Source: [Flexibacter] sp. ATCC 35103
GTDB taxonomy: Bacteria; Bacteroidota; Bacteroidia; Flavobacteriales; Flavobacteriaceae
NCBI RefSeq assembly: GCF_001975985.1
Contig: NZ_MTQF01000004.1
Coordinates: 112,064-176,063, forward strand
DNA length: 64,000 nucleotides
Reading direction: 5' to 3'
The notes beneath the pieces are model-generated. The model had not been told where the DNA came from. It saw only the letters and a list, made by a program, of their open reading frames with translations, and did no database searches. Positions 1 to 64,000 of this stretch are shown here, one piece after another (positions within the stretch are counted from its first letter, which is position 1; each line of letters begins with the position of its first letter). Made by a program: the position numbers and the translations under genes.

Positions 1-1068
1 ATCTGTGTTGGTGTTTCCGCACTGCCATCCTTTGATTGTATGTTGCAAGTCGTTGAACATATTGATGTTCATATCATAAGCAGAACCTTCCTGCGCCAAA
101 AGATCAGACATTCCGTTGTTGTTGTAATCTCTGTCTGTTAATTTTAAGATCGATTGTTTTGTTTTTTGGCACAACCAAACAATCGCTTTGCTTTTTAATT
201 CCTGTGTCCAGATGCATTCTCCAACAAGCCAAGGCGTTTTGAAACGCGTTAGTTCTACAGCTGCAGACTGGTCCAATACGAAAGTCGCATTAGGGTGGTT
301 TTGTAAAAATGTAGCCGGAACTTCAGAACTGATATCTCCCTGAATGGTTCTCTTGATGATATCGGCTTTGTTTTGTCCCCATGCCATTAGTACGATTCTC
401 TTGGATCTCATAATGGTAGAAACTCCCATCGTGATGGCTCTTTTGGGAACGTTATCGATTCCGTTAAAGTCAGATGAGGCGTCTACTCTTGTAATGTGGT
501 CCAGTGTAATAATCCTGGTTCCTGAATTGATGTGCGATCCCGGTTCGTTGAAACCTACGTGACCCGTACGGCCAATTCCCAGTAACTGAAAGTCAAGTCC
601 TCCCGCATTTTTAATGTTCATTTCATAATCGATGCAATATTGGTTGAGTTCCTCAATGGCAACGGTTCCGTCGGGAACATTTACGTTCTCGGGTTTGATG
701 TCGATATGGTTAAAAAGATGCTGGTGCATGAAATAATGATAGCTCTGATTGTTCTCCCTGCTCATTGGATAATATTCATCCAGGTTGAAAGTGATCACAT
801 TGCTAAAACTAAGGCCTTCTTCTTTGTGCATTCTCACTAATTCCTCATAAACTTTTATAGGAGAAGAACCTGTTGCTAAACCCAATACACAAGATTTTCC
901 TTTTTCTTGTTTAGATCTAATTAATTGCGCGATTTCCTGCGCTACAATTACTGAAGCTTCTGCTGAATTTTTGAAGATTTCGTTATGGATTTTCTCAAAT
1001 CTGGTCTCTTCAAATTTTCCCGCGCTTTTATAGCTAATATCAGGTTTTATTTCTAAAGCACTTTTCAT
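1..1068 (-). CDS. nagB: Glucosamine-6-phosphate deaminase, partial (N-terminal 356 codons)
   Basis: The reading frame opens with ATG at 1068 and stays open to the window edge, so the 3' part is missing. The product isomerises and deaminates glucosamine-6-phosphate to fructose-6-phosphate plus ammonia, the last step of GlcNAc catabolism. Visible family motifs are GLATGSSP (residues 63-70, phosphate loop), NLDEYYP (95-101) and a GIGRTGHVGFNEPGS block around residue 160. The frame already exceeds the ~266 residues of E. coli NagB. Bacteroidota commonly carry a ~640-residue version with a C-terminal PIG-L/LmbE deacetylase-like domain, so that fusion is likely here, but the second domain lies outside the window. 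It follows susD-I by 115 bp in the same direction, separated by a strong hairpin, which fits a place in the chitin operon with separately tuned expression. Confidence 0.93.
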   Translation of the reverse strand, partial: MKSALEIKPDISYKSAGKFEETRFEKIHNEIFKNSAEASVIVAQEIAQLIRSKQEKGKSCVLGLATGSSPIKVYEELVRMHKEEGLSFSNVITFNLDEYYPMSRENNQSYHYFMHQHLFNHIDIKPENVNVPDGTVAIEELNQYCIDYEMNIKNAGGLDFQLLGIGRTGHVGFNEPGSHINSGTRIITLDHITRVDASSDFNGIDNVPKRAITMGVSTIMRSKRIVLMAWGQNKADIIKRTIQGDISSEVPATFLQNHPNATFVLDQSAAVELTRFKTPWLVGECIWTQELKSKAIVWLCQKTKQSILKLTDRDYNNNGMSDLLAQEGSAYDMNINMFNDLQHTIKGWQCGNTNTD

Positions 1069-1106
1069 TTCTTTTTTCTTTTTTGTATTTACAATTTTGG
1101 TTTTTG

Positions 1107-1142
1107 AAATGGTATAAGCAATTTGCACTGCTTATACCATTT
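1107..1142 (-). promoter_or_regulatory. Perfect 14-bp hairpin between susD-I and nagB
   Basis: Arms 1107-1120 and 1129-1142 are exact reverse complements around an 8-nt loop. No run of T follows on the minus strand, so it is not a classical intrinsic terminator. It may be an mRNA processing or 3'-stabilising structure, or a partial attenuator, that separates levels of the Sus proteins from the cytoplasmic NagB. The structure is seen; the role is inferred. Confidence 0.6.
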
Positions 1143-1183
1143 ACTAACCAAACTTAAATTCTTATATTCTTTGATATTTATTT

Positions 1184-2767
1184 TTAGAAATTTGGAGCAT
1201 TAACATCCCACCAAAGTCTGGTTCCTCCTGTATCAGGACCTCCTAATTTAGCCACTCCAGTTGCTACACCTTCTTTATTGTTTGCAATCTCAGACTGTAC
1301 AAAGTTGATTCTTCTTGGACCAAGGGGTGTAGAAATTTTTCCTCCACTGTTATTTACAAGTACAGGAAATAATTTTGGGTAACCTGTTCTTCTGTAATCA
1401 GACCATGCTTCTTGTCCTTCAGGAAAACCTGCAATCCATTTTTGAGTAATGATTTTTTGCAATTTTACTTCATTAGTTGCAGCACCATCCCAGGCAATTG
1501 TAACATTATTTACCGGTGCAGCATTATTTACAGGAAAATTAGGATCTGTATACGCTACTGGTAATTTTACATTATCTGCTGAATAAGCCGCAGCTCCTGA
1601 AACACCTCTTTGATCAAATGAAGCCTGAATACCTAATTTGTATAGTGATTCAGCATCACTACCCATATTCCAGCCTCTTAAAGCTCCTTCAGCTCTTAAA
1701 AAATAAGCTTCGGCAGTTGTAAATAAATAAATTTCTTTTGATTTTACGACAGCTCCAATTCCTGAAAAATCCTGGTGATCTCCTTTTCCTCCAATTGTAA
1801 TACCAGTACGAACTCCTTTGTATTGTCCCGGAAATTGAGCAGATGTATCAAAATAAGCTGCTATTCTAGGATCTTCATATCCTTTTAAGATAGATTCCAT
1901 ATCTGCAGACATACGAATGTCTAACCATGAACCGCTAATTGTAGCAATAGGATTTGTAAAGTCCGGAGATACAATTTTAAACGCATCTCCATTTGTAGTC
2001 ATTACTCCAAATTTTTGTGCGATTGCTTTTTCAGCCTGTGCTTTTGCGATATCCGGTTTTACTTTTACAATACGCATTGCTAATCTTAAACGCAATGTGT
2101 TAGCAAATTTTACCCATTGTTTATAGTCCCCTTTATAACCTGATAAATCAGTAGCGGCAAAAGCTGTAGCTTCACCTGCATCTACTCTTTTTGTTAATTC
2201 TGTAACTGCAATATCCAACTCAGAAAACATTTGGTTATAAACTTCTTCCTGAGAGTCGTAAGCTATTGGTGCTTCTTTACCGTATTGAGAATAAATAATT
2301 GGTCCGAAAATATCTGTAAGTCTGTGCATTCCTTCTACTTTCAAAATAAGAGAAAGTGCATAAAACTGATCGTATTTTCCTTTTGCTTTATTTGCAATAT
2401 CATATGCATTAAACATGACGTTAGGATATGCATTACTCCATATAGCAACGTTCCATGGATCAATCAAATCATAAGTAGTATTATTACTTCCTCCTCTAAA
2501 TCCAGTTGGTGTAGCCATATAACCTGACCAAATATCTGCATTTAAGTTTTGTTGCAGCTGGTATTGATCTTCTCTTTGATTTCCTAATACCTGAATATTA
2601 TTAAACATTGGAGCAAATCCTCCTTTGATGTGATTAAAGTCTTGCGCTAGTTGCTCCTGACTAAAACCATTAGGATTTGTATTAATATCCTCAAAATTAT
2701 CTGTACAACCTACTGCAGCAAGTAATGAAATACAGACAGCTGTTGTTTTTATATTTTTTAATTTCAT
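1184..2767 (-). CDS. SusD/RagB-family glycan-binding lipoprotein (chitin locus, copy I)
   Basis: This is a 527-residue outer-membrane lipoprotein of the SusD/RagB family, the surface lid that captures glycans for its partner SusC. A signal peptide ends in the lipobox AAVGC with Cys21 as the lipidation site. The body has the alpha-helical TPR-like fold signature, including the run LRLRLAMRIVKVKPDIAKAQ typical of the SusD-like-2 branch, and a conserved C-terminal WWDVN ending. It starts 11 bp after the susC-I stop, so the two are translated from one message. The neighbouring GH18 enzyme and NagB point to chito-oligosaccharides as ligand; the binding residues themselves cannot be assigned from sequence alone. 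Confidence 0.93.
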   Translation of the reverse strand: MKLKNIKTTAVCISLLAAVGCTDNFEDINTNPNGFSQEQLAQDFNHIKGGFAPMFNNIQVLGNQREDQYQLQQNLNADIWSGYMATPTGFRGGSNNTTYDLIDPWNVAIWSNAYPNVMFNAYDIANKAKGKYDQFYALSLILKVEGMHRLTDIFGPIIYSQYGKEAPIAYDSQEEVYNQMFSELDIAVTELTKRVDAGEATAFAATDLSGYKGDYKQWVKFANTLRLRLAMRIVKVKPDIAKAQAEKAIAQKFGVMTTNGDAFKIVSPDFTNPIATISGSWLDIRMSADMESILKGYEDPRIAAYFDTSAQFPGQYKGVRTGITIGGKGDHQDFSGIGAVVKSKEIYLFTTAEAYFLRAEGALRGWNMGSDAESLYKLGIQASFDQRGVSGAAAYSADNVKLPVAYTDPNFPVNNAAPVNNVTIAWDGAATNEVKLQKIITQKWIAGFPEGQEAWSDYRRTGYPKLFPVLVNNSGGKISTPLGPRRINFVQSEIANNKEGVATGVAKLGGPDTGGTRLWWDVNAPNF

Positions 2768-2778
2768 TTTTTTTGAAT

Positions 2779-5700
2779 TTAGAAAGTTACATTTAAATTA
2801 AGACCGACACTTCTAGTAGATGGTAAACCATAGATATCAACACCTTGCAAGCCTTCTCCTGTACTTAATGCAATATTTGGATCAAAAGGAGCGTCTTTGT
2901 AAATAAAGAATAAGTTTCTGGCAATTAAAGAGATACTAGCTGTTTGAAAAACAGGAAGTCTTTTAGGATTAAAAGTATATCCTATAGAAATCTCTCTTAC
3001 ACTTACGTTTGTACCACTGTAAATATATTCTCCGGTAATTCCGTCTCTTCCTCCAACTGTTTTGTAATATTGTTTAGCATCCATTGTAGTAACTGGTGTT
3101 CCATCAGGCATAACAGCGTTGATTGCAACTCCTCCAGCATTTCTGGCATCACCTGTAGCTTTAGATACTCCAAAATAATCGTTTTGAGCCTGAGTCATAC
3201 TCATAACTTCACCACCAAAACGTCCGTCAACTAATACATTTGCAAAGAATGCCCCTAATTTAAAAGAGTTAGAAAAACCTAACATAAAATCAGGATTTGC
3301 ATTTCCTACTTCAACAAAACCTGAACCGTTGTTTTGAATGTTTCCGTCTGAATTTAATAAAATTCTACCTTGAGCATCTCTTAAAATAGTTTTACCCATA
3401 ATAGCTCCAAATGGTCTTCCTTCGATTAATGAATATTGGTAATTATTAACTCCCGGATCTGTAAGGTTAACTACTTTTCCTAATGAATCAGGAAGTTCTT
3501 TTACCTTATTTCTATTTTGAGAAAAGTTTACAGATGAATCCCAAGTAAATTTATCACCTCTAACAATTCCAGCATTCAATACAATCTCAAAACCTTTATT
3601 TTCGATACTTCCTGCATTAAATCCGTAATATTTAACTCCTTCTGGATTTCCTTCTGGAGCAATAACCTGTAAATATTGATTTTTAGTTTCAGAACTGTAG
3701 TATGAAATTTCAAAACCTAATCTGTTGTTAAACATTCTCCACTCAGTACCAAATTCGTACTCAGATTTTAATTCTGGTTTTAAAGTAGTTCCGCTTTGTA
3801 CACCAACCTGAGGTTGTGCAGGAAGTCCTGGAAGGAAATAATTTACCGGAGTAGTAACAAAAGCATTAATATCGTTACCAACCTCAGCATAAGTTCCACG
3901 AACTTTAGCAAAACTGATGAAGTCCGGCATTGTAAACATTTCACTAAGAATACCTGTTACCCCTACTGAAGGATAAAAATAAGATGGACTATCTGTATTA
4001 ACTAATGTAGATGACCAGTCATTTCTAGCTGCTAAATCTAAATACAACATTTCTTTATATCCAAAAGTTGTAGTTGCAAACACAGATTGTACTTCTCTTT
4101 TAGAACCAATTGTTTGGTAATTTCCTGTGTTATTTACAAAGTTATGAAGTGTAAACCAGTTCGTAAGTGTTAATCCTCCTCCAATTCCTGAATCTAAAAT
4201 TGTTTTTTGATTTGTTAACGTATTAGTTATACTGGTACCAATGTTAGCATTGAATGTCAAATCATTAGAAAATTTTGTATTGATTGTAGCAATTAAATCT
4301 CCGTAACGTTGTGTGCTATATGAATTTTCGTTGATGTAACGACCATTTGCATGAGAAAGTGTTCCTTGAGTTGTAGCAAATATCTTTTTGTCAAATTCGC
4401 TGTCAATTCTGTTATAGCTATATCTTGAAGCAATTGTTAACCAATTATTTGCTTTGTAAGAAGCTGTAATTGCACCATTAAAGAAGTTATTTTTATCTTC
4501 AGATTTATTTCTGTTAATAGCCCAATATGGGTTTTGCATAATATCTCTGTTTGTCATCCAGTTTTGAGCCATTAAATTTCTGTTTGGATCAAAAACTTCA
4601 AAATTGTCTTTGTAAGCATTAAAATCGTTTCCTCTTGGCATTAAATAAACTCCAGTCAATGGGTTAAAATAAAGTCCGTTAACTGGTTTATTTATAATTG
4701 ATTGAGTTGTATAATTTGCATTTACTCCAAGTGTTAATTTATCATCTAAGAACTTAGCACTCTGACGAATACCAAAGTTATTTTTCTTGATACTGTTTCC
4801 AGGCATAATTCCTGTTCCTGATGTATTAGCATAAGATAATGCTGTAGAAGAATTTGCTGATGCAGTAGAATATCCTAAAGATGTAATTTGTGTAGTTCCT
4901 GTATTAAAGAAATCTTTTACGTGATCTTTTGATTTTTGTTTATTACCCCAAGTTTCATCTTCTCCTGCATTAGCAATGTAATCAGATTGAAATTCTGGTA
5001 AATAAGCCGCTGTATCAAAAGTAGTAACAGATGATGCTGAAATATTTCCTTTTCCTTCTTTAGCTTTTTTAGAAGAAAGTAAAATTACTCCATTTGCTCC
5101 CTGAGAACCATACAATACAGATGCTGCTGCACCTTTAAGAACTGTCATTCCTTCATAATCATCAGGATTAATCAAAGACACAACATCTCCACCATCACGA
5201 TTACCTCCTGATAAACTACCAAATGTATCATTTGGCTGTCCTGATCCGGAGTTTAGCATTGGGATACCATCAATAACATACAAAGGTTGGTTGTTTGTTA
5301 CAGAAGAGTTTCCACGAATAACAACTTTAGTAGATCCACCAGTACCTCCAGAGCTTTTTGTTACGGCAACACCAGCAATTTTACCGGCAATTGTATTGAT
5401 AACGTTTGCATCTTTTACACGAGTTAACTCTTCTCCTTTAAGTTCCTGAGCTGCGTATGTCAAAGATTTTCTAGTTTTCTTAAGACCTAATGAAGTTACA
5501 ACTACTTCATTTAATGCATTAGATGCACCTTGTTGCATTTTTACGTTAATTGTAGCAGCATCTCCTACAACTATTGATTGTGTTTCAAGACCTACATACG
5601 TAAAAACTAAAGTTTGTCCTTTTTGTGCTTCAATAGTGTACAAACCGTCAAAATCGGTAGTAGTACCTTTTTGACCTCCTTGTACTGCAACAGATGCCCC

Positions 5701-5811
5701 TGGCAATGGCAACCCGTCAGAATCTGTAATCACACCTTTGACATTTTTTACCTGAGCAAGTGAAACTTGCGCCGTAAAAACAATCATAAAGATTAAGAAA
5801 ATTTTTTTCAT
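2779..5811 (-). CDS. SusC/RagA-family TonB-linked outer membrane transporter (copy I)
   Basis: This 1010-residue TonB-dependent transporter would import chito-oligosaccharides across the outer membrane together with the adjacent SusD. In order: signal peptide (1-20, ending in SLAQ), a carboxypeptidase-D regulatory-like domain (about 25-95, [16 protein letters not shown]), a connecting VVVTSLG segment, the plug domain (about 120-240, with [19 protein letters not shown]) and a C-terminal beta-barrel ending in Phe. Length is normal for the family. Its first 35 residues resemble those of susC-II closely (shared [10 protein letters not shown] in the signal peptide), which suggests the two pairs arose by duplication. 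It is the first gene of its transcription unit, and its upstream region carries the 50-bp box at 5891-5940 also found before susC-II. Confidence 0.95.
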
Positions 5812-5890
5812 GTTTATTTATTTTGTTAGTTATGGTGTAAATTTATTCTTAAGGGATTGTTAAAAAAAATAATTTATACAAACGACTTTA

Positions 5891-5940
5891 AATTTTAAAC
5901 GAACGACATAAAACAATCAACAATACGTTTTACGAAAACG
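5891..5940 (-). promoter_or_regulatory. Conserved susC upstream box, copy I
   Basis: Positions 5891-5940 match 12091-12140 at 43 of 50 bases, and lie 80-129 bp before the susC-I ATG against 81-130 bp before the susC-II ATG. The box holds an inverted repeat CGTTTT-ACG-AAAACG; in this copy it runs on into the perfect palindrome GAAAACGTTTTC. Same sequence at the same distance suggests a shared operator, most simply for the LytTR regulator encoded at 13321-14022. The match is seen; the regulator assignment is inferred. The rest of the 365-bp gap 5812-6176 is AT-rich, with only a weak 7-bp hairpin near 6118-6139. Confidence 0.7.
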
Positions 5941-6176
5941 TTTTCAAATAAATAAACCACATGATTTTATATATTTTTCAAAGTTTTATTTATCAAATTA
6001 ACCATTTGTTTAAAATATCAATTAATCAATAAAGCTCTGAAATACTGCCAGATACATAAAAATTAGGGTATATTTAACAAGATATCATTATCTGAACCCA
6101 GATTAGCATCACTTAGCAGAATCTTTATTTTGATTCTGATTTTATTTATTTTTTAAAGACAATTCTATCAATCGCT

Positions 6177-7202
6177 TTAATTACCACAAAGTCCTGTAGT
6201 TTTAAATTTTAAACTGGTATATTTTTTATGAATAACATCTAATAAAGAATATTCAGTAAAAGAATCCTGTGCTAATTCCCAAATCATAATTCCACCTGCA
6301 TTTTGAGAAGCAAATTCTACTTTTTGAGAAATTGTAGGTCTTCCGTTATAATATGTTTTTCCAAGTTCGTCCTGATCGGCAAATTGAGATCCTGCTTCAA
6401 CGATTTGCCCATAAGTTGAACTGGTTACTTCAGGATAAGTGAAATTATAACCATAAAAAGGCACGCCGAGTGTTAATTTCTCACTTGGTATATTTTGTAG
6501 TTTATGCCAAAAATCAATCCCATCTTTAGCATTACTCATCGAACTGTGTTGTCCCGGATTATTTGGAGTCCACGGTCCTGTGCCGTCATAAGACATAATA
6601 TTCAGAAAATCGAAAGCATTTAATGCCTGACTGCTTATATTATCGAATCGGGAATTATTTGGCAATGCAGCCGTGAGAAGTTTTTTATGTTCTGTGAGCG
6701 TTTTTCTTAATTCTAAAACAAATCCGCTATAACCTGTTGTTACGGCGTCCCATTCCAGATCTACATCAACGCCATCAAGATGATGGAGTGCTACAAAATT
6801 TATTATGCTCTGAATTAAAGCCGGCCTGTTTTCAGGTTTATCAATTAAAAATGACCAATTTGCAGCTTGTTCTTCAGATATAACTCCGCCTGCGAGCGAA
6901 ATACTGATTATAATATTCGGATTAACTGATTTTGCATATTTAATAAGTGCATCTATATCTGCGCTAAAATTTAAACTTCCATCTTTATTCGGATTCGCAA
7001 ATGCGATATTAAGATGTGTCAATTTACAAAACGGAACTGAAGTCATTTTATTAAAATTATCCGAAGATAAATAACCTACAACTCTTGCTGTTTTTGTTTT
7101 TGAATTTTCAGGATTCGTTTCTTTTTTTGTTGAAGCGCTATAGATCGAAAAAAGAGAACTTATAAAAAAGAGAATGCCTAATAAGGCTTTATTTTTTATC
7201 AT
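6177..7202 (-). CDS. Secreted glycoside hydrolase family 18 chitinase-like enzyme
   Basis: This 341-residue protein is a compact GH18 enzyme that would hydrolyse chitin or chito-oligosaccharides by substrate-assisted catalysis. The catalytic signature DGVDVDLEWD lies at residues 143-152 with Glu150 as the acid; the SxGG-like strand ISLAGG is at 101-106 and a late MIWELAQD strand supplies the conserved Trp. A hydrophobic N-terminal segment (about 5-23) is a signal peptide or anchor; there is no lipobox Cys and no type IX secretion C-terminal domain, so a periplasmic site acting on imported oligomers is plausible. It lies 87 bp after susD-II in the same direction. A 13-bp inverted repeat brackets its start codon (7174-7186 and 7253-7265). 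Confidence 0.93.
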   Translation of the reverse strand: MIKNKALLGILFFISSLFSIYSASTKKETNPENSKTKTARVVGYLSSDNFNKMTSVPFCKLTHLNIAFANPNKDGSLNFSADIDALIKYAKSVNPNIIISISLAGGVISEEQAANWSFLIDKPENRPALIQSIINFVALHHLDGVDVDLEWDAVTTGYSGFVLELRKTLTEHKKLLTAALPNNSRFDNISSQALNAFDFLNIMSYDGTGPWTPNNPGQHSSMSNAKDGIDFWHKLQNIPSEKLTLGVPFYGYNFTYPEVTSSTYGQIVEAGSQFADQDELGKTYYNGRPTISQKVEFASQNAGGIMIWELAQDSFTEYSLLDVIHKKYTSLKFKTTGLCGN

Positions 7203-7265
7203 AATTTTAATTTAAACTGTTGTTTTTAATTTTAATTAGAATGAAAATAACACCTTATTAGGCAT
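7174..7265 (-). promoter_or_regulatory. Inverted repeat bracketing the GH18 start codon
   Basis: The 13-mer at 7253-7265 is the exact reverse complement of 7174-7186. In the mRNA the first arm lies 51-63 nt before the ATG and the second covers codons 6-10, so pairing would put the ribosome binding site and start codon in a 66-nt loop. The arms are seen; control of translation is inferred. Confidence 0.45.
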
Positions 7266-7289
7266 AACTTTATGTTTGAGATTTATTTT

Positions 7290-8810
7290 TTAGTTTGCAT
7301 CCCACCAAACTTTACCTAACCAGTCATTTTTTCCTCCCATTCTGGATATTGCATCTAAATAATTTTTCTGGTTTTTCTGCATTTCATCATTTGGATAATA
7401 CAAACGTGTTGGTGTAACTCCTCCAGTTTCAGAATCTGTATTGGTTATTGGAAGTAAATGAGGGAATCCTGTTCTTCTCCAGTTTGAATATGCTTCGATA
7501 CTATTAAATAAATAGGTAATCCAGATTTGAGTTCCAATTTGTTCTTTTTCTTTTCCTGCAACTAAAGGTTTAGCATTTACATAAGCATCAATACTTGCCT
7601 GACTTGCAGGAGCTGCACCATAAATTTCTAATTGTTTGATACCGGCTTCAACACCTTTTTTGTAATATTCTGCTGCAGAACCTGAAACCCATCCTCTAAA
7701 AGCGGCTTCTGCTAACAACAATTCTGTTTCTGAATAACTAACATGTAAAAAAGGAGTTGTTCTTAATTTTAAATAAGGCTGAATTCCTGAAGCTGAATTT
7801 GATCCTCCCGGAAGTTCCCATCTAAATACTCCTGGCCTAACACCTTCATATAATGTTTCGCCCGGTTGTATTGGAGACCAGTAAACGATACTACTGCTAG
7901 TTTTTGGCGTTGCGATCATCGTTAATCTGGGATCTCCATTATTTCTTAGATAATCTATTAATAAAGAACTAAAATGATCACCATCTTCATCAGAGATAAA
8001 TCCGTACGACAATCCATTTCCTCTAAAATCAAGTTTAGAAGGATCATCATTAAAAGGAAAATCTAAATGATGCATAATACAGTTGTCCGCATTGCTTTCA
8101 AAAACTCCATTTTGAAGTGCTGCTTTTGCCTGTTTTTCAGCTTCGGCAGGTTTTACTTCAGAGATTCTCATGGCCAAACGCAAACGCATAGTATTCGCTA
8201 ATTTTTTCCATTTTGAAATATCTCCGTTATAAAACAAATCTCCTTTTACTAAATCTCCTCCAGCATTTAACTGATTAAAAGCTTCGTCTAATTCTTTGAA
8301 AAAAGCAGCATAAATATCCTCTTGTTTATCATATTTAGGAGTTACAATTCCTTGAGAAAAAGCTAAACCAGCTTCAGAATAAGGTACATCGCCATAAATA
8401 TCCGTTAAACGCTGTGCGATCATTACTCTCATAATTTTTGCAACGGCATTCATATTTATTGCTGCAGGATCTGCGCTTGTTTTTTCAAGTATATCAACAA
8501 TACTTTTCATTTCGTGTGCATATACATTTCGCCATAAGGCTACTGCATACTCCTCGCTGTTTATAAATTTGTTCCCGTATTGTGTTACTGCCCATGAACC
8601 GGCATAATGCTGTACAAAACCTCCAGAATATATTAAATTGGTTCTGTGTTGGTAATATCCGTCACCGGACATACACAATTGAGTAAAGGTAAGCTGACCA
8701 GCAGGATTTGGTGATAACGCTACCGGATCTTTTACCAGTTCGTCAAAATTTTCGGTACAGCCAACTACTGTAAACACTGCAAGTATGGCTATTATATATT
8801 TGATTTTCAT
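7290..8810 (-). CDS. SusD/RagB-family glycan-binding lipoprotein (chitin locus, copy II)
   Basis: This is a 506-residue SusD-like surface lipoprotein. The signal peptide ends at lipobox VVGC with Cys18. The helical signature MRLRLAMRISEVKPAEAEKQ near the middle and the terminal WWDAN match the first SusD of the locus, so both belong to the same SusD-like-2 branch, though the two have diverged widely elsewhere. It follows susC-II by 11 bp, the same spacing as in the other pair. Two complete SusC/D pairs in one locus would allow uptake of oligomers of different length or form; that split of roles is inference. Confidence 0.93.
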   Translation of the reverse strand: MKIKYIIAILAVFTVVGCTENFDELVKDPVALSPNPAGQLTFTQLCMSGDGYYQHRTNLIYSGGFVQHYAGSWAVTQYGNKFINSEEYAVALWRNVYAHEMKSIVDILEKTSADPAAINMNAVAKIMRVMIAQRLTDIYGDVPYSEAGLAFSQGIVTPKYDKQEDIYAAFFKELDEAFNQLNAGGDLVKGDLFYNGDISKWKKLANTMRLRLAMRISEVKPAEAEKQAKAALQNGVFESNADNCIMHHLDFPFNDDPSKLDFRGNGLSYGFISDEDGDHFSSLLIDYLRNNGDPRLTMIATPKTSSSIVYWSPIQPGETLYEGVRPGVFRWELPGGSNSASGIQPYLKLRTTPFLHVSYSETELLLAEAAFRGWVSGSAAEYYKKGVEAGIKQLEIYGAAPASQASIDAYVNAKPLVAGKEKEQIGTQIWITYLFNSIEAYSNWRRTGFPHLLPITNTDSETGGVTPTRLYYPNDEMQKNQKNYLDAISRMGGKNDWLGKVWWDAN

Positions 8811-8821
8811 AATTTACTTTT

Positions 8822-11800
8822 TTAGAATGTAATTTTAATATTAAAACCATATGATTTTCTTGATGGCAATGAACCATACTCAAAACCTTGTCCGTTTCCT
8901 GACGTGTACATCGATTCCGGATCAATGTTTGGTAAATCTTTATTAAAAGTCAACAGATTTCTTGCAAATGCAGAAACATAGATTGAATTTATTTTTGCAC
9001 CGCCAAAAACACTTTTAGGTATTGTATATCCTAAACTTACCTCTCTTAATTTTACGTAAGAAGCATCATATATAAAAGGTGCAGGCGTGTTATCAAAAAC
9101 ATTTGTCCAATAAGTCTGAGGATCTACCGGAGTGGTATTTTTTACATAAACAGGATTATCAGCTGTTCCTGTATTTACAACTCCATGTGCTACATATCCG
9201 GCTGTAGGAACCCATGTTCCCACATTAAAATTAGGATCGTTTGCGGCGGCTTGCGCTCTGGCTGCATTAAATTCATCCCTGCCTTCTGTAGTGACATCTA
9301 AAAGTCCTTTTGTTGCAGCAACTGAATTTGTCATAGAATATACATCCATACCAAATTTCATATCTAATAAAAACTGAAGCGTAATTCCTTTATAAGAAAA
9401 TCTATTTGTTAAACCAGCTGCCCAATCCGGAAGCCCTTTTCCTAAAGTAACTTTTGTATCTGTGTATAACGGAAGACCATTAGCACCAACGATCATTTCT
9501 CCTGAAGGCGTTTTTTGAAAATCTTTTCCAATAATAGTTCCGTACTGACCGCCAACTTGTGCTACGATTGCTGCACCAGCCCAGCGAGCCTCAGAAATAG
9601 TGTACGTATTAATATCCGGATGCAAAGAAAGAATTGAGTTTTTATTCTTCGAAAAGTTCAAATCAATTCCCCATTCAAAATCTTTAGTTTTTATTGGTGA
9701 ACCGGATAAAAATATCTCGATACCTTCATTACGTAATTCTCCGGCATTTACAGAAAGAAATTCATATCCTGATGTTGCAGAAGATGCTAAATCAAGTGTT
9801 TGGTCAGATGTGTCTTCACGATAAACTGTTATATCCGCTTTTAATCTGTTTTTAAAGAAAGCGGTTTCTAATCCAAATTCGATTCCTGTTTTGGATTGGT
9901 AAGTCAGGTTAGCATTTGGTGCCGATGTATTTTTAATATTCACAACACTTTGTCCGTCATAAGCAGAATAAGTAGTGTAGTTCAAGGCATTTTTATATGC
10001 TCCCGGTGCATTGGAAACTTTTGCAATCGACGCTCTCAATTTTCCATAAGAAAATGTATCGCTCTTAATATTAAACGCATCAGAGAATACAAAACCTAAT
10101 GAAGCCGCAGGATAAAAAGCATCTTTTGTTATAACGCTAAACCAATCGTTTCTTCCCGTAAATTCAGCATATAAATATCCTTTGTAATCAAACTTTGCAG
10201 AACCGTAAACCGAATTTGTTCTTGTTTTAGTTTCTGATGGTGCATTAATGGTCTGAGTAGAAAAATTACTGATATATTCTGTTCCCGGCTGAATAATATT
10301 TGTTCCCTGGCTGGAATTTTCAGATCTGTTAAAATTTCTTCTGCTTGTTCCTAAAATTCCTGAGAAAGTAAGATCTGTAGCTAGTTTAATTTCACTAAAA
10401 GTGGCAATGATATCCGTATTCATTTCAGAAACCGTAATATCATTCAAACCTAAATATCCAGTATCTCTTCCCGGCCAAGTACTTCCGGGCGCCATAAAAT
10501 CTTTAGAATTAAAAACATAAGTATCAAGACCTGTTCTAAAAGTTAATCCAACCCATTTTTTAAGCTGATATGTTCCGGCGACATTTCCTGTAAAACGATT
10601 TTTCTTAGAAGAGTTGTGATTTGCATCTACAGTAAAATAAGGATTCAACTGATAAATGTTATTATTCCATTTATAAATTTCTCCTGTATCCGGATTTCCG
10701 TAATTTTTCAACCACGCCTGATCAATATTTGGCGCCAATCCGCTTAAAGAATAACCAACGTTATTAGGAGAATCTCCCAAACCTGGTCTGTTTTGTGTGT
10801 TTTCAACCATATAATTTACATTGGCATCCAAAGTAAATTTATCCGATTTTAAAGTAGCATTTAAAGTAGCATTATTTCGTTCTAACCCGGAACCAGGAAC
10901 TACATCATCATTTTTCAGGTTATTAAATCCAAAACGAACATATGCATTTTCACTACCTCCGGAAAGCGCAACTCCGTTAGTTGTAGTAACTCCGGTTTTA
11001 AAAAAGTTCTGAATATTATTGTCTACTTTAGCATAAGGTCTCATCGAACCATCAAATATTTTAACCTGCTGTCCTACCGTTTGCGAGAATTTAGGTCCCC
11101 ATGCACTTGTAGTATATCCATAAATTTCGCTCGGTGCTTTTGCAGGATCCGGCAAAATTCCGTGTGAACCTGTACCATATTCATCCTGAAAATCTTCATA
11201 TTTAGCATTTACTCTGTCAAAACTAACACCACTTGTTAATTCTACCTGTAGTTTACCTTTACTTCCTTTTTTAGTAGTAATTAAAATTACCCCATTTAAT
11301 GCTCTTGATCCATATAAAGCAGATGCTGCTGCTCCTTTTAATACACTCAGGCTTTCGATATCATTTGGGTTAATACTGGATAATCCGTCACCGTTATCAC
11401 GTCCGTCGAACCATTTACTTGCTGCAGCACTATCATTAGACAAACCTGTATTATCAATAGGAACTCCATCTACGACATAAAGCGGCTGGTTATTCTCGCC
11501 TATACTCGAAATACCTCTAATGATAACTCTGGCGCTTCCTCCTGCACCTGTAGCAGGCATAGAAACATCAACACCGGCAATTTTACCGGAAAGTGCCGAG
11601 GCTACATTCGTGGTAATCACTTTATTCAATTGGTCTCCTTTTACATCCTGAATGGCATAACCCAATTCTTTCTTCTGTCTCTTAATACCTAAAGCCGTAA
11701 CTACAACTTCATTTAAATTTTGTGCATCTTCAGCCAGCACAACATTTACTGTAGCTGAACTTGCAACGGTTACCGTTTTAGTTTTAATGCCGATATACGA

Positions 11801-12010
11801 AAAAACAAGAACATCACCTGTCGATGCCTGTATCGCATACATTCCGTCATAATCAGACTGTGTTGCCGTTTTTGTGCCTTGAATAATAATACTTACTCCC
11901 GGCAATGGCAATCCGTTTTGATCGCTTACTAAACCCTTGATTGTTTTTACTTGTGCAATTGAAAATTGCGCAGTAAAAACAATCATAAAGATTAACATAA
12001 TTCGTTTCAT
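8822..12010 (-). CDS. SusC/RagA-family TonB-linked outer membrane transporter (copy II)
   Basis: This outer-membrane transporter has 1062 residues from the chosen start. The frame is open up to 12061, but the ATG at 12010 begins a standard signal peptide ([20 protein letters not shown]) and the upstream part is leader-like, so 12010 is preferred. Domain order is signal peptide, carboxypeptidase-D regulatory-like domain (about 25-95), the VVVTALG linker, plug (GVDVSMPATGAGGSARVIIR region) and beta-barrel ending in Phe. It is the first gene of the susC-II, susD-II, GH18 unit, divergent from the sensor kinase gene. The conserved box at 12091-12140 lies 81 bp upstream. Role: TonB-driven import of chitin oligomers. 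Confidence 0.94.
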   Translation of the reverse strand: MKRIMLIFMIVFTAQFSIAQVKTIKGLVSDQNGLPLPGVSIIIQGTKTATQSDYDGMYAIQASTGDVLVFSYIGIKTKTVTVASSATVNVVLAEDAQNLNEVVVTALGIKRQKKELGYAIQDVKGDQLNKVITTNVASALSGKIAGVDVSMPATGAGGSARVIIRGISSIGENNQPLYVVDGVPIDNTGLSNDSAAASKWFDGRDNGDGLSSINPNDIESLSVLKGAAASALYGSRALNGVILITTKKGSKGKLQVELTSGVSFDRVNAKYEDFQDEYGTGSHGILPDPAKAPSEIYGYTTSAWGPKFSQTVGQQVKIFDGSMRPYAKVDNNIQNFFKTGVTTTNGVALSGGSENAYVRFGFNNLKNDDVVPGSGLERNNATLNATLKSDKFTLDANVNYMVENTQNRPGLGDSPNNVGYSLSGLAPNIDQAWLKNYGNPDTGEIYKWNNNIYQLNPYFTVDANHNSSKKNRFTGNVAGTYQLKKWVGLTFRTGLDTYVFNSKDFMAPGSTWPGRDTGYLGLNDITVSEMNTDIIATFSEIKLATDLTFSGILGTSRRNFNRSENSSQGTNIIQPGTEYISNFSTQTINAPSETKTRTNSVYGSAKFDYKGYLYAEFTGRNDWFSVITKDAFYPAASLGFVFSDAFNIKSDTFSYGKLRASIAKVSNAPGAYKNALNYTTYSAYDGQSVVNIKNTSAPNANLTYQSKTGIEFGLETAFFKNRLKADITVYREDTSDQTLDLASSATSGYEFLSVNAGELRNEGIEIFLSGSPIKTKDFEWGIDLNFSKNKNSILSLHPDINTYTISEARWAGAAIVAQVGGQYGTIIGKDFQKTPSGEMIVGANGLPLYTDTKVTLGKGLPDWAAGLTNRFSYKGITLQFLLDMKFGMDVYSMTNSVAATKGLLDVTTEGRDEFNAARAQAAANDPNFNVGTWVPTAGYVAHGVVNTGTADNPVYVKNTTPVDPQTYWTNVFDNTPAPFIYDASYVKLREVSLGYTIPKSVFGGAKINSIYVSAFARNLLTFNKDLPNIDPESMYTSGNGQGFEYGSLPSRKSYGFNIKITF

Positions 12011-12090
12011 TTTATCATGGTTTTGTTGGTTAAGCGATAAATCTATTGTTAAAATTAACATAAATAAAACATTTTAAACAAACAACACAA

Positions 12091-12140
12091 AACCTTAAAC
12101 GAACGACGCAAAACATTCAATAATGCGTTTTACGAAAACG
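12091..12140 (-). promoter_or_regulatory. Conserved susC upstream box, copy II
   Basis: This box matches 5891-5940 at 43 of 50 bases, including TTAAACGAACGAC and the inverted repeat CGTTTT-ACG-AAAACG. Its extension differs from copy I: the second palindrome is broken, with ATATCC in place of TTTTC. It lies in the 268-bp divergent gap between susC-II and the sensor gene, so a bound regulator could also affect the regulatory genes. Confidence 0.7.
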
Positions 12141-12278
12141 ATATCCTCTAAAAATAATTTAGTTTTAATCTTTTTTTCCAAAATTTTCTTCAAAAGAATT
12201 GTGTTTTAGCAAGTAATTGTTTAAAGTTGCACAATAATTACAGGCAAGAAGCCAATAACAATAAATCATTACTTAAAG

Positions 12279-13331
12279 TTGACTGAAATTCAAAAATTAA
12301 AATTTGATATTAAACTTAAAAATCACGTTTGGTTTTGGGGCAGCTACTTCACTCTTAACTTTTTACGTTGGGGAGCTTACTTTAATGACTATCCCTATTC
12401 GTTTAAATCAAACTTAATTGAGTTCTGTTTACACATTCCTCTGGTCTATTTTAATCTTTTTGTTTTAGTACCTCGTTTTGTACTTAAGCAGAAATATATT
12501 CAATATACATTTTCTTTAATAGTAAGTCTTTTTGGAATTTATTTATTAAAAACAGCTCTTACCTATTATATTATATCAGAAAACATCTGGCCTGAAGCAA
12601 ACAGAGAATACCATCCTTTTGAAATCAATCATATTGTTGCTGTTTGTATTGGCGAATTGTATGTTCTGGCTATGGCTTCATCAGTTTACCTGACATTAAC
12701 CTGGTTAAGAGAACGCGAAAGAAACCGATCATTAAGAGAAAATCAGTTTAAAATAAAATTGAAATACCTGGAAAATCAAATTCAGCCTCATTTCTTTTTC
12801 AATACTTTAAATAATCTGTACGCATTATCATTAGAATCCTCTGATAAGGTTCCGGATGTAATTATAAAACTGTCGAATTTGATGGAATATGTTTTATATG
12901 ACATAAAAGGGACCAAATTTGTTCCATTAATCAAAGAGATAGATTACATTCAAAATTATATCGAAATTGAGAAGTTACGCTTTGAAAACGTTGAAGTTAC
13001 GATTAACCTGGAATCCAATATAGAAGATATCGTTGTACCGCCCTTAATATTTATATCATTAGTTGAAAATGCCTTTAAACACGGAGGTTTTAACAACAAT
13101 AACTTAAAAATTAAGATCAATTGTAAGGTTGTTAACAATAAAACGTTAGATTTTGAAATCCTAAATAATTTTGTAAATTCACAAAATCTTAATACTAAAG
13201 GCGGAATTGGTTTAGTTAATACCAAGAAAAGATTAAAATTAATTTACAAAAGTGATTTCAGTTTAAAACATAAAACGAAATTAAATTACTATATAATCCG
13301 TTTGCAAATACCTATTAATAATGAAGATTAA
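12279..13331 (+). CDS. LytS-type membrane sensor histidine kinase of the chitin locus
   Basis: This 350-residue kinase of the His_kinase (LytS/YehU) family probably senses a chitin breakdown signal and phosphorylates the regulator encoded next. Four hydrophobic segments (about 18-35, 47-65, 76-98, 117-142) form the membrane part, followed by a short charged linker and the phosphoacceptor block QIQPHFFFNTLNNLYALSLE with His171. The ATPase part shows an N-box-like ENAFKHG and a GGIGLVNTKKRL G-box. No ATG lies before the membrane part, so the TTG at 12279 is the likely start. The end overlaps the regulator's ATG by 11 bp, which indicates translational coupling. No separate sensory domain is visible, so the signal must act on the membrane helices or their loops. 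Confidence 0.9.
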   Translation: MTEIQKLKFDIKLKNHVWFWGSYFTLNFLRWGAYFNDYPYSFKSNLIEFCLHIPLVYFNLFVLVPRFVLKQKYIQYTFSLIVSLFGIYLLKTALTYYIISENIWPEANREYHPFEINHIVAVCIGELYVLAMASSVYLTLTWLRERERNRSLRENQFKIKLKYLENQIQPHFFFNTLNNLYALSLESSDKVPDVIIKLSNLMEYVLYDIKGTKFVPLIKEIDYIQNYIEIEKLRFENVEVTINLESNIEDIVVPPLIFISLVENAFKHGGFNNNNLKIKINCKVVNNKTLDFEILNNFVNSQNLNTKGGIGLVNTKKRLKLIYKSDFSLKHKTKLNYYIIRLQIPINNED

Positions 13332-14022
13332 ATGCGTGTTGATTGATGATGAGCCATTAGCAATCAAAGTCCTGCAAAATTATTTTACAAATTTTACAGA
13401 CTTTGAAGTCATTGGTACATTCAATAATTCTCTGGAAGCGCTTGATTTTATAAACAGTACTGCTGTTGATGCCGTATTTTTAGACATCAACATGCCTATG
13501 ATGACGGGTTTTGAACTCATTAGTTTAATCGAAAATAAAACCAAGGTTATCATCACCACCGCTTTTAGGGAATTTGCTGCCGAAAGCTATGATCTTGATG
13601 TTTTAGACTATTTAGTAAAACCAATTCCGTTACCTCGATTTATAAAATGCATTAATAAAATTACAACCGAGTACAATTTAAAAAACAATATTAAGGTCGA
13701 AACCACAAAAGGGGACTCTCATATTTTTATCAAAGTCGATAAAAAAATGATGAAAATTAATATCGAAGAAATTTTATTTGTCGAAGGAATGAAGGAATAT
13801 ATCAAGGTTGTTACTCCTGATAAAACCTATATTACCCATAAATCATTGACTTCATTATCTGAAGAATTGCCTGCAGATCGCTTTTTAAGAATTCATAAAT
13901 CATACGTTATTGCACTAAATAAGGTAAAATCTATCGAAGGAAACCGCATTCAGATCCAGTCATACACCATTCCTATTGGCAGAAATTACAGCAAAGAGGT
14001 CAAAAACAAAATTCTTGAATAA
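13321..14022 (+). CDS. LytTR-family response regulator of the chitin locus
   Basis: This 233-residue regulator has an N-terminal receiver domain (Asp9/Asp10, phosphoacceptor Asp55 in FLDINMP, Thr79/80, Lys100 in LVKP) and a C-terminal LytTR DNA-binding domain (about 130-233, with EILFVEGMKEYIKV and FLRIHKSYVIALNKV). LytTR domains bind paired 9-bp direct repeats through beta strands. It is coupled to the kinase gene by overlap and sits beside the divergent susC-II. The best target candidates in the window are the boxes at 5891-5940 and 12091-12140. Family and pairing are clear; the target is inferred. Confidence 0.92.
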   Translation: MKIKCVLIDDEPLAIKVLQNYFTNFTDFEVIGTFNNSLEALDFINSTAVDAVFLDINMPMMTGFELISLIENKTKVIITTAFREFAAESYDLDVLDYLVKPIPLPRFIKCINKITTEYNLKNNIKVETTKGDSHIFIKVDKKMMKINIEEILFVEGMKEYIKVVTPDKTYITHKSLTSLSEELPADRFLRIHKSYVIALNKVKSIEGNRIQIQSYTIPIGRNYSKEVKNKILE

Positions 14023-14198
14023 ATTCTTATTCTCAATTTCATTTTATAACTCAGTAAAAATTAACACATTGTTGAAAAAATGATGCCGTTGGTTTAAATT
14101 TAACATTATTTGTGCCTTTTTATTTTTTTTTGATATACTTAACAAATATATTTACGGTCTTCAAAAAACAATAAAATAAAAAATTAACCTCTTAAATT

Positions 14199-15668
14199 AT
14201 GAGTTCAGAAAATGTTCAAACCAAATGGGGACAGTTTATCTCTTTGATAATTGTTTTCTTCTTTTGGGGTTTTGTTGGTTCAGCCAATGATATCCTGATT
14301 CCAGTATTCAAAAAAGTATTCACTTTATCACAAGTACAATCTCAATTAGTAGCCTGGGCATTTTATGCTGCGTACTTTGTAGGATCTATGATATTCTTTT
14401 TAGTTTCCTTAAAATTAGATGTTTTACAAAAATTCGGATACAAAAAAACACTTTCTGCCGGTTTACTTCTTTCTGCAGTTGGTTCATTTTTATTCATTCC
14501 TGCTGCAACAATGGAAAGTTTTCCTTTCTTTTTAACCGCTTTATTTACAGTAGGTTTAGGATTTTCAATACAACAAATCGTTGCCAATCCGTTAGCTATT
14601 AAAATGGGAAGTCCTGCAACAGGAGCGCACCGTTTGACATTGGCCGGAGGAATAAACTCTTTTGGAACAACAATTGGAGCTATCCTTTTAGGAATCGCTT
14701 TGTTTGGAATGGGAGACAACAAAAACACATCACTTTCATTAGAAGATATCAAATTACCTTTCGTTATTCTTGGGCTTGCATTTATTGTAGTGGCCATTTT
14801 CATGAACTTCTCTAAAATCGAAGATCCTGCAAAAGAAGAGGAAGAAGTAGTTAAAGTAGCACACGAAAAATTCAACATCCTGGATTACCCACAATTATAT
14901 TTAGGAATGTTAGGAATCTTTATTTATGTTGGAACAGAGGTTACCATTATCAGTAATTTACCTGCATTGCTTCATACTGCAGAATTCGGAAACGTATTAG
15001 AAGATGCCATTGCACCATTTATCGCCTTATATTGGGGAAGTTTAATGATTGGTCGCTGGAATGGCGGAGTTAACGTTTTTAATACTTCAAACTTAGTAAA
15101 CACGGCATTAAAATTCATTGTACCGGCTGTAGCTTTTGGAGTAATTATTGGAGCTAACATTTTTGCTGCTCATGACGTTTCTGCATTTTACATTTACCCA
15201 ATCTGGATCTTATTGTTTATCGCTGTAAGTTTTGTAGGTGGTAAAAATGCGGGAAAAACATTAATGCTTTTTGGAATATCAGGTTTATTAATGATGGTTG
15301 CAGGATTAGCCTGGCCAGATCCGTCAATTGCTAAATTCTTCTTTATTTCCGGAGGTTTATTCTTATCTATCATGTGGCCATCGATATTCGATTTAGCTAT
15401 TGCAGGTTTAGGAAAAAACACAGGAAAAGCGTCTTCATTCTTAATTATGATGATTCTTGGTGGAGGAGTTATTCCATTAATTCAGGGAAGTATCTGCGAT
15501 ATTGACTTAACAAGCCCGGGTGGAATCTTCGGAATCACCTGGACTCACTTCTCTTACATCGTTCCACTTCTTGGTTTTGCTTATTTAGGATTCTACGGTT
15601 TCTATTGCCCTAAAATCTTAAAAAGACAAGGAATTAACCACGTTGAAGGTGGCGGTGGAGGTCACTAA
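14199..15668 (+). CDS. nagP: MFS sugar permease (FucP/NagP-like), probable GlcNAc importer
   Basis: This 489-residue inner-membrane permease of the FHS/FucP branch of the major facilitator superfamily has about twelve hydrophobic segments and the N-terminal FFFWGFVGSANDILIPVF helix typical of the family. The middle loop is charged (DPAKEEEEVVK, about 208-218). Location right after the two-component genes and opposite the SusC/D pairs, together with NagB, points to N-acetylglucosamine or chitobiose uptake into the cytoplasm; the substrate is inferred from context. A glycine-rich tail (GGGGGH) ends the protein. It is 176 bp after the regulator and ends before a strong terminator at 15692-15736. 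Confidence 0.85.
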   Translation: MSSENVQTKWGQFISLIIVFFFWGFVGSANDILIPVFKKVFTLSQVQSQLVAWAFYAAYFVGSMIFFLVSLKLDVLQKFGYKKTLSAGLLLSAVGSFLFIPAATMESFPFFLTALFTVGLGFSIQQIVANPLAIKMGSPATGAHRLTLAGGINSFGTTIGAILLGIALFGMGDNKNTSLSLEDIKLPFVILGLAFIVVAIFMNFSKIEDPAKEEEEVVKVAHEKFNILDYPQLYLGMLGIFIYVGTEVTIISNLPALLHTAEFGNVLEDAIAPFIALYWGSLMIGRWNGGVNVFNTSNLVNTALKFIVPAVAFGVIIGANIFAAHDVSAFYIYPIWILLFIAVSFVGGKNAGKTLMLFGISGLLMMVAGLAWPDPSIAKFFFISGGLFLSIMWPSIFDLAIAGLGKNTGKASSFLIMMILGGGVIPLIQGSICDIDLTSPGGIFGITWTHFSYIVPLLGFAYLGFYGFYCPKILKRQGINHVEGGGGGH

Positions 15669-15691
15669 GCCAAAACATAAAAAATAAAAAA

Positions 15692-15736
15692 AAATCCCAA
15701 ATTCCAATTTTATCGATAGGAATTTGGGATTTTTTT
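15692..15736. terminator. Bidirectional intrinsic terminator
   Basis: A 14-bp perfect stem (15692-15705 with 15719-15732) is flanked by A runs on the left and T runs on the right. It lies between the permease gene and the convergent gene at 15784-16281 and can serve both. Confidence 0.85.
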
Positions 15737-15783
15737 ATTGCTGCAAATTTTCAAACCCAATAACCTTTGCAACTTTTTACCTT

Positions 15784-16281
15784 TTATTTCGCATTTATAA
15801 TATTACTGAGATTCTTTTTAAAAACCTCTTTATTTTTCGCTGATAAAGTATAAACAACATCTTTGTCAGCATGAACAATAACTTTATCTATATTCGCTTC
15901 TAATAGCGCTTTTGGATCTTTTATTTTCAATGTACAAGCCCCGTCAAAAAAGCCATCATCTTCAATGATTTTTTTAGCTTCGATAATCGTTCCGTCACTT
16001 AATACCGCAGAGATAGTCATGGTTGTATTGAGCGTTTTCGAATAAAAACCATCCATGACCAACAGTAGCCGATATGAGTTTTTTAATTCCGGACCTTTAA
16101 ACTCATGACGCGTAATATTGTAACGCAAACCTTTTGCCAGAGATTGAAACTGTACAGAACAATCCAGTTCAAAACTTGCAACATCACCAGCTTCACTAAC
16201 CTGCTTTATTATTTTAGCAGCCTGTGCATTTACAGAAATACCAATGACCAAAAACACGAAAACCACAATAACTTTTTTCAT
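15784..16281 (-). CDS. Small secreted protein of unknown function
   Basis: I do not recognise this 165-residue protein. The frame extends to 16326, but the ATG at 16281 begins a clean signal peptide (MKKVIVVFVFLVIGISVNAQ), so that start is chosen. The mature part is about 145 residues, rich in beta-strand patterns and charged residues (SFELDCSVQFQSLAKGLRYN, LLVMDGFYSKTL), with two Cys residues spaced far apart (DCSVQ and GACTLK) that could form a disulphide. It is a single gene between the nagP terminator and the transaldolase gene, read in the same direction as the latter 89 bp downstream. A periplasmic or exported role is likely. Confidence 0.75.
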   Translation of the reverse strand: MKKVIVVFVFLVIGISVNAQAAKIIKQVSEAGDVASFELDCSVQFQSLAKGLRYNITRHEFKGPELKNSYRLLLVMDGFYSKTLNTTMTISAVLSDGTIIEAKKIIEDDGFFDGACTLKIKDPKALLEANIDKVIVHADKDVVYTLSAKNKEVFKKNLSNIINAK

Positions 16282-16370
16282 ATGTACTTCTTTTTTAGAC
16301 ATATAAATGTAAAAAAAAATCGCCACCTTTTTTTAAAAGATGACGATTTTATATTTTAAATACCTGAGTA

Positions 16371-17027
16371 TTACTTATTTCCTTTTTCGAAATCAGCTAC
16401 AAACTGAGCCAATCCAATATCAGTCAACGGGTGTTTCAATAATCCGTAAATTGCAGAAAGAGGTCCTGTCATAACATCAGCACCAATTTTAGCACAGTTT
16501 ACAATATGCATAGTGTGACGTACAGAAGCAGCCAAAATTTGAGTTTCATAACCATAGTTATCATAAATAGATCTAATTTCTTCGATCAAATTCAAACCAT
16601 CTGTAGAAACATCATCTAAACGACCAATAAAAGGAGAAACATACGTTGCTCCGGCTTTTGCAGCCAATAATGCCTGACCTGCAGAAAACACAAGCGTTAC
16701 GTTAGTTTTGATTCCTTTATCAGAGAAATATTTTGCAGCCATTACACCTTCTTTTGTCATAGGCAATTTAACTACGATTTGCTCATGCAATTCAGCCAAT
16801 TCTTCACCTTCTTTGATCATTCCATCAAAATCCAGCGCATTCACTTCAGCACTAACATCTCCTTCAACAAGATTACAAATGTCAACATAATGCTTTAAGA
16901 TATTGTTTTTTCCGGTAATACCTTCTTTCGCCATCAATGACGGATTAGTTGTTACACCATCTAAAACACCTAAAGCCTGTGCTTCTTTAATCTGAGCTAA
17001 ATTAGCTGTGTCAATAAAAAATTTCAT
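16371..17027 (-). CDS. tal: Transaldolase, short TalC/FSA-type
   Basis: This 218-residue protein belongs to the small transaldolase/fructose-6-phosphate aldolase family. It transfers a dihydroxyacetone unit between sugar phosphates in the non-oxidative pentose phosphate pathway through a Schiff-base lysine. Motifs: [10 protein letters not shown] at the N-terminus, [13 protein letters not shown] (24-36), VVKLPMT (85-91, catalytic Lys87) and [11 protein letters not shown]. Length fits the short class exactly. Bacteroidota usually use this type as true transaldolase. It has a long (about 146-nt) leader with strong hairpins between a possible promoter at 17180-17187 and the ATG. Confidence 0.93.
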
Positions 17028-17059
17028 AATTATATCTATTTAATTGTGTTCTTACTTTG

Positions 17060-17144
17060 GGCGTGATTTCGCCGCGGCGAACCGGCTTTCGGCTTTATCT
17101 TAAGAAGCTCTAAAAATAAAAATACCTAACAGCCACCGGCTGTT
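17060..17144. repeat. GC-rich structured element in the transaldolase leader
   Basis: The segment holds the perfect 12-bp palindrome TCGCCGCGGCGA (17069-17080), a GGCTTTCGGCTTT run and a second hairpin with 7-bp arms 17128-17134 and 17138-17144. GC content stands out from the AT-rich surroundings. The order GGGCG, GC palindrome, then GCTTTCGGCTTTATCT resembles interspersed repeats I recall from other Bacteroidota genomes. It may be such a repeat inserted in the leader, or a structured 5' UTR of the transaldolase mRNA. Confidence 0.55.
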
Positions 17145-17179
17145 CTCCTCTTAATCTCAAATCTCACGCAAATTCGGTG

Positions 17180-17187
17180 CAAAATTA
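17180..17187 (-). promoter_or_regulatory. Candidate -7 element for transaldolase
   Basis: The minus strand reads TAATTTTG, matching Bacteroidota TAnnTTTG. No good -33 TTG is found at 19 bp. Use of this site would give a leader of about 146 nt. Confidence 0.4.
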
Positions 17188-17280
17188 CAATTTATAATTT
17201 CCATAAAATAAAAAACTAAAAAAATAATTGTAAATATCACAAATTCATCCTTATAAAAACATTTATATAAAAGCTAATTT

Positions 17281-17288
17281 TATTTTTG
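17281..17288 (+). promoter_or_regulatory. Candidate -7 element for the GAF sensor kinase
   Basis: TATTTTTG fits TAnnTTTG and lies 35 bp before the GTG start at 17323. The -33 region is AT-rich without TTG. Confidence 0.4.
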
Positions 17289-17322
17289 TATTTTTAAAAA
17301 ATTAAAAATACTCCCCAAAAAA

Positions 17323-18630
17323 GTGCTAGAAGATCATTTTAAACAAGATATAATTAACATTGAGAACATCACAATTGTTCCTACTTTACTTAACGTTGTT
17401 TGTCAAACTACCGGAATGGGTTTTGCAGCTATAGCAAGAGTTACAGATGATCGATGGATTACTTGCAGCGTTCAGGACAATGTTCAATTTGGTCTAAAAC
17501 CGGGAGACGAATTACAAATAAAAACAACAATCTGCGACGATATTAGAAAAAATCGGAGAGCAGTAATTATTGATAACGTAAGCGAAGATCCGGAATACCA
17601 CAACCATCATACTCCGGCAATGTACAAACTGCAAAGCTATATTTCAGTTCCTATAATACGCAAGGATGGTAGTTTCTTTGGGACTTTATGCGCTATTGAC
17701 CCCAAACCAAACAGTTTAAAAGAATTTAAAGTCCGTGAAATGTTTAATTTATTTGCAGATCTTATTGCATTTCACCTCACAGTAATTGAACAGGAAACAG
17801 AGAACGAAATAGCTCTAAAAGAAAAAAACAATCTCTTAAAGAAAACAGAAGTTGAGAAAAAGGAGATTCAAAAATTAAATTCGGATATAGAGAAAAAGCT
17901 TCTTCAGAAAAATATTTCACTTGAAAAAATGAACAGCGAATTAGAAGCTTTCAATTATATCTCAAGTCACGATCTTCAGGAACCTTTGCGCAAAATTCAG
18001 CTTTTTACAGATACAATCGAACGTGAAGAAGCGCATAATTTATCTGAAAAAGGAAAAGCCGCATTTCATAAAATCAAAATGTCAGCTTATCGAATGCAAA
18101 ACCTCATTAGTGATCTTCTAATATATTCCAAAACAAAATTTGACGACAGAAAGTTTGAATTAAAAGACTTAAATCAAATTGCCCAAGATGTCATTGAAGA
18201 CCTTACAGATGAATTTGATAATAAAAATGTAGTTTTTGATATACAACCATTAGGAAAACTGTCTGTAATTGAATTTCAATTTAGACAATTACTATATAAT
18301 CTAATCAGCAATTCATTGAAATTTGCAAGTCCTGGCAGAGATTTAATCATAACAGTATCAGCAAAAATGACAAATGGAGAGCTCGAAAAGCTTTCTCCGC
18401 TTACCAAATATTACAAAATAACGATTTCTGATAACGGTATTGGATTTGATCAGCAGTACAACGAAAAGATATTTGGTCTCTTTCAGGCCCTACATACAAA
18501 ACCACTTAAAAGTACCGGAATTGGACTTACAATAGTAAAACGAATTGTAGAAAACCACAACGGTTTTATTAAGGCAGAAGGAATTTTAAATCAAGGAGCA
18601 AAATTTGAAATCTTTATTCCTGTAGAATAA
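17323..18630 (+). CDS. Cytoplasmic GAF-domain sensor histidine kinase
   Basis: This 435-residue soluble kinase begins with GTG. An N-terminal GAF domain (about 10-155, with SVPIIRKDGSFFGTLCAIDP) is followed by a coiled coil (about 158-205, Lys/Glu-rich), a HisKA dimerisation block FNYISSHDLQEPLRKIQLF with His216, and an HATPase_c domain (NLISNSLKF N-box, ISDNGIGF, STGIGLTIV G-box). There is no membrane segment, so the signal is intracellular or a bound small molecule. No response regulator lies next to it, so the partner is elsewhere. Phytochrome-like bacterial kinases share this HDLQEPLR block. Confidence 0.9.
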   Translation: MLEDHFKQDIINIENITIVPTLLNVVCQTTGMGFAAIARVTDDRWITCSVQDNVQFGLKPGDELQIKTTICDDIRKNRRAVIIDNVSEDPEYHNHHTPAMYKLQSYISVPIIRKDGSFFGTLCAIDPKPNSLKEFKVREMFNLFADLIAFHLTVIEQETENEIALKEKNNLLKKTEVEKKEIQKLNSDIEKKLLQKNISLEKMNSELEAFNYISSHDLQEPLRKIQLFTDTIEREEAHNLSEKGKAAFHKIKMSAYRMQNLISDLLIYSKTKFDDRKFELKDLNQIAQDVIEDLTDEFDNKNVVFDIQPLGKLSVIEFQFRQLLYNLISNSLKFASPGRDLIITVSAKMTNGELEKLSPLTKYYKITISDNGIGFDQQYNEKIFGLFQALHTKPLKSTGIGLTIVKRIVENHNGFIKAEGILNQGAKFEIFIPVE

Positions 18631-18656
18631 TTTCAAAATTTGCTCCAGTCAAATTA

Positions 18657-19460
18657 TTATAACTTATAATGATTCATTAGCATCTTCTCATAAACTTTAT
18701 CCGGAAGAGCGCGCTTTAATACAATTGAAAATTTTTGCATAAAAGCCCCTACTTTATAATGCACATTTGGCTTTTTTTGCTGCATAATTTTATAAACCGC
18801 TTCAGCCATTTCATTTGGATTACTTCCTGCATCAACATGTTCATTCATCGTTGAAAGCGTTTCTCCATATACTTTTTCATAAGCAGAACCAGCTATAACC
18901 GGCGCATGATAACGACCAGACGCGATATTTGTTGCAAAATCTCCCGGTGCTACATTTGTAATTTCAATTCCAAATGATTTTACCTCCATACGCAACGCTT
19001 CCGTAATCAACTCTAAAGCTCCTTTTGAAGCTGAATATACACTACGATATGGCAATCCCATATAACCGGCAATCGAGGTAATATTGATAATCAAGCCTGA
19101 TTTTTGTTCTCTCATTTGTGGCAGAACTGCTTTCATTACTTCAATTGGACCAAAAAAGTTAGTTTCAAAATTATTCTTGATTTCTTCTGTTGGAATTTCT
19201 TCAAGAGGTCCTGTAATTCCAACACCTGCATTATTAATTACAACGTCTAATCGTCCGGAATTGGCAATAATTTTATTTACGGCAGTTTTTATAGATTCTG
19301 CATTTCGAACATCTAAGGCAACTAACGGAAAAACCGAATTCAGAACCTTTTCAGGATTTCTGCTCGTTCCATATACTACGAAACCTTTTTTATGTAAAAA
19401 TTCTCCAATTGATTTTCCAATCCCTGAAGATCCTCCGGTAATTAAAACGACTTTGCTCAT
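18657..19460 (-). CDS. Short-chain dehydrogenase/reductase (SDR)
   Basis: This 267-residue classical SDR has a Rossmann fold with the cofactor loop TGGSSGIGKSIG (8-19), the NNAGVG strand (about 86-91), the catalytic Ser in INITSIAG and the YSASK dyad (Tyr and Lys about 153-157). Arg37 after strand 2 (GTSRNPEKV) suggests NADP(H). Substrate cannot be told; the closest general class is the acyl- or steroid-type SDRs with a C-terminal extension. It is convergent with the GAF kinase gene (26 bp apart), and the next gene upstream in its direction is the MBOAT/SGNH pair. Confidence 0.88.
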   Translation of the reverse strand: MSKVVLITGGSSGIGKSIGEFLHKKGFVVYGTSRNPEKVLNSVFPLVALDVRNAESIKTAVNKIIANSGRLDVVINNAGVGITGPLEEIPTEEIKNNFETNFFGPIEVMKAVLPQMREQKSGLIINITSIAGYMGLPYRSVYSASKGALELITEALRMEVKSFGIEITNVAPGDFATNIASGRYHAPVIAGSAYEKVYGETLSTMNEHVDAGSNPNEMAEAVYKIMQQKKPNVHYKVGAFMQKFSIVLKRALPDKVYEKMLMNHYKL

Positions 19461-19508
19461 TTAATTTATTATAAATTATTACTTTAACTTGTACTAAAAA
19501 GAAAAAAT

Positions 19509-20468
19509 CTAGTTTTTATCGTTAATCATTTCACCTATTCTCTTAGAAAAAATAGCAACCCCATTTTTATTCATATGCGTATAATTGTAGAAATTTTCTT
19601 TCTTTAAACATATAGAATCACGTGAAAAATTACGATATTTAATATTGTTTTGCTGTGCGATTTTATTTAAAATATTATTTATGCATTTTTTATTATATGG
19701 CCTGTATAAATTAGCTTCAAAATAATACGGAGACCAGACAAAAAAAACTTTAATATTATTGCGTTTACAGTCTTCTATAATCTCCTTCAAAACTACAAAC
19801 CCTTTTTTATATTTATTAAAATTAAAATCATCTTTTAATTTACCATCTTCTATTATTTTTTTAAAATTGAGATAGTCTTTATCGATCCAGTTAATATCAC
19901 TTTCAACATAACCTTTGACATTTTTAGGACAATAAGATGCTTTTCTTAAAGACATTATTTGCTGAAAAATAGTCATTTCATATCCTCTGTATTTATAAAG
20001 GGGAATATATTTTTCATAATAATAATCACCATCTATTTCTTTAGCTACAGCATCATATTCACTTGTATTTAAGTAAGGCAAATATTGAAATTTATTAAAT
20101 AAATCTTCCGATTCAAATAACGAATTATCATCCAAGTCCAAAATTAATATTTTCGGCTTAGGATTACGGTCCCGATATAATTTCCACCTCATTTGCAAAA
20201 TATCATAATGTGTACCACTCACACCTAAATTATAGGTATCCAGACCTGTTAATTTTTTAATCGCCTCAGTATCATAATGCACCTCTGCTCTGGAAGTCCC
20301 TAAAATAACTATTTCTGTTTTAATTTTACCATTATAAATTTGACTCCAGGTATTATTTTCACATATATTATCTTTTTTTAAACAAAAATCTATCGCACTC
20401 TGCATACTAAATAATAGCAGATAAACGATTATAACCGCAGCGATGAATTTTAAAATAAATTTTTTCAT
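19509..20468 (-). CDS. Membrane-anchored SGNH-like protein, MBOAT partner
   Basis: This 319-residue protein has one N-terminal membrane segment (about 5-23) and a periplasmic domain resembling the SGNH fold of AlgJ/AlgX/DltD-type proteins. Block I is VILGTSRAEVHYD with Ser59 in place of the GDSL serine; block V is NYTHMNKNGV with His298. The usual Asp three residues before that His appears as Asn295, which may change the triad. It starts 2 bp after the MBOAT stop, so the two are one unit. In alginate and cellulose acetylation, MBOAT moves an acyl group across the membrane and an SGNH partner transfers it to the polymer. The polymer here is unknown. Confidence 0.75.
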   Translation of the reverse strand: MKKFILKFIAAVIIVYLLLFSMQSAIDFCLKKDNICENNTWSQIYNGKIKTEIVILGTSRAEVHYDTEAIKKLTGLDTYNLGVSGTHYDILQMRWKLYRDRNPKPKILILDLDDNSLFESEDLFNKFQYLPYLNTSEYDAVAKEIDGDYYYEKYIPLYKYRGYEMTIFQQIMSLRKASYCPKNVKGYVESDINWIDKDYLNFKKIIEDGKLKDDFNFNKYKKGFVVLKEIIEDCKRNNIKVFFVWSPYYFEANLYRPYNKKCINNILNKIAQQNNIKYRNFSRDSICLKKENFYNYTHMNKNGVAIFSKRIGEMINDKN

Positions 20469-20470
20469 AT

Positions 20471-21937
20471 CTAAAATTGAAAATAAATAAAACTGGCCGC
20501 TTGATTTTTAATTGAAAACATAATACTAATTATTGCGAACATATAAAGTAAATATTTTAGAACTGTTGACGTTTTTGTAGTATGAAATTTTGTAAAAATT
20601 ACCTCTTCATTTTTATAATACCATTCTATAATTAAAAACATGCCTATATAAAAAAACAAACGCCTAATACTTAATTCATATGTTTTAGCAGATTGGATCG
20701 TAAAAAAACCCTCGTATTTAAAAATTCCTTTTATATATTTTATAGCATCTGCTAAAGAACTTGATCTAAAAAAAATCCAGGCAAAAGTTGTGAGACCAAA
20801 AGTGATAAAAATATCTTTAAATTCATTAACTTTTGAAAGAACATCATTTTTTAAACTATGATTATTACTTAAATATTTCCTGTTACTTTTCATTAAAAAT
20901 GACGGAATAAAATACAATGCATTCAATGCTCCCCAAAATATAAAAGTCCAATTTGCACCATGCCAAAACCCACTTAAGATAAAGATAATAAAGATATTAC
21001 GTATTGACTTAATCAAAGAAACCTGAGAACCTCCTAACGGAATATAAACGTAATCCCTGAACCAGGAAGATAATGAAATATGCCAACGTCTCCAGAAATC
21101 TGCAATATTCCTTGAGAAATAAGGTGTTTTGAAATTTGTAATTAAATCAATACCCAGCAATTTTGCTACTCCAATAGCAATGTCTGAATATCCTGAAAAA
21201 TCACAATAAATCTGAAAAGAAAAAAGTACCGCACCAAGTATTAAAGTACCTCCTGAATAATCAGAATAATTTTGAAATATATCATCAACAAAAATTGAGC
21301 ATGTATCTGCTATAACTATTTTCTTGAAAAGTCCCCACAAGATTTGTCTTAATCCATTTGAGGCTTTTTCATAACTAAATATCCTTTTATTTTTAATTTG
21401 AGGCAATAAATGTGTCGCTCTCTCAATTGGACCTGCCACTAATAATGGAAAAAAGCTAACAAAAACAGCATAATCAACAAAGCTCTTCTCTGCTGTGATT
21501 CTTTTTTTATAGATATCAATAACATATGACAATCCATGAAAAGTGTAAAATGAAATACCAACGGGCAATACGATATTTAATGTAGTGGCATTTATTGTAA
21601 AACCAAAACCCGCGAACAGATCTACGAAAGACTCAACAAAAAAATTATAATATTTAAAAACGCCTAAAAAGCAAAGATTTACAGAAATACTTAGCCAAAA
21701 CCAAAATCGTTTTGAACTTGTTTTTGAAGTATCTGAAATTTTAATTCCGGAATAATAATCTAATAAGGTAGAAAAAACCAGCAAAAATAAAAAGCGCCAA
21801 TCCCAGAAAGCGTAAAAGAAATAGCTTGAAACTAATAAAAGTAGATTTTGTAATTTTAAATTCCTATTCGCGACAAACCAATATAATATAAAAATTAATG
21901 GTAAAAAAAACGCAAAATTCAAGGAATTAAAAAGCAT
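20471..21937 (-). CDS. MBOAT-family O-acyltransferase (AlgI-like)
   Basis: This 488-residue integral membrane acyltransferase has about ten or more hydrophobic segments. Hallmarks are the block DFWRRWHISLSSWFRDYVY (about 285-303), PLGGS right after it, and the catalytic His in FILSGFWHGANWTF (about 322-335). AlgI-type members move acetyl or other acyl groups from a cytoplasmic donor to periplasmic carbohydrate. Gene order MBOAT then SGNH with a 2-bp gap supports this. No polysaccharide synthase lies near, so the pair may modify LPS, peptidoglycan or a capsule made elsewhere. Confidence 0.9.
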   Translation of the reverse strand: MLFNSLNFAFFLPLIFILYWFVANRNLKLQNLLLLVSSYFFYAFWDWRFLFLLVFSTLLDYYSGIKISDTSKTSSKRFWFWLSISVNLCFLGVFKYYNFFVESFVDLFAGFGFTINATTLNIVLPVGISFYTFHGLSYVIDIYKKRITAEKSFVDYAVFVSFFPLLVAGPIERATHLLPQIKNKRIFSYEKASNGLRQILWGLFKKIVIADTCSIFVDDIFQNYSDYSGGTLILGAVLFSFQIYCDFSGYSDIAIGVAKLLGIDLITNFKTPYFSRNIADFWRRWHISLSSWFRDYVYIPLGGSQVSLIKSIRNIFIIFILSGFWHGANWTFIFWGALNALYFIPSFLMKSNRKYLSNNHSLKNDVLSKVNEFKDIFITFGLTTFAWIFFRSSSLADAIKYIKGIFKYEGFFTIQSAKTYELSIRRLFFYIGMFLIIEWYYKNEEVIFTKFHTTKTSTVLKYLLYMFAIISIMFSIKNQAASFIYFQF

Positions 21938-22096
21938 GTTTATTTTTCATTTATTTATGGTTAGTAATCATTTTAAAACCTTAACACACCTATATATTTT
22001 AAACCAATATGCATTATTATTTTAAAACCAGCCAAAAATAAAAAAATCCTCCATAAAGGAAGACTCATTTGTATAAATTCTAAAAAATAAAAAAAA

Positions 22097-22192
22097 TGGC
22101 AAGCGACCTACATCGCACCGCTCAACCACGTACCCTTGCTATGTTCCCATCCTGGGGGAGTCTGCAGGAGCTGGTCGTGTAGGACTTGCCGG
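22097..22192 (-). ncRNA. ffs: Signal recognition particle RNA (small bacterial type)
   Basis: On the minus strand the ends pair as a long helix (GGCAAGTCCTAC with GTAGGTCGCTTGCC), and the apical part reads CCCCAGGATGGGAACATAGC, giving the GGnnGGGAAC...AGCA arrangement expected of the Ffh-binding loop of SRP RNA. At about 96 nt it is the short Alu-less type. A consensus promoter lies just upstream and a T run follows the helix (22081-22096, read as T on the minus strand). It is GC-rich against AT-rich flanks. The RNA scaffolds Ffh for co-translational targeting to the inner membrane. Confidence 0.88.
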
Positions 22193-22194
22193 TG

Positions 22195-22224
22195 CAAATA
22201 TACAATCTTTTTATATTTTTGCAA
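22195..22224 (-). promoter_or_regulatory. Full-consensus Bacteroidota promoter of the SRP RNA
   Basis: The minus strand has TTG (22224-22222), exactly 19 bases, then TATATTTG (22202-22195). Both elements and the spacing match the -33/-7 consensus of Bacteroidota primary sigma factor. The RNA would begin about 5-7 nt further on. Confidence 0.85.
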
Positions 22225-22279
22225 GACCTTTGTTGCTATAAAAATATCGTCGTATATTGGCTTATTCAAATTTTAAACT

Positions 22280-23332
22280 ATGAAAAAATATAACTTCCTA
22301 ACTGTCATTTTATTAGGAATCACATTAATTGGATGTGGAGACACAAAAAAAGGTGAAAATTCTTTGTTTACTATCGATGATTCTGCTTTTCCGGCACATT
22401 TTACACAAGAAAAAGCAGTTTCTATCGGAATTTTAAACCCAAATTCGAAAGAAATCGACAGCATTGTGTACTTCGTTAACGATAAAAAAGTGGGAAGCAT
22501 AAAAGGTGCTCAAAAATTTAATTTTGCATTAAAAGATCAAAGATTAGGATATCAGTATATAAAAGCAACCGTTTATTTTGGATCTGATTCATCTGATGCT
22601 ACCAAGCGAATCGAATTAGTTTCGAATATTGAACCAAAATTATTAAAATATAAAGTAGTCAATACATATGCTCACGATAAAAAATCTTTTACGGAAGGTT
22701 TTGAATTTTACAATGATACTTTATACGAAAGTACCGGACAAGAAGGCGCTTCATTCATAAAAAAATATGATTACAAAACAGGAAAAATTTTCAAGCAAAT
22801 TGATCTTGATAAACAATATTTTGGAGAAGGAATCACCTTTATAAATGGCAAATTATTTCAACTGACTTATAAAAATAAAAAAGGCTTTATCTATAATGCA
22901 AAAACATTAAAACTGGAAAAAACCTTTGATTTTGAAAAAGAAATTGAAGGCTGGGGAATGACAAATGATGGGAAATATATTTATCAAACTGACGGAACTG
23001 AAAAAATCTGGAAAGTAGATCCTGAAACCCAAAAAATGGTAGACTATATTAATGTTTATTCAGGATCTTCAAAAATTAAATCTATCAATGAGCTGGAATG
23101 GATAAACGGAAAAATCTATACAAATGTTTGGTTTAAAGATGCTATTGCTGTTGTAAACCCGGCAAATGGAGCTGTTGAAGGAATTTTAAATCTCTCAGAC
23201 CTGCGTAAATCTATGAATGATATTACAACTGATGATGTTTTAAACGGAATTGCTTATAACCCAAAAACGAAGACCATTTTTGTAACCGGTAAAAACTGGA
23301 GCAAAATGTTCGAAATTACAGTTTCAGAATAA
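22280..23332 (+). CDS. Glutaminyl-peptide cyclotransferase lipoprotein (plant-type beta-propeller)
   Basis: This 350-residue lipoprotein belongs to the Glu_cyclase_2 family, which cyclises N-terminal glutamine to pyroglutamate on exported proteins. The signal peptide ends in lipobox LIGC with Cys19. After an extra N-terminal beta domain (about 25-125), the propeller begins with NTYAHDKKSFTEGFEFYND and includes YESTGQEG, EGWGMTNDGK and the closing NGIAYNPKTKTIFVTGKNW blade, all typical of plant and bacterial type QC. Exported Bacteroidota proteins often begin with Gln after signal cleavage, so a periplasmic QC fits. A weak promoter (TTTG 22229-22232, 20 bp, TATATTGG 22253-22260) overlaps the divergent SRP promoter region. 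Confidence 0.9.
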   Translation: MKKYNFLTVILLGITLIGCGDTKKGENSLFTIDDSAFPAHFTQEKAVSIGILNPNSKEIDSIVYFVNDKKVGSIKGAQKFNFALKDQRLGYQYIKATVYFGSDSSDATKRIELVSNIEPKLLKYKVVNTYAHDKKSFTEGFEFYNDTLYESTGQEGASFIKKYDYKTGKIFKQIDLDKQYFGEGITFINGKLFQLTYKNKKGFIYNAKTLKLEKTFDFEKEIEGWGMTNDGKYIYQTDGTEKIWKVDPETQKMVDYINVYSGSSKIKSINELEWINGKIYTNVWFKDAIAVVNPANGAVEGILNLSDLRKSMNDITTDDVLNGIAYNPKTKTIFVTGKNWSKMFEITVSE

Positions 23333-23346
23333 AATACAAAAAAATA

Positions 23347-23407
23347 AAAACACGAATTTCACAGATTTCACGGATCAGTTCGTGATAATTTGTGAAATTT
23401 GTGTTTT
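23347..23407. repeat. Imperfect inverted repeat before hutI
   Basis: Arms 23347-23363 and 23391-23407 pair with one mismatch. The CACGAATTTCACAGATTTCACGG type of sequence is one I recall as common between Flavobacterium genes. The right arm touches the hutI leader. Confidence 0.6.
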
Positions 23408-23422
23408 ATAACAATATCAATA

Positions 23423-24658
23423 ATGACAACATTAATTACAAACATAGAAGAATTACTTCAGGTTCGGGAAACTTCTGTTTCTAAGGTTTCAGGTGCTGAA
23501 ATGGCTATTCTTCCTACTATAAAAAATGCTTTTTTAATTTTAAAAGACAATTTGATTCATGATTTTGGTTCGATGGAAAATCTTCCTGAAATCAAAGCCG
23601 ACAAGATTATCGACGCAACTGGAAAAATTGTTTTACCATCCTGGTGTGACAGTCATACACACATTGTATATGCTGGCAATCGCGAACAGGAATTTGTAGA
23701 CAGAATCAACGGATTTTCATATGAGGAAATTGCCAACCGCGGTGGCGGAATATTAAACTCAGCTAAAAAACTCAATGAAACCTCAGAAGATGAAATCTAT
23801 GAGCAATCTAAAGTTCGTCTAGAAGAAGTCATGCATTTAGGAACCGGAGCTGTAGAAATAAAATCCGGTTACGGATTAACAATCGAAGGCGAGATGAAAA
23901 TGCTTCGTGTGATAAAAAAACTGGCTCAGAATTATCCAATTACTATAAAAGCTACTTTTCTTGGCGCACATGCTTTTCCGCTACATTATAAAGACAACAA
24001 AAACGGTTATATAGACGAAATCATAAACCAAATGATTCCTGAAATTGCTCAAAATAATCTAGCAGACTACGTTGACGTATTTTGCGAAACCGGATATTTT
24101 TCTGTGGAAGAAACCGAAAAAATTATGCAAGCAGGAATAGCATCGGGTTTAAAACCAAAAATTCACGTGAATCAGTTTAATTCTATTGGAGGAATACAAG
24201 CCGGAATTAAATACAAAGCTCTTTCTGTCGATCATCTCGAAATTATGAAACCGGAAGATATTGAAGCTTTAAAAAACACAGAAACAATGCCTGTAGCATT
24301 ACCTTCATGTTCTTATTTTTTAAGTATTCCGTATACTCCAGCCCGTGAGATGATAAAAGCAGGACTTCCGTTAGCATTAGCAACAGATTTCAATCCAGGT
24401 TCTACTCCATCCGGAAACATGAATTTTGTCGTTGCAACAGCTTGTATCAAAATGAAAATGACTCCTGAGGAAGCCATAAATGCAGCAACTATAAATGGCG
24501 CTTATGCAATGGGAATCTCAGAAACCCACGGAAGTATTACCAAAGGTAAAAAGGCCAACCTGATCCTCACAAAACCAATTTCATCTTATTATCAAATTCC
24601 ATACGCATTTGGCAGCAATTTAATCGAAAGTGTTTTTGTCGAAGGTGAAATTCTATAA
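23423..24658 (+). CDS. hutI: Imidazolonepropionase
   Basis: This 411-residue amidohydrolase opens imidazolone-5-propionate to N-formimidoyl-L-glutamate, the third step of histidine breakdown. The metal-binding pair appears in SHTHIVYAG (about 79-87), followed by the family blocks EFVDRINGFSYEEIANRGGGI and EIKSGYGL, a late HVNQFNS/VDHLE metal site and ATDFNPGS near residue 325. The frame can be extended to a TTG at 23399, but the ATG at 23423 gives the family's normal length and leaves the upstream inverted repeat mostly non-coding. The next step enzyme, HutG, is encoded about 1.3 kb downstream; hutH and hutU are not in the window. Confidence 0.95.
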   Translation: MTTLITNIEELLQVRETSVSKVSGAEMAILPTIKNAFLILKDNLIHDFGSMENLPEIKADKIIDATGKIVLPSWCDSHTHIVYAGNREQEFVDRINGFSYEEIANRGGGILNSAKKLNETSEDEIYEQSKVRLEEVMHLGTGAVEIKSGYGLTIEGEMKMLRVIKKLAQNYPITIKATFLGAHAFPLHYKDNKNGYIDEIINQMIPEIAQNNLADYVDVFCETGYFSVEETEKIMQAGIASGLKPKIHVNQFNSIGGIQAGIKYKALSVDHLEIMKPEDIEALKNTETMPVALPSCSYFLSIPYTPAREMIKAGLPLALATDFNPGSTPSGNMNFVVATACIKMKMTPEEAINAATINGAYAMGISETHGSITKGKKANLILTKPISSYYQIPYAFGSNLIESVFVEGEIL

Positions 24659-24741
24659 AATGAATTATAATTTTAATTCCTTTTCAATACATAGAATCAT
24701 AGATTTTGTAAAGCTATCAAAGGCGTTTCATTGGTATTAAC

Positions 24742-24822
24742 AAACATAGAGTTATGTGTAAAGCAACTAGTTTTCTTTTTTACATTCTTACACACATCTA
24801 AAACTATGTTTCTATGTGTTAA
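24742..24822. repeat. Imperfect inverted repeat in the hutI downstream gap
   Basis: AAACATAG...ATGTGT at 24742-24759 reappears inverted at 24792-24811, and CTATGTTTCTATGTGTTAAA follows. Such 'ctatgtttctatgtg' stretches look like decayed interspersed repeats of Flavobacterium. Nothing coding is seen in 24659-24938. Confidence 0.5.
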
Positions 24823-24871
24823 ATCCCTTTTTAACTAATCAACAAAGTTCTTTAATATGATTTCCATAAAA

Positions 24872-24901
24872 AAAGGTCTGTGAAAAACTTCACAGACCTT
24901 T
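24872..24901 (-). terminator. Intrinsic terminator of the coiled-coil gene
   Basis: A 13-bp perfect stem (24872-24884 with 24889-24901) and a 4-nt loop are followed on the minus strand by a T run. It lies 38 bp after the stop at 24939. Confidence 0.85.
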
Positions 24902-24938
24902 AATATTTTAGTGGTATTGTTGCCTAAGCGACTTGGTG

Positions 24939-25817
24939 TTATCTTAAGTTAAAACTAGTTTTAGAAACTAATTCGTCATTATCAAAAACATTGATAAAGT
25001 AAGCACCTTTAGCAAAATCTTTACCTGGTAAATCTTCGCTCACATTTACTGTTTTATTTTCATATTTAACAGTTGTTTTAAAACTGTAAGTTAAAGTATT
25101 ATCACCAAAACTTTCTGTTTTCTTTTCGCCTAAAACATTGTTTTTAGAATCGATAACCTGTACATAATAGGTTTTGTCTCCTGATTTAGCAATTTGGTTT
25201 TCAGCAATTGTAAAACTAACTTTCAAAACATCAGCACGGCTTGCTTTATCTGTTTCAATTTGTTTTCCTGAGCTTTTTAATTTATAAGCAGCAGTTTTAG
25301 TATTCAGAACTGATAATTTAGCTCCTTTTTCAACAGTTTTAGCCAATTCTTCGTTTTGACCAACTAATACTTCATTATACTTTTTAGACTCTCCTAAAAC
25401 TACAATTGTACTATCTCTTTGAACTGTTAAAGTACCGTTTTGCTTTTTCAATTCATCGTTTTCAGCAACTAAAGTCTTCATTTTACCTTGCATTGCCTGA
25501 ACTTGTGATCTGTATTTAGATACATCACCTTTCGATTTATTCAAATCATCCATCAAAGCTACTACTTTATCTCTTTCCTGAATCAATTCATCAGACATAG
25601 AAGTATTTTCAGCAATTGCAGCATCATAAGTCGCTTTTAACTCTTGCAAATCTTTCATAACAGAATCTTTCTCTGTCATTGTGGTTGTAAGTTCAGTCTT
25701 AACTGTATCAGTATCAGACGATAATTTAAAAATATACACTAAGCTACCAATAAGTAGGACTGCTAAAACTGCGATTACCGCTTTTAGACTTGAGTTGTTG
25801 TTCTTTGGGTTTTCCAT
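24939..25817 (-). CDS. Single-pass membrane protein with long coiled coil
   Basis: This 292-residue protein is of unknown function, similar to proteins conserved in flavobacteria. It has a cytoplasmic tail of about 12 residues, one membrane helix (about 13-30, AVIAVLAVLLIGSLVYIF), then a coiled coil of about 130 residues (40-170, with heptads rich in Glu, Lys, Leu and Val), then a beta-rich C-terminal domain (about 190-292) with the segment YYVQVIDSKNNVLGEKKTESFG. The layout suggests a periplasmic spacer or scaffold. It is transcribed away from hutG and ends in a strong terminator. A candidate -7 element TAAATTTG lies at 25841-25848 (minus strand), 23 bp before the ATG. Confidence 0.8.
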   Translation of the reverse strand: MENPKNNNSSLKAVIAVLAVLLIGSLVYIFKLSSDTDTVKTELTTTMTEKDSVMKDLQELKATYDAAIAENTSMSDELIQERDKVVALMDDLNKSKGDVSKYRSQVQAMQGKMKTLVAENDELKKQNGTLTVQRDSTIVVLGESKKYNEVLVGQNEELAKTVEKGAKLSVLNTKTAAYKLKSSGKQIETDKASRADVLKVSFTIAENQIAKSGDKTYYVQVIDSKNNVLGEKKTESFGDNTLTYSFKTTVKYENKTVNVSEDLPGKDFAKGAYFINVFDNDELVSKTSFNLR

Positions 25818-25890
25818 ATTTAAAAAAATTTTCTTTAAAACAAATTTAAGAATTAATATAAGGTAATAACGTAAGTTAATACAATTATAT

Positions 25891-25898
25891 TATTTTTG
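25891..25898 (+). promoter_or_regulatory. Candidate -7 element for hutG
   Basis: TATTTTTG fits TAnnTTTG, 17 bp before the hutG ATG. No TTG lies at the -33 position. Confidence 0.4.
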
Positions 25899-25915
25899 GA
25901 AAATAAATTTTTTTC

Positions 25916-26953
25916 ATGGAGAAATTAATCCCTTTTACTATTAATGATTTAGCAAAAGTCACAAATCATCGAAGCGGTGAAATAAAGTTTGGCGAAAAGA
26001 TGATTATCATTCCTAAAGGAGTTGATAAAATAACCTTTTTAAAAGAAAGTGAAGCTAAATATGTACTGCTGGGAATTCCGGAAGATATTGGTGTGCGCGC
26101 AAATTACGGAAGACCCGGTGCAGCATCAGCATGGGAAAGTGCCATAAAAAGTATTGCCAACATTCAGCACAATCGTTTTTCTAAAGGAAGTCAGATTATT
26201 GTTTTAGGACAAATTAATGTTTCAGAAGAAATGCGTGATGTCGAAAATCTTGATTTTAATGATATTGATGACCGATCAAAATTAAGTCAGCTTGTTGAAA
26301 AAATTGACAAAGAAGTTTCACATATTATTTTTAATATCATAAAAGCAGGCAAAACACCAATTATAATTGGCGGAGGTCATAATAATGCTTATGGAAACAT
26401 AAAAGGATCGGCTTTAGCCAAAGGAAAACCTATAAATGCCATAAATTTTGATGCCCATTCTGATTTTAGAATTTTGGAAGGCCGCCATAGCGGAAACGGT
26501 TTTTCTTATGCTTATGAAGAAGGGTTCCTGAAAAAATACTTCATCTTTGGTTTACACGAGAACTACACGTCTAAAAGTGTTCTGGATATTATCAAAAAAT
26601 TAGAAGACCGCGTTCGGTACAATACTTACGACAGTGTAAATATTCGTAAAGAAAAAGACTTTGACAGAGAAATGGCTTTGGCTCTGGAATTTATAAAAAC
26701 AGATTCTTTTGGTATTGAAATTGACCTGGATGCAATTCCAAATATCGCAAGCAGCGCCATGACTATCAGCGGATTTTCAGTCGAAGAATTGCGCCAGTTC
26801 GTGTCCTTTTTCGGGCAAAACAGAAATGCTGCCTATTTACACATTTGTGAAGGAGCGCCAGATTTAGCCGATTCTCCTAACAACAATTTAATAGGTAAAT
26901 TAATTGGTTATTTAGTTACTGATTTTATCAAGGCCAATAATGAAAAAGAATAA
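25916..26953 (+). CDS. hutG: Formimidoylglutamase, arginase family
   Basis: This 345-residue Mn-dependent ureohydrolase would split formimidoylglutamate into glutamate and formamide, completing histidine breakdown. Metal motifs are GGGHNN (152-157, His155), NFDAHSDFR (177-185, Asp179, His181, Asp183) and a late EIDLDAIPN in place of the usual SxDxDxxDP. Pairing with hutI favours formimidoylglutamase over arginase or agmatinase, and the N-terminal 50 residues are of the type seen in flavobacterial HutG. It lies downstream of hutI but separated by an oppositely oriented gene, so the two are not one operon. Confidence 0.82.
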   Translation: MEKLIPFTINDLAKVTNHRSGEIKFGEKMIIIPKGVDKITFLKESEAKYVLLGIPEDIGVRANYGRPGAASAWESAIKSIANIQHNRFSKGSQIIVLGQINVSEEMRDVENLDFNDIDDRSKLSQLVEKIDKEVSHIIFNIIKAGKTPIIIGGGHNNAYGNIKGSALAKGKPINAINFDAHSDFRILEGRHSGNGFSYAYEEGFLKKYFIFGLHENYTSKSVLDIIKKLEDRVRYNTYDSVNIRKEKDFDREMALALEFIKTDSFGIEIDLDAIPNIASSAMTISGFSVEELRQFVSFFGQNRNAAYLHICEGAPDLADSPNNNLIGKLIGYLVTDFIKANNEKE

Positions 26954-27034
26954 TTTATCGAAAGTTGAACAGCTGAAAATTAGCTCATTTGCCAAATAAA
27001 ACAAGAATCAAATAAACGATTGGTCGAATAAACC

Positions 27035-27042
27035 TATCTTTG
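27035..27042 (+). promoter_or_regulatory. Candidate -7 element for the DEAD-box helicase
   Basis: TATCTTTG matches TAnnTTTG, 45 bp before the ATG. A TTG is present upstream but at 13 bp, not 19. Confidence 0.45.
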
Positions 27043-27086
27043 CACAGAATTTTAGTAATTAAAACTAAATTCTTAATACCTAAGAT

Positions 27087-28337
27087 ATGTTATTCGAAGA
27101 TTTATCCCTTTCAAAAAGTATACAAAAAGCCGTATTTGAAGAAGGCTACCTAAACCCCACTCCTATTCAGGAACAATCTATTCCGATTGTTTTAGCAGGA
27201 AGGGATTTAATTGGTTGTGCCCAGACAGGTACAGGAAAAACTGCTGCATTTGCAATCCCAATCATACATCAATTACACCGAATTGTAGGTTCATCAAAAA
27301 AAGCCAAAGTAATTCGTGCCTTAATAGTTACTCCAACACGTGAACTAGCCGTTCAAATTGGACAAAGTTTTGATACTTATGCAAAGTACACCAACTTAAC
27401 CCAATTGACAATTTTTGGCGGAGTTTCGCAAAACCCACAAGTAGACACGTTGAAAAACGGAGTTGACATTTTAGTAGCAACACCGGGAAGATTACTTGAT
27501 TTACAAAAACAAGGTTTTCTTGATCTGGATCACTTGCATACTTTAGTTTTAGATGAAGCAGATCAAATGCTGGACATGGGATTTATAAACGATGTAAAAA
27601 AGATCGTAAAACTAACTCCTAAAAACCGTCAGACATTATTATTCTCTGCAACAATGCCAATTGCAATTCGCGAATTAGCCGAAATGTTTTTGCAGGATCC
27701 TGCAAAGGTCGAAGTTTCTCCGGTTTCATCAACTGCAGAAAACGTTGAGCAACGTGTTTATTTTGTTGAGAAAACAGAAAAAAGAAATTTATTATATCAT
27801 CTTATAAAAAACGAAGAATTATCAAACGTATTGGTTTTCTCCAGAACCAAACACGGAGCTGATAATGTTGTAAAAGCATTGCGTAAAAAAGATATTCCTG
27901 CTGAAGCAATTCACGGTGATAAATCACAAAATGCAAGACAACGTGTTTTAGATGCTTTTAAGAACAAAGAAGTTGGCGTTCTTGTCGCAACAGATATCGC
28001 AGCAAGAGGAATAGATATTGATCAGCTGCCATTTGTAATCAATTTTGATTTACCAAATATACCGGAAACCTACGTACACAGAATTGGACGAACAGGTCGC
28101 GCAGGAAATGGCGGAATCGCAATTTCATTTTGCAGCAAAGATGAACATCCTTACTGGAAAGACATTCAGAAATTGATAAAAGTAGATGTAAAAACCATTA
28201 CAGACCATCCTTATCAATGGCATGCAGGAAGTCCTGAAGCAACGGAAGAGAAACCTAAAAACTCAAACCGAAGCGGAGGAGCTCACAAATCAAGAAAATC
28301 AAATGCTTCTAAGCAAAACAAAAAACGTTGGTACTAA
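27087..28337 (+). CDS. DEAD-box ATP-dependent RNA helicase (RhlE-like)
   Basis: This 416-residue RNA helicase unwinds short duplexes in ribosome assembly or mRNA decay. Motifs in order: Q motif (PTPIQEQSIPI), motif I AQTGTGKTAA (about 47-56), PTRELAVQ, ATPGRLLD, motif II DEAD (about 155), SAT, then helicase domain 2 with VLVFSRTKHGAD, ARGIDIDQL and HRIGRTGRAG. A short basic tail (372-416, Ser/Asn/Lys-rich) is typical of RhlE-type proteins and likely binds RNA. Its last codons lie inside a hairpin shared with the convergent hybrid kinase gene. Confidence 0.93.
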   Translation: MLFEDLSLSKSIQKAVFEEGYLNPTPIQEQSIPIVLAGRDLIGCAQTGTGKTAAFAIPIIHQLHRIVGSSKKAKVIRALIVTPTRELAVQIGQSFDTYAKYTNLTQLTIFGGVSQNPQVDTLKNGVDILVATPGRLLDLQKQGFLDLDHLHTLVLDEADQMLDMGFINDVKKIVKLTPKNRQTLLFSATMPIAIRELAEMFLQDPAKVEVSPVSSTAENVEQRVYFVEKTEKRNLLYHLIKNEELSNVLVFSRTKHGADNVVKALRKKDIPAEAIHGDKSQNARQRVLDAFKNKEVGVLVATDIAARGIDIDQLPFVINFDLPNIPETYVHRIGRTGRAGNGGIAISFCSKDEHPYWKDIQKLIKVDVKTITDHPYQWHAGSPEATEEKPKNSNRSGGAHKSRKSNASKQNKKRWY

Positions 28338-28349
28338 CCAACGTTTTTT
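28320..28349. terminator. Bidirectional terminator holding both stop codons
   Basis: A 12-bp perfect stem (28320-28331 with 28338-28349) has a 6-nt loop TACTAA. The loop contains the helicase TAA (28335-28337) and the hybrid kinase TAG (minus, 28336-28334). A runs and T runs flank the stem on both strands. Confidence 0.8.
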
Positions 28350-30520
28350 GCTTCATGTATTAAGTAACTTATAATTTTAAACAGCTTAACAGGTTCAAAA
28401 GGTTTAATGATAATATCATTTATTCCGGATGAAATTGCCTCATCTGTAATTTCGTCTTTATCAAAAGCGGTCAAAGCTACAATTGGTGTTTTTATATCTT
28501 TTAGACGAATTCGTTTCGTGGTTTCAAACCCATTCATCAAAGGCATATTGATATCCATTAAAATAAGATCAAAATTTTCTTTTTCGAGAATTTCCAAAGC
28601 AGCAAAACCATCATCAACTACTTTACAGATATAATTGTTCTTTTCGATGATTTTTTTTGTTACCAGCTGATTGATCAGATTATCCTCTACAATCAGTATT
28701 TTATAAACATCACTTGATGTTAAGTCTACCTCGATCTCAGCTATAATATTTTTGGTTTTTTCAGGATCATGCTCGAAAGGAATTATAAACGAAAAAGAAG
28801 TTCCCTCGCCAATATCACTTTTTAAGCTAATGGTACTTCCAAAAAGACCTAACAATCTTTTTACAATACTCAAGCCTAATCCCGTTCCCTGATAATCTTC
28901 ATCTTTTCTGCCCACCTGAACGAACTTTTCAAAAATTTTACCCTGATCAACAATTGCAATTCCAACGCCATTATCTCTTATAAGAAAATCCAGAAAATAT
29001 ATTTTTTCTTCTATTCTATTTAATTGTACTATAATTTCTACTTCGCCATCTTTAGTAAATTTCAAGGCATTGCTCACTAAATTCATTAAAATCTGTGCTA
29101 ACCTTAATTTATCTCCAATTAGATATTCTGGTATATGCGGATCGATTGACACTGTAATTTTATTATTATTCTTTTGAGATAAAAAAGAAAGGGAATTTTT
29201 GATCATTGTAATTTCATCCGAAATATTAAAAGTCAAGTTTTCCAGCACTACTTTATTTTCTTCAATTTTATTAATTTGAAGAATATCATTTACCAGCGAC
29301 AACAAATATCTGGCTGAAAATTTCAGTGAACTCAAATGCTGGCTTCTTGACAATTCTTTATGTTCTTCAAGCAGCATATTTGTAATACCTACGACGCCAT
29401 ATAACGGAGTACGCAATTCGTGGCTTATAGTCGAAATAAATTGAGTTTTGAGCAAAGAGGCTTCTTCAGCAATTTCTTTTGCTTTTAAAAGCTCTAAATT
29501 ATGTTTTTTCTTAAATCTGATGTTTTTGACCAGAGTAATAATCAGAAAAAGAAGAATCAAAGAAATCAGTACAAACAAAATGACAATAATTCTGGATTTT
29601 TTCAGACTTTGATATTGGGAGTCTTTTTCATTCTCGATTTTATCTATTTGCCTTTTATATTCGTCTAATTCCAGATTAAATCCGGCAATAGATGCTTTCT
29701 TTAGCTTTTCTTCATTGTATAATTCTGCCGTAATTTTATTATATGCAGCCAGGTTTTCGTATGCTTCTTTGTAATTCTTGATTTTGATCAAAAATTTTGA
29801 GTATTCTAAATGAGCATAAGAAAGATCTGATTTCTCTTCGTTATTTTTCCTTGTCTTTATCGCTTTCAAAAAAAATGCATTTGCTGATTCATTATCATTC
29901 AGATAATCGGAATACATTCCGTTCAGCATATTCACAATAATTTCGGTCGATTCATCACCATATTTTTCGACATTATTGCCAACAAATTTCAGATAAGGAT
30001 ATCCCTCTTTAAATTTACCAATATCAAAATAAGCCCACGCTATATTTACGTTTGTAAAATAAACCTGGCTCATATCATTAATTTTTAAACTATAAGCTAT
30101 AGACTTTTTATAATAATTGATTCCTTTATTAAATTGTTTTTTTTCGAAACAATAAATATTCCCCAGGTTATTATGAAGGCTGTATTTAATAGAATCATTT
30201 TGTGTTTTATTAGCATAATATACTCCTTTATTGTAAAAGAAAATAGCTTTATCAAACTCTGATAATTCACTATAATTACCGGCAATAATCTTGTATGATT
30301 TTGCTATTAGATAATCATTCTTTGAAGCTGTAGCGTAATTGAGGGCTATTCGTGAAGTAATTAATGATTTTTCGAAATTAGAATCCTTATAATCATTCCA
30401 GGCTTGTTTAACAAGTTTTGCAATTTTATCTTCAGGCATAGAATCTGACTGCGCAATTGCCGAATTGTCAAAACAATTCAGGAATAAAAAGAGCGATAAA
30501 AAAATCCGTATTTGGGGCAT
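28334..30520 (-). CDS. Hybrid sensor histidine kinase with TPR sensor and receiver domain
   Basis: This 728-residue protein has a signal peptide (1-23), TPR-like helical repeats facing the periplasm (about 30-290), one membrane helix (about 310-331), HisKA with His367 in STISHELRTPLYGV, HATPase_c (N-box Asn484 in LVSNALKF, DNGVGI, GTGLGLSIV) and a C-terminal receiver (about 607-725, Asp613 and Asp614 region, phosphoacceptor Asp656 in LMDINMP, Thr683, Lys706). No DNA-binding output domain is present, so phosphate probably passes on to an Hpt protein elsewhere. The gene overlaps the helicase by 4 bp at the convergent 3' ends. The signal is unknown. Confidence 0.92.
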   Translation of the reverse strand: MPQIRIFLSLFLFLNCFDNSAIAQSDSMPEDKIAKLVKQAWNDYKDSNFEKSLITSRIALNYATASKNDYLIAKSYKIIAGNYSELSEFDKAIFFYNKGVYYANKTQNDSIKYSLHNNLGNIYCFEKKQFNKGINYYKKSIAYSLKINDMSQVYFTNVNIAWAYFDIGKFKEGYPYLKFVGNNVEKYGDESTEIIVNMLNGMYSDYLNDNESANAFFLKAIKTRKNNEEKSDLSYAHLEYSKFLIKIKNYKEAYENLAAYNKITAELYNEEKLKKASIAGFNLELDEYKRQIDKIENEKDSQYQSLKKSRIIVILFVLISLILLFLIITLVKNIRFKKKHNLELLKAKEIAEEASLLKTQFISTISHELRTPLYGVVGITNMLLEEHKELSRSQHLSSLKFSARYLLSLVNDILQINKIEENKVVLENLTFNISDEITMIKNSLSFLSQKNNNKITVSIDPHIPEYLIGDKLRLAQILMNLVSNALKFTKDGEVEIIVQLNRIEEKIYFLDFLIRDNGVGIAIVDQGKIFEKFVQVGRKDEDYQGTGLGLSIVKRLLGLFGSTISLKSDIGEGTSFSFIIPFEHDPEKTKNIIAEIEVDLTSSDVYKILIVEDNLINQLVTKKIIEKNNYICKVVDDGFAALEILEKENFDLILMDINMPLMNGFETTKRIRLKDIKTPIVALTAFDKDEITDEAISSGINDIIIKPFEPVKLFKIISYLIHEAKNVG

Positions 30521-30560
30521 AAATAGGCTAATTTTATCAAATATACACTTAAAAATAAAA

Positions 30561-30593
30561 AAAAGCTGTATTTCATATAAAAATACAGCTTTT
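30561..30593 (-). terminator. Intrinsic terminator of the symporter gene
   Basis: A 13-bp perfect stem (30561-30573 with 30581-30593) is followed on the minus strand by T8. It ends the unit whose stop is at 30656. Confidence 0.85.
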
Positions 30594-30655
30594 CTTTATT
30601 TATTTAAATTTTACTAAATATTCCGGGGTTTTTCTAACGAAAAAATAAGATATAT

Positions 30656-31936
30656 TTAGTCTATAGAATTCTCTCCTAAGTCTTTATCATCTTCCCATTT
30701 TCCAACAACAGATGTCGCCAATGCATTTCCTAAAACGTTAGTAGCACTTCTGAACATATCACAAAAGTGGTCAATAGGCAGGATTAATGCAATACCTTCT
30801 ACAGGAATCTTAAACATTCCGCAAGTAGCCGCAACAATAACCAAACTTGCTCTTGGCACACCTGCAATACCTTTACTGGTAAGCATTAAAACCAAAAGCA
30901 TGGCCATTTGTGTTCCTAAATCTAAATGAACGCCATAAAACTGAGCAATAAAAATACTGGCAAAAGTCATGTACATCATACTTCCGTCAAGGTTAAACGA
31001 GTAACCCAATGGCAGCATAAATGCTACAATTTTGTCCTTAACACCAAAATCTTCTAATTCTTCTGTTAATTTAGGAAAAACTGCTTCACTGCTTGTGGTT
31101 CCAAAAGCGATTGCCAATGGCCCAACAATACGTTTTAATAACTCCGTCATTCTTCCTTTAAGGAAAATATAACCCACCGCAATCAAAACTACCCATAACG
31201 TACTGATCCCGACTAAAAATGATCCGAAAAACTTAAAATAGGTAATTATTAATTCTTCGGCATCTCTAATGGCAAATACTCCTGCAATAGCCCCAAAAAC
31301 TCCAATTGGAGCAAAGTTCATTACATAGTTTACCATTTTTAAAACAATATGCGAAGCTTTATCAAAAGCATTTATAATTGGTTTTACTGTAGTTCCTAAT
31401 GAAGCTGCCGCTAAACCAAAAAAGATAGAAAAAATTACAATTTGTAAAATTTCATTGGTTGCCATTGCTTCAAATATACTTTTAGGAACAATATGTTCTA
31501 CAAAATTTTCAACAGATAATATTTTTGTTTTTGCCGTAACCTCAGATGCAGCAGCCATATCGACATGATCTAATTTTAAACCTACTCCTGGTTGTAAAAT
31601 ATTCACATAAAACAATCCTATTAATAATGATATAAACGAAGCTGTAAAAAACCATCCAAGAGCTTTTCCTCCAACTCTTCCAACTGTTTTTATATCTCCT
31701 AATTTTGCAATTCCAACTACTAAAGTGGTAAATACTAAAGGAGCAATAATCATTTGCACTAATCTGATAAAGATCGTGGCAAGCATTTTTATTTTATTAC
31801 TGAACGATAATGCTGCCTCCTCTGAAATTGAATTATGAATAATAATTCCAAGAGTTGCACCAAGCACCATTGCAATTATAATTTGCCCTGTTAACCCTTT
31901 AAGAAATGATTTTTTTTTAGTTTCTGTAACTTGCAT
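30656..31936 (-). CDS. Dicarboxylate/amino acid:cation symporter (DAACS, GltP/DctA family)
   Basis: This 426-residue inner-membrane symporter takes up C4-dicarboxylates or glutamate/aspartate with H+ or Na+. Family marks: a Ser-rich reentrant loop AFGTTSSEAVFPKL (about 275-288), the NLDGSMMYM block (about 315-323) corresponding to the cation site, and the IAGVPRASLVI segment (about 360-370). About eight membrane segments plus two reentrant hairpins are expected, and the hydrophobic pattern fits. Asp398 in the IDHFCDMFRSATNVLGN block sits at the substrate-binding helix 8. Choice between glutamate and dicarboxylate cannot be made safely. It lies 52 bp after aroC in the same direction. Confidence 0.92.
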   Translation of the reverse strand: MQVTETKKKSFLKGLTGQIIIAMVLGATLGIIIHNSISEEAALSFSNKIKMLATIFIRLVQMIIAPLVFTTLVVGIAKLGDIKTVGRVGGKALGWFFTASFISLLIGLFYVNILQPGVGLKLDHVDMAAASEVTAKTKILSVENFVEHIVPKSIFEAMATNEILQIVIFSIFFGLAAASLGTTVKPIINAFDKASHIVLKMVNYVMNFAPIGVFGAIAGVFAIRDAEELIITYFKFFGSFLVGISTLWVVLIAVGYIFLKGRMTELLKRIVGPLAIAFGTTSSEAVFPKLTEELEDFGVKDKIVAFMLPLGYSFNLDGSMMYMTFASIFIAQFYGVHLDLGTQMAMLLVLMLTSKGIAGVPRASLVIVAATCGMFKIPVEGIALILPIDHFCDMFRSATNVLGNALATSVVGKWEDDKDLGENSID

Positions 31937-31988
31937 TAATTTGTTTTTTTAGATTAAAATACTAAGACCCTCACTGTCTTAACTTTTA

Positions 31989-33047
31989 TTAATATGTTTT
32001 GTTGATCAAATAAAAATCAGCCAAAACAATTGCTGCCATCGCCTCAACAATAGGCACAGCACGAGGAACCACACACGGATCATGACGACCTTTTCCGGTC
32101 ATTGGTGTAATATTCCCTTTATTATCTAACGAATCCTGGGTTTGCATAATAGTCGCAACAGGTTTAAAAGCAACTCTGAAATAAATATCCATTCCGTTGC
32201 TTATTCCTCCCTGGATTCCTCCTGAAAGATTTGTTTTCGTAGTTCCGTCAGGATTGTATAAATCATTGTGTTCGCTTCCTTTCATTTCAGAACCTGAAAA
32301 TCCGCTGCCATATTCAAAACCTTTTACTGCATTTATAGAAAGCATTGCTTTACCTAATTCAGCATGTAATTTATCAAAAACTGGTTCGCCTAAACCAACC
32401 GGAACATTCTGGATCACACATGAAACAATACCTCCAACAGTATCTCCCTGCTTACGGATATCACGAATATATTCTTCCATAATCGCAGCTGATTTTTCAT
32501 CAGGGCAACGAACAGGATTACTTTCTATTTTAGAAAAATCCAAATCCTGATATGGTGTATCTAAATGAATTGGTCCAACAGATGAAACATAAGCATTAAT
32601 TTTAATTTCAGGTAACATTTGCTTTGCAATTGCACCGGCAACTACTCTGCTGGCAGTTTCTCTCGCTGAGCTTCTTCCGCCACCACGATAATCACGAAAA
32701 CCATATTTCTGGTCGTATACATAATCAGCATGACTTGGTCTGTAATTATCTTTTATATGCGAGTAATCATCAGATTTTTGATTGGTGTTCGGGATAATAA
32801 AACCTATTGGGGTTCCGGTAGTTTTACCTTCAAAAATTCCGGATAAAAACTGAACTGCATCCGGTTCTTTACGTTGTGTTACAATTGCTGACTGTCCTGG
32901 TTTTCTGCGGGACATTTCAAGTTCAATTGCTTCTAAATCAAGTTCAATTCCTGATGGACAACCATCTATAATTCCGCCTAAAGCTTCACCATGAGATTCT
33001 CCAAATGTTGTTACTTTATATAGGGTGCCGTAGCTATTTCCTGCCAT
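31989..33047 (-). CDS. aroC: Chorismate synthase
   Basis: This 352-residue FMN-dependent enzyme converts 5-enolpyruvylshikimate-3-phosphate to chorismate, the last common step of aromatic amino acid synthesis. Signature blocks: [18 protein letters not shown] at the N-terminus, [15 protein letters not shown] (about 48-62), [16 protein letters not shown] with flavin-site residues (about 122-137), GFEYGSGF, and [16 protein letters not shown] near the C-terminus. Length is normal. It probably starts from a TACATTTG -7 element at 33064-33071 on the minus strand, giving a very short leader. Confidence 0.97.
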
Positions 33048-33063
33048 TGTAATTTGTTTTGAG

Positions 33064-33071
33064 CAAATGTA
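33064..33071 (-). promoter_or_regulatory. Candidate -7 element for aroC
   Basis: The minus strand reads TACATTTG, an exact TAnnTTTG, with T-rich sequence but no TTG 19 bp upstream. The start site would fall only about 10 nt before the ATG. Confidence 0.42.
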
Positions 33072-33235
33072 AGTTTTATGAATTAAATTAAAAAATTTAA
33101 AATTAGTATTATTAACTAAAGGTTAAGCAGTTTAAAAATCACAATTTATTAAAATTGTACCCAAATTGATAACCTTTTGATAAAATATATCTTACCAAAG
33201 TTTCTTTTATTTGTTAAACTTCAAAAAAAGAAAAA

Positions 33236-34060
33236 TTGAAAAAACGAAATGTCGAACTGGTTATTCTTTCAGATGTCCATTTAGGAACTTACGGAAGTCA
33301 CGCGAAAGAACTAAACAACTACTTATCAAGCATTAAACCCAAAACACTCGTTTTAAACGGAGATATAATTGATGCCTGGCAATTTCGCAAATCATACTTT
33401 CCAAAAGCACATTTAAGAGTGATTCAACGCATTATTGGGATGGCTTCAAAAGGTACAAAAGTGTATTATATTACTGGAAACCATGATGAAATTCTTAGAA
33501 AGTTCAGCGATATGAACATGGGAAATTTTTCTTTAGTCGATAAATTAGTTTTAGAACTGGACAATAAAAAAGCCTGGATTTTTCACGGAGACGTTTTTGA
33601 TGCTTCGGTACAACATTCAAAATGGATCGCAAAACTGGGCGGTTTAGGCTATGATTATCTAATTCTGACGAATCGTTTCGCAAATTGGTGTTTGGCAAAA
33701 TTAGGACGTGAACCGTACTCTTTTTCTAAAAAAATAAAAGCAAGCGTAAAAAAAGCAGTGAAATTTATCTCTGATTTTGAAACTACAGCTACAGATTTAG
33801 CAATCGAAAAAAATTACGATTATGTAATATGCGGACATATTCATGAACCAAAAATTATTACTAAAGAAAACAAACACGGTTCTACCTTGTATTTAAATTC
33901 CGGCGACTGGGTCGAAAATCTTACAGCATTAGAATACCATAAAAAACGATGGAAATTATATTCATACGCTGAAAGCAATTTCACCGAAGAAGAAAATCTT
34001 TTTGAAATGGAAGATATTTTAAGCTCTCAATTAATTTCGTCTATTATTCTTAAAAAATAA
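33236..34060 (+). CDS. Metallophosphoesterase, LpxH-like UDP-2,3-diacylglucosamine hydrolase family
   Basis: This 274-residue calcineurin-like phosphoesterase has the ordered metal motifs LSDVHLG (11-17), NGDIIDAW (41-48), TGNHDE (about 81-86), FHGDVFD (about 115-121) and CGHIHEP (about 198-204). LpxH or its relatives hydrolyse UDP-2,3-diacylglucosamine to lipid X in lipid A synthesis, but Bacteroidota often have more than one paralog, so the exact substrate is open. It begins with TTG at 33236; no ATG precedes the first metal motif, so this start is needed. It stands alone between divergent aroC and the next gene. Confidence 0.8.
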   Translation: MKKRNVELVILSDVHLGTYGSHAKELNNYLSSIKPKTLVLNGDIIDAWQFRKSYFPKAHLRVIQRIIGMASKGTKVYYITGNHDEILRKFSDMNMGNFSLVDKLVLELDNKKAWIFHGDVFDASVQHSKWIAKLGGLGYDYLILTNRFANWCLAKLGREPYSFSKKIKASVKKAVKFISDFETTATDLAIEKNYDYVICGHIHEPKIITKENKHGSTLYLNSGDWVENLTALEYHKKRWKLYSYAESNFTEEENLFEMEDILSSQLISSIILKK

Positions 34061-34218
34061 CTTCTCAATAGGCCAGGCCTTGATTTATTAAGAAAAAACA
34101 GGTCTTTAAAATGGTATTAGTTAGTTTCAAAATGTGAATTATATAACAATTTTCAATAATAATATACGTTTGAAAATTACACGTCACAGTACATTTGAAA
34201 AAATTAATAACCATTTTT

Positions 34219-34716
34219 ATGAAGAAGATTATTTTATCAGCCATTATGCTATTAGGATTAGCGTTTACGGCTCAATCACAAGAAATTTCTAAAAACGCTT
34301 TAGGATTGCGTTTAGGAGACAATAACGGATTTGGAGGAGAAGTATCATATCAACTAGGATTAAACCAAAAAAACAGACTTGAATTTGATTTAGGCTGGAG
34401 AAACAGCAGCGATGTAGACGCTATAAAAGGTGTTGCTCTTTACCAATGGGTTTGGAACATCGACGGAGGTTTTAACTGGTATGCTGGTGTTGGTGGTGGT
34501 ATTGCTGCCTGGGATCATGATTACTATTCAAACAATTTTAAATACAACGACAGCGGAACTTATGTGTTTGCAGCTGGAGACATCGGTATAGAATACAGAT
34601 TTAGCGAAGCGCCAATTACATTATCATTAGATGCAAGACCGGAAATTGGTTCTGGGTATTATGATGATGACAATTTTGGATTTGACGTTGGTTTAGGCGT
34701 TAAATTTAGATTCTAA
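34219..34716 (+). CDS. Small outer-membrane beta-barrel-like protein
   Basis: This 165-residue protein has signal peptide MKKIILSAIMLLGLAFTAQS, then alternating hydrophobic strands with aromatic girdles (FDLGWRN, VWNIDGGFNWYAGVGGG, IGIEYRF) ending in LGVKFRF, the C-terminal Phe seen in barrels. That is enough for an eight-strand OmpA/OmpW-like barrel. The frame also opens at a TTG at 34195, but the ATG at 34219 starts the signal peptide. No specific function can be given. A terminator follows at 34743. Confidence 0.8.
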   Translation: MKKIILSAIMLLGLAFTAQSQEISKNALGLRLGDNNGFGGEVSYQLGLNQKNRLEFDLGWRNSSDVDAIKGVALYQWVWNIDGGFNWYAGVGGGIAAWDHDYYSNNFKYNDSGTYVFAAGDIGIEYRFSEAPITLSLDARPEIGSGYYDDDNFGFDVGLGVKFRF

Positions 34717-34742
34717 ATAAAAATAAAAAATAATTGTAAAAG

Positions 34743-34777
34743 AAAACCTGTCGTTTAACTGCGACAGGTTTTTTTTG
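34743..34777. terminator. Intrinsic terminator
   Basis: Stem arms 34743-34753 and 34762-34772 pair perfectly (11 bp) around an 8-nt loop, followed by T's on the plus strand. It closes the barrel gene and sits between it and the convergent PrcB-like gene. Confidence 0.85.
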
Positions 34778-34792
34778 TTTTTATTACTATAA

Positions 34793-35221
34793 CTACTTAA
34801 TAATAATTTCTTTTTTAGAATGTATTTTTACAACTGTATAAGGATACGTGATAACCTGCATCACCATAGCATCAGGAGCAGGATTTATTTCTTTAACCGT
34901 GATGATAATATTCTTGTCTGTTTCTTCTACTTTTTCAACCCCAATAGAATAACCTCCAGTATTTTTCTCACCCATGTTTAAAATAACATAATTAGAATTA
35001 CTAATATCATCATGTTTCATTTTAGATGCCAAAAGCGGATCGTTTTCTAACATTTTGATTTCATTAGGTTCTGTCAAAATCTCAAAAAATTTAATATTTC
35101 CACCTCCATCAGATTGTTCCGTCAAGACTTCATACAAAACTTTAGAACCTGAATCTGATGTTTTTTTTGCTCCACAAGAAATCAAAACAAAAACTAATAA
35201 AACCGAAATTACTTTTTTCAT
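34793..35221 (-). CDS. Lipoprotein with PrcB-like C-terminal domain
   Basis: This 142-residue lipoprotein has lipobox LISC with Cys16. The mature part shows YVILNMGEKNTGGYSIGV (about 83-100), the core of the PrcB_C domain, named from a Treponema protein that stabilises the dentilisin protease. In Bacteroidota this domain appears in small lipoproteins of unknown role, possibly interacting with proteases. Its stop is 16 bp after the terminator at 34743-34777, and the next gene upstream in the same direction is bshA, 24 bp away, so both may be co-transcribed. Confidence 0.82.
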   Translation of the reverse strand: MKKVISVLLVFVLISCGAKKTSDSGSKVLYEVLTEQSDGGGNIKFFEILTEPNEIKMLENDPLLASKMKHDDISNSNYVILNMGEKNTGGYSIGVEKVEETDKNIIITVKEINPAPDAMVMQVITYPYTVVKIHSKKEIIIK

Positions 35222-35245
35222 TTACGCGTATTTTTAAATTATGTC

Positions 35246-36382
35246 TTACTCTTTATAATCGTCTATTGCTTTTTGATACAAAGCTTCGTACTTAGGCAAT
35301 ATATTTTGAATATCAAATTTCTTCGCCACCTCTAAAGCATTAGCTTTAAATTCGCTCAGGGTTTTATCATCTTTCAAAATTCTAATTGCATTTGCAGCCA
35401 TTTCTTCAACATTTCCAACATTACTCAAATATCCTGAAATACCATCAAAATTAACTTCCGGTAAACCTCCTGAATTACTCGAAATTACAGGAACCCCACA
35501 AGCCATTGCTTCTAAAGCTGCCAAACCAAAACTTTCAGTTTCTGATGGCAGTAAAAACAAATCCGTAAGACATAAAATTTTATCAATTTCATTACTATTT
35601 CCAAAGAAAATTACTTTGTCATAGATTCCTAATTCCATGCATAAAGCTTCCGCCTTTTCTTTTTCAGGACCATCACCCACCATCATTAATTTTGCAGGCA
35701 TTTCTTTCTGGATATTATAGAAAATCTTGATAATATCCGGAATACGTTTTACCTTTCTAAAGTTACTGATATGCGTTATGATACGCTCATTTTCCTTCGC
35801 CATCACATATCGGTGACAAGGCTGTTGCGGATCTTTTCTCATCTTATCCAATTCGATAAAATTCGGAATCACCTTAATTTTATTCTTAATCTTGAATAAT
35901 TTCAAAGTATCATCTTTCAAACTCTGCGAAACTGAGGTTACATAATCAGATTTGTTGATACTAAAAGTCACTGCCGGTTTATAAAACGGATGATTTCCAA
36001 CCAGCGTAATATCAGTTCCGTGAAGTGTTGTAATCATCGGAAGATTAATTCCTTCATTCTTTAGCATTTGCTTTGCCATATACCCCGCATAAGCGTGAGG
36101 AATAGCATAATGCACATGAAGAACTTCTATTTTATACAACTTAACCATATCGACCAGTTTGCTTGACAAAGCCAATTCATAAGGCTGATAATGAAAAAGA
36201 GGATATTCAGGAACGTTTACTTCGTGATAATGAACATTAGGATTTAAAAGTGCCAATCTAACTGGCTGACTATAAGTAATAAAGTGGATTTCGTGTCCGC
36301 GTCTGGCTAATTCAAGGCCTAGTTCTGTTGCAACTACACCACTACCACCAAATGTTGGATAACAAACTATTGCTATTTTCAT
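35246..36382 (-). CDS. bshA: N-acetyl-alpha-D-glucosaminyl L-malate synthase
   Basis: This 378-residue GT4-family glycosyltransferase joins GlcNAc from UDP-GlcNAc to L-malate, the first step of bacillithiol synthesis. Marks are the N-terminal YPTFGGSGVVATELG loop (8-22), VLHVHYAIPHAYAGYMA (about 93-109), TTLHGTDITLVG (about 122-133) and the C-terminal donor site SETESFGLAALEAMACGVPV (about 280-299) with the E-x7-E pattern. Length matches BshA from Bacillus and Bacteroidota. Later pathway genes bshB and bshC are not in the window. A 1.4-kb non-coding repeat region lies just upstream. Confidence 0.93.
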   Translation of the reverse strand: MKIAIVCYPTFGGSGVVATELGLELARRGHEIHFITYSQPVRLALLNPNVHYHEVNVPEYPLFHYQPYELALSSKLVDMVKLYKIEVLHVHYAIPHAYAGYMAKQMLKNEGINLPMITTLHGTDITLVGNHPFYKPAVTFSINKSDYVTSVSQSLKDDTLKLFKIKNKIKVIPNFIELDKMRKDPQQPCHRYVMAKENERIITHISNFRKVKRIPDIIKIFYNIQKEMPAKLMMVGDGPEKEKAEALCMELGIYDKVIFFGNSNEIDKILCLTDLFLLPSETESFGLAALEAMACGVPVISSNSGGLPEVNFDGISGYLSNVGNVEEMAANAIRILKDDKTLSEFKANALEVAKKFDIQNILPKYEALYQKAIDDYKE

Positions 36383-36584
36383 GTATTAAATTTAATACTA
36401 CGAAAGTACTCAAAAATAGCGTTATTCGAAGATTTCGATTGTTAGATTTTTGTGAATATTAGATTTATCACAGTATTAGATTGTTAGGCCTTTATATCAC
36501 TATTCTCGTTTTTATCCTCAGCAAATTCACAAGGCTTTGCGTTATAATTTTTATTTGCAGCAGAAAAATTTCATTCAAAAAACC

Positions 36585-36660
36585 ACTTGTCCCGCTGTAC
36601 GTTATATCTTTTCCTTGCTAAAGAAGCAAGAAAAAGGATACCACTTCCATCGGGGCTAGA
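36585..36660. repeat. Degenerate interspersed repeat (TAGCCCCGAT...GCGGGA type)
   Basis: On the minus strand the segment runs TAGCCCCGATGGAAG, a hairpin core (TCCTTGCTAAAGAAGCAAG on the plus strand) and GCGGGACAAG. I recall this layout as a frequent intergenic element in Flavobacterium genomes; no database was searched. The rest of 36383-36710 shows no gene. Confidence 0.55.
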
Positions 36661-36710
36661 ATAGCTGTTTTTCGTTTTTTGAAGAACTTTTCTTAACAGC
36701 TTTGTCAAAG

Positions 36711-37697
36711 ATTGTACACGAAACCCAATCAGCTTTGTCTCAAACTTCGGGCAATCTCCTTAAGCTAAGTATTAAATAATAAAAAAATGCTCCAGCGGAG
36801 CTGAATATTTATAGCACAATTTATTTCATACACAAAAAGCTCCGGAGGAGTGGCATATTTTTCAACAATATATGTCGCTCCTCTGGAGCTTGAAATAATC
36901 GTTACATAATTGCTATAAATATTCAGCTCCGATAGAGCTTTCGCAGCAAATAAAAATTCGAAAATAACTAGTATTCAATCAAAATCTCTTAACTAATACA
37001 AACCCGACAGGTTTTTAAAACCTGTCGGGTTTAACTAAGATTGCGCATGAAACCCAATCGGTTTTGTCTCAAACTCCGGGCAATGTCCTAAAGTTAAGTA
37101 TTAAATAATAAAAAAATGCTCCAGCAGAGCTGAATATTTATAGCACAATTTATTTCATACACAAAAAGCTCCGGAGGAGCGGCATATTTTTAAACAATAG
37201 ATGTTGCTCCTCCGGAGCTTGAAATAATGGTTACATAATTGCTATAAATATTCAGCTCCGATGGAGCTTTCGCAGCAAATAAAATGCATAAAAAACTCGT
37301 ATTAAATCAAAAATCTCTTAACTAATACAAACCCGACAGGTTTTTAAAACCTGTCGGGTTTAACTAAGATTGTGCATGAAACCCAATCGGTTTTGTCTCA
37401 AACTTCGGGCAATGTCCTTAAGCTAAGGATTAAATAATAAAAAAATGCTCCAGCGGAGCTGAATATTTATAGCACAATTTATTTCATACACAAAAAGCTC
37501 CGGAGGAGCGGCATATTTTTAAACAATATATGTCCCTCCTCCGGAGCTTGCAATAATGATTACATAATTGCTATAAATATTCAGCTCCGATGGAGTTTTC
37601 GCAGCAAATAAAAATTCAAAAACAACTAGTATTCAATCAAAAATCTCTTAACCAATACAAACCCGACAGGTTTTTAAAACCTGTCGGGTTTAACTAG
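36711..37697. repeat. Three tandem ~329-bp repeats with nested inverted repeats
   Basis: Units start near 36711, 37040 and 37369; landmarks recur at 329 bp (one at 330). Each unit has an outer 19-bp perfect stem (copy 1: 36798-36816 with 36911-36929), an inner stem with GCTCCGGAGGAG (36839-36850) against CTCCTCTGGAGC (36878-36889), and a 33-bp hairpin with AACCCGACAGG. Most differences in the inner arms leave a G-U pair; one in copy 3 gives a C-C mismatch. No open frame of 60 codons is present on either strand. It fills the gap between bshA and the gene at 37775. Confidence 0.9.
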
Positions 37698-37722
37698 TAA
37701 ATGTGATATTTCTTAAAACAAA

Positions 37723-37755
37723 AAAAAGGCACAAAACTAAGTTTCATGCCTTTTT
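37723..37755 (-). terminator. Intrinsic terminator of the 160-residue protein gene
   Basis: Arms 37723-37731 and 37747-37755 pair with an inner AAACT/AGTTT extension, followed by T run on the minus strand. It lies 20 bp after the stop at 37775. Confidence 0.75.
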
Positions 37756-37774
37756 AAATATATTATAGTTTCTC

Positions 37775-38257
37775 TTAGAAAAATCTGCTATGCCAGCTAT
37801 CGGCAGCAGGAACTTCCCAGGATTCATTGTATTCTTCGATATTGTTTACCAAATTATTAAAGACAATCGTATTCTCAGAAACCGATTTATCTTTCACCAT
37901 TTTCTTGAAATCGATTAATGGTTTATGTGCAATATGTTCACCAAGTTTAAAAGTAACGTTCATTTTATCTAACAAATCAACATTATATTTTTTCTCTAAA
38001 CTCTGGATAAATTCCACTGAACTATCAATAGAACAACCAGTCGCAGCTTGCACATCCTGATTTACAGCCAAAATAATAAATCGGTTGTATTTTAGTTCAT
38101 ATGAAGCTTCTAAACTTGTTCCATGTGCTGCCCAACCTTCAACAAAAGCTTTCAGGTCAGTTTCTATTTCAGAAAATTCTTCCTCAGAAAATTTTCTGTT
38201 TGATTGATAAATCCAAATTTTGGATTCACCCGGTAAATCTTCAAAAGGTATATACAT
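37775..38257 (-). CDS. Conserved hypothetical protein (flavobacterial, often mislabelled ABC ATPase)
   Basis: This 160-residue soluble acidic protein has no signal peptide or membrane segment. Recognisable features are an N-terminal IPFEDLPGESKIWIYQSNRKF, a WAAHGTSLEA segment (about 43-52), AATGCSIDSSVEFIQSLE (about 71-88) with a lone Cys, and C-terminal SWHSRFF. I recall such proteins being annotated 'ABC transporter ATPase', but no Walker motifs are present, so that label is not supported. It lies 80 bp after the Fe-S protein gene at 38338 in the same direction and is probably co-transcribed, which suggests a link with the same redox complex. Confidence 0.8.
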   Translation of the reverse strand: MYIPFEDLPGESKIWIYQSNRKFSEEEFSEIETDLKAFVEGWAAHGTSLEASYELKYNRFIILAVNQDVQAATGCSIDSSVEFIQSLEKKYNVDLLDKMNVTFKLGEHIAHKPLIDFKKMVKDKSVSENTIVFNNLVNNIEEYNESWEVPAADSWHSRFF

Positions 38258-38337
38258 TTTTAATTTTTTCTTTTAGTATTTTTTGTTTCAGGTTTCAAGT
38301 TGAAAAAACTTAGAACCTTAACATCTCAAAACCTTAT

Positions 38338-39129
38338 TTACAAATCCTGTGCATTAGCAATTAACTCTGCTATATCCATCACTTTTACTTGTCCTTCTTT
38401 TTCCTGATGTTTAATACCATCCGTTAGCATAGTATTGCAAAACGGACAACCCGCAGCAATAATATCAGGCTGAACTGCTAAAGCATCTTCTGTACGCAAT
38501 ACGTTTACTTCTTTGTTTCCCGGTTCAGCATCTTTAAACATTTGTGCCCCTCCCGCTCCGCAACATAAACCATTTGCTTTAGAACGTTTCATTTCGACTA
38601 ATTCTACATCAAGTTTTTCGATTAAATCCCTTGGTGCTTCATAAATCTTATTGGCTCTTCCTAAATAACAAGGATCGTGAAAAGTAATTTTCTTTCCTTT
38701 AAACTGACCACCTTCAACAGTAAGTCTTCCGTCATCTATTAAGGACTTCAAAAACTCTGTATGATGAATTACATCATATTGACCACCCAATTCAGGATAT
38801 TCGTTTTTTAAAGTATTAAAACAATGCGGACAAGCCGTAACGATTTTTTTAGCTTCATAAGCATTCAAAACCTCGATATTCATCATGGCCTGCATCTGAA
38901 ACAAAAATTCATTTCCGGCACGTTTTGCAGGATCTCCAGTACAACTCTCCTCAGTACCAAGAACCGCAAAAGAAACATTCGTACGATTTAAGATTCGCAC
39001 AAATGCCTTTGTAATTTTCTTTGCTCTATCATCAAAACTTCCTGCACAACCTACCCAAAACAAAACTTCTGGTTGTTTTCCTTCGGCCAGCATTTCTGCC
39101 ATTGTTGGTACTACTAAACTTTCTGACAT
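38338..39129 (-). CDS. HdrB/CCG-domain cysteine-rich oxidoreductase subunit
   Basis: This 263-residue protein has two cysteine-rich CCG domains: first half WVGCAGSFDDRA, GTEESCTGDPAKR and TACPHCFNTLKNEYP; second half HDPCYLGRANKIYEAP, GLCCGAGGAQMF and AGCPFCNTML. Such domains bind a noncubane [4Fe-4S] cluster and act in heterodisulfide reductase, succinate and glycolate oxidases. With the next gene (membrane Fe-S protein) it looks like a split HdrD. The physiological donor and acceptor are unknown in Bacteroidota. Cytoplasmic, attached to its membrane partner. Confidence 0.88.
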   Translation of the reverse strand: MSESLVVPTMAEMLAEGKQPEVLFWVGCAGSFDDRAKKITKAFVRILNRTNVSFAVLGTEESCTGDPAKRAGNEFLFQMQAMMNIEVLNAYEAKKIVTACPHCFNTLKNEYPELGGQYDVIHHTEFLKSLIDDGRLTVEGGQFKGKKITFHDPCYLGRANKIYEAPRDLIEKLDVELVEMKRSKANGLCCGAGGAQMFKDAEPGNKEVNVLRTEDALAVQPDIIAAGCPFCNTMLTDGIKHQEKEGQVKVMDIAELIANAQDL

Positions 39130-39264
39130 CTTCTTTTGTTGTTAAATCGGTTAATTGTTAATTTGGTTAATCGCTCTCTTGAAATAACCATTTCACTAAC
39201 ATTAACACTGAAATTTATTTTATGAATTGATTAAATGGTTAAATAAATAACTACTTAAACTATT

Positions 39265-40599
39265 TTAGTTCTCGTTTTTCCAATTCAGTCTATCCTGCTG
39301 ATTGTATTGCCAAGGCGCACCATTATTTTCAATATTTGTCATCATAGCATTCAATGACATTGGCGCAGCACTTTGTTCCATTACTAAATAACGACGCATA
39401 TCCATAATAATAGATAATGGACTAATATTTACCGGACATTCTTCTACACAGGCGTTACATGATGTACATGCCCATAATTCTTCCGGAGTAATATAATCGT
39501 TTAGTAATGTTTTATTATCCGGAACAAAAACGCCTTTATTGACATCAATATTTTTTCCTACTTCCTGCAAACGATCTCTTGTGTCCATCATAATTTTACG
39601 AGGAGACAATTTTTTACCCGTTTGATTTGCCGGACATGATGATGTACAACGTCCACATTCTGTACAAGTATAAGCGTTTAACAACTGAACCCAGTTTAAA
39701 TCCTGAACATCACTAGCTCCAAATTTACTTGGTGCAGCATTTTCGTCTACCGGAGCAGCCGCAAAAGGATCTGCATTTGGATCCATCATTAGCTTTACCT
39801 CTTTTGTAACTGATTCAAGGTTATCAAACTGTCCTTCCGGATTTAAGTTTGCAAAATAAGTATTTGGGAAAGCCAATAAAATATGTAAGTGTTTTGAGAA
39901 GTATAAATAGTTCATGAAAACAAGAATACCTGCAATATGCAACCACCAGAATACTTCAGACAACAACATTACCAATTCATTAGACATTCCGTTAAAGATT
40001 GGTGCAATAAACTGACTTACAGGAAAACTTCCTGCTTTATGAAAATGCGAGAATCCTCCCGGAACATTTTGCAAATGCAAATCAGATGCATTCATCAATA
40101 AAAACAATGTCATTAATACCATCTCAAAATACAAGATGTAATTGGCATCACTTTTAGGAAATCCTTTTAAATCAGGATTAATAAAACGCTTTAAACGAAT
40201 AATATTTCTTCTGATCCAGAATACGGATACAGCAACCAGAACTAAAAGCGCCAATATTTCAAAAGAACCTATCAGTACATCATAAGCAGTTCCCAGAAAA
40301 GCAAAAACCCTGTGTGTACCAAATAAACCATCAATGATGATTTCGAGTAATTCTATATTAATGATTATAAAACCCAGGTAAACAACGATATGCAACACTC
40401 CAGCTACAGGACGTTTTACCATCTTAGATTGCCCAAGAGCAATCATTGCCATGTTTTTCCAACGTGCTTTAGAATTATCTTTTCGATTTACATCTACTCC
40501 CAAATTAATGTTTCGGATTATTTTTTTTACGCTCGTTGCAAAAAAACCGAAACCAACTATAAGAAGGATAGCGAATAAAATATTATCTAAATAACTCAT
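39265..40599 (-). CDS. Membrane ferredoxin-type Fe-S oxidoreductase (HdrDE/nitrate reductase gamma-like)
   Basis: This 444-residue protein has about five or six membrane segments (about 8-25, 63-87, 105-130, 158-173, 210-232), a nitrate-reductase-gamma-like layout with candidate haem His residues (HIVVYLG, HLQ, FHKAG, HIAG), then a cytoplasmic part with two 4Fe-4S motifs: CTECGRCTSSCPANQ (about 305-319) and CTSCNACVEECPVN (about 378-391). It would pass electrons between the quinone pool and the CCG protein encoded next. The 135-bp gap between the two genes has no clear terminator. The pair lies beside cell-envelope genes (mlaD, amidase, lptD); I recall this neighbourhood from other flavobacteria. 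Confidence 0.88.
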   Translation of the reverse strand: MSYLDNILFAILLIVGFGFFATSVKKIIRNINLGVDVNRKDNSKARWKNMAMIALGQSKMVKRPVAGVLHIVVYLGFIIINIELLEIIIDGLFGTHRVFAFLGTAYDVLIGSFEILALLVLVAVSVFWIRRNIIRLKRFINPDLKGFPKSDANYILYFEMVLMTLFLLMNASDLHLQNVPGGFSHFHKAGSFPVSQFIAPIFNGMSNELVMLLSEVFWWLHIAGILVFMNYLYFSKHLHILLAFPNTYFANLNPEGQFDNLESVTKEVKLMMDPNADPFAAAPVDENAAPSKFGASDVQDLNWVQLLNAYTCTECGRCTSSCPANQTGKKLSPRKIMMDTRDRLQEVGKNIDVNKGVFVPDNKTLLNDYITPEELWACTSCNACVEECPVNISPLSIIMDMRRYLVMEQSAAPMSLNAMMTNIENNGAPWQYNQQDRLNWKNEN

Positions 40600-40604
40600 T
40601 CTAA

Positions 40605-41570
40605 TTAATTTTTAGTAGTTGAATTTGCATCTTCTGTTGGTGCTACATATGGCTTGTTTTTCTTTCCAAAAAGAGAAACATTTACATAACGTGTTGGATA
40701 TAAACGAACATCCTGCAATAATAATTCTAACTCTTTTGAAGTTTTAGACAAATTATTATACAAAGCATCATCGTTTAATAATTTTCCTGCAGTACCTTTT
40801 CCTGAATTTAAGTTACTCATTATACCATCTACTTTAGCTAAAGTCTGGTTTAGATTTCTAACTGTTTTTCCTAAATCGGCTTTGTTTAAGGAATCAGATA
40901 TTTTATTGAAGTTGTTTGACATTTTATTAAAGTTTGTCACCACTCCGTTAATCTGACCTTTGTTTGTATCTAAAATTGAGTTTAAACTTCCTGAAGCTCT
41001 ATGAAATTGCTCCATAGTCTGGCTCAATTCTGCCAATGATTTTTTTAGATTTTCCTGTCCTTGTTTGTCCAAAACATTATTTAACCCTGCAACCAGAGTA
41101 TTAATATTAAGAAGCATTAAATCTAATTTTTGCTGAATAGGCTCAATTTTACCTCCCAGAGATTCCGTTAATCCTAATTCTACTGCAGATTCTAAAGTCT
41201 GTCCTTCAACAGCCGGATCTTTATCTGCCAGATTAGGTAAAATCTTAATTTGTTTTCCTCCAATTAAGCTTGGTGAATACAAAGCAGCTTTACTTGTTTT
41301 TGAAATAGGAAAATCTGTTTTTAATTGAAGTTCAACTAATAGTTTACCTGTTATTTCGTTAATTGTAATTTTACTTACTTTACCAATTGAGAGTCCATTT
41401 ATGGTAACGGGTGCTGATGCTGACAAATCCTCAACATTATCATATTCAACATATAATGTCTTGTAATTTGTAAAAAGGTCTTTGCCTTTTAAAAAACTGT
41501 AGCCCCAAATAAATAATAAGATTGACGCGATGACTAAAATAGCCGTTTTAATTTCTCTTGTTAGTTTCAA
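40605..41570 (-). CDS. MlaD/MCE-family lipid transport protein
   Basis: This 321-residue protein has one N-terminal membrane helix (about 10-28), an MCE domain (about 38-115, SAPVTINGLSIGKVSKI) and a long helical tail (about 145-300) with repeats of Asn, Leu and Lys residues that could extend as a tube or coiled coil. MCE proteins form hexamers that shuttle phospholipids between membranes. Only the MCE subunit is here; no permease or ATPase (MlaE/MlaF) genes are adjacent. It lies 5 bp after the amidase-side gap and 5 bp before the Fe-S gene, so translation units are tight. Confidence 0.9.
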   Translation of the reverse strand: MKLTREIKTAILVIASILLFIWGYSFLKGKDLFTNYKTLYVEYDNVEDLSASAPVTINGLSIGKVSKITINEITGKLLVELQLKTDFPISKTSKAALYSPSLIGGKQIKILPNLADKDPAVEGQTLESAVELGLTESLGGKIEPIQQKLDLMLLNINTLVAGLNNVLDKQGQENLKKSLAELSQTMEQFHRASGSLNSILDTNKGQINGVVTNFNKMSNNFNKISDSLNKADLGKTVRNLNQTLAKVDGIMSNLNSGKGTAGKLLNDDALYNNLSKTSKELELLLQDVRLYPTRYVNVSLFGKKNKPYVAPTEDANSTTKN

Positions 41571-41620
41571 AATTCTTAGTGTTTGTACAAAATTAATATA
41601 AATATTCGAACTTGTGGCTA

Positions 41621-42748
41621 TTATTTAATGGCGTCCTGAATACTGATCTTTTCTCCGTCTTTGTTTGCAATTAAAAAAGCGGCTCCATATCCTTTATCCT
41701 TAGCTTCTTCCAAATATTTTTTAGCAGTTTCATAATTTGAAGTTTCCTGATAGAAATATTTGTAAATGTTGTTTTCATACAACATTGTTACATTTTTCAA
41801 ACCTTTAAAGTTTTTAGGTTCCAGCGGCGTTTTTTTAATACTGGCAATAAGCTGTACTTTAAAGAAAATTCCTTTTGGAGCATTCTTCGCAGCTGCAGCA
41901 CTTTCTACAACCTTTGTTTTAGTTGGTGTCGAAGTATCTTTTGCAGGTCTTGCTTCTATCATTTCGGTATTACCTGACCCAAAATATTCTCTTTTATAAC
42001 TTAAAATAGCTTCTGCAATCGCTTTTGCAATATCATCCTGTCCTTCTTCTGAATTTAAAATATTGCCTTCTGTTGGATTAGAAACAAAGCCGGTTTCTAC
42101 TAAAACTCTTGGCATATACGCTTTATGAAGTACCATAAAAGGTGCTTGCTTTACGCCTCCTTGTCTTAGTTTTTTTCCTAGTTTTTCAAAATTATCTTCA
42201 ATTTTACTCGCTAATGATATACTGTTATCCTGATATTCTTCCTGCATTAGGGTCAATCCGATCATAGATTCAGGAGAGTTAGGATCATAACCTTCATATT
42301 TACGTTTATAATCTTTCTCTAAGGTAATAACGGAGTTCTCTTTTTTTGCAGCCTCAAGATTCGATGCCAATTTACTTAAACCCATTACATAAGTCTCTGT
42401 TCCATCTGCAGCTGTATTTTTATTGGCATTACAGTGAATAGAAACGAAAATATTTGAATTTGCCCTGTTCGCAATATTGGCTCTTTCGACCAAATCGATA
42501 AAAACATCTGTTTTACGCGTATAAATTACATTTACGTTTGGACTGGCTTCTAATATTTTCCCGACTTTTAAAACAATAGCCAAAGCAATATTTTTTTCAA
42601 TCCGCCCGCTATAAACAGCTCCAAAGTCATGATCACCATGTCCCGCATCAAGTGTTACCTTAAAAACATTTGATTGGCTATAGGCAGAAAAAGACAATAT
42701 CGTTAGAAAAAAAGTAAATATTACTTTAATTGTGTTAAATCTATTCAT
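41621..42748 (-). CDS. N-acetylmuramoyl-L-alanine amidase with SPOR-like tail
   Basis: This 375-residue periplasmic zinc amidase of the Amidase_3 family cleaves the peptide stem from glycan in peptidoglycan, for cell separation. Signal peptide MNRFNTIKVIFTFFLTILSF ending in AYSQ; catalytic domain (about 28-255) with TLDAGHGDHDFGA, SIHCNAN and LVETGFVSNPTEG; then a linker of Ala/Lys/Thr and a SPOR-like C-terminal domain (about 295-370, FKVQLIASIKK) that may bind denuded glycan at the septum. The frame is open to 42814, but the ATG at 42748 begins the signal peptide. Divergent from lptD with a short shared upstream region. Confidence 0.92.
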   Translation of the reverse strand: MNRFNTIKVIFTFFLTILSFSAYSQSNVFKVTLDAGHGDHDFGAVYSGRIEKNIALAIVLKVGKILEASPNVNVIYTRKTDVFIDLVERANIANRANSNIFVSIHCNANKNTAADGTETYVMGLSKLASNLEAAKKENSVITLEKDYKRKYEGYDPNSPESMIGLTLMQEEYQDNSISLASKIEDNFEKLGKKLRQGGVKQAPFMVLHKAYMPRVLVETGFVSNPTEGNILNSEEGQDDIAKAIAEAILSYKREYFGSGNTEMIEARPAKDTSTPTKTKVVESAAAAKNAPKGIFFKVQLIASIKKTPLEPKNFKGLKNVTMLYENNIYKYFYQETSNYETAKKYLEEAKDKGYGAAFLIANKDGEKISIQDAIK

Positions 42749-42802
42749 AAATGTAAAAGTTAATTTTAATAAAACGTAACAGCTATAATTTTTACAATTG
42801 AT

Positions 42803-42810
42803 TATTTTTG
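42803..42810 (+). promoter_or_regulatory. Candidate -7 element for lptD
   Basis: TATTTTTG fits TAnnTTTG. A start site near 42816 would make any start codon before it impossible and supports TTG 42831. Confidence 0.35.
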
Positions 42811-42830
42811 ACAAAAAATTATATGTAAGT

Positions 42831-45527
42831 TTGACATGTCAAAAAACAAGCCATAATTTTACAAAAATAGCATTTAAACCTTTGCATACAAACTTATTTA
42901 ATATCGTTTTATTATCATTTTTCCTAACATTAGGATGTGGTAATTTATATTCGCAAGAGATAAAAAACAAAAAAAAGCCATTATCAACTGTAAAACAATC
43001 AGATAAGCCTGAAATTACAGTAAAAGACACTATAAAACTTGATACTGTTAGGGCAAAAAAGACTTTTCTTGATGCTCCAACAAAATACAAAGCCAAAGAT
43101 TACGCAAAGTACGACAAGAAAACAAATACGCTAACTTTATATAATGAAGCGGAATTATACTATAAAGATGTTGAGCTAAAATCAGGTATTATTGTACTTA
43201 ATACTGAAAAAGATGAAGTTTATGCAGGAAGAATTAAAGATTCTGCGGGCGTTTTAGTACAATATCCTAACTTTAAACAAGGCGCCAGCGAAGTTCAGCC
43301 TGATTCTATTCGTTTTAATTTTAAAACTAAAAAGGCATTAATTTATAATTCGAGAACTGAACAAGGAGAATTTAAAATTAAAGCTGCAGTTACTAAAAAA
43401 GAGAACGATTCGGTTTATTTCTTAAAAGGGGCGCGCTTTACGACTTCACAAGACATCGATAATCCTGAATATTATTTCCAGACTAATAAAGTAAAGTTTA
43501 TTCCGGGTAAAAAAGTAATTACCGGTTTAACTAATATGGTAATTGCTGATGTTCCTACTCCACTGGCTTTACCTTTTGCTTATTTCCCTATGAGTCAGGA
43601 AAAAAGTGTTTCGGGTATTATTATACCAAGTTATAACGATTCTAATACCAGAGGTTTCTCCTTGCAGAACATGGGGTATTATTTTGCTTTAAGCGAAAAT
43701 TATGATCTGACCGTTTTAGGAGATTACTATACAAATGGTAGTTACGCCATGCGTTTTGAATCAGCTTATGCAGAACGCTATAAATACAGAGGAAATATTA
43801 ATGTACGTTTTGAAAATCTGATCAATAGTGAGCGTGGTTATCCTGATTACAGCAAACAAAGCATTTACAATATCCAGTGGTCTCATGCAAAAGACACAAA
43901 ATCGAATCCAAATTCAAGTTTTTCTGCCTCTGTAAATATGGGTAGTAGTAAATACTTTAAAAGATCTATTAATCAGGCAAACGTAGGATCAAATTTAAAT
44001 AACACATTAAATTCATCGATCTCTTACAACAAAACCTTTAATACCATACCACAAGCACGTTTTTCATTGACTGCGACACATTCACAAAATACACAAACAG
44101 AACAAATTCAGATGACTTTACCGGCTTTACAGGCCAGTGTTGATCGTGTATATCCTTTTGTTGGAAAAGATGGTGTTAAAAAAGGACTTATCAAAAACAT
44201 CAATTTACAATATAACCTGAGTGGTAAAAACAATTTTAACACAACAGATTCCTTGTTTTTCAAGCCACAGATGTTTAGAGATGCACAAATAGGTATGCAG
44301 CACAGTATTCCTATCAGCACCAATTTTAAAGTATTTAAATATTTCAGTGCCGGAGCATCTACAAATTATCAGGAAACCTGGGTTACCAAAACTATAGATA
44401 AAAATTACGATTACGATCAAAGTAAAGTGATCGATAAAACGGTAAATGGTTTTGACGCTTACAGAACGTATAATTTCAGCACAAATTTAGGAACTACGAT
44501 TTACGGTACATTTAATTTTGGAAGTGACAAAAAAATCCAATCAATTCGTCACGTCATGAGACCAACCGTAACTTACTCTTACACACCAAGTTTCGATCAA
44601 TATTACAACAATTATACCGTTGACGCTACCGGAAGAATCTCTACTTATTCGAGATTTGATGGCGGTATTTTTGGAGCTCCTGGAAAAAGCAATTCAAACA
44701 TTGTATCTTTTGCTTTAAGCAATACTTTTGAAGCTAAAGTAAGGGACAGTGACAGCACAAAAACAGAGCCTAAAAAAATAATGCTGTTAAACAACTTAAA
44801 CTTCAGTACAAGTTATAATTTTAATGCTGACGGAAAAGAAAGTTTAGCCTGGCAGCCAGTACTTGTAAGTGGTGGAACTCAGCTTTTTGACAATAAAATG
44901 AATGTCAATTTTGGTGCTACGTTAGATCCATATGCTATCGACAATGGCGGAGCCAGAATAAACACTTACAATATTGATAATGGCGGAAGTTTGTTTAGAA
45001 TGACCAGCGCTAACGTTACATTGAATTATTCGTTCTCAAACAAAGGAACCGGAAAAGAGGAAAATAAGCAAAGTGAACGGAATGGTGGTCGTAAAGATGA
45101 TTTATTCGGAACAAATACGGACTTAAATGACAGCAGAAATAGTCAATTTGCGAATGAAAAAGATGATGATAAAGATGTTATAACCGAATTTTTTAATTCT
45201 AAAATTCCGTGGGATATGACAATGGCTTATTCATTAACGTATTCAAATGTCAATCGTGAAAACAAAATTACCGGTAATTCTATCATGATTTCAGCCAATA
45301 TGGATATTACTCCTAAATGGAAAGGTGGAGTTTCAACCGGTTACGATTTTGTTCAAAAAGGGGTTACTTTTACCCAATTTCGTTTCGAAAGGGATTTATT
45401 AAGCTGGAGAATGGCTTTTAACTGGACTCCACTGGGTGTAAACTCAAACTGGAATTTCTTTATCGGAATTAAATCCGGAATGCTTAGTGACATCAAATGG
45501 AACAAACGAAGCACTTCTAACCGATAA
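42831..45527 (+). CDS. lptD: LPS-assembly protein LptD, Bacteroidota type
   Basis: This ~898-residue outer-membrane protein inserts lipopolysaccharide into the outer leaflet. After the signal region (hydrophobic LFNIVLLSFFLTLGCG, then SQE) comes a periplasmic OstA-like beta domain (about 60-240, with KTNTLTLYNEAELYYKDVEL and KDEVYAGRIKDS), then a large barrel (about 240-898) with repeated aromatic strands. The frame is open from a TTG at 42798, but the candidate -7 element lies inside that stretch, so the TTG at 42831 is the better guess. No ATG is available in frame near here. Start is uncertain; the rest is firm. Confidence 0.87.
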   Translation: MTCQKTSHNFTKIAFKPLHTNLFNIVLLSFFLTLGCGNLYSQEIKNKKKPLSTVKQSDKPEITVKDTIKLDTVRAKKTFLDAPTKYKAKDYAKYDKKTNTLTLYNEAELYYKDVELKSGIIVLNTEKDEVYAGRIKDSAGVLVQYPNFKQGASEVQPDSIRFNFKTKKALIYNSRTEQGEFKIKAAVTKKENDSVYFLKGARFTTSQDIDNPEYYFQTNKVKFIPGKKVITGLTNMVIADVPTPLALPFAYFPMSQEKSVSGIIIPSYNDSNTRGFSLQNMGYYFALSENYDLTVLGDYYTNGSYAMRFESAYAERYKYRGNINVRFENLINSERGYPDYSKQSIYNIQWSHAKDTKSNPNSSFSASVNMGSSKYFKRSINQANVGSNLNNTLNSSISYNKTFNTIPQARFSLTATHSQNTQTEQIQMTLPALQASVDRVYPFVGKDGVKKGLIKNINLQYNLSGKNNFNTTDSLFFKPQMFRDAQIGMQHSIPISTNFKVFKYFSAGASTNYQETWVTKTIDKNYDYDQSKVIDKTVNGFDAYRTYNFSTNLGTTIYGTFNFGSDKKIQSIRHVMRPTVTYSYTPSFDQYYNNYTVDATGRISTYSRFDGGIFGAPGKSNSNIVSFALSNTFEAKVRDSDSTKTEPKKIMLLNNLNFSTSYNFNADGKESLAWQPVLVSGGTQLFDNKMNVNFGATLDPYAIDNGGARINTYNIDNGGSLFRMTSANVTLNYSFSNKGTGKEENKQSERNGGRKDDLFGTNTDLNDSRNSQFANEKDDDKDVITEFFNSKIPWDMTMAYSLTYSNVNRENKITGNSIMISANMDITPKWKGGVSTGYDFVQKGVTFTQFRFERDLLSWRMAFNWTPLGVNSNWNFFIGIKSGMLSDIKWNKRSTSNR

Positions 45528-45645
45528 CATTATCATTCAAAACATATGTTGGTTATCGTGAAATTAGGCTTAAACATTTAATCTTAATTTCATAATACCT
45601 GATTAAACTATAATTCTTCAATTTAGTATCTTAATAACTATTACT

Positions 45646-46026
45646 ATGAAAAAGATCATTTTTACAGAGAAAGCACCAGCTCCAATCGGGCCTTATAATC
45701 AAGCTGTATTATCAGGAAATACACTTTATGCTTCTGGTCAGATTGCAATAAACCCGGCTTCAGGAGAACTTATTACAGAAAACATTAATGATGAAACAAA
45801 GCAGGTAATGGAAAACATTGCAGCAATTTTAGACGCTGCAGGTATGACTTTTGAAAACGTAGTTAAAGCTACTATCTTCATCATGGATATGAATAATTTT
45901 GCCGCAATAAACACTATTTACGGTTCTTATTTTAATGAAAAAACAGCTCCGGCACGTGAAACGGTGCAAGTTGCATGTTTACCAAAAAACGTAAATGTAG
46001 AAATTTCTATAATTGCTGTACAATAG
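45646..46026 (+). CDS. ridA: RidA-family enamine/imine deaminase
   Basis: This 126-residue RidA/YjgF protein hydrolyses reactive enamines and imines made by PLP enzymes such as threonine dehydratase. Motifs: APAPIGPYNQAVLSGNTLYASGQIAI (8-33), NFAAINTIYGSYF and the substrate-binding Arg and Glu in APARETVQVACLPKN (about 104-118). Length matches the family (about 125-130). Trimeric and cytoplasmic. It follows lptD by 118 bp in the same direction but is probably its own unit, and overlaps the convergent methylglyoxal synthase gene by 20 bp at the 3' ends. Confidence 0.95.
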   Translation: MKKIIFTEKAPAPIGPYNQAVLSGNTLYASGQIAINPASGELITENINDETKQVMENIAAILDAAGMTFENVVKATIFIMDMNNFAAINTIYGSYFNEKTAPARETVQVACLPKNVNVEISIIAVQ

Positions 46027-46390
46027 CATTCAATACTAATTGTGCCGTTGCTTCGTTAGTCGCCAGCGGCACATTATGAACATCACAAATCCTGAGCAGC
46101 ATATTCACATCAACTTCATGAGCATGACTTGCCAAAGGATCTTTAAAGAAAAAGACCGTATTAATACTGCCTTCTGCTACTTTTGAAGCAATCTGAGCAT
46201 CACCTCCCATACTGCAAGGCAACATTTTTTTTACTTTAAATCCTGATTTTTCTGCATTCCTGCCTAATAATCCTGTGGCAATAAGTTTTACTCTTTCATT
46301 TTTCAGTGTGATACCGTTTTTTATAAGAAACTGGATCATATCTGCTTTTTTATTATCATGTGCAATAATTGCAATTATATGTTTTTTCAT
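46007..46390 (-). CDS. Divergent methylglyoxal synthase paralog with altered phosphate site
   Basis: This 127-residue protein is clearly homologous to the neighbouring mgsA product, keeping IIAHDNKKADM, MGGDAQIA (Asp64), FFFKDPLASHAHEVD and NVPLATNEATA. However TGTTG, whose threonines hold substrate phosphate in E. coli MgsA (Thr47, Thr48), is TGLLG here (39-43), and SGPMGGD is PCSMGGD (58-64), so the loop Gly is lost. Activity on dihydroxyacetone phosphate may be lost or changed. It could be a regulator of its paralog, an enzyme with other substrate, or a decaying copy. Reading frame is intact. It is separated from the paralog gene by 197 bp with a terminator. Confidence 0.85.
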   Translation of the reverse strand: MKKHIIAIIAHDNKKADMIQFLIKNGITLKNERVKLIATGLLGRNAEKSGFKVKKMLPCSMGGDAQIASKVAEGSINTVFFFKDPLASHAHEVDVNMLLRICDVHNVPLATNEATAQLVLNAIVQQL

Positions 46391-46530
46391 AATTTTAACA
46401 ATAAATTTATTACCGAAATTACATTAAAAAAACAAGCTTATAGAAATTAAAACAATGAATATCAAATATTTAACAGATGCAAAAATTAAAAAACCAATGA
46501 GAACAACAGAATAGCTAAGATTTAAACAAA

Positions 46531-46562
46531 AAAAAACCGCTCAATAAATGAAACGGTTTTTT
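46531..46562 (-). terminator. Terminator between the two methylglyoxal synthase genes
   Basis: Arms 46531-46539 and 46554-46562 pair (9 bp) around a 14-nt loop, with T9 on the minus strand. It probably ends the nagK-mgsA unit before the paralog gene. Confidence 0.7.
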
Positions 46563-46587
46563 GAATATTAGTTATATAAGTAATTTT

Positions 46588-46962
46588 CTATAATTGCAGT
46601 GCGATGGCATTAAGCAATAACTGAGCAGAAGCTTCGTTTGTTGCCAGGGGAACATTATGTACATCACAAACACGAATAAGCATGTTAATATCGACTTCAT
46701 GAGCGTGACTTGCAAGCGGATCTTTAAAAAAGAAAACCATTTGTGTTTTGCCTTCGGCTACACGGGCAGCAATCTGGGCATCACCTCCCATTGGTCCTGA
46801 AAGCTTTCTTTTTACCTTAAATCCAGCATTTATAGCTTTACTTCCGGTTGTTCCTGTTGCGATCAATTTAATGTTTTCCTGAAGAAGAAGGGTTTTGTTT
46901 TTGTTTAAAAACTGAACCATATCTGCTTTTTTTCCATCGTGAGCTATAATAGCAATTTCCAT
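46588..46962 (-). CDS. mgsA: Methylglyoxal synthase
   Basis: This 124-residue enzyme converts dihydroxyacetone phosphate to methylglyoxal and phosphate, a safety valve when sugar phosphates build up. Family residues are complete: IIAHDGKKADM (5-15), TGTTG (36-40) for phosphate, SGPMGGD (55-61) with catalytic Asp61, FFFKDPLASHAHEVD and NVPLATNEASA. It is shorter than E. coli MgsA (152), which is usual for short bacterial forms. It starts 12 bp after the kinase gene in the same direction and lies downstream of gap and pfkA. Confidence 0.93.
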   Translation of the reverse strand: MEIAIIAHDGKKADMVQFLNKNKTLLLQENIKLIATGTTGSKAINAGFKVKRKLSGPMGGDAQIAARVAEGKTQMVFFFKDPLASHAHEVDINMLIRVCDVHNVPLATNEASAQLLLNAIALQL

Positions 46963-46974
46963 ATGTTACTTTTA

Positions 46975-47826
46975 TTATTGATTAGCAACGTGATAAGCTA
47001 TCAATCCGTCAATAGGTCTTCTTAAAACATTACCCAATTGAAGTTCATACTTATCAAATGTCTCTTGTAATTCGTCTTTCAGGTAAAAAGCAATCGAACC
47101 TACAAAATGAACCGGAATTTCTTTACAGTTATCATACTGTTTGATGTAGTTTTTTACAAAAGATTTCATTCCTTTAAAAATGATTTTTCTGCAAAACTCA
47201 GTATCCTTATGTTTGATTAGGAACTTTGCAAAAGTCGCTAAATAAGCATTTGGATTTGGCTCTTTGTATAATTTGTTTTTAATAAAATCAGGATCTAAAT
47301 CATATTCTTTTTCAAATTCTACTGCCAGTTCTTTTGGCATTTTATTGAAATAATATTTTCTGATTAATTCTTTTCCAAAAACATTTCCGCTACAATCATC
47401 CATAGCAATATAGCCTAATGACTGAACTTTTTGATGCAATAATTTTCCATCAAAATAACTACAGTTAGAACCTGTTCCTAAAATACTTACGATTGCTTCT
47501 TCTCCTTTTGGAGTTGTTGCATAAACCGCTGCATAGGTATCTTCATGAACTTCTACTATAGCGTTGCTAAAATATTCCTGAAATATTTGAGAAAGTGATG
47601 TTTGCATTCTCTCCGTTCCACAACCTGCTCCGTAAAAGAACAAATGAGTGGCATTTTTTTTATTTTGCAGAATATCAAAACGGTCATTTAATCTTGAAAT
47701 AATTTCAGGACCGTCAAGAATTTCAGGATTTAATCCTAAAGTTTGTGTGGTGAATAATACTTTTCCATTATCATCAATTGCAATCCAATCGGCTTTAGTA
47801 GATCCACTATCAACTATTAATTTCAT
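46975..47826 (-). CDS. nagK: BadF/BadG-family ATPase, probable N-acetylglucosamine kinase
   Basis: This 283-residue member of the actin-like ATPase fold has phosphate-1 loop VDSGSTKADW (4-13), an ILGTGSNCSYFDGK phosphate-2 segment (about 114-127) and a late VGSIAFYL adenosine loop. Bacteroidota proteins of this type are annotated as GlcNAc kinase or BadF/BadG/BcrA/BcrD ATPase. With the chitin locus in the same window a role in making GlcNAc-6-phosphate is sensible, though 35 kb apart. It leads a two-gene unit with mgsA. Substrate is inferred from family only. Confidence 0.78.
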   Translation of the reverse strand: MKLIVDSGSTKADWIAIDDNGKVLFTTQTLGLNPEILDGPEIISRLNDRFDILQNKKNATHLFFYGAGCGTERMQTSLSQIFQEYFSNAIVEVHEDTYAAVYATTPKGEEAIVSILGTGSNCSYFDGKLLHQKVQSLGYIAMDDCSGNVFGKELIRKYYFNKMPKELAVEFEKEYDLDPDFIKNKLYKEPNPNAYLATFAKFLIKHKDTEFCRKIIFKGMKSFVKNYIKQYDNCKEIPVHFVGSIAFYLKDELQETFDKYELQLGNVLRRPIDGLIAYHVANQ

Positions 47827-47907
47827 TTTATTTAGTTTTTGGATTAGTTTTCTTTAACTAAATAAAAAGTGTGTTTTTTACATTAATTAAAGGCATAACA
47901 AAATAAG

Positions 47908-47939
47908 AAAATCCCGTTACTTTGAAATAACGGGATTTT
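47908..47939 (-). terminator. Terminator after gap
   Basis: A 12-bp perfect stem (47908-47919 with 47928-47939) with an 8-nt loop lies 17 bp after the gap stop, with TTTTCTTATTTT following on the minus strand. It separates gap from the kinase unit. Confidence 0.8.
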
Positions 47940-47955
47940 GCAAAAATATATAATA

Positions 47956-48984
<1,029 letters not shown>

Positions 48985-49048
48985 TTATTACACTAATTTA
49001 AAGTCTAATTTCCTCACAATAAACTTCTTTCCTTTTTAAACTTTTATT

Positions 49049-50035
49049 TTATGTTGACATGATATCAGATACTCTCAAAAGCTCTCTATCTATCTCAGAT
49101 TTACCTTTAATTGCCTGTTCAAGAGGTGTTAAAGCAACTTTATCTGCTTGCAGACCCACCATGTAATTTGATTTACCTTCGATTAGTGATTCTACTGCCT
49201 TTACACCTAAACGGCTTGCTAAAACACGATCAAAACAAGATGGTGAACCACCACGCTGCATGTGTCCTAATACGGATACCCTTACATCGTACTCAGGCAA
49301 ATTAGCTTCAACGTAATCTTTTAATTCGAATACGTTTTTACCAATTTTATCCCCTTCGGCAATAACAACTATACTTGATGATTTTCCTGAAGCTTTACTT
49401 TTTTGAAGAGAGTCCAGTAATCTGTCCAGACCTAAATCTTCTTCAGGAATAAGAATTTCTTCTGCACCTGCACCAATTCCGGCATTAAGAGCAATATGTC
49501 CGGCATCTCTACCCATAACCTCTACAAAAAACAGACGATTATGTGAACTGGCAGTATCTCTAATTTTATCAATACAATCTACTACTGTATTCAAAGCAGT
49601 ATCATACCCTAAAGTATGGCTGGTGCCAAAAATATCATTATCGATTGTACCGGGAATTCCCATTACAGGAAAACCGTATTCTGAATTGAATATTAATCCT
49701 CCGGTAAAACTTCCGTCACCACCTATTACAACCAGAGCATCAACTCCTGCTTTTAATAGATTTTCGTGGGCTTTTTTTCTACCTTCCGGTGTTCTAAACT
49801 CAACTGAACGAGCAGATTTTAAGATCGTTCCGCCTTTGTTTACAATATTATTTACGCTTCGGGGTCCCATTTCTTTGAAATCTCCTTCGATCATTCCCTG
49901 ATACCCTCTATAAATTCCTATGCATTCTATATTATGATAAGCACATGTTCGAACAACTGATCGTATTGCGGCATTCATTCCTGGTGAGTCTCCTCCCGAT
50001 GTAAGAACACCAACTTTTTTTATTGTTTTTGGCAT
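49049..50035 (-). CDS. pfkA: 6-phosphofructokinase
   Basis: This 328-residue ATP-dependent phosphofructokinase makes fructose-1,6-bisphosphate. Motifs: TSGGDSPGMNAAIR (12-25), GGDGSFTGG (about 104-112) for ATP, PGTIDNDIFGTSHTLG (about 128-143) with catalytic Asp, and MGRDAGHIAL (about 175-184). The Gly after GGDG favours ATP, not pyrophosphate, as donor. It heads the pfkA-gap unit. The upstream gap 50036-50341 (306 bp) holds a terminator for tamB at its far end and a 15-bp stretch at 50122-50136 resembling part of the susC-I operator. Confidence 0.96.
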   Translation of the reverse strand: MPKTIKKVGVLTSGGDSPGMNAAIRSVVRTCAYHNIECIGIYRGYQGMIEGDFKEMGPRSVNNIVNKGGTILKSARSVEFRTPEGRKKAHENLLKAGVDALVVIGGDGSFTGGLIFNSEYGFPVMGIPGTIDNDIFGTSHTLGYDTALNTVVDCIDKIRDTASSHNRLFFVEVMGRDAGHIALNAGIGAGAEEILIPEEDLGLDRLLDSLQKSKASGKSSSIVVIAEGDKIGKNVFELKDYVEANLPEYDVRVSVLGHMQRGGSPSCFDRVLASRLGVKAVESLIEGKSNYMVGLQADKVALTPLEQAIKGKSEIDRELLRVSDIMST

Positions 50036-50121
50036 TATTTAAGTATTAAAGTGTAAAATTAGCAAACATTCACCACTTTTCGGGTTATGTTTATAATAAA
50101 TTAATAAAATATGTTAAATTC

Positions 50122-50136
50122 AAACGTTTTCGTTAA
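50122..50136. promoter_or_regulatory. susC-I operator-like motif upstream of pfkA
   Basis: The plus strand reads AAACGTTTTCGTTAA; the minus strand of the susC-I box reads AAACGTTTTCGTAAA. It matches at 14 of 15 bases, 87-101 bp before the pfkA ATG but in opposite orientation. Could be a shared regulator site or chance. Confidence 0.3.
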
Positions 50137-50289
50137 TAAGTTTTTCGATAGTAAAAAATTCATTTAAAATAATAAAAGCCACTTATTTTAATTAAATCTT
50201 TAAAATTAACAATACATAAATGAAGTGTTATAAAAATCTATAACTTTAAATATATCGTAAAATTTATGAGCCGCTAAATTTAGCATAAA

Positions 50290-50317
50290 AAAACCATTCG
50301 CGGTAACGAATGGTTTT
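50290..50317 (-). terminator. Terminator after tamB
   Basis: An 11-bp stem (50290-50300 with 50307-50317) with a 6-nt loop and T run on the minus strand lies 24 bp after the tamB stop. Confidence 0.85.
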
Positions 50318-50341
50318 ATATATGGTTATTTTAACAATCTT

Positions 50342-53300
50342 TTAGAAATCATTGTCAGGAATCAGCCCTTCATTATTATTTTGAGGTGGCGGTTTTTTCT
50401 CTTCTTCTTTCTTATCTGGTTTTTTATCTGTTTTCTTTTTGTTCTTTTCAGCATCTTTTTTATTGGTGAAATTAACAAAATCAGGATTTAGATAAGAATC
50501 CTGTAAATCATCGGAAGAGCTTTTTATGGCTTTTTCTAATTTATGATTTTTAAAGAGTTTATTTACCAATTCGCTAAAAGTATCAAAATCTACCTCATAC
50601 GAAATACCAACTCCTTGCGTATACCCAATTCCTTGTCCTATATAATTTATATCATTTTCTTTATTAAACAAGCGCAGGTTCATAGATCCATCTTCATTTA
50701 CCCTGTACAATATCTCGATGTCTCCCACAATAGCAGATTCGTTTACACCACCAACAGGAACTCCTAATTTTCCGTTGATCGTGATTCTTTCATTTACCTG
50801 CGAGGTTATATTTGCCACAAACTGACCGTCAGCTTCCTGACCTAATCTTTTATCAGCAGAAATATAATTTAAATCAATATTCACTTTATCATTATCAGAT
50901 TTTATGATTCCGCCCAATAAACTGGAAGCGGTTTCTGATAATGTTCCGGACAAATCGCCCTGACTAAATCCGTCTGTACTCATAAACGAACCTGTAGACA
51001 ATAAATACAATGCCTGAGTCTGACGAATATCTTTATCATCCAGCTTATATTGTATCTCTGATTTAAGAACATTGCTGACAGATGGAAACTGAATATCAAA
51101 ATTAGGTTCCGGACTGGTTAAATCCCCTCTTAATCCAATAACAACTTCTACCGGTACTTTTTTATTAAATGACGAAGTATTATCTAACAATACAGCAGGA
51201 TTTGCAGAGGTTTTATAAACCGCTTCAAGATTCAGCTGAGCTTTCATAGGGTTTCCTTCCCAAATAATAGATCCTCCTTTTTTGACTGAGAATTTTTTAT
51301 CGATTAATCCACCGTATTTAAAATTATAAGTTCCTTCGTATGCCTGGAAATCTCCCCACATATTAAATTTACCCAGCGTATTTATCTTGAATAATAATGA
51401 TCCGTATCCTTTTCCTTTCATACCGTGTCCGGAATTTCTATCCAGGATCACTTCGACCTCTGCATCCGGGGTAATATCAAAATCGAACTCTAATTCAAGA
51501 CCATTATAATTTCTGGTTTTTTCGATAATACCATTGGCCAGATTGTATTTTTCTTTTGGCGTTACAAAATGAATCCAACTGCTCTCTCCCACACTTTGCG
51601 CGTTATTGATAGGAATCTTAACTTCTGTTCCTTTCTCAGATTTCGCATCTACCTTTATAAATAAGTTTTCTGTTGGCCCTTTTATACTTGCCGTACCATT
51701 AATAAATGCGGTACCAAAATAGGCAGCATCTTCACTATCTTTTGTATCCAGCGCCAGCAATCGTTTTGATGTTATGGTAAGATCCAACTTCCAGTCTGCA
51801 AAATTATGATGCTCAATGCTACCATTCAGCAATCCTTTTGTTTGATATTTGGTATCAGTAAGCTGATTATTTCTAAATAAAAACTTTTCATCGGTTAAAT
51901 CAATAACAGTTCGATCGCTCAGTTCATAATCTGTATTAAGGTACGGAATTGTCATTCCGGCTTTTTCTACATATAATCGTCCGTTTATTTCCGGTTTTTT
52001 AAGATTTCCTATAACTGCGGCATTCCCGGAAACAGATCCTCGCACATTCGACAACACATCGCCTCCAACTGTCCCTAAGGTTGCAAGATTAAATCCTTCC
52101 AGTTTTAAATTCAAATCCAGAAAAGTCTCTTTATTCTCGATTGCAAAAGTTCCGTTTGCCCTAAACGATTCTGTAAAACCGTTTTGAATCGACGAATTTA
52201 TCGTGAACTTTTTAAAACTTTCATCTCCTGAAATATCAAAATTCAAGGTTCCTAAATCTATTTTATTCAAATTAAGATGATCGATGGTAATAGCAGCTGT
52301 TGGCTGATAAACATTCTTATTCTGCTTATAATTTATATTCCCGTTCAAATTACCATTAAAGACAAATTTAGAATTCAGAGGTGTAATTTTATTTATATCC
52401 ACATCCTCAAAATTCAGTACAATATCTTTATAATCATTTCCTTTTATCACTCCGTTTAAATCAATTTTCTGATTTTCATGCGATAAAATAATATTATCAA
52501 TTGTGAAGTTTTTAAAATACTGATCAAAAACAATCTGATTATCCTCTTCAGAATTTTCGTTTAAATACCATAAATAGTCTTTAAATTTCATTTCTGATTT
52601 CTTGATTCCAACAATGTTATTTTTGTTTTTATCAATGGTATGATACAAATCCAGATTAAAATAATCCTCTCCTTTTTCTCCACCTTTAAACTCCGATCGA
52701 ACAAACAAAGTATCTTTTGATGTTACATTAATCAAATTAAAATCACGTACTTTATAATAAGGAGTTTTGATACTGTCTAATTCGACATACGCATTATAAA
52801 GCGGGTTTTTATTATCAATACTAATTCGGATATTATCGAAAGTATTTTTTGCTGCCGTAATTTTCTGAGATTTGAATCTAAATTTAAATTCCTGTAAATC
52901 AGAATCAATTTTTCCACGCATTACCGTACTTGAATCAATATTAATTTCAGGATAAAGCATTTCGACTACTTTGTCGTAAACATGAAAATTAAAACGCAGA
53001 AACTGTCCTTTTTTAACTTTATAAGGTTTGTAGTTGGTATAAAGGCTTCCAACGGAATTCATAACCAGCTTTTCTAATTGTGCAAACTGAAATTTACCTA
53101 CTATCTGACCATTTACAACATCTTTTGAATTAATCGTAATCGTACGTAATTTATCCGCATCAAAATTAGAATTAACTATTATTTCATCAAAAGCATACGT
53201 TGCTTTCGGATTTTGATATACCGCATCTTTGATCGAAATATTACCCTGCAGGTTCTCTATAGAATTTCCGGTAACTTCAACAACTGCATCTCCCCTAAAA

Positions 53301-54841
53301 CTGGAAATAGAATCGTTTATGAATTTCAGTTTTCTTAAATTGGCATTTTCTACATTAATATGAAAATCATATCTGCTTTCGCGCTTGCTTAAATCAACCA
53401 AACCATCAAAAGTCAGGCTTAAATTGGGATCATTTACAGAAAGTTGTCCTTTATAATACGGCAATTTAAAATTACCATTAACCACAATATTATTGTAGGT
53501 ATATTTATTATAATCTAATTTTGAAATATCACCTTTTATAATTGTATTCAGATATTTTTCGGTAAATCCAACACCGTCAACATCTAAATTCAGGGTTGTC
53601 CTGCCAACATCTTTTCGATTAAGCAAAGCACCAACATTAAAATTATCTAAAATAATATTTCCTGAATAGGATGCTTTATCGATAAAATCCATATTATTCA
53701 TATGTAAATCGGCTTGCCCGTTTCCTAAATCAGTAATCATTTTAAAATTAGTTTCTAAAGCTGTTGTCGAAACTTTAGCCTTACCAACAATATTAAATTT
53801 ACCAATTCTCTTAAGCTCTTTTGGAAGTTTTTTTCCTAAAATTCCCGGCAATATCACCACTAAATTATCATAACTTGATATCAGTTTGTCAAACTTTCCA
53901 TCCATGGCAAACTTTTGGGTTTTACTGCCTAACAGATTTTTAAAGTTAATCGTTCCGTTAATCTTAGAACCATTTGTATCACTTAATTTAAGATGCCTCA
54001 AATTAAGATTGTTTAAAGTTCCTTTTATCTTGGTTTTGATTTTAAAATGCTGGTTTTTACCCAATCCGTCATAAAAATAACGAATATCATTTGATGCAAT
54101 AGAAGCGGAATCCAGGGCAACATCAAACTTTACTTTATCTGTAAAATGCAGAAAATCTTCTACTTTATAATTTAAAATAGCTTTACCGTAAATCCAGGAT
54201 CTTTTTGTTTTTATTGCCAGATTTTCTACTTTGATTTGTTTTTTGGTATACGTGAATTTACCCGCAAAATTCGAAACATATAAACCACGGTGATCTAAAA
54301 AAGAAAACCTGTGAATGTTTGTATTTATATCTGGTCCGTACAATTTAAAATCACTGATGTAGGCGTTTAATTTCTTGAAATCCAGAAATAAAGGTGTCGT
54401 TTTATTTTCGTCTACCACAGAAAACTTCCCATTAGATATGTATGCATTTCTGGCTGTAAGCAAAAAATGTCCTTTTGATTTGGATTTTTTACCCGTCTCA
54501 AATAATTTAATAAACTTGTTGATATTATTTTCGTTTTCGTTTTTATAGGTTTTCAGGTTAAAAATCAAACCTGTTAAACGAAGATCCCCAAAAATCAAAT
54601 CTCCATCGATTAGCCTCTTAAAACTCAAAATATCTGTTGAGATAATATCAGAATAGATTAAAGTTTTTTTATGATGATCCAGGATTACTACATTTTTAAG
54701 CTTAACGCCTCCAAAAATGTTTATCGCCACTTTATCAACGTTAATATCTGCTTTAAAATCGGTTTTGAGAGATTCTGTTACGTAGTGTGCAATTTTTGTC
54801 TGAACAAACGGCAAAGACAAAGTTATAGCGAGTGCCAACAA
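50342..54841 (-). CDS. tamB: TamB-like translocation/assembly module protein
   Basis: This very large (1499+ residues) AsmA/TamB-family protein spans the periplasm and is thought to carry phospholipid or help outer-membrane assembly. The body is repeated beta-strand segments; the C-terminal TamB (DUF490) domain includes KGYGSLLFKINTLGKFNMWG and VEVVIGLRGDLTSPEPNFDI. The tail is Lys/Pro/Glu-rich. The frame continues upstream of 54841 without a stop to 54928, and that stretch encodes a basic segment and most of a signal anchor (KKIISRTLIGLILLLLALA), so the TTG at 54841 cuts the anchor. No ATG, GTG or TTG exists upstream; ATT at 54925 is a possible start. Divergent from tsaD. Confidence 0.88.
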   Translation of the reverse strand: MLALAITLSLPFVQTKIAHYVTESLKTDFKADINVDKVAINIFGGVKLKNVVILDHHKKTLIYSDIISTDILSFKRLIDGDLIFGDLRLTGLIFNLKTYKNENENNINKFIKLFETGKKSKSKGHFLLTARNAYISNGKFSVVDENKTTPLFLDFKKLNAYISDFKLYGPDINTNIHRFSFLDHRGLYVSNFAGKFTYTKKQIKVENLAIKTKRSWIYGKAILNYKVEDFLHFTDKVKFDVALDSASIASNDIRYFYDGLGKNQHFKIKTKIKGTLNNLNLRHLKLSDTNGSKINGTINFKNLLGSKTQKFAMDGKFDKLISSYDNLVVILPGILGKKLPKELKRIGKFNIVGKAKVSTTALETNFKMITDLGNGQADLHMNNMDFIDKASYSGNIILDNFNVGALLNRKDVGRTTLNLDVDGVGFTEKYLNTIIKGDISKLDYNKYTYNNIVVNGNFKLPYYKGQLSVNDPNLSLTFDGLVDLSKRESRYDFHINVENANLRKLKFINDSISSFRGDAVVEVTGNSIENLQGNISIKDAVYQNPKATYAFDEIIVNSNFDADKLRTITINSKDVVNGQIVGKFQFAQLEKLVMNSVGSLYTNYKPYKVKKGQFLRFNFHVYDKVVEMLYPEINIDSSTVMRGKIDSDLQEFKFRFKSQKITAAKNTFDNIRISIDNKNPLYNAYVELDSIKTPYYKVRDFNLINVTSKDTLFVRSEFKGGEKGEDYFNLDLYHTIDKNKNNIVGIKKSEMKFKDYLWYLNENSEEDNQIVFDQYFKNFTIDNIILSHENQKIDLNGVIKGNDYKDIVLNFEDVDINKITPLNSKFVFNGNLNGNINYKQNKNVYQPTAAITIDHLNLNKIDLGTLNFDISGDESFKKFTINSSIQNGFTESFRANGTFAIENKETFLDLNLKLEGFNLATLGTVGGDVLSNVRGSVSGNAAVIGNLKKPEINGRLYVEKAGMTIPYLNTDYELSDRTVIDLTDEKFLFRNNQLTDTKYQTKGLLNGSIEHHNFADWKLDLTITSKRLLALDTKDSEDAAYFGTAFINGTASIKGPTENLFIKVDAKSEKGTEVKIPINNAQSVGESSWIHFVTPKEKYNLANGIIEKTRNYNGLELEFDFDITPDAEVEVILDRNSGHGMKGKGYGSLLFKINTLGKFNMWGDFQAYEGTYNFKYGGLIDKKFSVKKGGSIIWEGNPMKAQLNLEAVYKTSANPAVLLDNTSSFNKKVPVEVVIGLRGDLTSPEPNFDIQFPSVSNVLKSEIQYKLDDKDIRQTQALYLLSTGSFMSTDGFSQGDLSGTLSETASSLLGGIIKSDNDKVNIDLNYISADKRLGQEADGQFVANITSQVNERITINGKLGVPVGGVNESAIVGDIEILYRVNEDGSMNLRLFNKENDINYIGQGIGYTQGVGISYEVDFDTFSELVNKLFKNHKLEKAIKSSSDDLQDSYLNPDFVNFTNKKDAEKNKKKTDKKPDKKEEEKKPPPQNNNEGLIPDNDF

Positions 54842-54970
54842 AAGTAAAATTAACCCAATTAGGGTTCGGGATATTATTTTCTTTACTGTTTTGATAGCTG
54901 CTTTTATTTTTAGTTTTCTTTTAATTTATTTTGAACAGACAAAGAACGACTGTTTTTGATAAAAATTCTT

Positions 54971-54978
54971 TAATTTTG
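54971..54978 (+). promoter_or_regulatory. Candidate -7 element for tsaD
   Basis: TAATTTTG is an exact TAnnTTTG, 70 bp before the tsaD ATG at 55049. A TTG lies upstream but at 12 bp. Confidence 0.42.
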
Positions 54979-55048
54979 GCTTCTCCTTATAATAAAAGAA
55001 AATCAAATATTTGATTTGTCAAATATAATTCAAAATTCGTGCCTTTAT

Positions 55049-56071
55049 ATGCAAAATTCAGAGGTTTTTATTCTTGCCATCGAAAGTTCCTGCGATGATA
55101 CTGCCGCCGCGGTTTTACATAACGACAAAGTACTCTCAAATGTTGTGGCCAATCAGTTAATTCACAACCAATATGGTGGTGTAGTTCCTGAATTAGCCTC
55201 GAGAGCACATCAACAAAATATTGTTCCGGTAATAGATGCTGCACTTCGCAAAGCAAATGTACAAAAAGATCAACTAACAGCTATTGCTTTTACGCAAGGT
55301 CCGGGCTTAATGGGCTCTTTGCTGGTAGGAAGTTCTTTTAGTAAATCACTATCACTTGCCTTAAAAATTCCGTTAATCGCTGTAAATCACATGCATGCCC
55401 ATATTCTGGCACATTTTATAGACGAAGAAGGTTTTGATAAACCTGAATTTCCTTTTTTGGCCCTGACTATTAGTGGCGGTCATACTCAGATTGTAAAAGT
55501 TAATGGCTTTTTTGATATGGAAATCATCGGTGAAACCACTGATGACGCTGTTGGAGAAGCATTTGACAAGAGTGCTAAAATTCTCGGACTTCCTTACCCC
55601 GGCGGTCCTTTGATCGACAAATATGCCAAAGAAGGAAATCCGAAAGCATTTGCGTTTACAAAACCAAAAGTTCCCGGATTAGATTTTAGTTTCTCCGGAT
55701 TAAAAACAGCTATTTTGTATTTTATTCAGAAGAAAAAACTGGAGAACCCCAATTTTATCGAAGAAAACCTGAATGATATTTGCGCATCTATTCAATATAC
55801 TATTATCGAAATTTTGATGGATAAATTGAAATTAGCGGTAAAAGAAACCGGAATCAAACAAATCGCCATTGGCGGAGGAGTTTCTGCAAATTCAGGAATC
55901 AGGACAAGATTAAAAGAAAGTGAAGGGAAATACGGTTGGAAAACTTTTGTTCCCAAATTCGAATACACTACAGATAATGCCGCAATGATAGGAATTGTAG
56001 GGTATCAAAAATATTTATCAAGTCGTTTCGAAACTTCAGCAGTAGTTTCGAAAGCGCGAATTCAATTTTAA
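55049..56071 (+). CDS. tsaD: tRNA threonylcarbamoyladenosine transferase TsaD
   Basis: This 340-residue ASKHA-fold enzyme transfers threonylcarbamoyl to A37 of ANN-decoding tRNAs with TsaB and TsaE. Motifs: ILAIESSCDDTAAAV (8-22), MHAHILAHF (His pair for Fe/Zn, about 110-118), SGGHTQIV (about 135-142), GEAFDKSAKILGLPYPGGP and GGGVSANSGIR. The ORF extends back to TTG 55016, but ATG 55049 gives a standard N-terminus. rsmE follows after 2 bp, so the two are co-translated. Confidence 0.97.
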   Translation: MQNSEVFILAIESSCDDTAAAVLHNDKVLSNVVANQLIHNQYGGVVPELASRAHQQNIVPVIDAALRKANVQKDQLTAIAFTQGPGLMGSLLVGSSFSKSLSLALKIPLIAVNHMHAHILAHFIDEEGFDKPEFPFLALTISGGHTQIVKVNGFFDMEIIGETTDDAVGEAFDKSAKILGLPYPGGPLIDKYAKEGNPKAFAFTKPKVPGLDFSFSGLKTAILYFIQKKKLENPNFIEENLNDICASIQYTIIEILMDKLKLAVKETGIKQIAIGGGVSANSGIRTRLKESEGKYGWKTFVPKFEYTTDNAAMIGIVGYQKYLSSRFETSAVVSKARIQF

Positions 56072-56073
56072 TT

Positions 56074-56784
56074 ATGCAATTATTTTACAATCCCGATATT
56101 GACGAATCAACTGAAAGTTTTACTTTTGATAAAGAAGAAAGCCGACATATTATAAAGGTTCTCAGAAAAAAAGATTCAGACATTTTACATGTTACAAACG
56201 GTTTTGGTTTACTGTTTGAAACCGAAATTACATTGGCATCAGACAACAAATGTATTGTTCAGGTGCTTTCGATAAAAAAATCTCCTGAACCAAAATTTCA
56301 TTTGCATTTAGCCGTTGCCCCAACTAAAATGAACGATCGTTTTGAATGGTTCTTAGAAAAAGCAACCGAAATAGGTATTCAGGAAATCACACCCATTATT
56401 TGTGATCGCTCTGAGCGAAAAGTAATTAATGCAGAGCGTTTTGAAAAGATTATTCTTTCGGCAATGAAACAATCGAACGAAACATATTTGCCTAAATTAA
56501 ATGAAGCAATCTCTTTTAAGGAATTCGTTAAGCAACAAAATAAAGGCTTGCAATTGATCGCACATTGCGAAGAAACAGATAAAAAATCATTAAAAGATAT
56601 TCTAAAACCTAATGAAAGCGTTACGATGCTTATTGGTCCCGAAGGTGATTTTTCTGAAAAGGAAATCGCATTGGCTTTAGAAAATAATTATCAGCCTGTT
56701 ACATTAGGAAATACACGCTTAAGAACTGAAACCGCTGCAATTGTAGCGTGTCATAGCGTTGTTTTTTTTAATGAGAATATCTAA
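56074..56784 (+). CDS. rsmE: 16S rRNA m3U1498 methyltransferase RsmE
   Basis: This 236-residue SPOUT methyltransferase methylates U1498 of 16S rRNA. It has the N-terminal PUA-like part (HIIKVLRKKDSDILHVTNG, about 26-44) and the C-terminal knot with APTKMNDRFEWFLEKATEIG, IGPEGDFSEKEI (about 188-199) and LGNTRLRTETAAI. Length is in the family range. It is 2 bp after tsaD and precedes the terminator at 56804-56836. Confidence 0.95.
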   Translation: MQLFYNPDIDESTESFTFDKEESRHIIKVLRKKDSDILHVTNGFGLLFETEITLASDNKCIVQVLSIKKSPEPKFHLHLAVAPTKMNDRFEWFLEKATEIGIQEITPIICDRSERKVINAERFEKIILSAMKQSNETYLPKLNEAISFKEFVKQQNKGLQLIAHCEETDKKSLKDILKPNESVTMLIGPEGDFSEKEIALALENNYQPVTLGNTRLRTETAAIVACHSVVFFNENI

Positions 56785-56803
56785 CTGATTGATTACATTA
56801 CGT

Positions 56804-56836
56804 AAACCCGACAGGTTTTAAAAACCTGTCGGGTTT
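56804..56836 (+). terminator. Terminator hairpin of the CCCGACAGG family
   Basis: Arms 56804-56819 and 56821-56836 pair perfectly (16 bp) around one base. The same 33-bp sequence, reverse-complemented at its centre, occurs in each unit of the array at 36711-37697. Confidence 0.8.
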
Positions 56837-56904
56837 TATGCTGAGTTGCTTGCAAAGATTCCATCGAAATGAAAAAACAAGTATTTCAAAAAAATATAAA
56901 TTAT

Positions 56905-57543
56905 ATGAAAAAAATATTTTGCTTATTATTTCTCGTTTCCCTTTCTTCCTTTTCTCAGGAAATTGCTTTGCTTAAATATAGCGGAGGTGGCGATTGGTAT
57001 GCAAATCCTACTTCATTGCCTAACTTAATTAAGTTTTGTAATGCGAATATCAACACCAGAATAAAAGCAAAACCTTCGACTGTTGAACCGGGAAATCCTG
57101 ATTTACTTTCGTACCCTTTTGTACATATGACCGGACACGGAAATGTAGTTTTTAGCGATTCTGACATTAGTAATCTTAGAAATTACCTAAACGGCGGCGG
57201 TTTTCTTCATATTGATGATAATTACGGAATGGATCAATACATTCGAAAAGAAATAAAAAAAATATTCCCTAACAATAATTTAGTCGAAATTCCGGCGAGT
57301 CATCCCATATTTCAAAAACCTTTTCCGTTTCCTACAGGATTACCTAAAATTCATGAACATGACGGAACGCGTCCTCAGGCTTTTGGAATTTTTATAGAAA
57401 ACAAATTGGTTTTATTATACACTTACGAATGTGATTTGGGTGATGGCTGGGAAGATGCAGAGGTTCATAATGATCCTGCGGCAGTTAGGGAAAAAGCCTT
57501 AAAAATGGGTGCCAATATTATCAATTATATTTTTACTAATTAA
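56905..57543 (+). CDS. Secreted DUF4159-domain protein
   Basis: This 212-residue secreted protein has signal peptide MKKIFCLLFLVSLSSFSQ, then the DUF4159 domain with YSGGGDWYANPTSLPNLIKF, FVHMTGHGNVVFSD, LRNYLNGGGFLHIDDNYGMD and FPFPTGLPKIHEHDG. DUF4159 looks like a glutamine-amidotransferase-type alpha/beta fold without proven activity. ATG 56869 also exists in frame, but 56905 begins the signal peptide directly. It ends just before the TrmH-family gene (GTG 57554), so the two are likely co-transcribed. Function unknown. Confidence 0.85.
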   Translation: MKKIFCLLFLVSLSSFSQEIALLKYSGGGDWYANPTSLPNLIKFCNANINTRIKAKPSTVEPGNPDLLSYPFVHMTGHGNVVFSDSDISNLRNYLNGGGFLHIDDNYGMDQYIRKEIKKIFPNNNLVEIPASHPIFQKPFPFPTGLPKIHEHDGTRPQAFGIFIENKLVLLYTYECDLGDGWEDAEVHNDPAAVREKALKMGANIINYIFTN

Positions 57544-57553
57544 AATTTTAAAA

Positions 57554-58048
57554 GTGCAGCTTACTCACGAAGAAAATCAATTTGAGCGAAAAACATTTCC
57601 AATCACATTAGTTTGCGATCACATTTATTTTCAGCAGAATATAGGCTCGCTTTTTAGAATAAGTGAGGCTTTTGGAGTAGAAAATATTATTTTTTTAGGA
57701 AAAGATATTCCGCTTACGCCCCGTAAAATCAATAAAACATCACGAAGCACGCATCTTCATGTGCCTCATACTGTAATCGAACAAACAACTGAACTTGTTG
57801 ATTACTTACTTGAAAATAATTTTGAAATTATTGCTTTGGAAATAGCAAGTAATAGTAAACCTCTAAAAGAAGTTGTGATACCTGAAAATCAAAAAATTGC
57901 ACTTTTAATTGGAAGTGAAATTGATGGAATTTCAGATGAATTATTAAAAATTTCGAACCAAATTGTTCACATAAATATGTTCGGAAAGAACTCAAGCATG
58001 AATGTTGTACAAGCTGCAAGTATAGCTTTGTACGAATTTACTTCTTAA
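57554..58048 (+). CDS. TrmH/SpoU-family RNA methyltransferase
   Basis: This 164-residue SPOUT methyltransferase has LVCDHIYFQQNIGSLFRISE (motif 1 with Asn and Arg, about 20-39), IALLIGSEIDGISDELL (motif 2, about 117-133) and INMFGKNSSMNVVQAASIAL (motif 3, about 138-157). It is close in size to TrmL or TrmH-type 2'-O-ribose methylases; exact tRNA or rRNA target is not assignable. The frame opens at 57509, inside the preceding gene, but GTG 57554 lies right after it and gives the normal length. Confidence 0.9.
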   Translation: MQLTHEENQFERKTFPITLVCDHIYFQQNIGSLFRISEAFGVENIIFLGKDIPLTPRKINKTSRSTHLHVPHTVIEQTTELVDYLLENNFEIIALEIASNSKPLKEVVIPENQKIALLIGSEIDGISDELLKISNQIVHINMFGKNSSMNVVQAASIALYEFTS

Positions 58049-58112
58049 TAAAAAAGTGTTAATTTTTGTAAGAACTAGACTATACAAGGGATTGTAAAAT
58101 TCTGACAAAATT

Positions 58113-58140
58113 ATTATTGTAAAAATTTTGTTACAATAAT
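58113..58140. promoter_or_regulatory. Perfect 10-bp inverted repeat upstream of the M43 protease
   Basis: ATTATTGTAA (58113-58122), 8 bases, TTACAATAAT (58131-58140), ending 67 bp before the ATG. No T run follows, so an operator is likelier than a terminator. Confidence 0.4.
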
Positions 58141-58207
58141 TTATTTGTTATAAAATTGCGGTATAAATAACCAAATTTAATTTTTTATAACAAAACCCTA
58201 AATTATT

Positions 58208-59158
58208 ATGAAAAAAGTTCTTATTACCGCATTCACAGCATTAGTGCTGTTTTCTTGTCAAAACGACCAAACAGAATCAGCAGATTCAAATGTAAGTGCT
58301 ATTGCCCATCGCGGATGCGCAACTCAAGAAGTTTTAGAAGCTCAATTAAAAGCTGATCCTACTTTAGCAATCAGAATGAATGAAATCGAAGCTTTTACAG
58401 ACAAAGCCTTACTTACAGGCAAACTTGTAAATGGTAAAGTTCAAATTCCGGTTGTTGTTAATGTATTGTACAGAACAACTGCAGAAAACATCTCTGATGC
58501 ACAAATCCAAACACAAATCGATGTTTTAAACAAAGATTTTAATGCATTAAATTCTGATTACAACAGCGTTCCTGCTTTATTTGCAGGTGTAAAAGCAAAT
58601 GTTGGAATTTCATTTGTTTTAGATCAGGTTATCAGAAAATCGACTACAAAAACATCATGGGGAACAAATGATGCAGTAAAAAAAGTGGCACAAGGTGGTT
58701 TAGCACCAACTTCACCAACAACAAAACTTAACTTATGGTCTTGCACAATTGGTGGCGGAATATTAGGTTATGCTCAATTTCCTGGTGGAGCATCTGCTAC
58801 AGACGGAGTTGTAGTTGACTCTAAATATTTTGGTTTATCAGGTTCATCAGCTGCTCCTTACAACTTAGGAAGAACTGCTACCCACGAAGTAGGTCACTGG
58901 ATGAATTTACGTCACATTTGGGGGGATGCAACTTGCGGAAGTGATTTAGTATCTGACACGCCAACTCATAACACAGCAAATTACGGTGTACCGGCTTATC
59001 CTCACTATAGTACTTGTTCAGGAACTCCTGTAGAAATGACAATGAACTACATGGATTATGTGGATGATAACGCAATGTACATGTTCTCTAACGGGCAAAA
59101 AAGTAGAATGGCCGCTATTTTTGTAACCGGTGGAGCAAGAGCTGCATTTGGAATCTAA
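58208..59158 (+). CDS. M43-family zinc metalloprotease lipoprotein (cytophagalysin type)
   Basis: This 316-residue lipoprotein has Cys17 in lipobox LVLFSC. The catalytic motif THEVGHWMNLRHIWGD gives zinc ligands His226, His230 and His236 with Glu227 as base; the Met-turn follows in MTMNYMDYVDD. These identify the pappalysin/M43B family. Cys residues (WSCTIGG, ATCGSD, STCSGT) may form disulphides. No type IX C-terminal domain is present, so it is anchored to the outer membrane, not exported by T9SS. It digests proteins or peptides; exact target unknown. Confidence 0.93.
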   Translation: MKKVLITAFTALVLFSCQNDQTESADSNVSAIAHRGCATQEVLEAQLKADPTLAIRMNEIEAFTDKALLTGKLVNGKVQIPVVVNVLYRTTAENISDAQIQTQIDVLNKDFNALNSDYNSVPALFAGVKANVGISFVLDQVIRKSTTKTSWGTNDAVKKVAQGGLAPTSPTTKLNLWSCTIGGGILGYAQFPGGASATDGVVVDSKYFGLSGSSAAPYNLGRTATHEVGHWMNLRHIWGDATCGSDLVSDTPTHNTANYGVPAYPHYSTCSGTPVEMTMNYMDYVDDNAMYMFSNGQKSRMAAIFVTGGARAAFGI

Positions 59159-59181
59159 AAAAACAGGTTAAAATAAATGGG

Positions 59182-59212
59182 AAAAGCGAGGTGATATCAT
59201 CTCGCTTTTTTT
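59182..59212 (+). terminator. Intrinsic terminator of the M43 protease
   Basis: Arms 59182-59190 and 59201-59209 pair (9 bp) with inner TGATATCA extension, then T run. Confidence 0.85.
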
Positions 59213-59268
59213 TGTTTACCGCCCATATATAAAAGCTTTTTGCTATATTTATAATCTAAAATCGAATC

Positions 59269-60360
59269 ATGATAACATCAAAAATTATTTCTAACGGAAT
59301 TTTAAGAGCTTTAACAACAATCCTGGTTATTGCTGTCATTTTATATTTTCTATACGAAATACAAACAGTAATTGTTTATTTGTGCATCTCACTATTACTG
59401 TGTTTAATTGCAAATCCGTTAGTACAATTTTTAAAAAATAAATTAAAATTCAGTAACTCACTGGCTGCCACAACAACTCTAATTGTTTTTATATTGGCAA
59501 TAGTGGGTTTTATATTATTATTTGTACCGTTAATTATTTCTCAGGCAAATAATTTATCACTTCTGGACACCAATAACCTGCAGCACCAATTTATTGAAAC
59601 AGAGAGAAGTATCGAGGCTTATTTTAATATTCAGCATGTTGATTTGAATAAGGTATTAAAAGATTCTAAAATTACCTCTATAATTGATTTCAGTTACTTT
59701 ACCGGCTTTCTAAATTCAATTTTAGGTTTTATGGCTAATATGGGAATGGGATTGGTATCTGTATTTTTTATCACTTTTTTCTTTATTAAAGATCAGGATG
59801 CTTTTAAAGTAAGTGCCAGAAAAATTCTTCCGGATACTAATGAAGATAAAATTCTAAACTCAATTACTAAAATCAACCACTTTTTAACCCGTTATTTTAT
59901 TGGTTTACTGCTTCAGTTAACGGTTGTATTTATTTTATATCTGATTGTTTTAATGATTTTTGGAAATAAAAATGCTTTTGTAATTGCTTTTTTATGTGCC
60001 ATTTTGAATATCATTCCGTACATAGGACCAATTATTGGAACTGTTCTCGCTGGAATTTTAACCATGATCAGTATGATTGGAAGTGATTTCCAATCCGAAA
60101 TTTTACCACGAACTATATATGTAATCATTGGATTTTTGGTGGTTCAGGCTATTGATAATAATATTAGCCAGCCTATAATTTCATCAAAAAGTGTAAATTC
60201 GCACCCGCTGGAAATATTCCTGATTACTTTGATAAGCGGAATTACTTTTGGAATTGTTGGGATGATTATTGCCATTCCGGTTTTTACAATGGTAAAAGTA
60301 ATTTTGAAAGAATTTTTTCCTGAAAACAAAATTGTCTCCGTATTAACCGAAAGAATCTAA
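59269..60360 (+). CDS. AI-2E family (PerM/YdiK-like) membrane transporter
   Basis: This 363-residue integral membrane protein has about seven or eight hydrophobic segments, with pairs near the N-terminus (about 13-45, 63-92), a periplasmic or cytoplasmic middle (95-145) and a C-terminal bundle (about 155-345) containing the family block NIIPYIGPIIGTVLAGI (about 245-261). The AI-2E family includes autoinducer exporters and Na+/H+ antiporter-like proteins, so transport substrate is unclear. It is followed 2 bp later by the methyltransferase gene. Confidence 0.88.
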   Translation: MITSKIISNGILRALTTILVIAVILYFLYEIQTVIVYLCISLLLCLIANPLVQFLKNKLKFSNSLAATTTLIVFILAIVGFILLFVPLIISQANNLSLLDTNNLQHQFIETERSIEAYFNIQHVDLNKVLKDSKITSIIDFSYFTGFLNSILGFMANMGMGLVSVFFITFFFIKDQDAFKVSARKILPDTNEDKILNSITKINHFLTRYFIGLLLQLTVVFILYLIVLMIFGNKNAFVIAFLCAILNIIPYIGPIIGTVLAGILTMISMIGSDFQSEILPRTIYVIIGFLVVQAIDNNISQPIISSKSVNSHPLEIFLITLISGITFGIVGMIIAIPVFTMVKVILKEFFPENKIVSVLTERI

Positions 60361-60362
60361 CA

Positions 60363-61550
60363 TTGAACACTTCTATTTTGCGCCAAAATATTCAGGAATT
60401 TATAACTCAAAATAGTGGTGCACCAATTACAAAATTAGCGCTTCAGAAGAATCCGTTTCCTGAAATCGACTGGATTTTAATCTTAAATCAAATTGAAGCC
60501 AAGTCTAAGGCAAAAGATAAATTACCAACCTGGTTTTTGACGGAGAATATTATTTATCCCAGTAAAATCTCTGTAGAACAAACCTCATCTGAAAAAACTG
60601 CGGCTTATAAAGCTTCCTTGATTTCAGGCAAAAGTTTAATAGATCTTACCGGAGGTTTTGGAGTCGATGATTATTACTTTTCTAAAAATTTTAAAGTTGT
60701 AGCACATTGCGAAATAAACGAAGATTTATCTGCGATTGTAAAACATAATTTCGAACAGTTAAAAGTCGAAAATTGTACTTTTTATGCAGAAGATTCCATC
60801 AATGTTTTAAAAGAAAATAATCAAAAATGGGATTGGATTTATATTGATCCTTCCAGAAGAAATGATGCAAAAGGCAAAGTTTTTATGCTGAAAGACTGCT
60901 TGCCAAATGTACCTGATTTACTGGATTTTTATTTTGAAAAAACGGATTCGATTTTAATAAAAACGGCACCTTTATTAGATCTTTCTGCCGGTTTATTTGA
61001 ATTAAAATTCGTAAAAAACATACATATTATTGCGCTTGAAAATGAAGTAAAAGAATTGCTTTTCGAAATCCACAATCATTATTCAGGTGAAATAACCATA
61101 AAAACAGCCAACTTAGTAAAAGATAAAATAGAAACTTTTGAATTTATTTTGGGTGATGATACTGTATTTGCAAACTATCATTTACCTCAAAAATACCTTT
61201 ACGAACCCAATTCTGCTATTATGAAATCCGGTGGTTTTGATGAAGTTAGTACTGTTTTCAATATCAATAAACTGCACAAACACTCGCATTTGTACACTTC
61301 AGACGAGTTAATTGATTTTCCGGGAAGAACATTCGAAATCGAAAAAGTGATCCCGTACAGCAAAAATGAAATGAAAACGGAACTTGCCAATCAACAGGCA
61401 AATGTTACCACGCGAAATTTTCCGGACACAGTAGAAAACATTAGAAAAAAATGGAAAATAAAAAATGGAGGAAATTTGTATTGTTTTTTTACAACTGATA
61501 AAAATGATAACAAAATAGTTTTAATTTGCAGAAAAATAACTGAAAAATGA
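60363..61550 (+). CDS. THUMP-like domain SAM-dependent methyltransferase
   Basis: This 395-residue protein has a central class I methyltransferase domain with SAM loop LIDLTGGFGVDDYYFSKNF (about 92-110), acidic residue in AHCEINED, and IYIDPSRRNDAKGKVF (about 158-173), a DPSRR motif in place of DPP(Y/F). The C-terminal THUMP-like domain (about 310-395) and N-terminal helical part follow the layout of Porphyromonas PG_1098. Substrate (RNA or protein) is not known. Starts with TTG 60363, 2 bp after the preceding stop; no ATG near. Confidence 0.85.
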   Translation: MNTSILRQNIQEFITQNSGAPITKLALQKNPFPEIDWILILNQIEAKSKAKDKLPTWFLTENIIYPSKISVEQTSSEKTAAYKASLISGKSLIDLTGGFGVDDYYFSKNFKVVAHCEINEDLSAIVKHNFEQLKVENCTFYAEDSINVLKENNQKWDWIYIDPSRRNDAKGKVFMLKDCLPNVPDLLDFYFEKTDSILIKTAPLLDLSAGLFELKFVKNIHIIALENEVKELLFEIHNHYSGEITIKTANLVKDKIETFEFILGDDTVFANYHLPQKYLYEPNSAIMKSGGFDEVSTVFNINKLHKHSHLYTSDELIDFPGRTFEIEKVIPYSKNEMKTELANQQANVTTRNFPDTVENIRKKWKIKNGGNLYCFFTTDKNDNKIVLICRKITEK

Positions 61551-62113
61551 AACAACTATTTACACTAACTCTTTTTTTATTAACCCTTACCGCATTTGCT
61601 CAAAAACCATGTGAATACAGCGCAAATGTAAACGACTCAATTGGTACTTATAAGGTAACTAACGAATATCTGATCAGTGAAAAATATTTTGGAGGTACTT
61701 TTAACTATGTTTTCTTTTCTCTGGCACAAACTGATGGTTTGCCAACATTAAATTTACAGCTTATCCAGAAGAGTAAAGATTTTATCAAAGCGAACTGTTT
61801 CGACAAAAACTCAAAAGTCTTTTTACAATTAGAAAACGGAAAAATAGTAACGCTTATCCATATTGACAGAGAAAGCTGTGGAACGCTTATTCATGATGAT
61901 AAAGGTTTTGATAATCGTATAAATACCGGAATTTTTATGTTTATGAAAGAAAATTTCGAAGAACTAAAAAAATCCCCTGTTGCAATTATGCGTATTAAAT
62001 ACCTGACTACTACAGAAGATTATATTGTAAAAAGAGAATTAACCTCTGAGTTAAACGGTAAAGTTTACAATCCGAATACGTACTTTATGGAAAACATAAG
62101 ATGCGTTGAATAA
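61547..62113 (+). CDS. Small secreted protein of unknown function
   Basis: This 188-residue protein is secreted: signal peptide MKQLFTLTLFLLTLTAFAQ, mature part about 169 residues. It is beta-rich, with five Cys-containing positions (PCEYS, ANCFDK, RESCGTL, IRCVE) and segments ISEKYFGGTFNYVFFSLAQ and VFLQLENGKIVTLI. I do not recognise a family. It overlaps the methyltransferase stop by 4 bp (ATGA), which means coupling, and abuts the convergent DdpX gene end to end. Confidence 0.78.
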   Translation: MKQLFTLTLFLLTLTAFAQKPCEYSANVNDSIGTYKVTNEYLISEKYFGGTFNYVFFSLAQTDGLPTLNLQLIQKSKDFIKANCFDKNSKVFLQLENGKIVTLIHIDRESCGTLIHDDKGFDNRINTGIFMFMKENFEELKKSPVAIMRIKYLTTTEDYIVKRELTSELNGKVYNPNTYFMENIRCVE

Positions 62114-62764
62114 TTACTCGCAATTCCATTTTTGATTCGAGACTTTATCTTTTAGGCCTGTCTTTAAATTATAATGCCACCACTCTGAATCAAATGAATT
62201 GAAGCCATTTTTTATCATTACTTTCTTAAGGTATTTTCTATTTGATTTTACGTCATTAGAAAGCATGGTATAATTATGACTGGCACGAATACCAAAAAAG
62301 TCAAAAGGAGTTCCCATATCTACTTCTTTTCCCTTTATATCAACCAACGAAATATCAACGGCTCCTCCTCTATTGTGGATGGAGCCTTTTTTGGGATCTG
62401 CTACATATTCCGGATTCGAAACAATCTCCCACATTTTTTTCTGGATTGATAATGGTCGGTAACAATCGTAAAGTTTTATCTTAAAACCTTTATTCATAAA
62501 ATCTTTATTTGCCGCTATCAAAGCCTGAACGGTTTTATAACGCAAGAGACATTCTGCACAATCATATACTTTTGCTTTTAGAAAATTATCCTCGGTTGCA
62601 TACTTCATATCATAGATAAAATCATTGCTGTAATCTCTTAAGTTTACAAAAGTCGTATCTGCAATTTCTTGTTTTGCAGGAGTTGAATACATTTCATTTT
62701 GGGCTTTTGAAGAAACCATCCAGAAAAGTAGAACTATAAAAAATAAAGTTTTTGTGAATTGCAT
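62114..62764 (-). CDS. D-Ala-D-Ala dipeptidase (VanX/DdpX, M15D)
   Basis: This 216-residue secreted zinc peptidase splits D-alanyl-D-alanine, in peptidoglycan recycling. Signal peptide 1-21; motifs are YDCYRP (99-104, Arg103), SIHNRGGAVDISL (128-140, His130 and Asp137 zinc ligands) and SEWWHY (193-198, Glu194 catalytic base and His197 zinc). All key residues are present. In Gram-negatives without a vancomycin cluster this enzyme recovers D-Ala; no vanHA genes are near. Confidence 0.92.
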   Translation of the reverse strand: MQFTKTLFFIVLLFWMVSSKAQNEMYSTPAKQEIADTTFVNLRDYSNDFIYDMKYATEDNFLKAKVYDCAECLLRYKTVQALIAANKDFMNKGFKIKLYDCYRPLSIQKKMWEIVSNPEYVADPKKGSIHNRGGAVDISLVDIKGKEVDMGTPFDFFGIRASHNYTMLSNDVKSNRKYLKKVMIKNGFNSFDSEWWHYNLKTGLKDKVSNQKWNCE

Positions 62765-62849
62765 GATGAGAGAGATTTTCTATAAAGTAAATATAGAAAT
62801 AAAATAAGGATGCTAAAAAATAATAAAGAAATAACGTTTCTTATCTATT

Positions 62850-63953
62850 CTAAATCTCTCCTGTCATCATAATATTTTCTTTCACGCCTTTATTTTTTAG
62901 CATTCTAAAGTGCGAACGAACCGCATGATAAAATGGATAGGAAGTATACGGAAGATCATATTCCTGAGCATAACGCCGTATTATGGGTGTAATATAAGGA
63001 TAATAGGTATGCCCGACTCCGGGAAAGAGATGATGCGCGACATGATGCGTAAAACCTCCGTATAAAAAATTAGCAAGTTTGCTGTTTGTACTAAAATCTT
63101 TAGTCACAATCATTTGATGCATCGCCCAGGTTGCTGAAAGATTTCCGTCAGGATCTGTAACAGGAAAGTGAGCATCTTCATCTACATGTGTAGATACCAG
63201 TGCTACAACACCTAAAACGCTTCCGGATAAATGCATGGCAAACCAAGCGCCCAAAACAAAATACCACGGCTGATTAAGTACGTACATTGGGATAAAAAGC
63301 AAGTAAAAAAGATTGATGATTTTTGCTGCAAACAACATAAAAATTTCCTTTGGGGGAATTTTATCTACTACTTTTTTTACGTAGTTGTCTTTCTTGCCAA
63401 AAAAGTCTTTGAAGTCTCTGATATAAATCCAGTTCAGACTGTAAAATGGATAAATCAGCCACATATAAATGTGTTGGTATTTGTGATAATTAAACAACGG
63501 ACTATTAGGAAAAATCCGGATGATATCACTTTGCTTGATGTCAATATCCCAATCCGGAACGTTGGGATAAGCATGATGAAGGTTGATATGCCGTCGCGTC
63601 CAGAGCCAATGATTACCTCCAAAAAGTTCTAAAACATACATAAACCATTCGTTATGTTTCGCTTTTTTAAAGAGTGCTCCATGTGCCGCATCATGAAATG
63701 CATTTATAAAAAGTACAATCATCATGATTCCGCACAAAATATAAAAAAGGAATAATAGCGGAGTACTGTTTCCAAACCGCAAAATACAGTAATAAAATAG
63801 AAAGAAGAGAATTAAAAGTCCCAAAGACTTTATAATATTGAAAAGGTACAGGGATGAGTTTTGTAAAATAGTATCGTTCACTTCTGTGCGCATCTTTTTA
63901 AAAAAATCATCGGTACCGGCTTTAAGATAAACTGGTCGTTTTAATTTTTCCAT
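62850..63953 (-). CDS. Membrane fatty acid desaturase
   Basis: This 367-residue di-iron membrane desaturase has the three His clusters: HDAAHG (about 87-92), RRHINLHHAYP (about 120-130) and HHVAHHLFPGVGH near the C-terminus, with four or more membrane segments between. It matches front-end/linoleoyl-CoA desaturase-like acyl-lipid enzymes common in Bacteroidota. The frame is open to GTG 63983, but ATG 63953 follows a candidate -7 element TAAATTTG (63981-63988, minus strand), and the extra residues would lie before the start site. No partner reductase is next to it. Confidence 0.9.
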   Translation of the reverse strand: MEKLKRPVYLKAGTDDFFKKMRTEVNDTILQNSSLYLFNIIKSLGLLILFFLFYYCILRFGNSTPLLFLFYILCGIMMIVLFINAFHDAAHGALFKKAKHNEWFMYVLELFGGNHWLWTRRHINLHHAYPNVPDWDIDIKQSDIIRIFPNSPLFNYHKYQHIYMWLIYPFYSLNWIYIRDFKDFFGKKDNYVKKVVDKIPPKEIFMLFAAKIINLFYLLFIPMYVLNQPWYFVLGAWFAMHLSGSVLGVVALVSTHVDEDAHFPVTDPDGNLSATWAMHQMIVTKDFSTNSKLANFLYGGFTHHVAHHLFPGVGHTYYPYITPIIRRYAQEYDLPYTSYPFYHAVRSHFRMLKNKGVKENIMMTGEI

Positions 63954-63980
63954 AACAATTGTTGCTAGAAATTGGTACAC

Positions 63981-63988
63981 CAAATTTA
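63981..63988 (-). promoter_or_regulatory. Candidate -7 element for the desaturase
   Basis: The minus strand reads TAAATTTG. The -33 position falls outside the window. Confidence 0.4.
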
Positions 63989-64000
63989 ATAAAATTTCTT

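Follow-up and report, generated by a model that had tools for sequence, protein, structure and literature searches.

Half-sites 21 bp apart before the susC genes of a flavobacterial chitin locus form a probable operator for the neighbouring LytTR regulator CusR

LytTR operators and the chitin utilization locus

LytTR regulators such as HdrR and BrsR of Gram-positive bacteria are described as binding 9-bp direct repeats, mostly 12 bp apart, which are located just upstream of the -35 box and serve activation (PMC6193735). AgrA likewise binds such repeats and activates (PMC4227749). In Bacteroides, LRS-like operons have a promoter with a TATCTTTG -7 box and, at a constant distance upstream of it, direct repeats (PMC6193735, Table 3), and for flavobacteria TAnnTTTG has been reported as the -7 consensus (PMC9723704, PMC2483708). 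A system for chitin utilization is described in the ChiUL of Flavobacterium johnsoniae, which comprises CusS-CusR, two CusCD pairs, ChiA, ChiB, a GH20 enzyme, NagB and a transporter; deletion of cusS-cusR led to loss of ChiA, and the mutant did not grow on chitin (PMC5127042). The words promoter and LytTR are absent from the main text of that paper, which gives no operator, unlike the present analysis. Judged by title, and apart from the ChiUL paper, none of the matches listed in a literature search for LytTR or CusR together with chitin, SusC or polysaccharide utilization dealt with the operator, most subscription journals being outside the coverage of this search. The type of switch is already known, and the mapping of a chitin-uptake operator is new as far as we found.

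The window analyzed here, a stretch of 64,000 nucleotides, contains a chitin utilization locus that resembles the ChiUL of F. johnsoniae when gene content is compared. On the minus strand cusCII, cusDII and chiB are followed by cusCI and cusDI; cusCI (2779–5811) and cusCII (8822–12010) encode SusC-like TonB-dependent transporters. Past cusDI lie genes for a nagB-deacetylase and a GH20 enzyme as well as chiA, which has two GH18 stretches. The plus strand carries cusS, encoding a LytS-type histidine kinase (12279–13331, start codon uncertain), cusR, encoding the LytTR response regulator that we propose as binder (13321–14022), and an MFS transporter gene, the proposed third target (14199–15668). 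The locus is therefore of the F. johnsoniae type, with two susCD pairs, a chiA with two GH18 stretches, chiB, GH20 and nagB, and with a two-component system and an inner-membrane transporter alongside. In total 17 LytTR proteins are encoded in the genome.

A ladder of half-sites before both susC genes

The first-pass annotation had pointed to a 50-bp box shared by the two susC genes at the same distance from their start codons. We found 43 of 50 positions to be identical between 5891–5940 and 12091–12140 without gaps, and the boxes indeed precede the SusC start codons at 5811 and 12010 on the minus strand by 80 and 81 bp. When both intergenic regions were shuffled 300 times with dinucleotides preserved, no pair of 50-bp stretches agreed at more than 35 positions, the mean of the best matches being 29.8. 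The surrounding intergenic DNA had been taken to be otherwise unlike, which is not the case: an ungapped repeat spans 92 bp at 78% identity (5861–5952 and 12061–12152), and a second repeat of 137 bp at 74% crosses the start codons into the genes.

The conserved unit consists of a ladder of half-sites 21 bp apart, namely the degenerate H1, H2 (GTCGTTYGTTTAA) and H3 (GYYGTTNGTWTAA). Before cusCI, on the minus strand, the promoter-proximal half-site H3 is located at 5874–5886, H2 at 5895–5907, 21 bp from H3, and H1, with an ATTRTTGA core and taken by us as a third half-site, at 5916–5928, again 21 bp from H2. The predicted -7 box TAAATTTA at 5838–5845 is 28 bp from H3, and an accessory element U (AACGTTTTCG) occupies 5933–5942. 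Before cusCII, likewise on the minus strand, H3 is found at 12074–12086, H2 at 12095–12107, H1 at 12116–12128 and U, with one base different (ATCGTTTTCG), at 12133–12142; the predicted -7 box TAGATTTA at 12038–12045 is also 28 bp from H3. H2 and H3 start 21 bp apart in both susC promoters of the window, as in LytTR-type operators. The 50-bp box splits this unit, as H1, H2 and 8 of the 10 bases of U lie inside it and H3 lies outside. Half-sites of LytTR regulators follow the broad consensus [TA][AC][CA]GTTN[AG][TG]. By eye its GTTN[AG][TG] part fits H2 and H3, whose first bases often deviate, and H1 deviates from the GTT core. We consider it likely, on the strength of sequence comparison, that the shared box makes up most of an activator operator for the neighbouring CusR, which would act through direct-repeat half-sites every 21 bp.

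The ladder formed by H2 and H3 has the 9-12-9 arrangement of direct repeats reported for LytTR regulators (PMC6193735). With the Gram-positive operators of HdrR, BrsR (PMC6193735) and AgrA (PMC4227749) it shares 9-bp repeats, mostly 12 bp apart there, and a position just upstream of the promoter for what would be an activating regulator. It differs from them in that the regulator is a two-component PUL regulator in Flavobacterium, that the -7 box is of the TAnnTTTG kind, and that the susC promoters add a third, degenerate half-site (H1) in phase as well as U. The fixed distance of direct repeats before a -7-box promoter is shared with the LRS-like operons of Bacteroides, whereas these have 11-11-11 repeats in place of 9-12-9 and a TGTA or TGTG -33 box, the -33 slot in cusCI reading TTTT (counted by eye).

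We searched 150 Flavobacterium genomes for CusR (E up to 1e-60) and found a full-length orthologue of at least 73% identity in 44 of them. A truncated copy (76%) is located at a contig end in G046, and three genomes (G025, G051, G074) gave CusR matches of about 50% identity only. Besides the window we took 43 orthologous loci and one locus (L090) with a CusR relative of 48–51% identity, and collected the DNA upstream of start-matched cusC-like genes. This yielded 51 promoters from 41 loci, which together with the two of the window form a set of 53; L078, L085 and L090 contributed none. Strongly conserved in the alignment are U (AACGTTTTCG), H1 (ATTRTTGA), H2 (TGTCGTTNGTTTAA), H3 (GTTNGTNTAA), a T-run and a TAAWTTTA box. 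The half-site cores are conserved to at least 90%, while the DNA between them and upstream drifts. A 34-bp H2-H3 consensus, drawn from the same promoters, is matched at 33 or more positions by 49 of the 53; the remaining four reach 32 (L087), 31 (L084), 30 (L081) and 30 at another place (L082). Among spacings of 14–31 bp, 21 bp scored best, whether the motif was used (21.7 vs at most 18.2) or left out (10.8 vs at most 8.9). In 52 of 53 susC promoters a TAnnTTT(A/G) sequence, the predicted -7 box, follows H3 at a distance of exactly 28 bp, in keeping with the fixed-distance promoter of LytTR-type operators; the box corresponds to the flavobacterial TAnnTTTG consensus, its last base often being A. 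The leader right after the -7 box (TAACTAACAAAA-like; positions 5812–5837 of the window, 53 counterparts) is about as conserved as the operator.

Both boxes contain the inverted repeat CGTTTT-ACG-AAAACG, which had been noted before and is perfect in each (5926–5940 and 12126–12140). This raises the alternative that CusR or another dimeric regulator recognizes the inverted repeat and that the rest is incidental, in which case the arms of the dyad should be conserved or change together. We used the arm CGTTTTCG on the minus strand as an anchor, which is found in 46 of 53 promoters and missing in 7; the CusCII promoter of L054 is among these seven, yet has a one-base variant. In the 46 anchored promoters the six pairs are complete in 19, reduced to five in 17 and to fewer in 10. 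Although 36 of the 46 keep five or six pairs, the right arm drifts without compensation while the anchored arm is constant, and six promoters without any such inverted repeat still have H2-H3-like repeats. Moreover, the right arm overlaps H1, the second base of which is C in 53 of 53 promoters, and this overlap accounts for part of the likeness to an inverted repeat. We rejected CGTTTT-ACG-AAAACG as the operator and hold its recognition by a dimer to be very improbable. Another palindrome that could be read here, GAAAAC-GTTTTC, is intact in 25 of the 46.

The alignment of the two susC upstream regions shows similarity that reaches the signal-peptide codons. This would also be expected from common descent without function, if the promoter and the 5’ end of susC had been duplicated or exchanged. 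Exchange under unlike susC genes is apparent from L061 and L066, whose promoters are 99% identical while the proteins are 31% identical. Ten genomes have both types; there CusCI and CusCII share 24–32% identity as proteins, and their promoters 68–77%; the promoters of the pair in L074, both CusCI-like, are 83% identical, and over 507 susC pairs with proteins below 45% identity the promoters average 72%. Promoters thus seem to have been swapped under different susC genes with the half-sites retained. Descent alone is contradicted by the drift of spacer and upstream DNA around the half-site cores, by the occurrence of the element before non-homologous genes and by its following cusR throughout the genus, so that we give it next to no credence and keep to an operator for CusR.

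Repeats of other kinds occur elsewhere in the window. Three tandem copies of a unit of 329–330 bp are located at 36652–37696, each with a perfect or near-perfect hairpin sequence AAACCCGACAGGTTTTTAAAACCTGTCGGGTTT that recurs at 56804–56836 (97%). At 46001–46957 a 297-bp stretch is present twice (72% identity) at a distance of 581 bp, and a 61-bp repeat with the same spacing comes next.

Occurrence with cusR, further targets and element U

With up to two mismatches the H2-H3 pattern was found in 42 of 150 genomes and the reversed pattern in 3. The pattern is present in 41 of the 44 genomes with full-length cusR and in one (G128) of the 106 others, counts that are not independent events as genomes and promoters are related. 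The three cusR genomes without it are G045, G117 and G147 (loci L081, L082, L084); G046 with its truncated cusR, counted among the 106 others, also lacks it. Because cusR adjoins the susC genes and the pattern accompanies it to this extent, CusR has the distribution of a cognate regulator. In the genome of the window we found two H2-H3 matches with up to three mismatches and one match in the reversed control. Among 397 genomes of the family one CusR orthologue was detected in another genus (G362, 82% identity), and U, H1, H2 and H3 are all present in its locus (L179).

The consensus found in the susC promoters and its co-occurrence with cusR bear out an operator common to both genes. The adjacent LytTR regulator, which had been named as the simplest binder, stands as the likely one, with the direct repeat in place of the inverted repeat as its probable site. 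In the alignment of susC upstream regions across Flavobacterium it is this direct-repeat ladder that is conserved, half of which lies outside the box as originally drawn.

On the plus strand, H1 (14064–14076) and H2 (14085–14097) are present in the MFS promoter of the window, without a clear H3. Here the ladder is placed 21 bp further from the predicted -7 box TATATTTA (14147–14154, plus strand), H2 being located 49 bp (28 + 21) before it, and is thus in register. The same register was observed in 38 of 41 MFS-like promoters, the genes of which are 37–98% identical to that of the window; those of L084, L087 and L088 do not conform. We read H1 as a degenerate half-site because four MFS-like promoters (L081, L082, L085, L086) have a half-site with a GTT core in the H1 slot. 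Exact matches to H2-N49-TAnnTTTR in the genome of the window are three, namely cusCI, cusCII and the MFS gene, and there are two to H3-N28-TAnnTTTR. At up to two mismatches these combinations of half-site and -7 box gave 29 and 24 matches, below the 46 and 31 of the reversed controls; the control totals are not split by mismatch, and the exact matches stand without a control. The element recurs at the MFS gene, and the regulon therefore probably extends beyond the two transport operons that the first-pass annotation had seen linked by a common operator. No site reached the score threshold before chiA, GH20 or nagB in 18 kb of the same genome, and expression of chiA would consequently require read-through from cusCI or some indirect route.

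Outside susC promoters the 150 genomes contain 15 H2-H3 matches. Twelve of them combine a -7 box at a distance of exactly 28 bp with H1-like DNA (by eye); the other three (L169, L170, L171), all with two mismatches, have neither. The full ladder is located before nagB-deacetylase-like genes in L071, L073, L078 and L085 (two of the four Pfam-typed), before T9SS subtilases in L050 and L068 and before a T9SS CBM6 protein in L168. In L163–L167, directly downstream of pnp, it precedes a small ORF followed by genes for a TonB receptor and a DUF4249 protein (one Pfam-typed). These five loci (in G109, G053, G108, G096 and G057, all with cusR) carry the complete composite of U, H1, H2, H3 and -7 box, with U altered in L165. 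The post-pnp promoters are a possible extra target of CusR outside the chitin locus; the H2-H3 matches in the genome of the window include no counterpart.

The U-H1 pattern was found with up to one mismatch in 35 of the 150 genomes, every one of which belongs to the 44 cusR genomes, and no reversed match was obtained. U hence tracks cusR as well, in fewer genomes than H2-H3. We treat it as a separate accessory element, to which our account of the ladder gives no role. Alternatively, full control might take two regulators, with CusR at the direct repeat and another protein at U (AACGTTTTCG). Such an arrangement would suit the strong conservation of U in the susC alignment, its restriction to cusR genomes and its presence beside the ladder at the two subtilase promoters and after pnp, where it is unchanged over AACGTTTTC in four of five. 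However, its anchor is missing in 7 of 53 susC promoters, and the MFS, nagB and CBM6-protein promoters inspected lack U. The palindrome GAAAACGTTTTC, considered as the mark of a wider regulon but not supported as such, has 7 sites in the genome of the window and 7 in the reversed control, so that no wider regulon is visible. Of six ORFs near three of these sites, Pfam assigned two, a glutamate dehydrogenase-type enzyme and a piece of an outer-membrane barrel, and left four without a name. Because U is confined to genomes with cusR, contact by CusR itself is also conceivable. As a possible fourth half-site, U begins with AACGTT, which fits the LytTR consensus, but its start precedes the H1 copy by 14 bp instead of 21 bp (by eye). 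A second regulator appears rather unlikely to us, and we retain the account in which CusR acts on the ladder.

Relatives of CusR and a model of activation

We also assessed loci with relatives of CusR, ten paralogous or related ones (response regulator identity 46–49%) and 22 distant ones (49–55%); the distant locus L184 was dropped for want of a kinase match. The best 21-bp repeat upstream of the kinase was selected by half-site score, followed by a search for a laxer TAn(n)TTT. The latter begins exactly 28 bp on in 8 of the 10 paralogous or related loci (the next commonest offset in 4) and in 9 of the 22 distant loci (the next commonest offset in 3). In the distant loci the mean motif score peaks at spacing 21 (16.05 vs 15.68), but spacing 24 puts more loci over the cut than spacing 21 (12 vs 11), and in the ten paralogous loci the motif-free score is higher at spacing 16 than at 21 (9.8 vs 9.3). 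The preference for 21 bp alone is thus weak in the relatives of CusR, and an extension of the rule beyond CusR is offered as a suggestion. When the 17 LytTR loci in the genome of the window were scanned for this geometry with 8 of 9 bases required to match, none of 81 -7-like sites qualified; the scan says little, being too strict to detect even cusCII (7 of 9). Of the 60 PDB matches listed out of 90, most were to the receiver part, and they offered no guide to DNA contacts. A second CusS/CusR-like pair with a response regulator 48% identical to CusR was observed in L040 (G000:C23:203000-215000), where it adjoins genes for GH92, an alpha-L-fucosidase and a nagB-deacetylase and has a drifted pair of half-sites with the same 21/28 spacing.

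For the chitin locus we propose that chitin oligosaccharides would be sensed by CusS, upon which CusR would turn on both SusCD operons and the inner-membrane transporter. CusR would bind half-sites every 21 bp, corresponding to two helical turns and hence to one face of the DNA, and would occupy H1-H2-H3 at each susC and H1-H2 at the MFS gene. With the ladder at a fixed distance from the -7 box and without a good -33 box, bound CusR would recruit RNA polymerase. The SusCD operons would bring chiB, with nagB, GH20 and chiA following by read-through. We infer binding by CusR and activation of cusCI, cusCII and the MFS gene because the ladder has the form and place of a LytTR operator, the co-occurring regulator adjoins it and the cusS-cusR deletion has the phenotype described above; the status of H1 as a true half-site and the read-through to chiA are part of the same inference. 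Against this account speaks that no site precedes chiA, whose product disappears in the published cusS-cusR mutant, and that U is given no function in it; the three cusR genomes without the pattern and the three non-conforming MFS-like promoters also count against it.

Tentatively, and with slightly less than even chances in our estimate, the 21-bp ladder and its 28-bp offset might be a rule for an entire branch of LytTR activators of sugar-uptake loci in the Flavobacteriaceae. The number of occupied rungs, two or three, might then set promoter strength or the order of induction, while the cassette would have been captured by unrelated genes (subtilase, nagB, CBM6 protein, TonB operon) and susC exchanged beneath it.

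In summary, the proposed operator provides a testable model, resolved to single bases, of how a chitin degrader similar to F. johnsoniae would turn on its chitin locus, for which the main text in print gives the phenotype of the regulator deletion only. The fixed geometry would serve as a simple predictor of targets for LytTR regulators of the CusR branch. One operator cassette apparently serves SusC proteins that are about 30% identical, which suggests that transporters are exchangeable under constant control.
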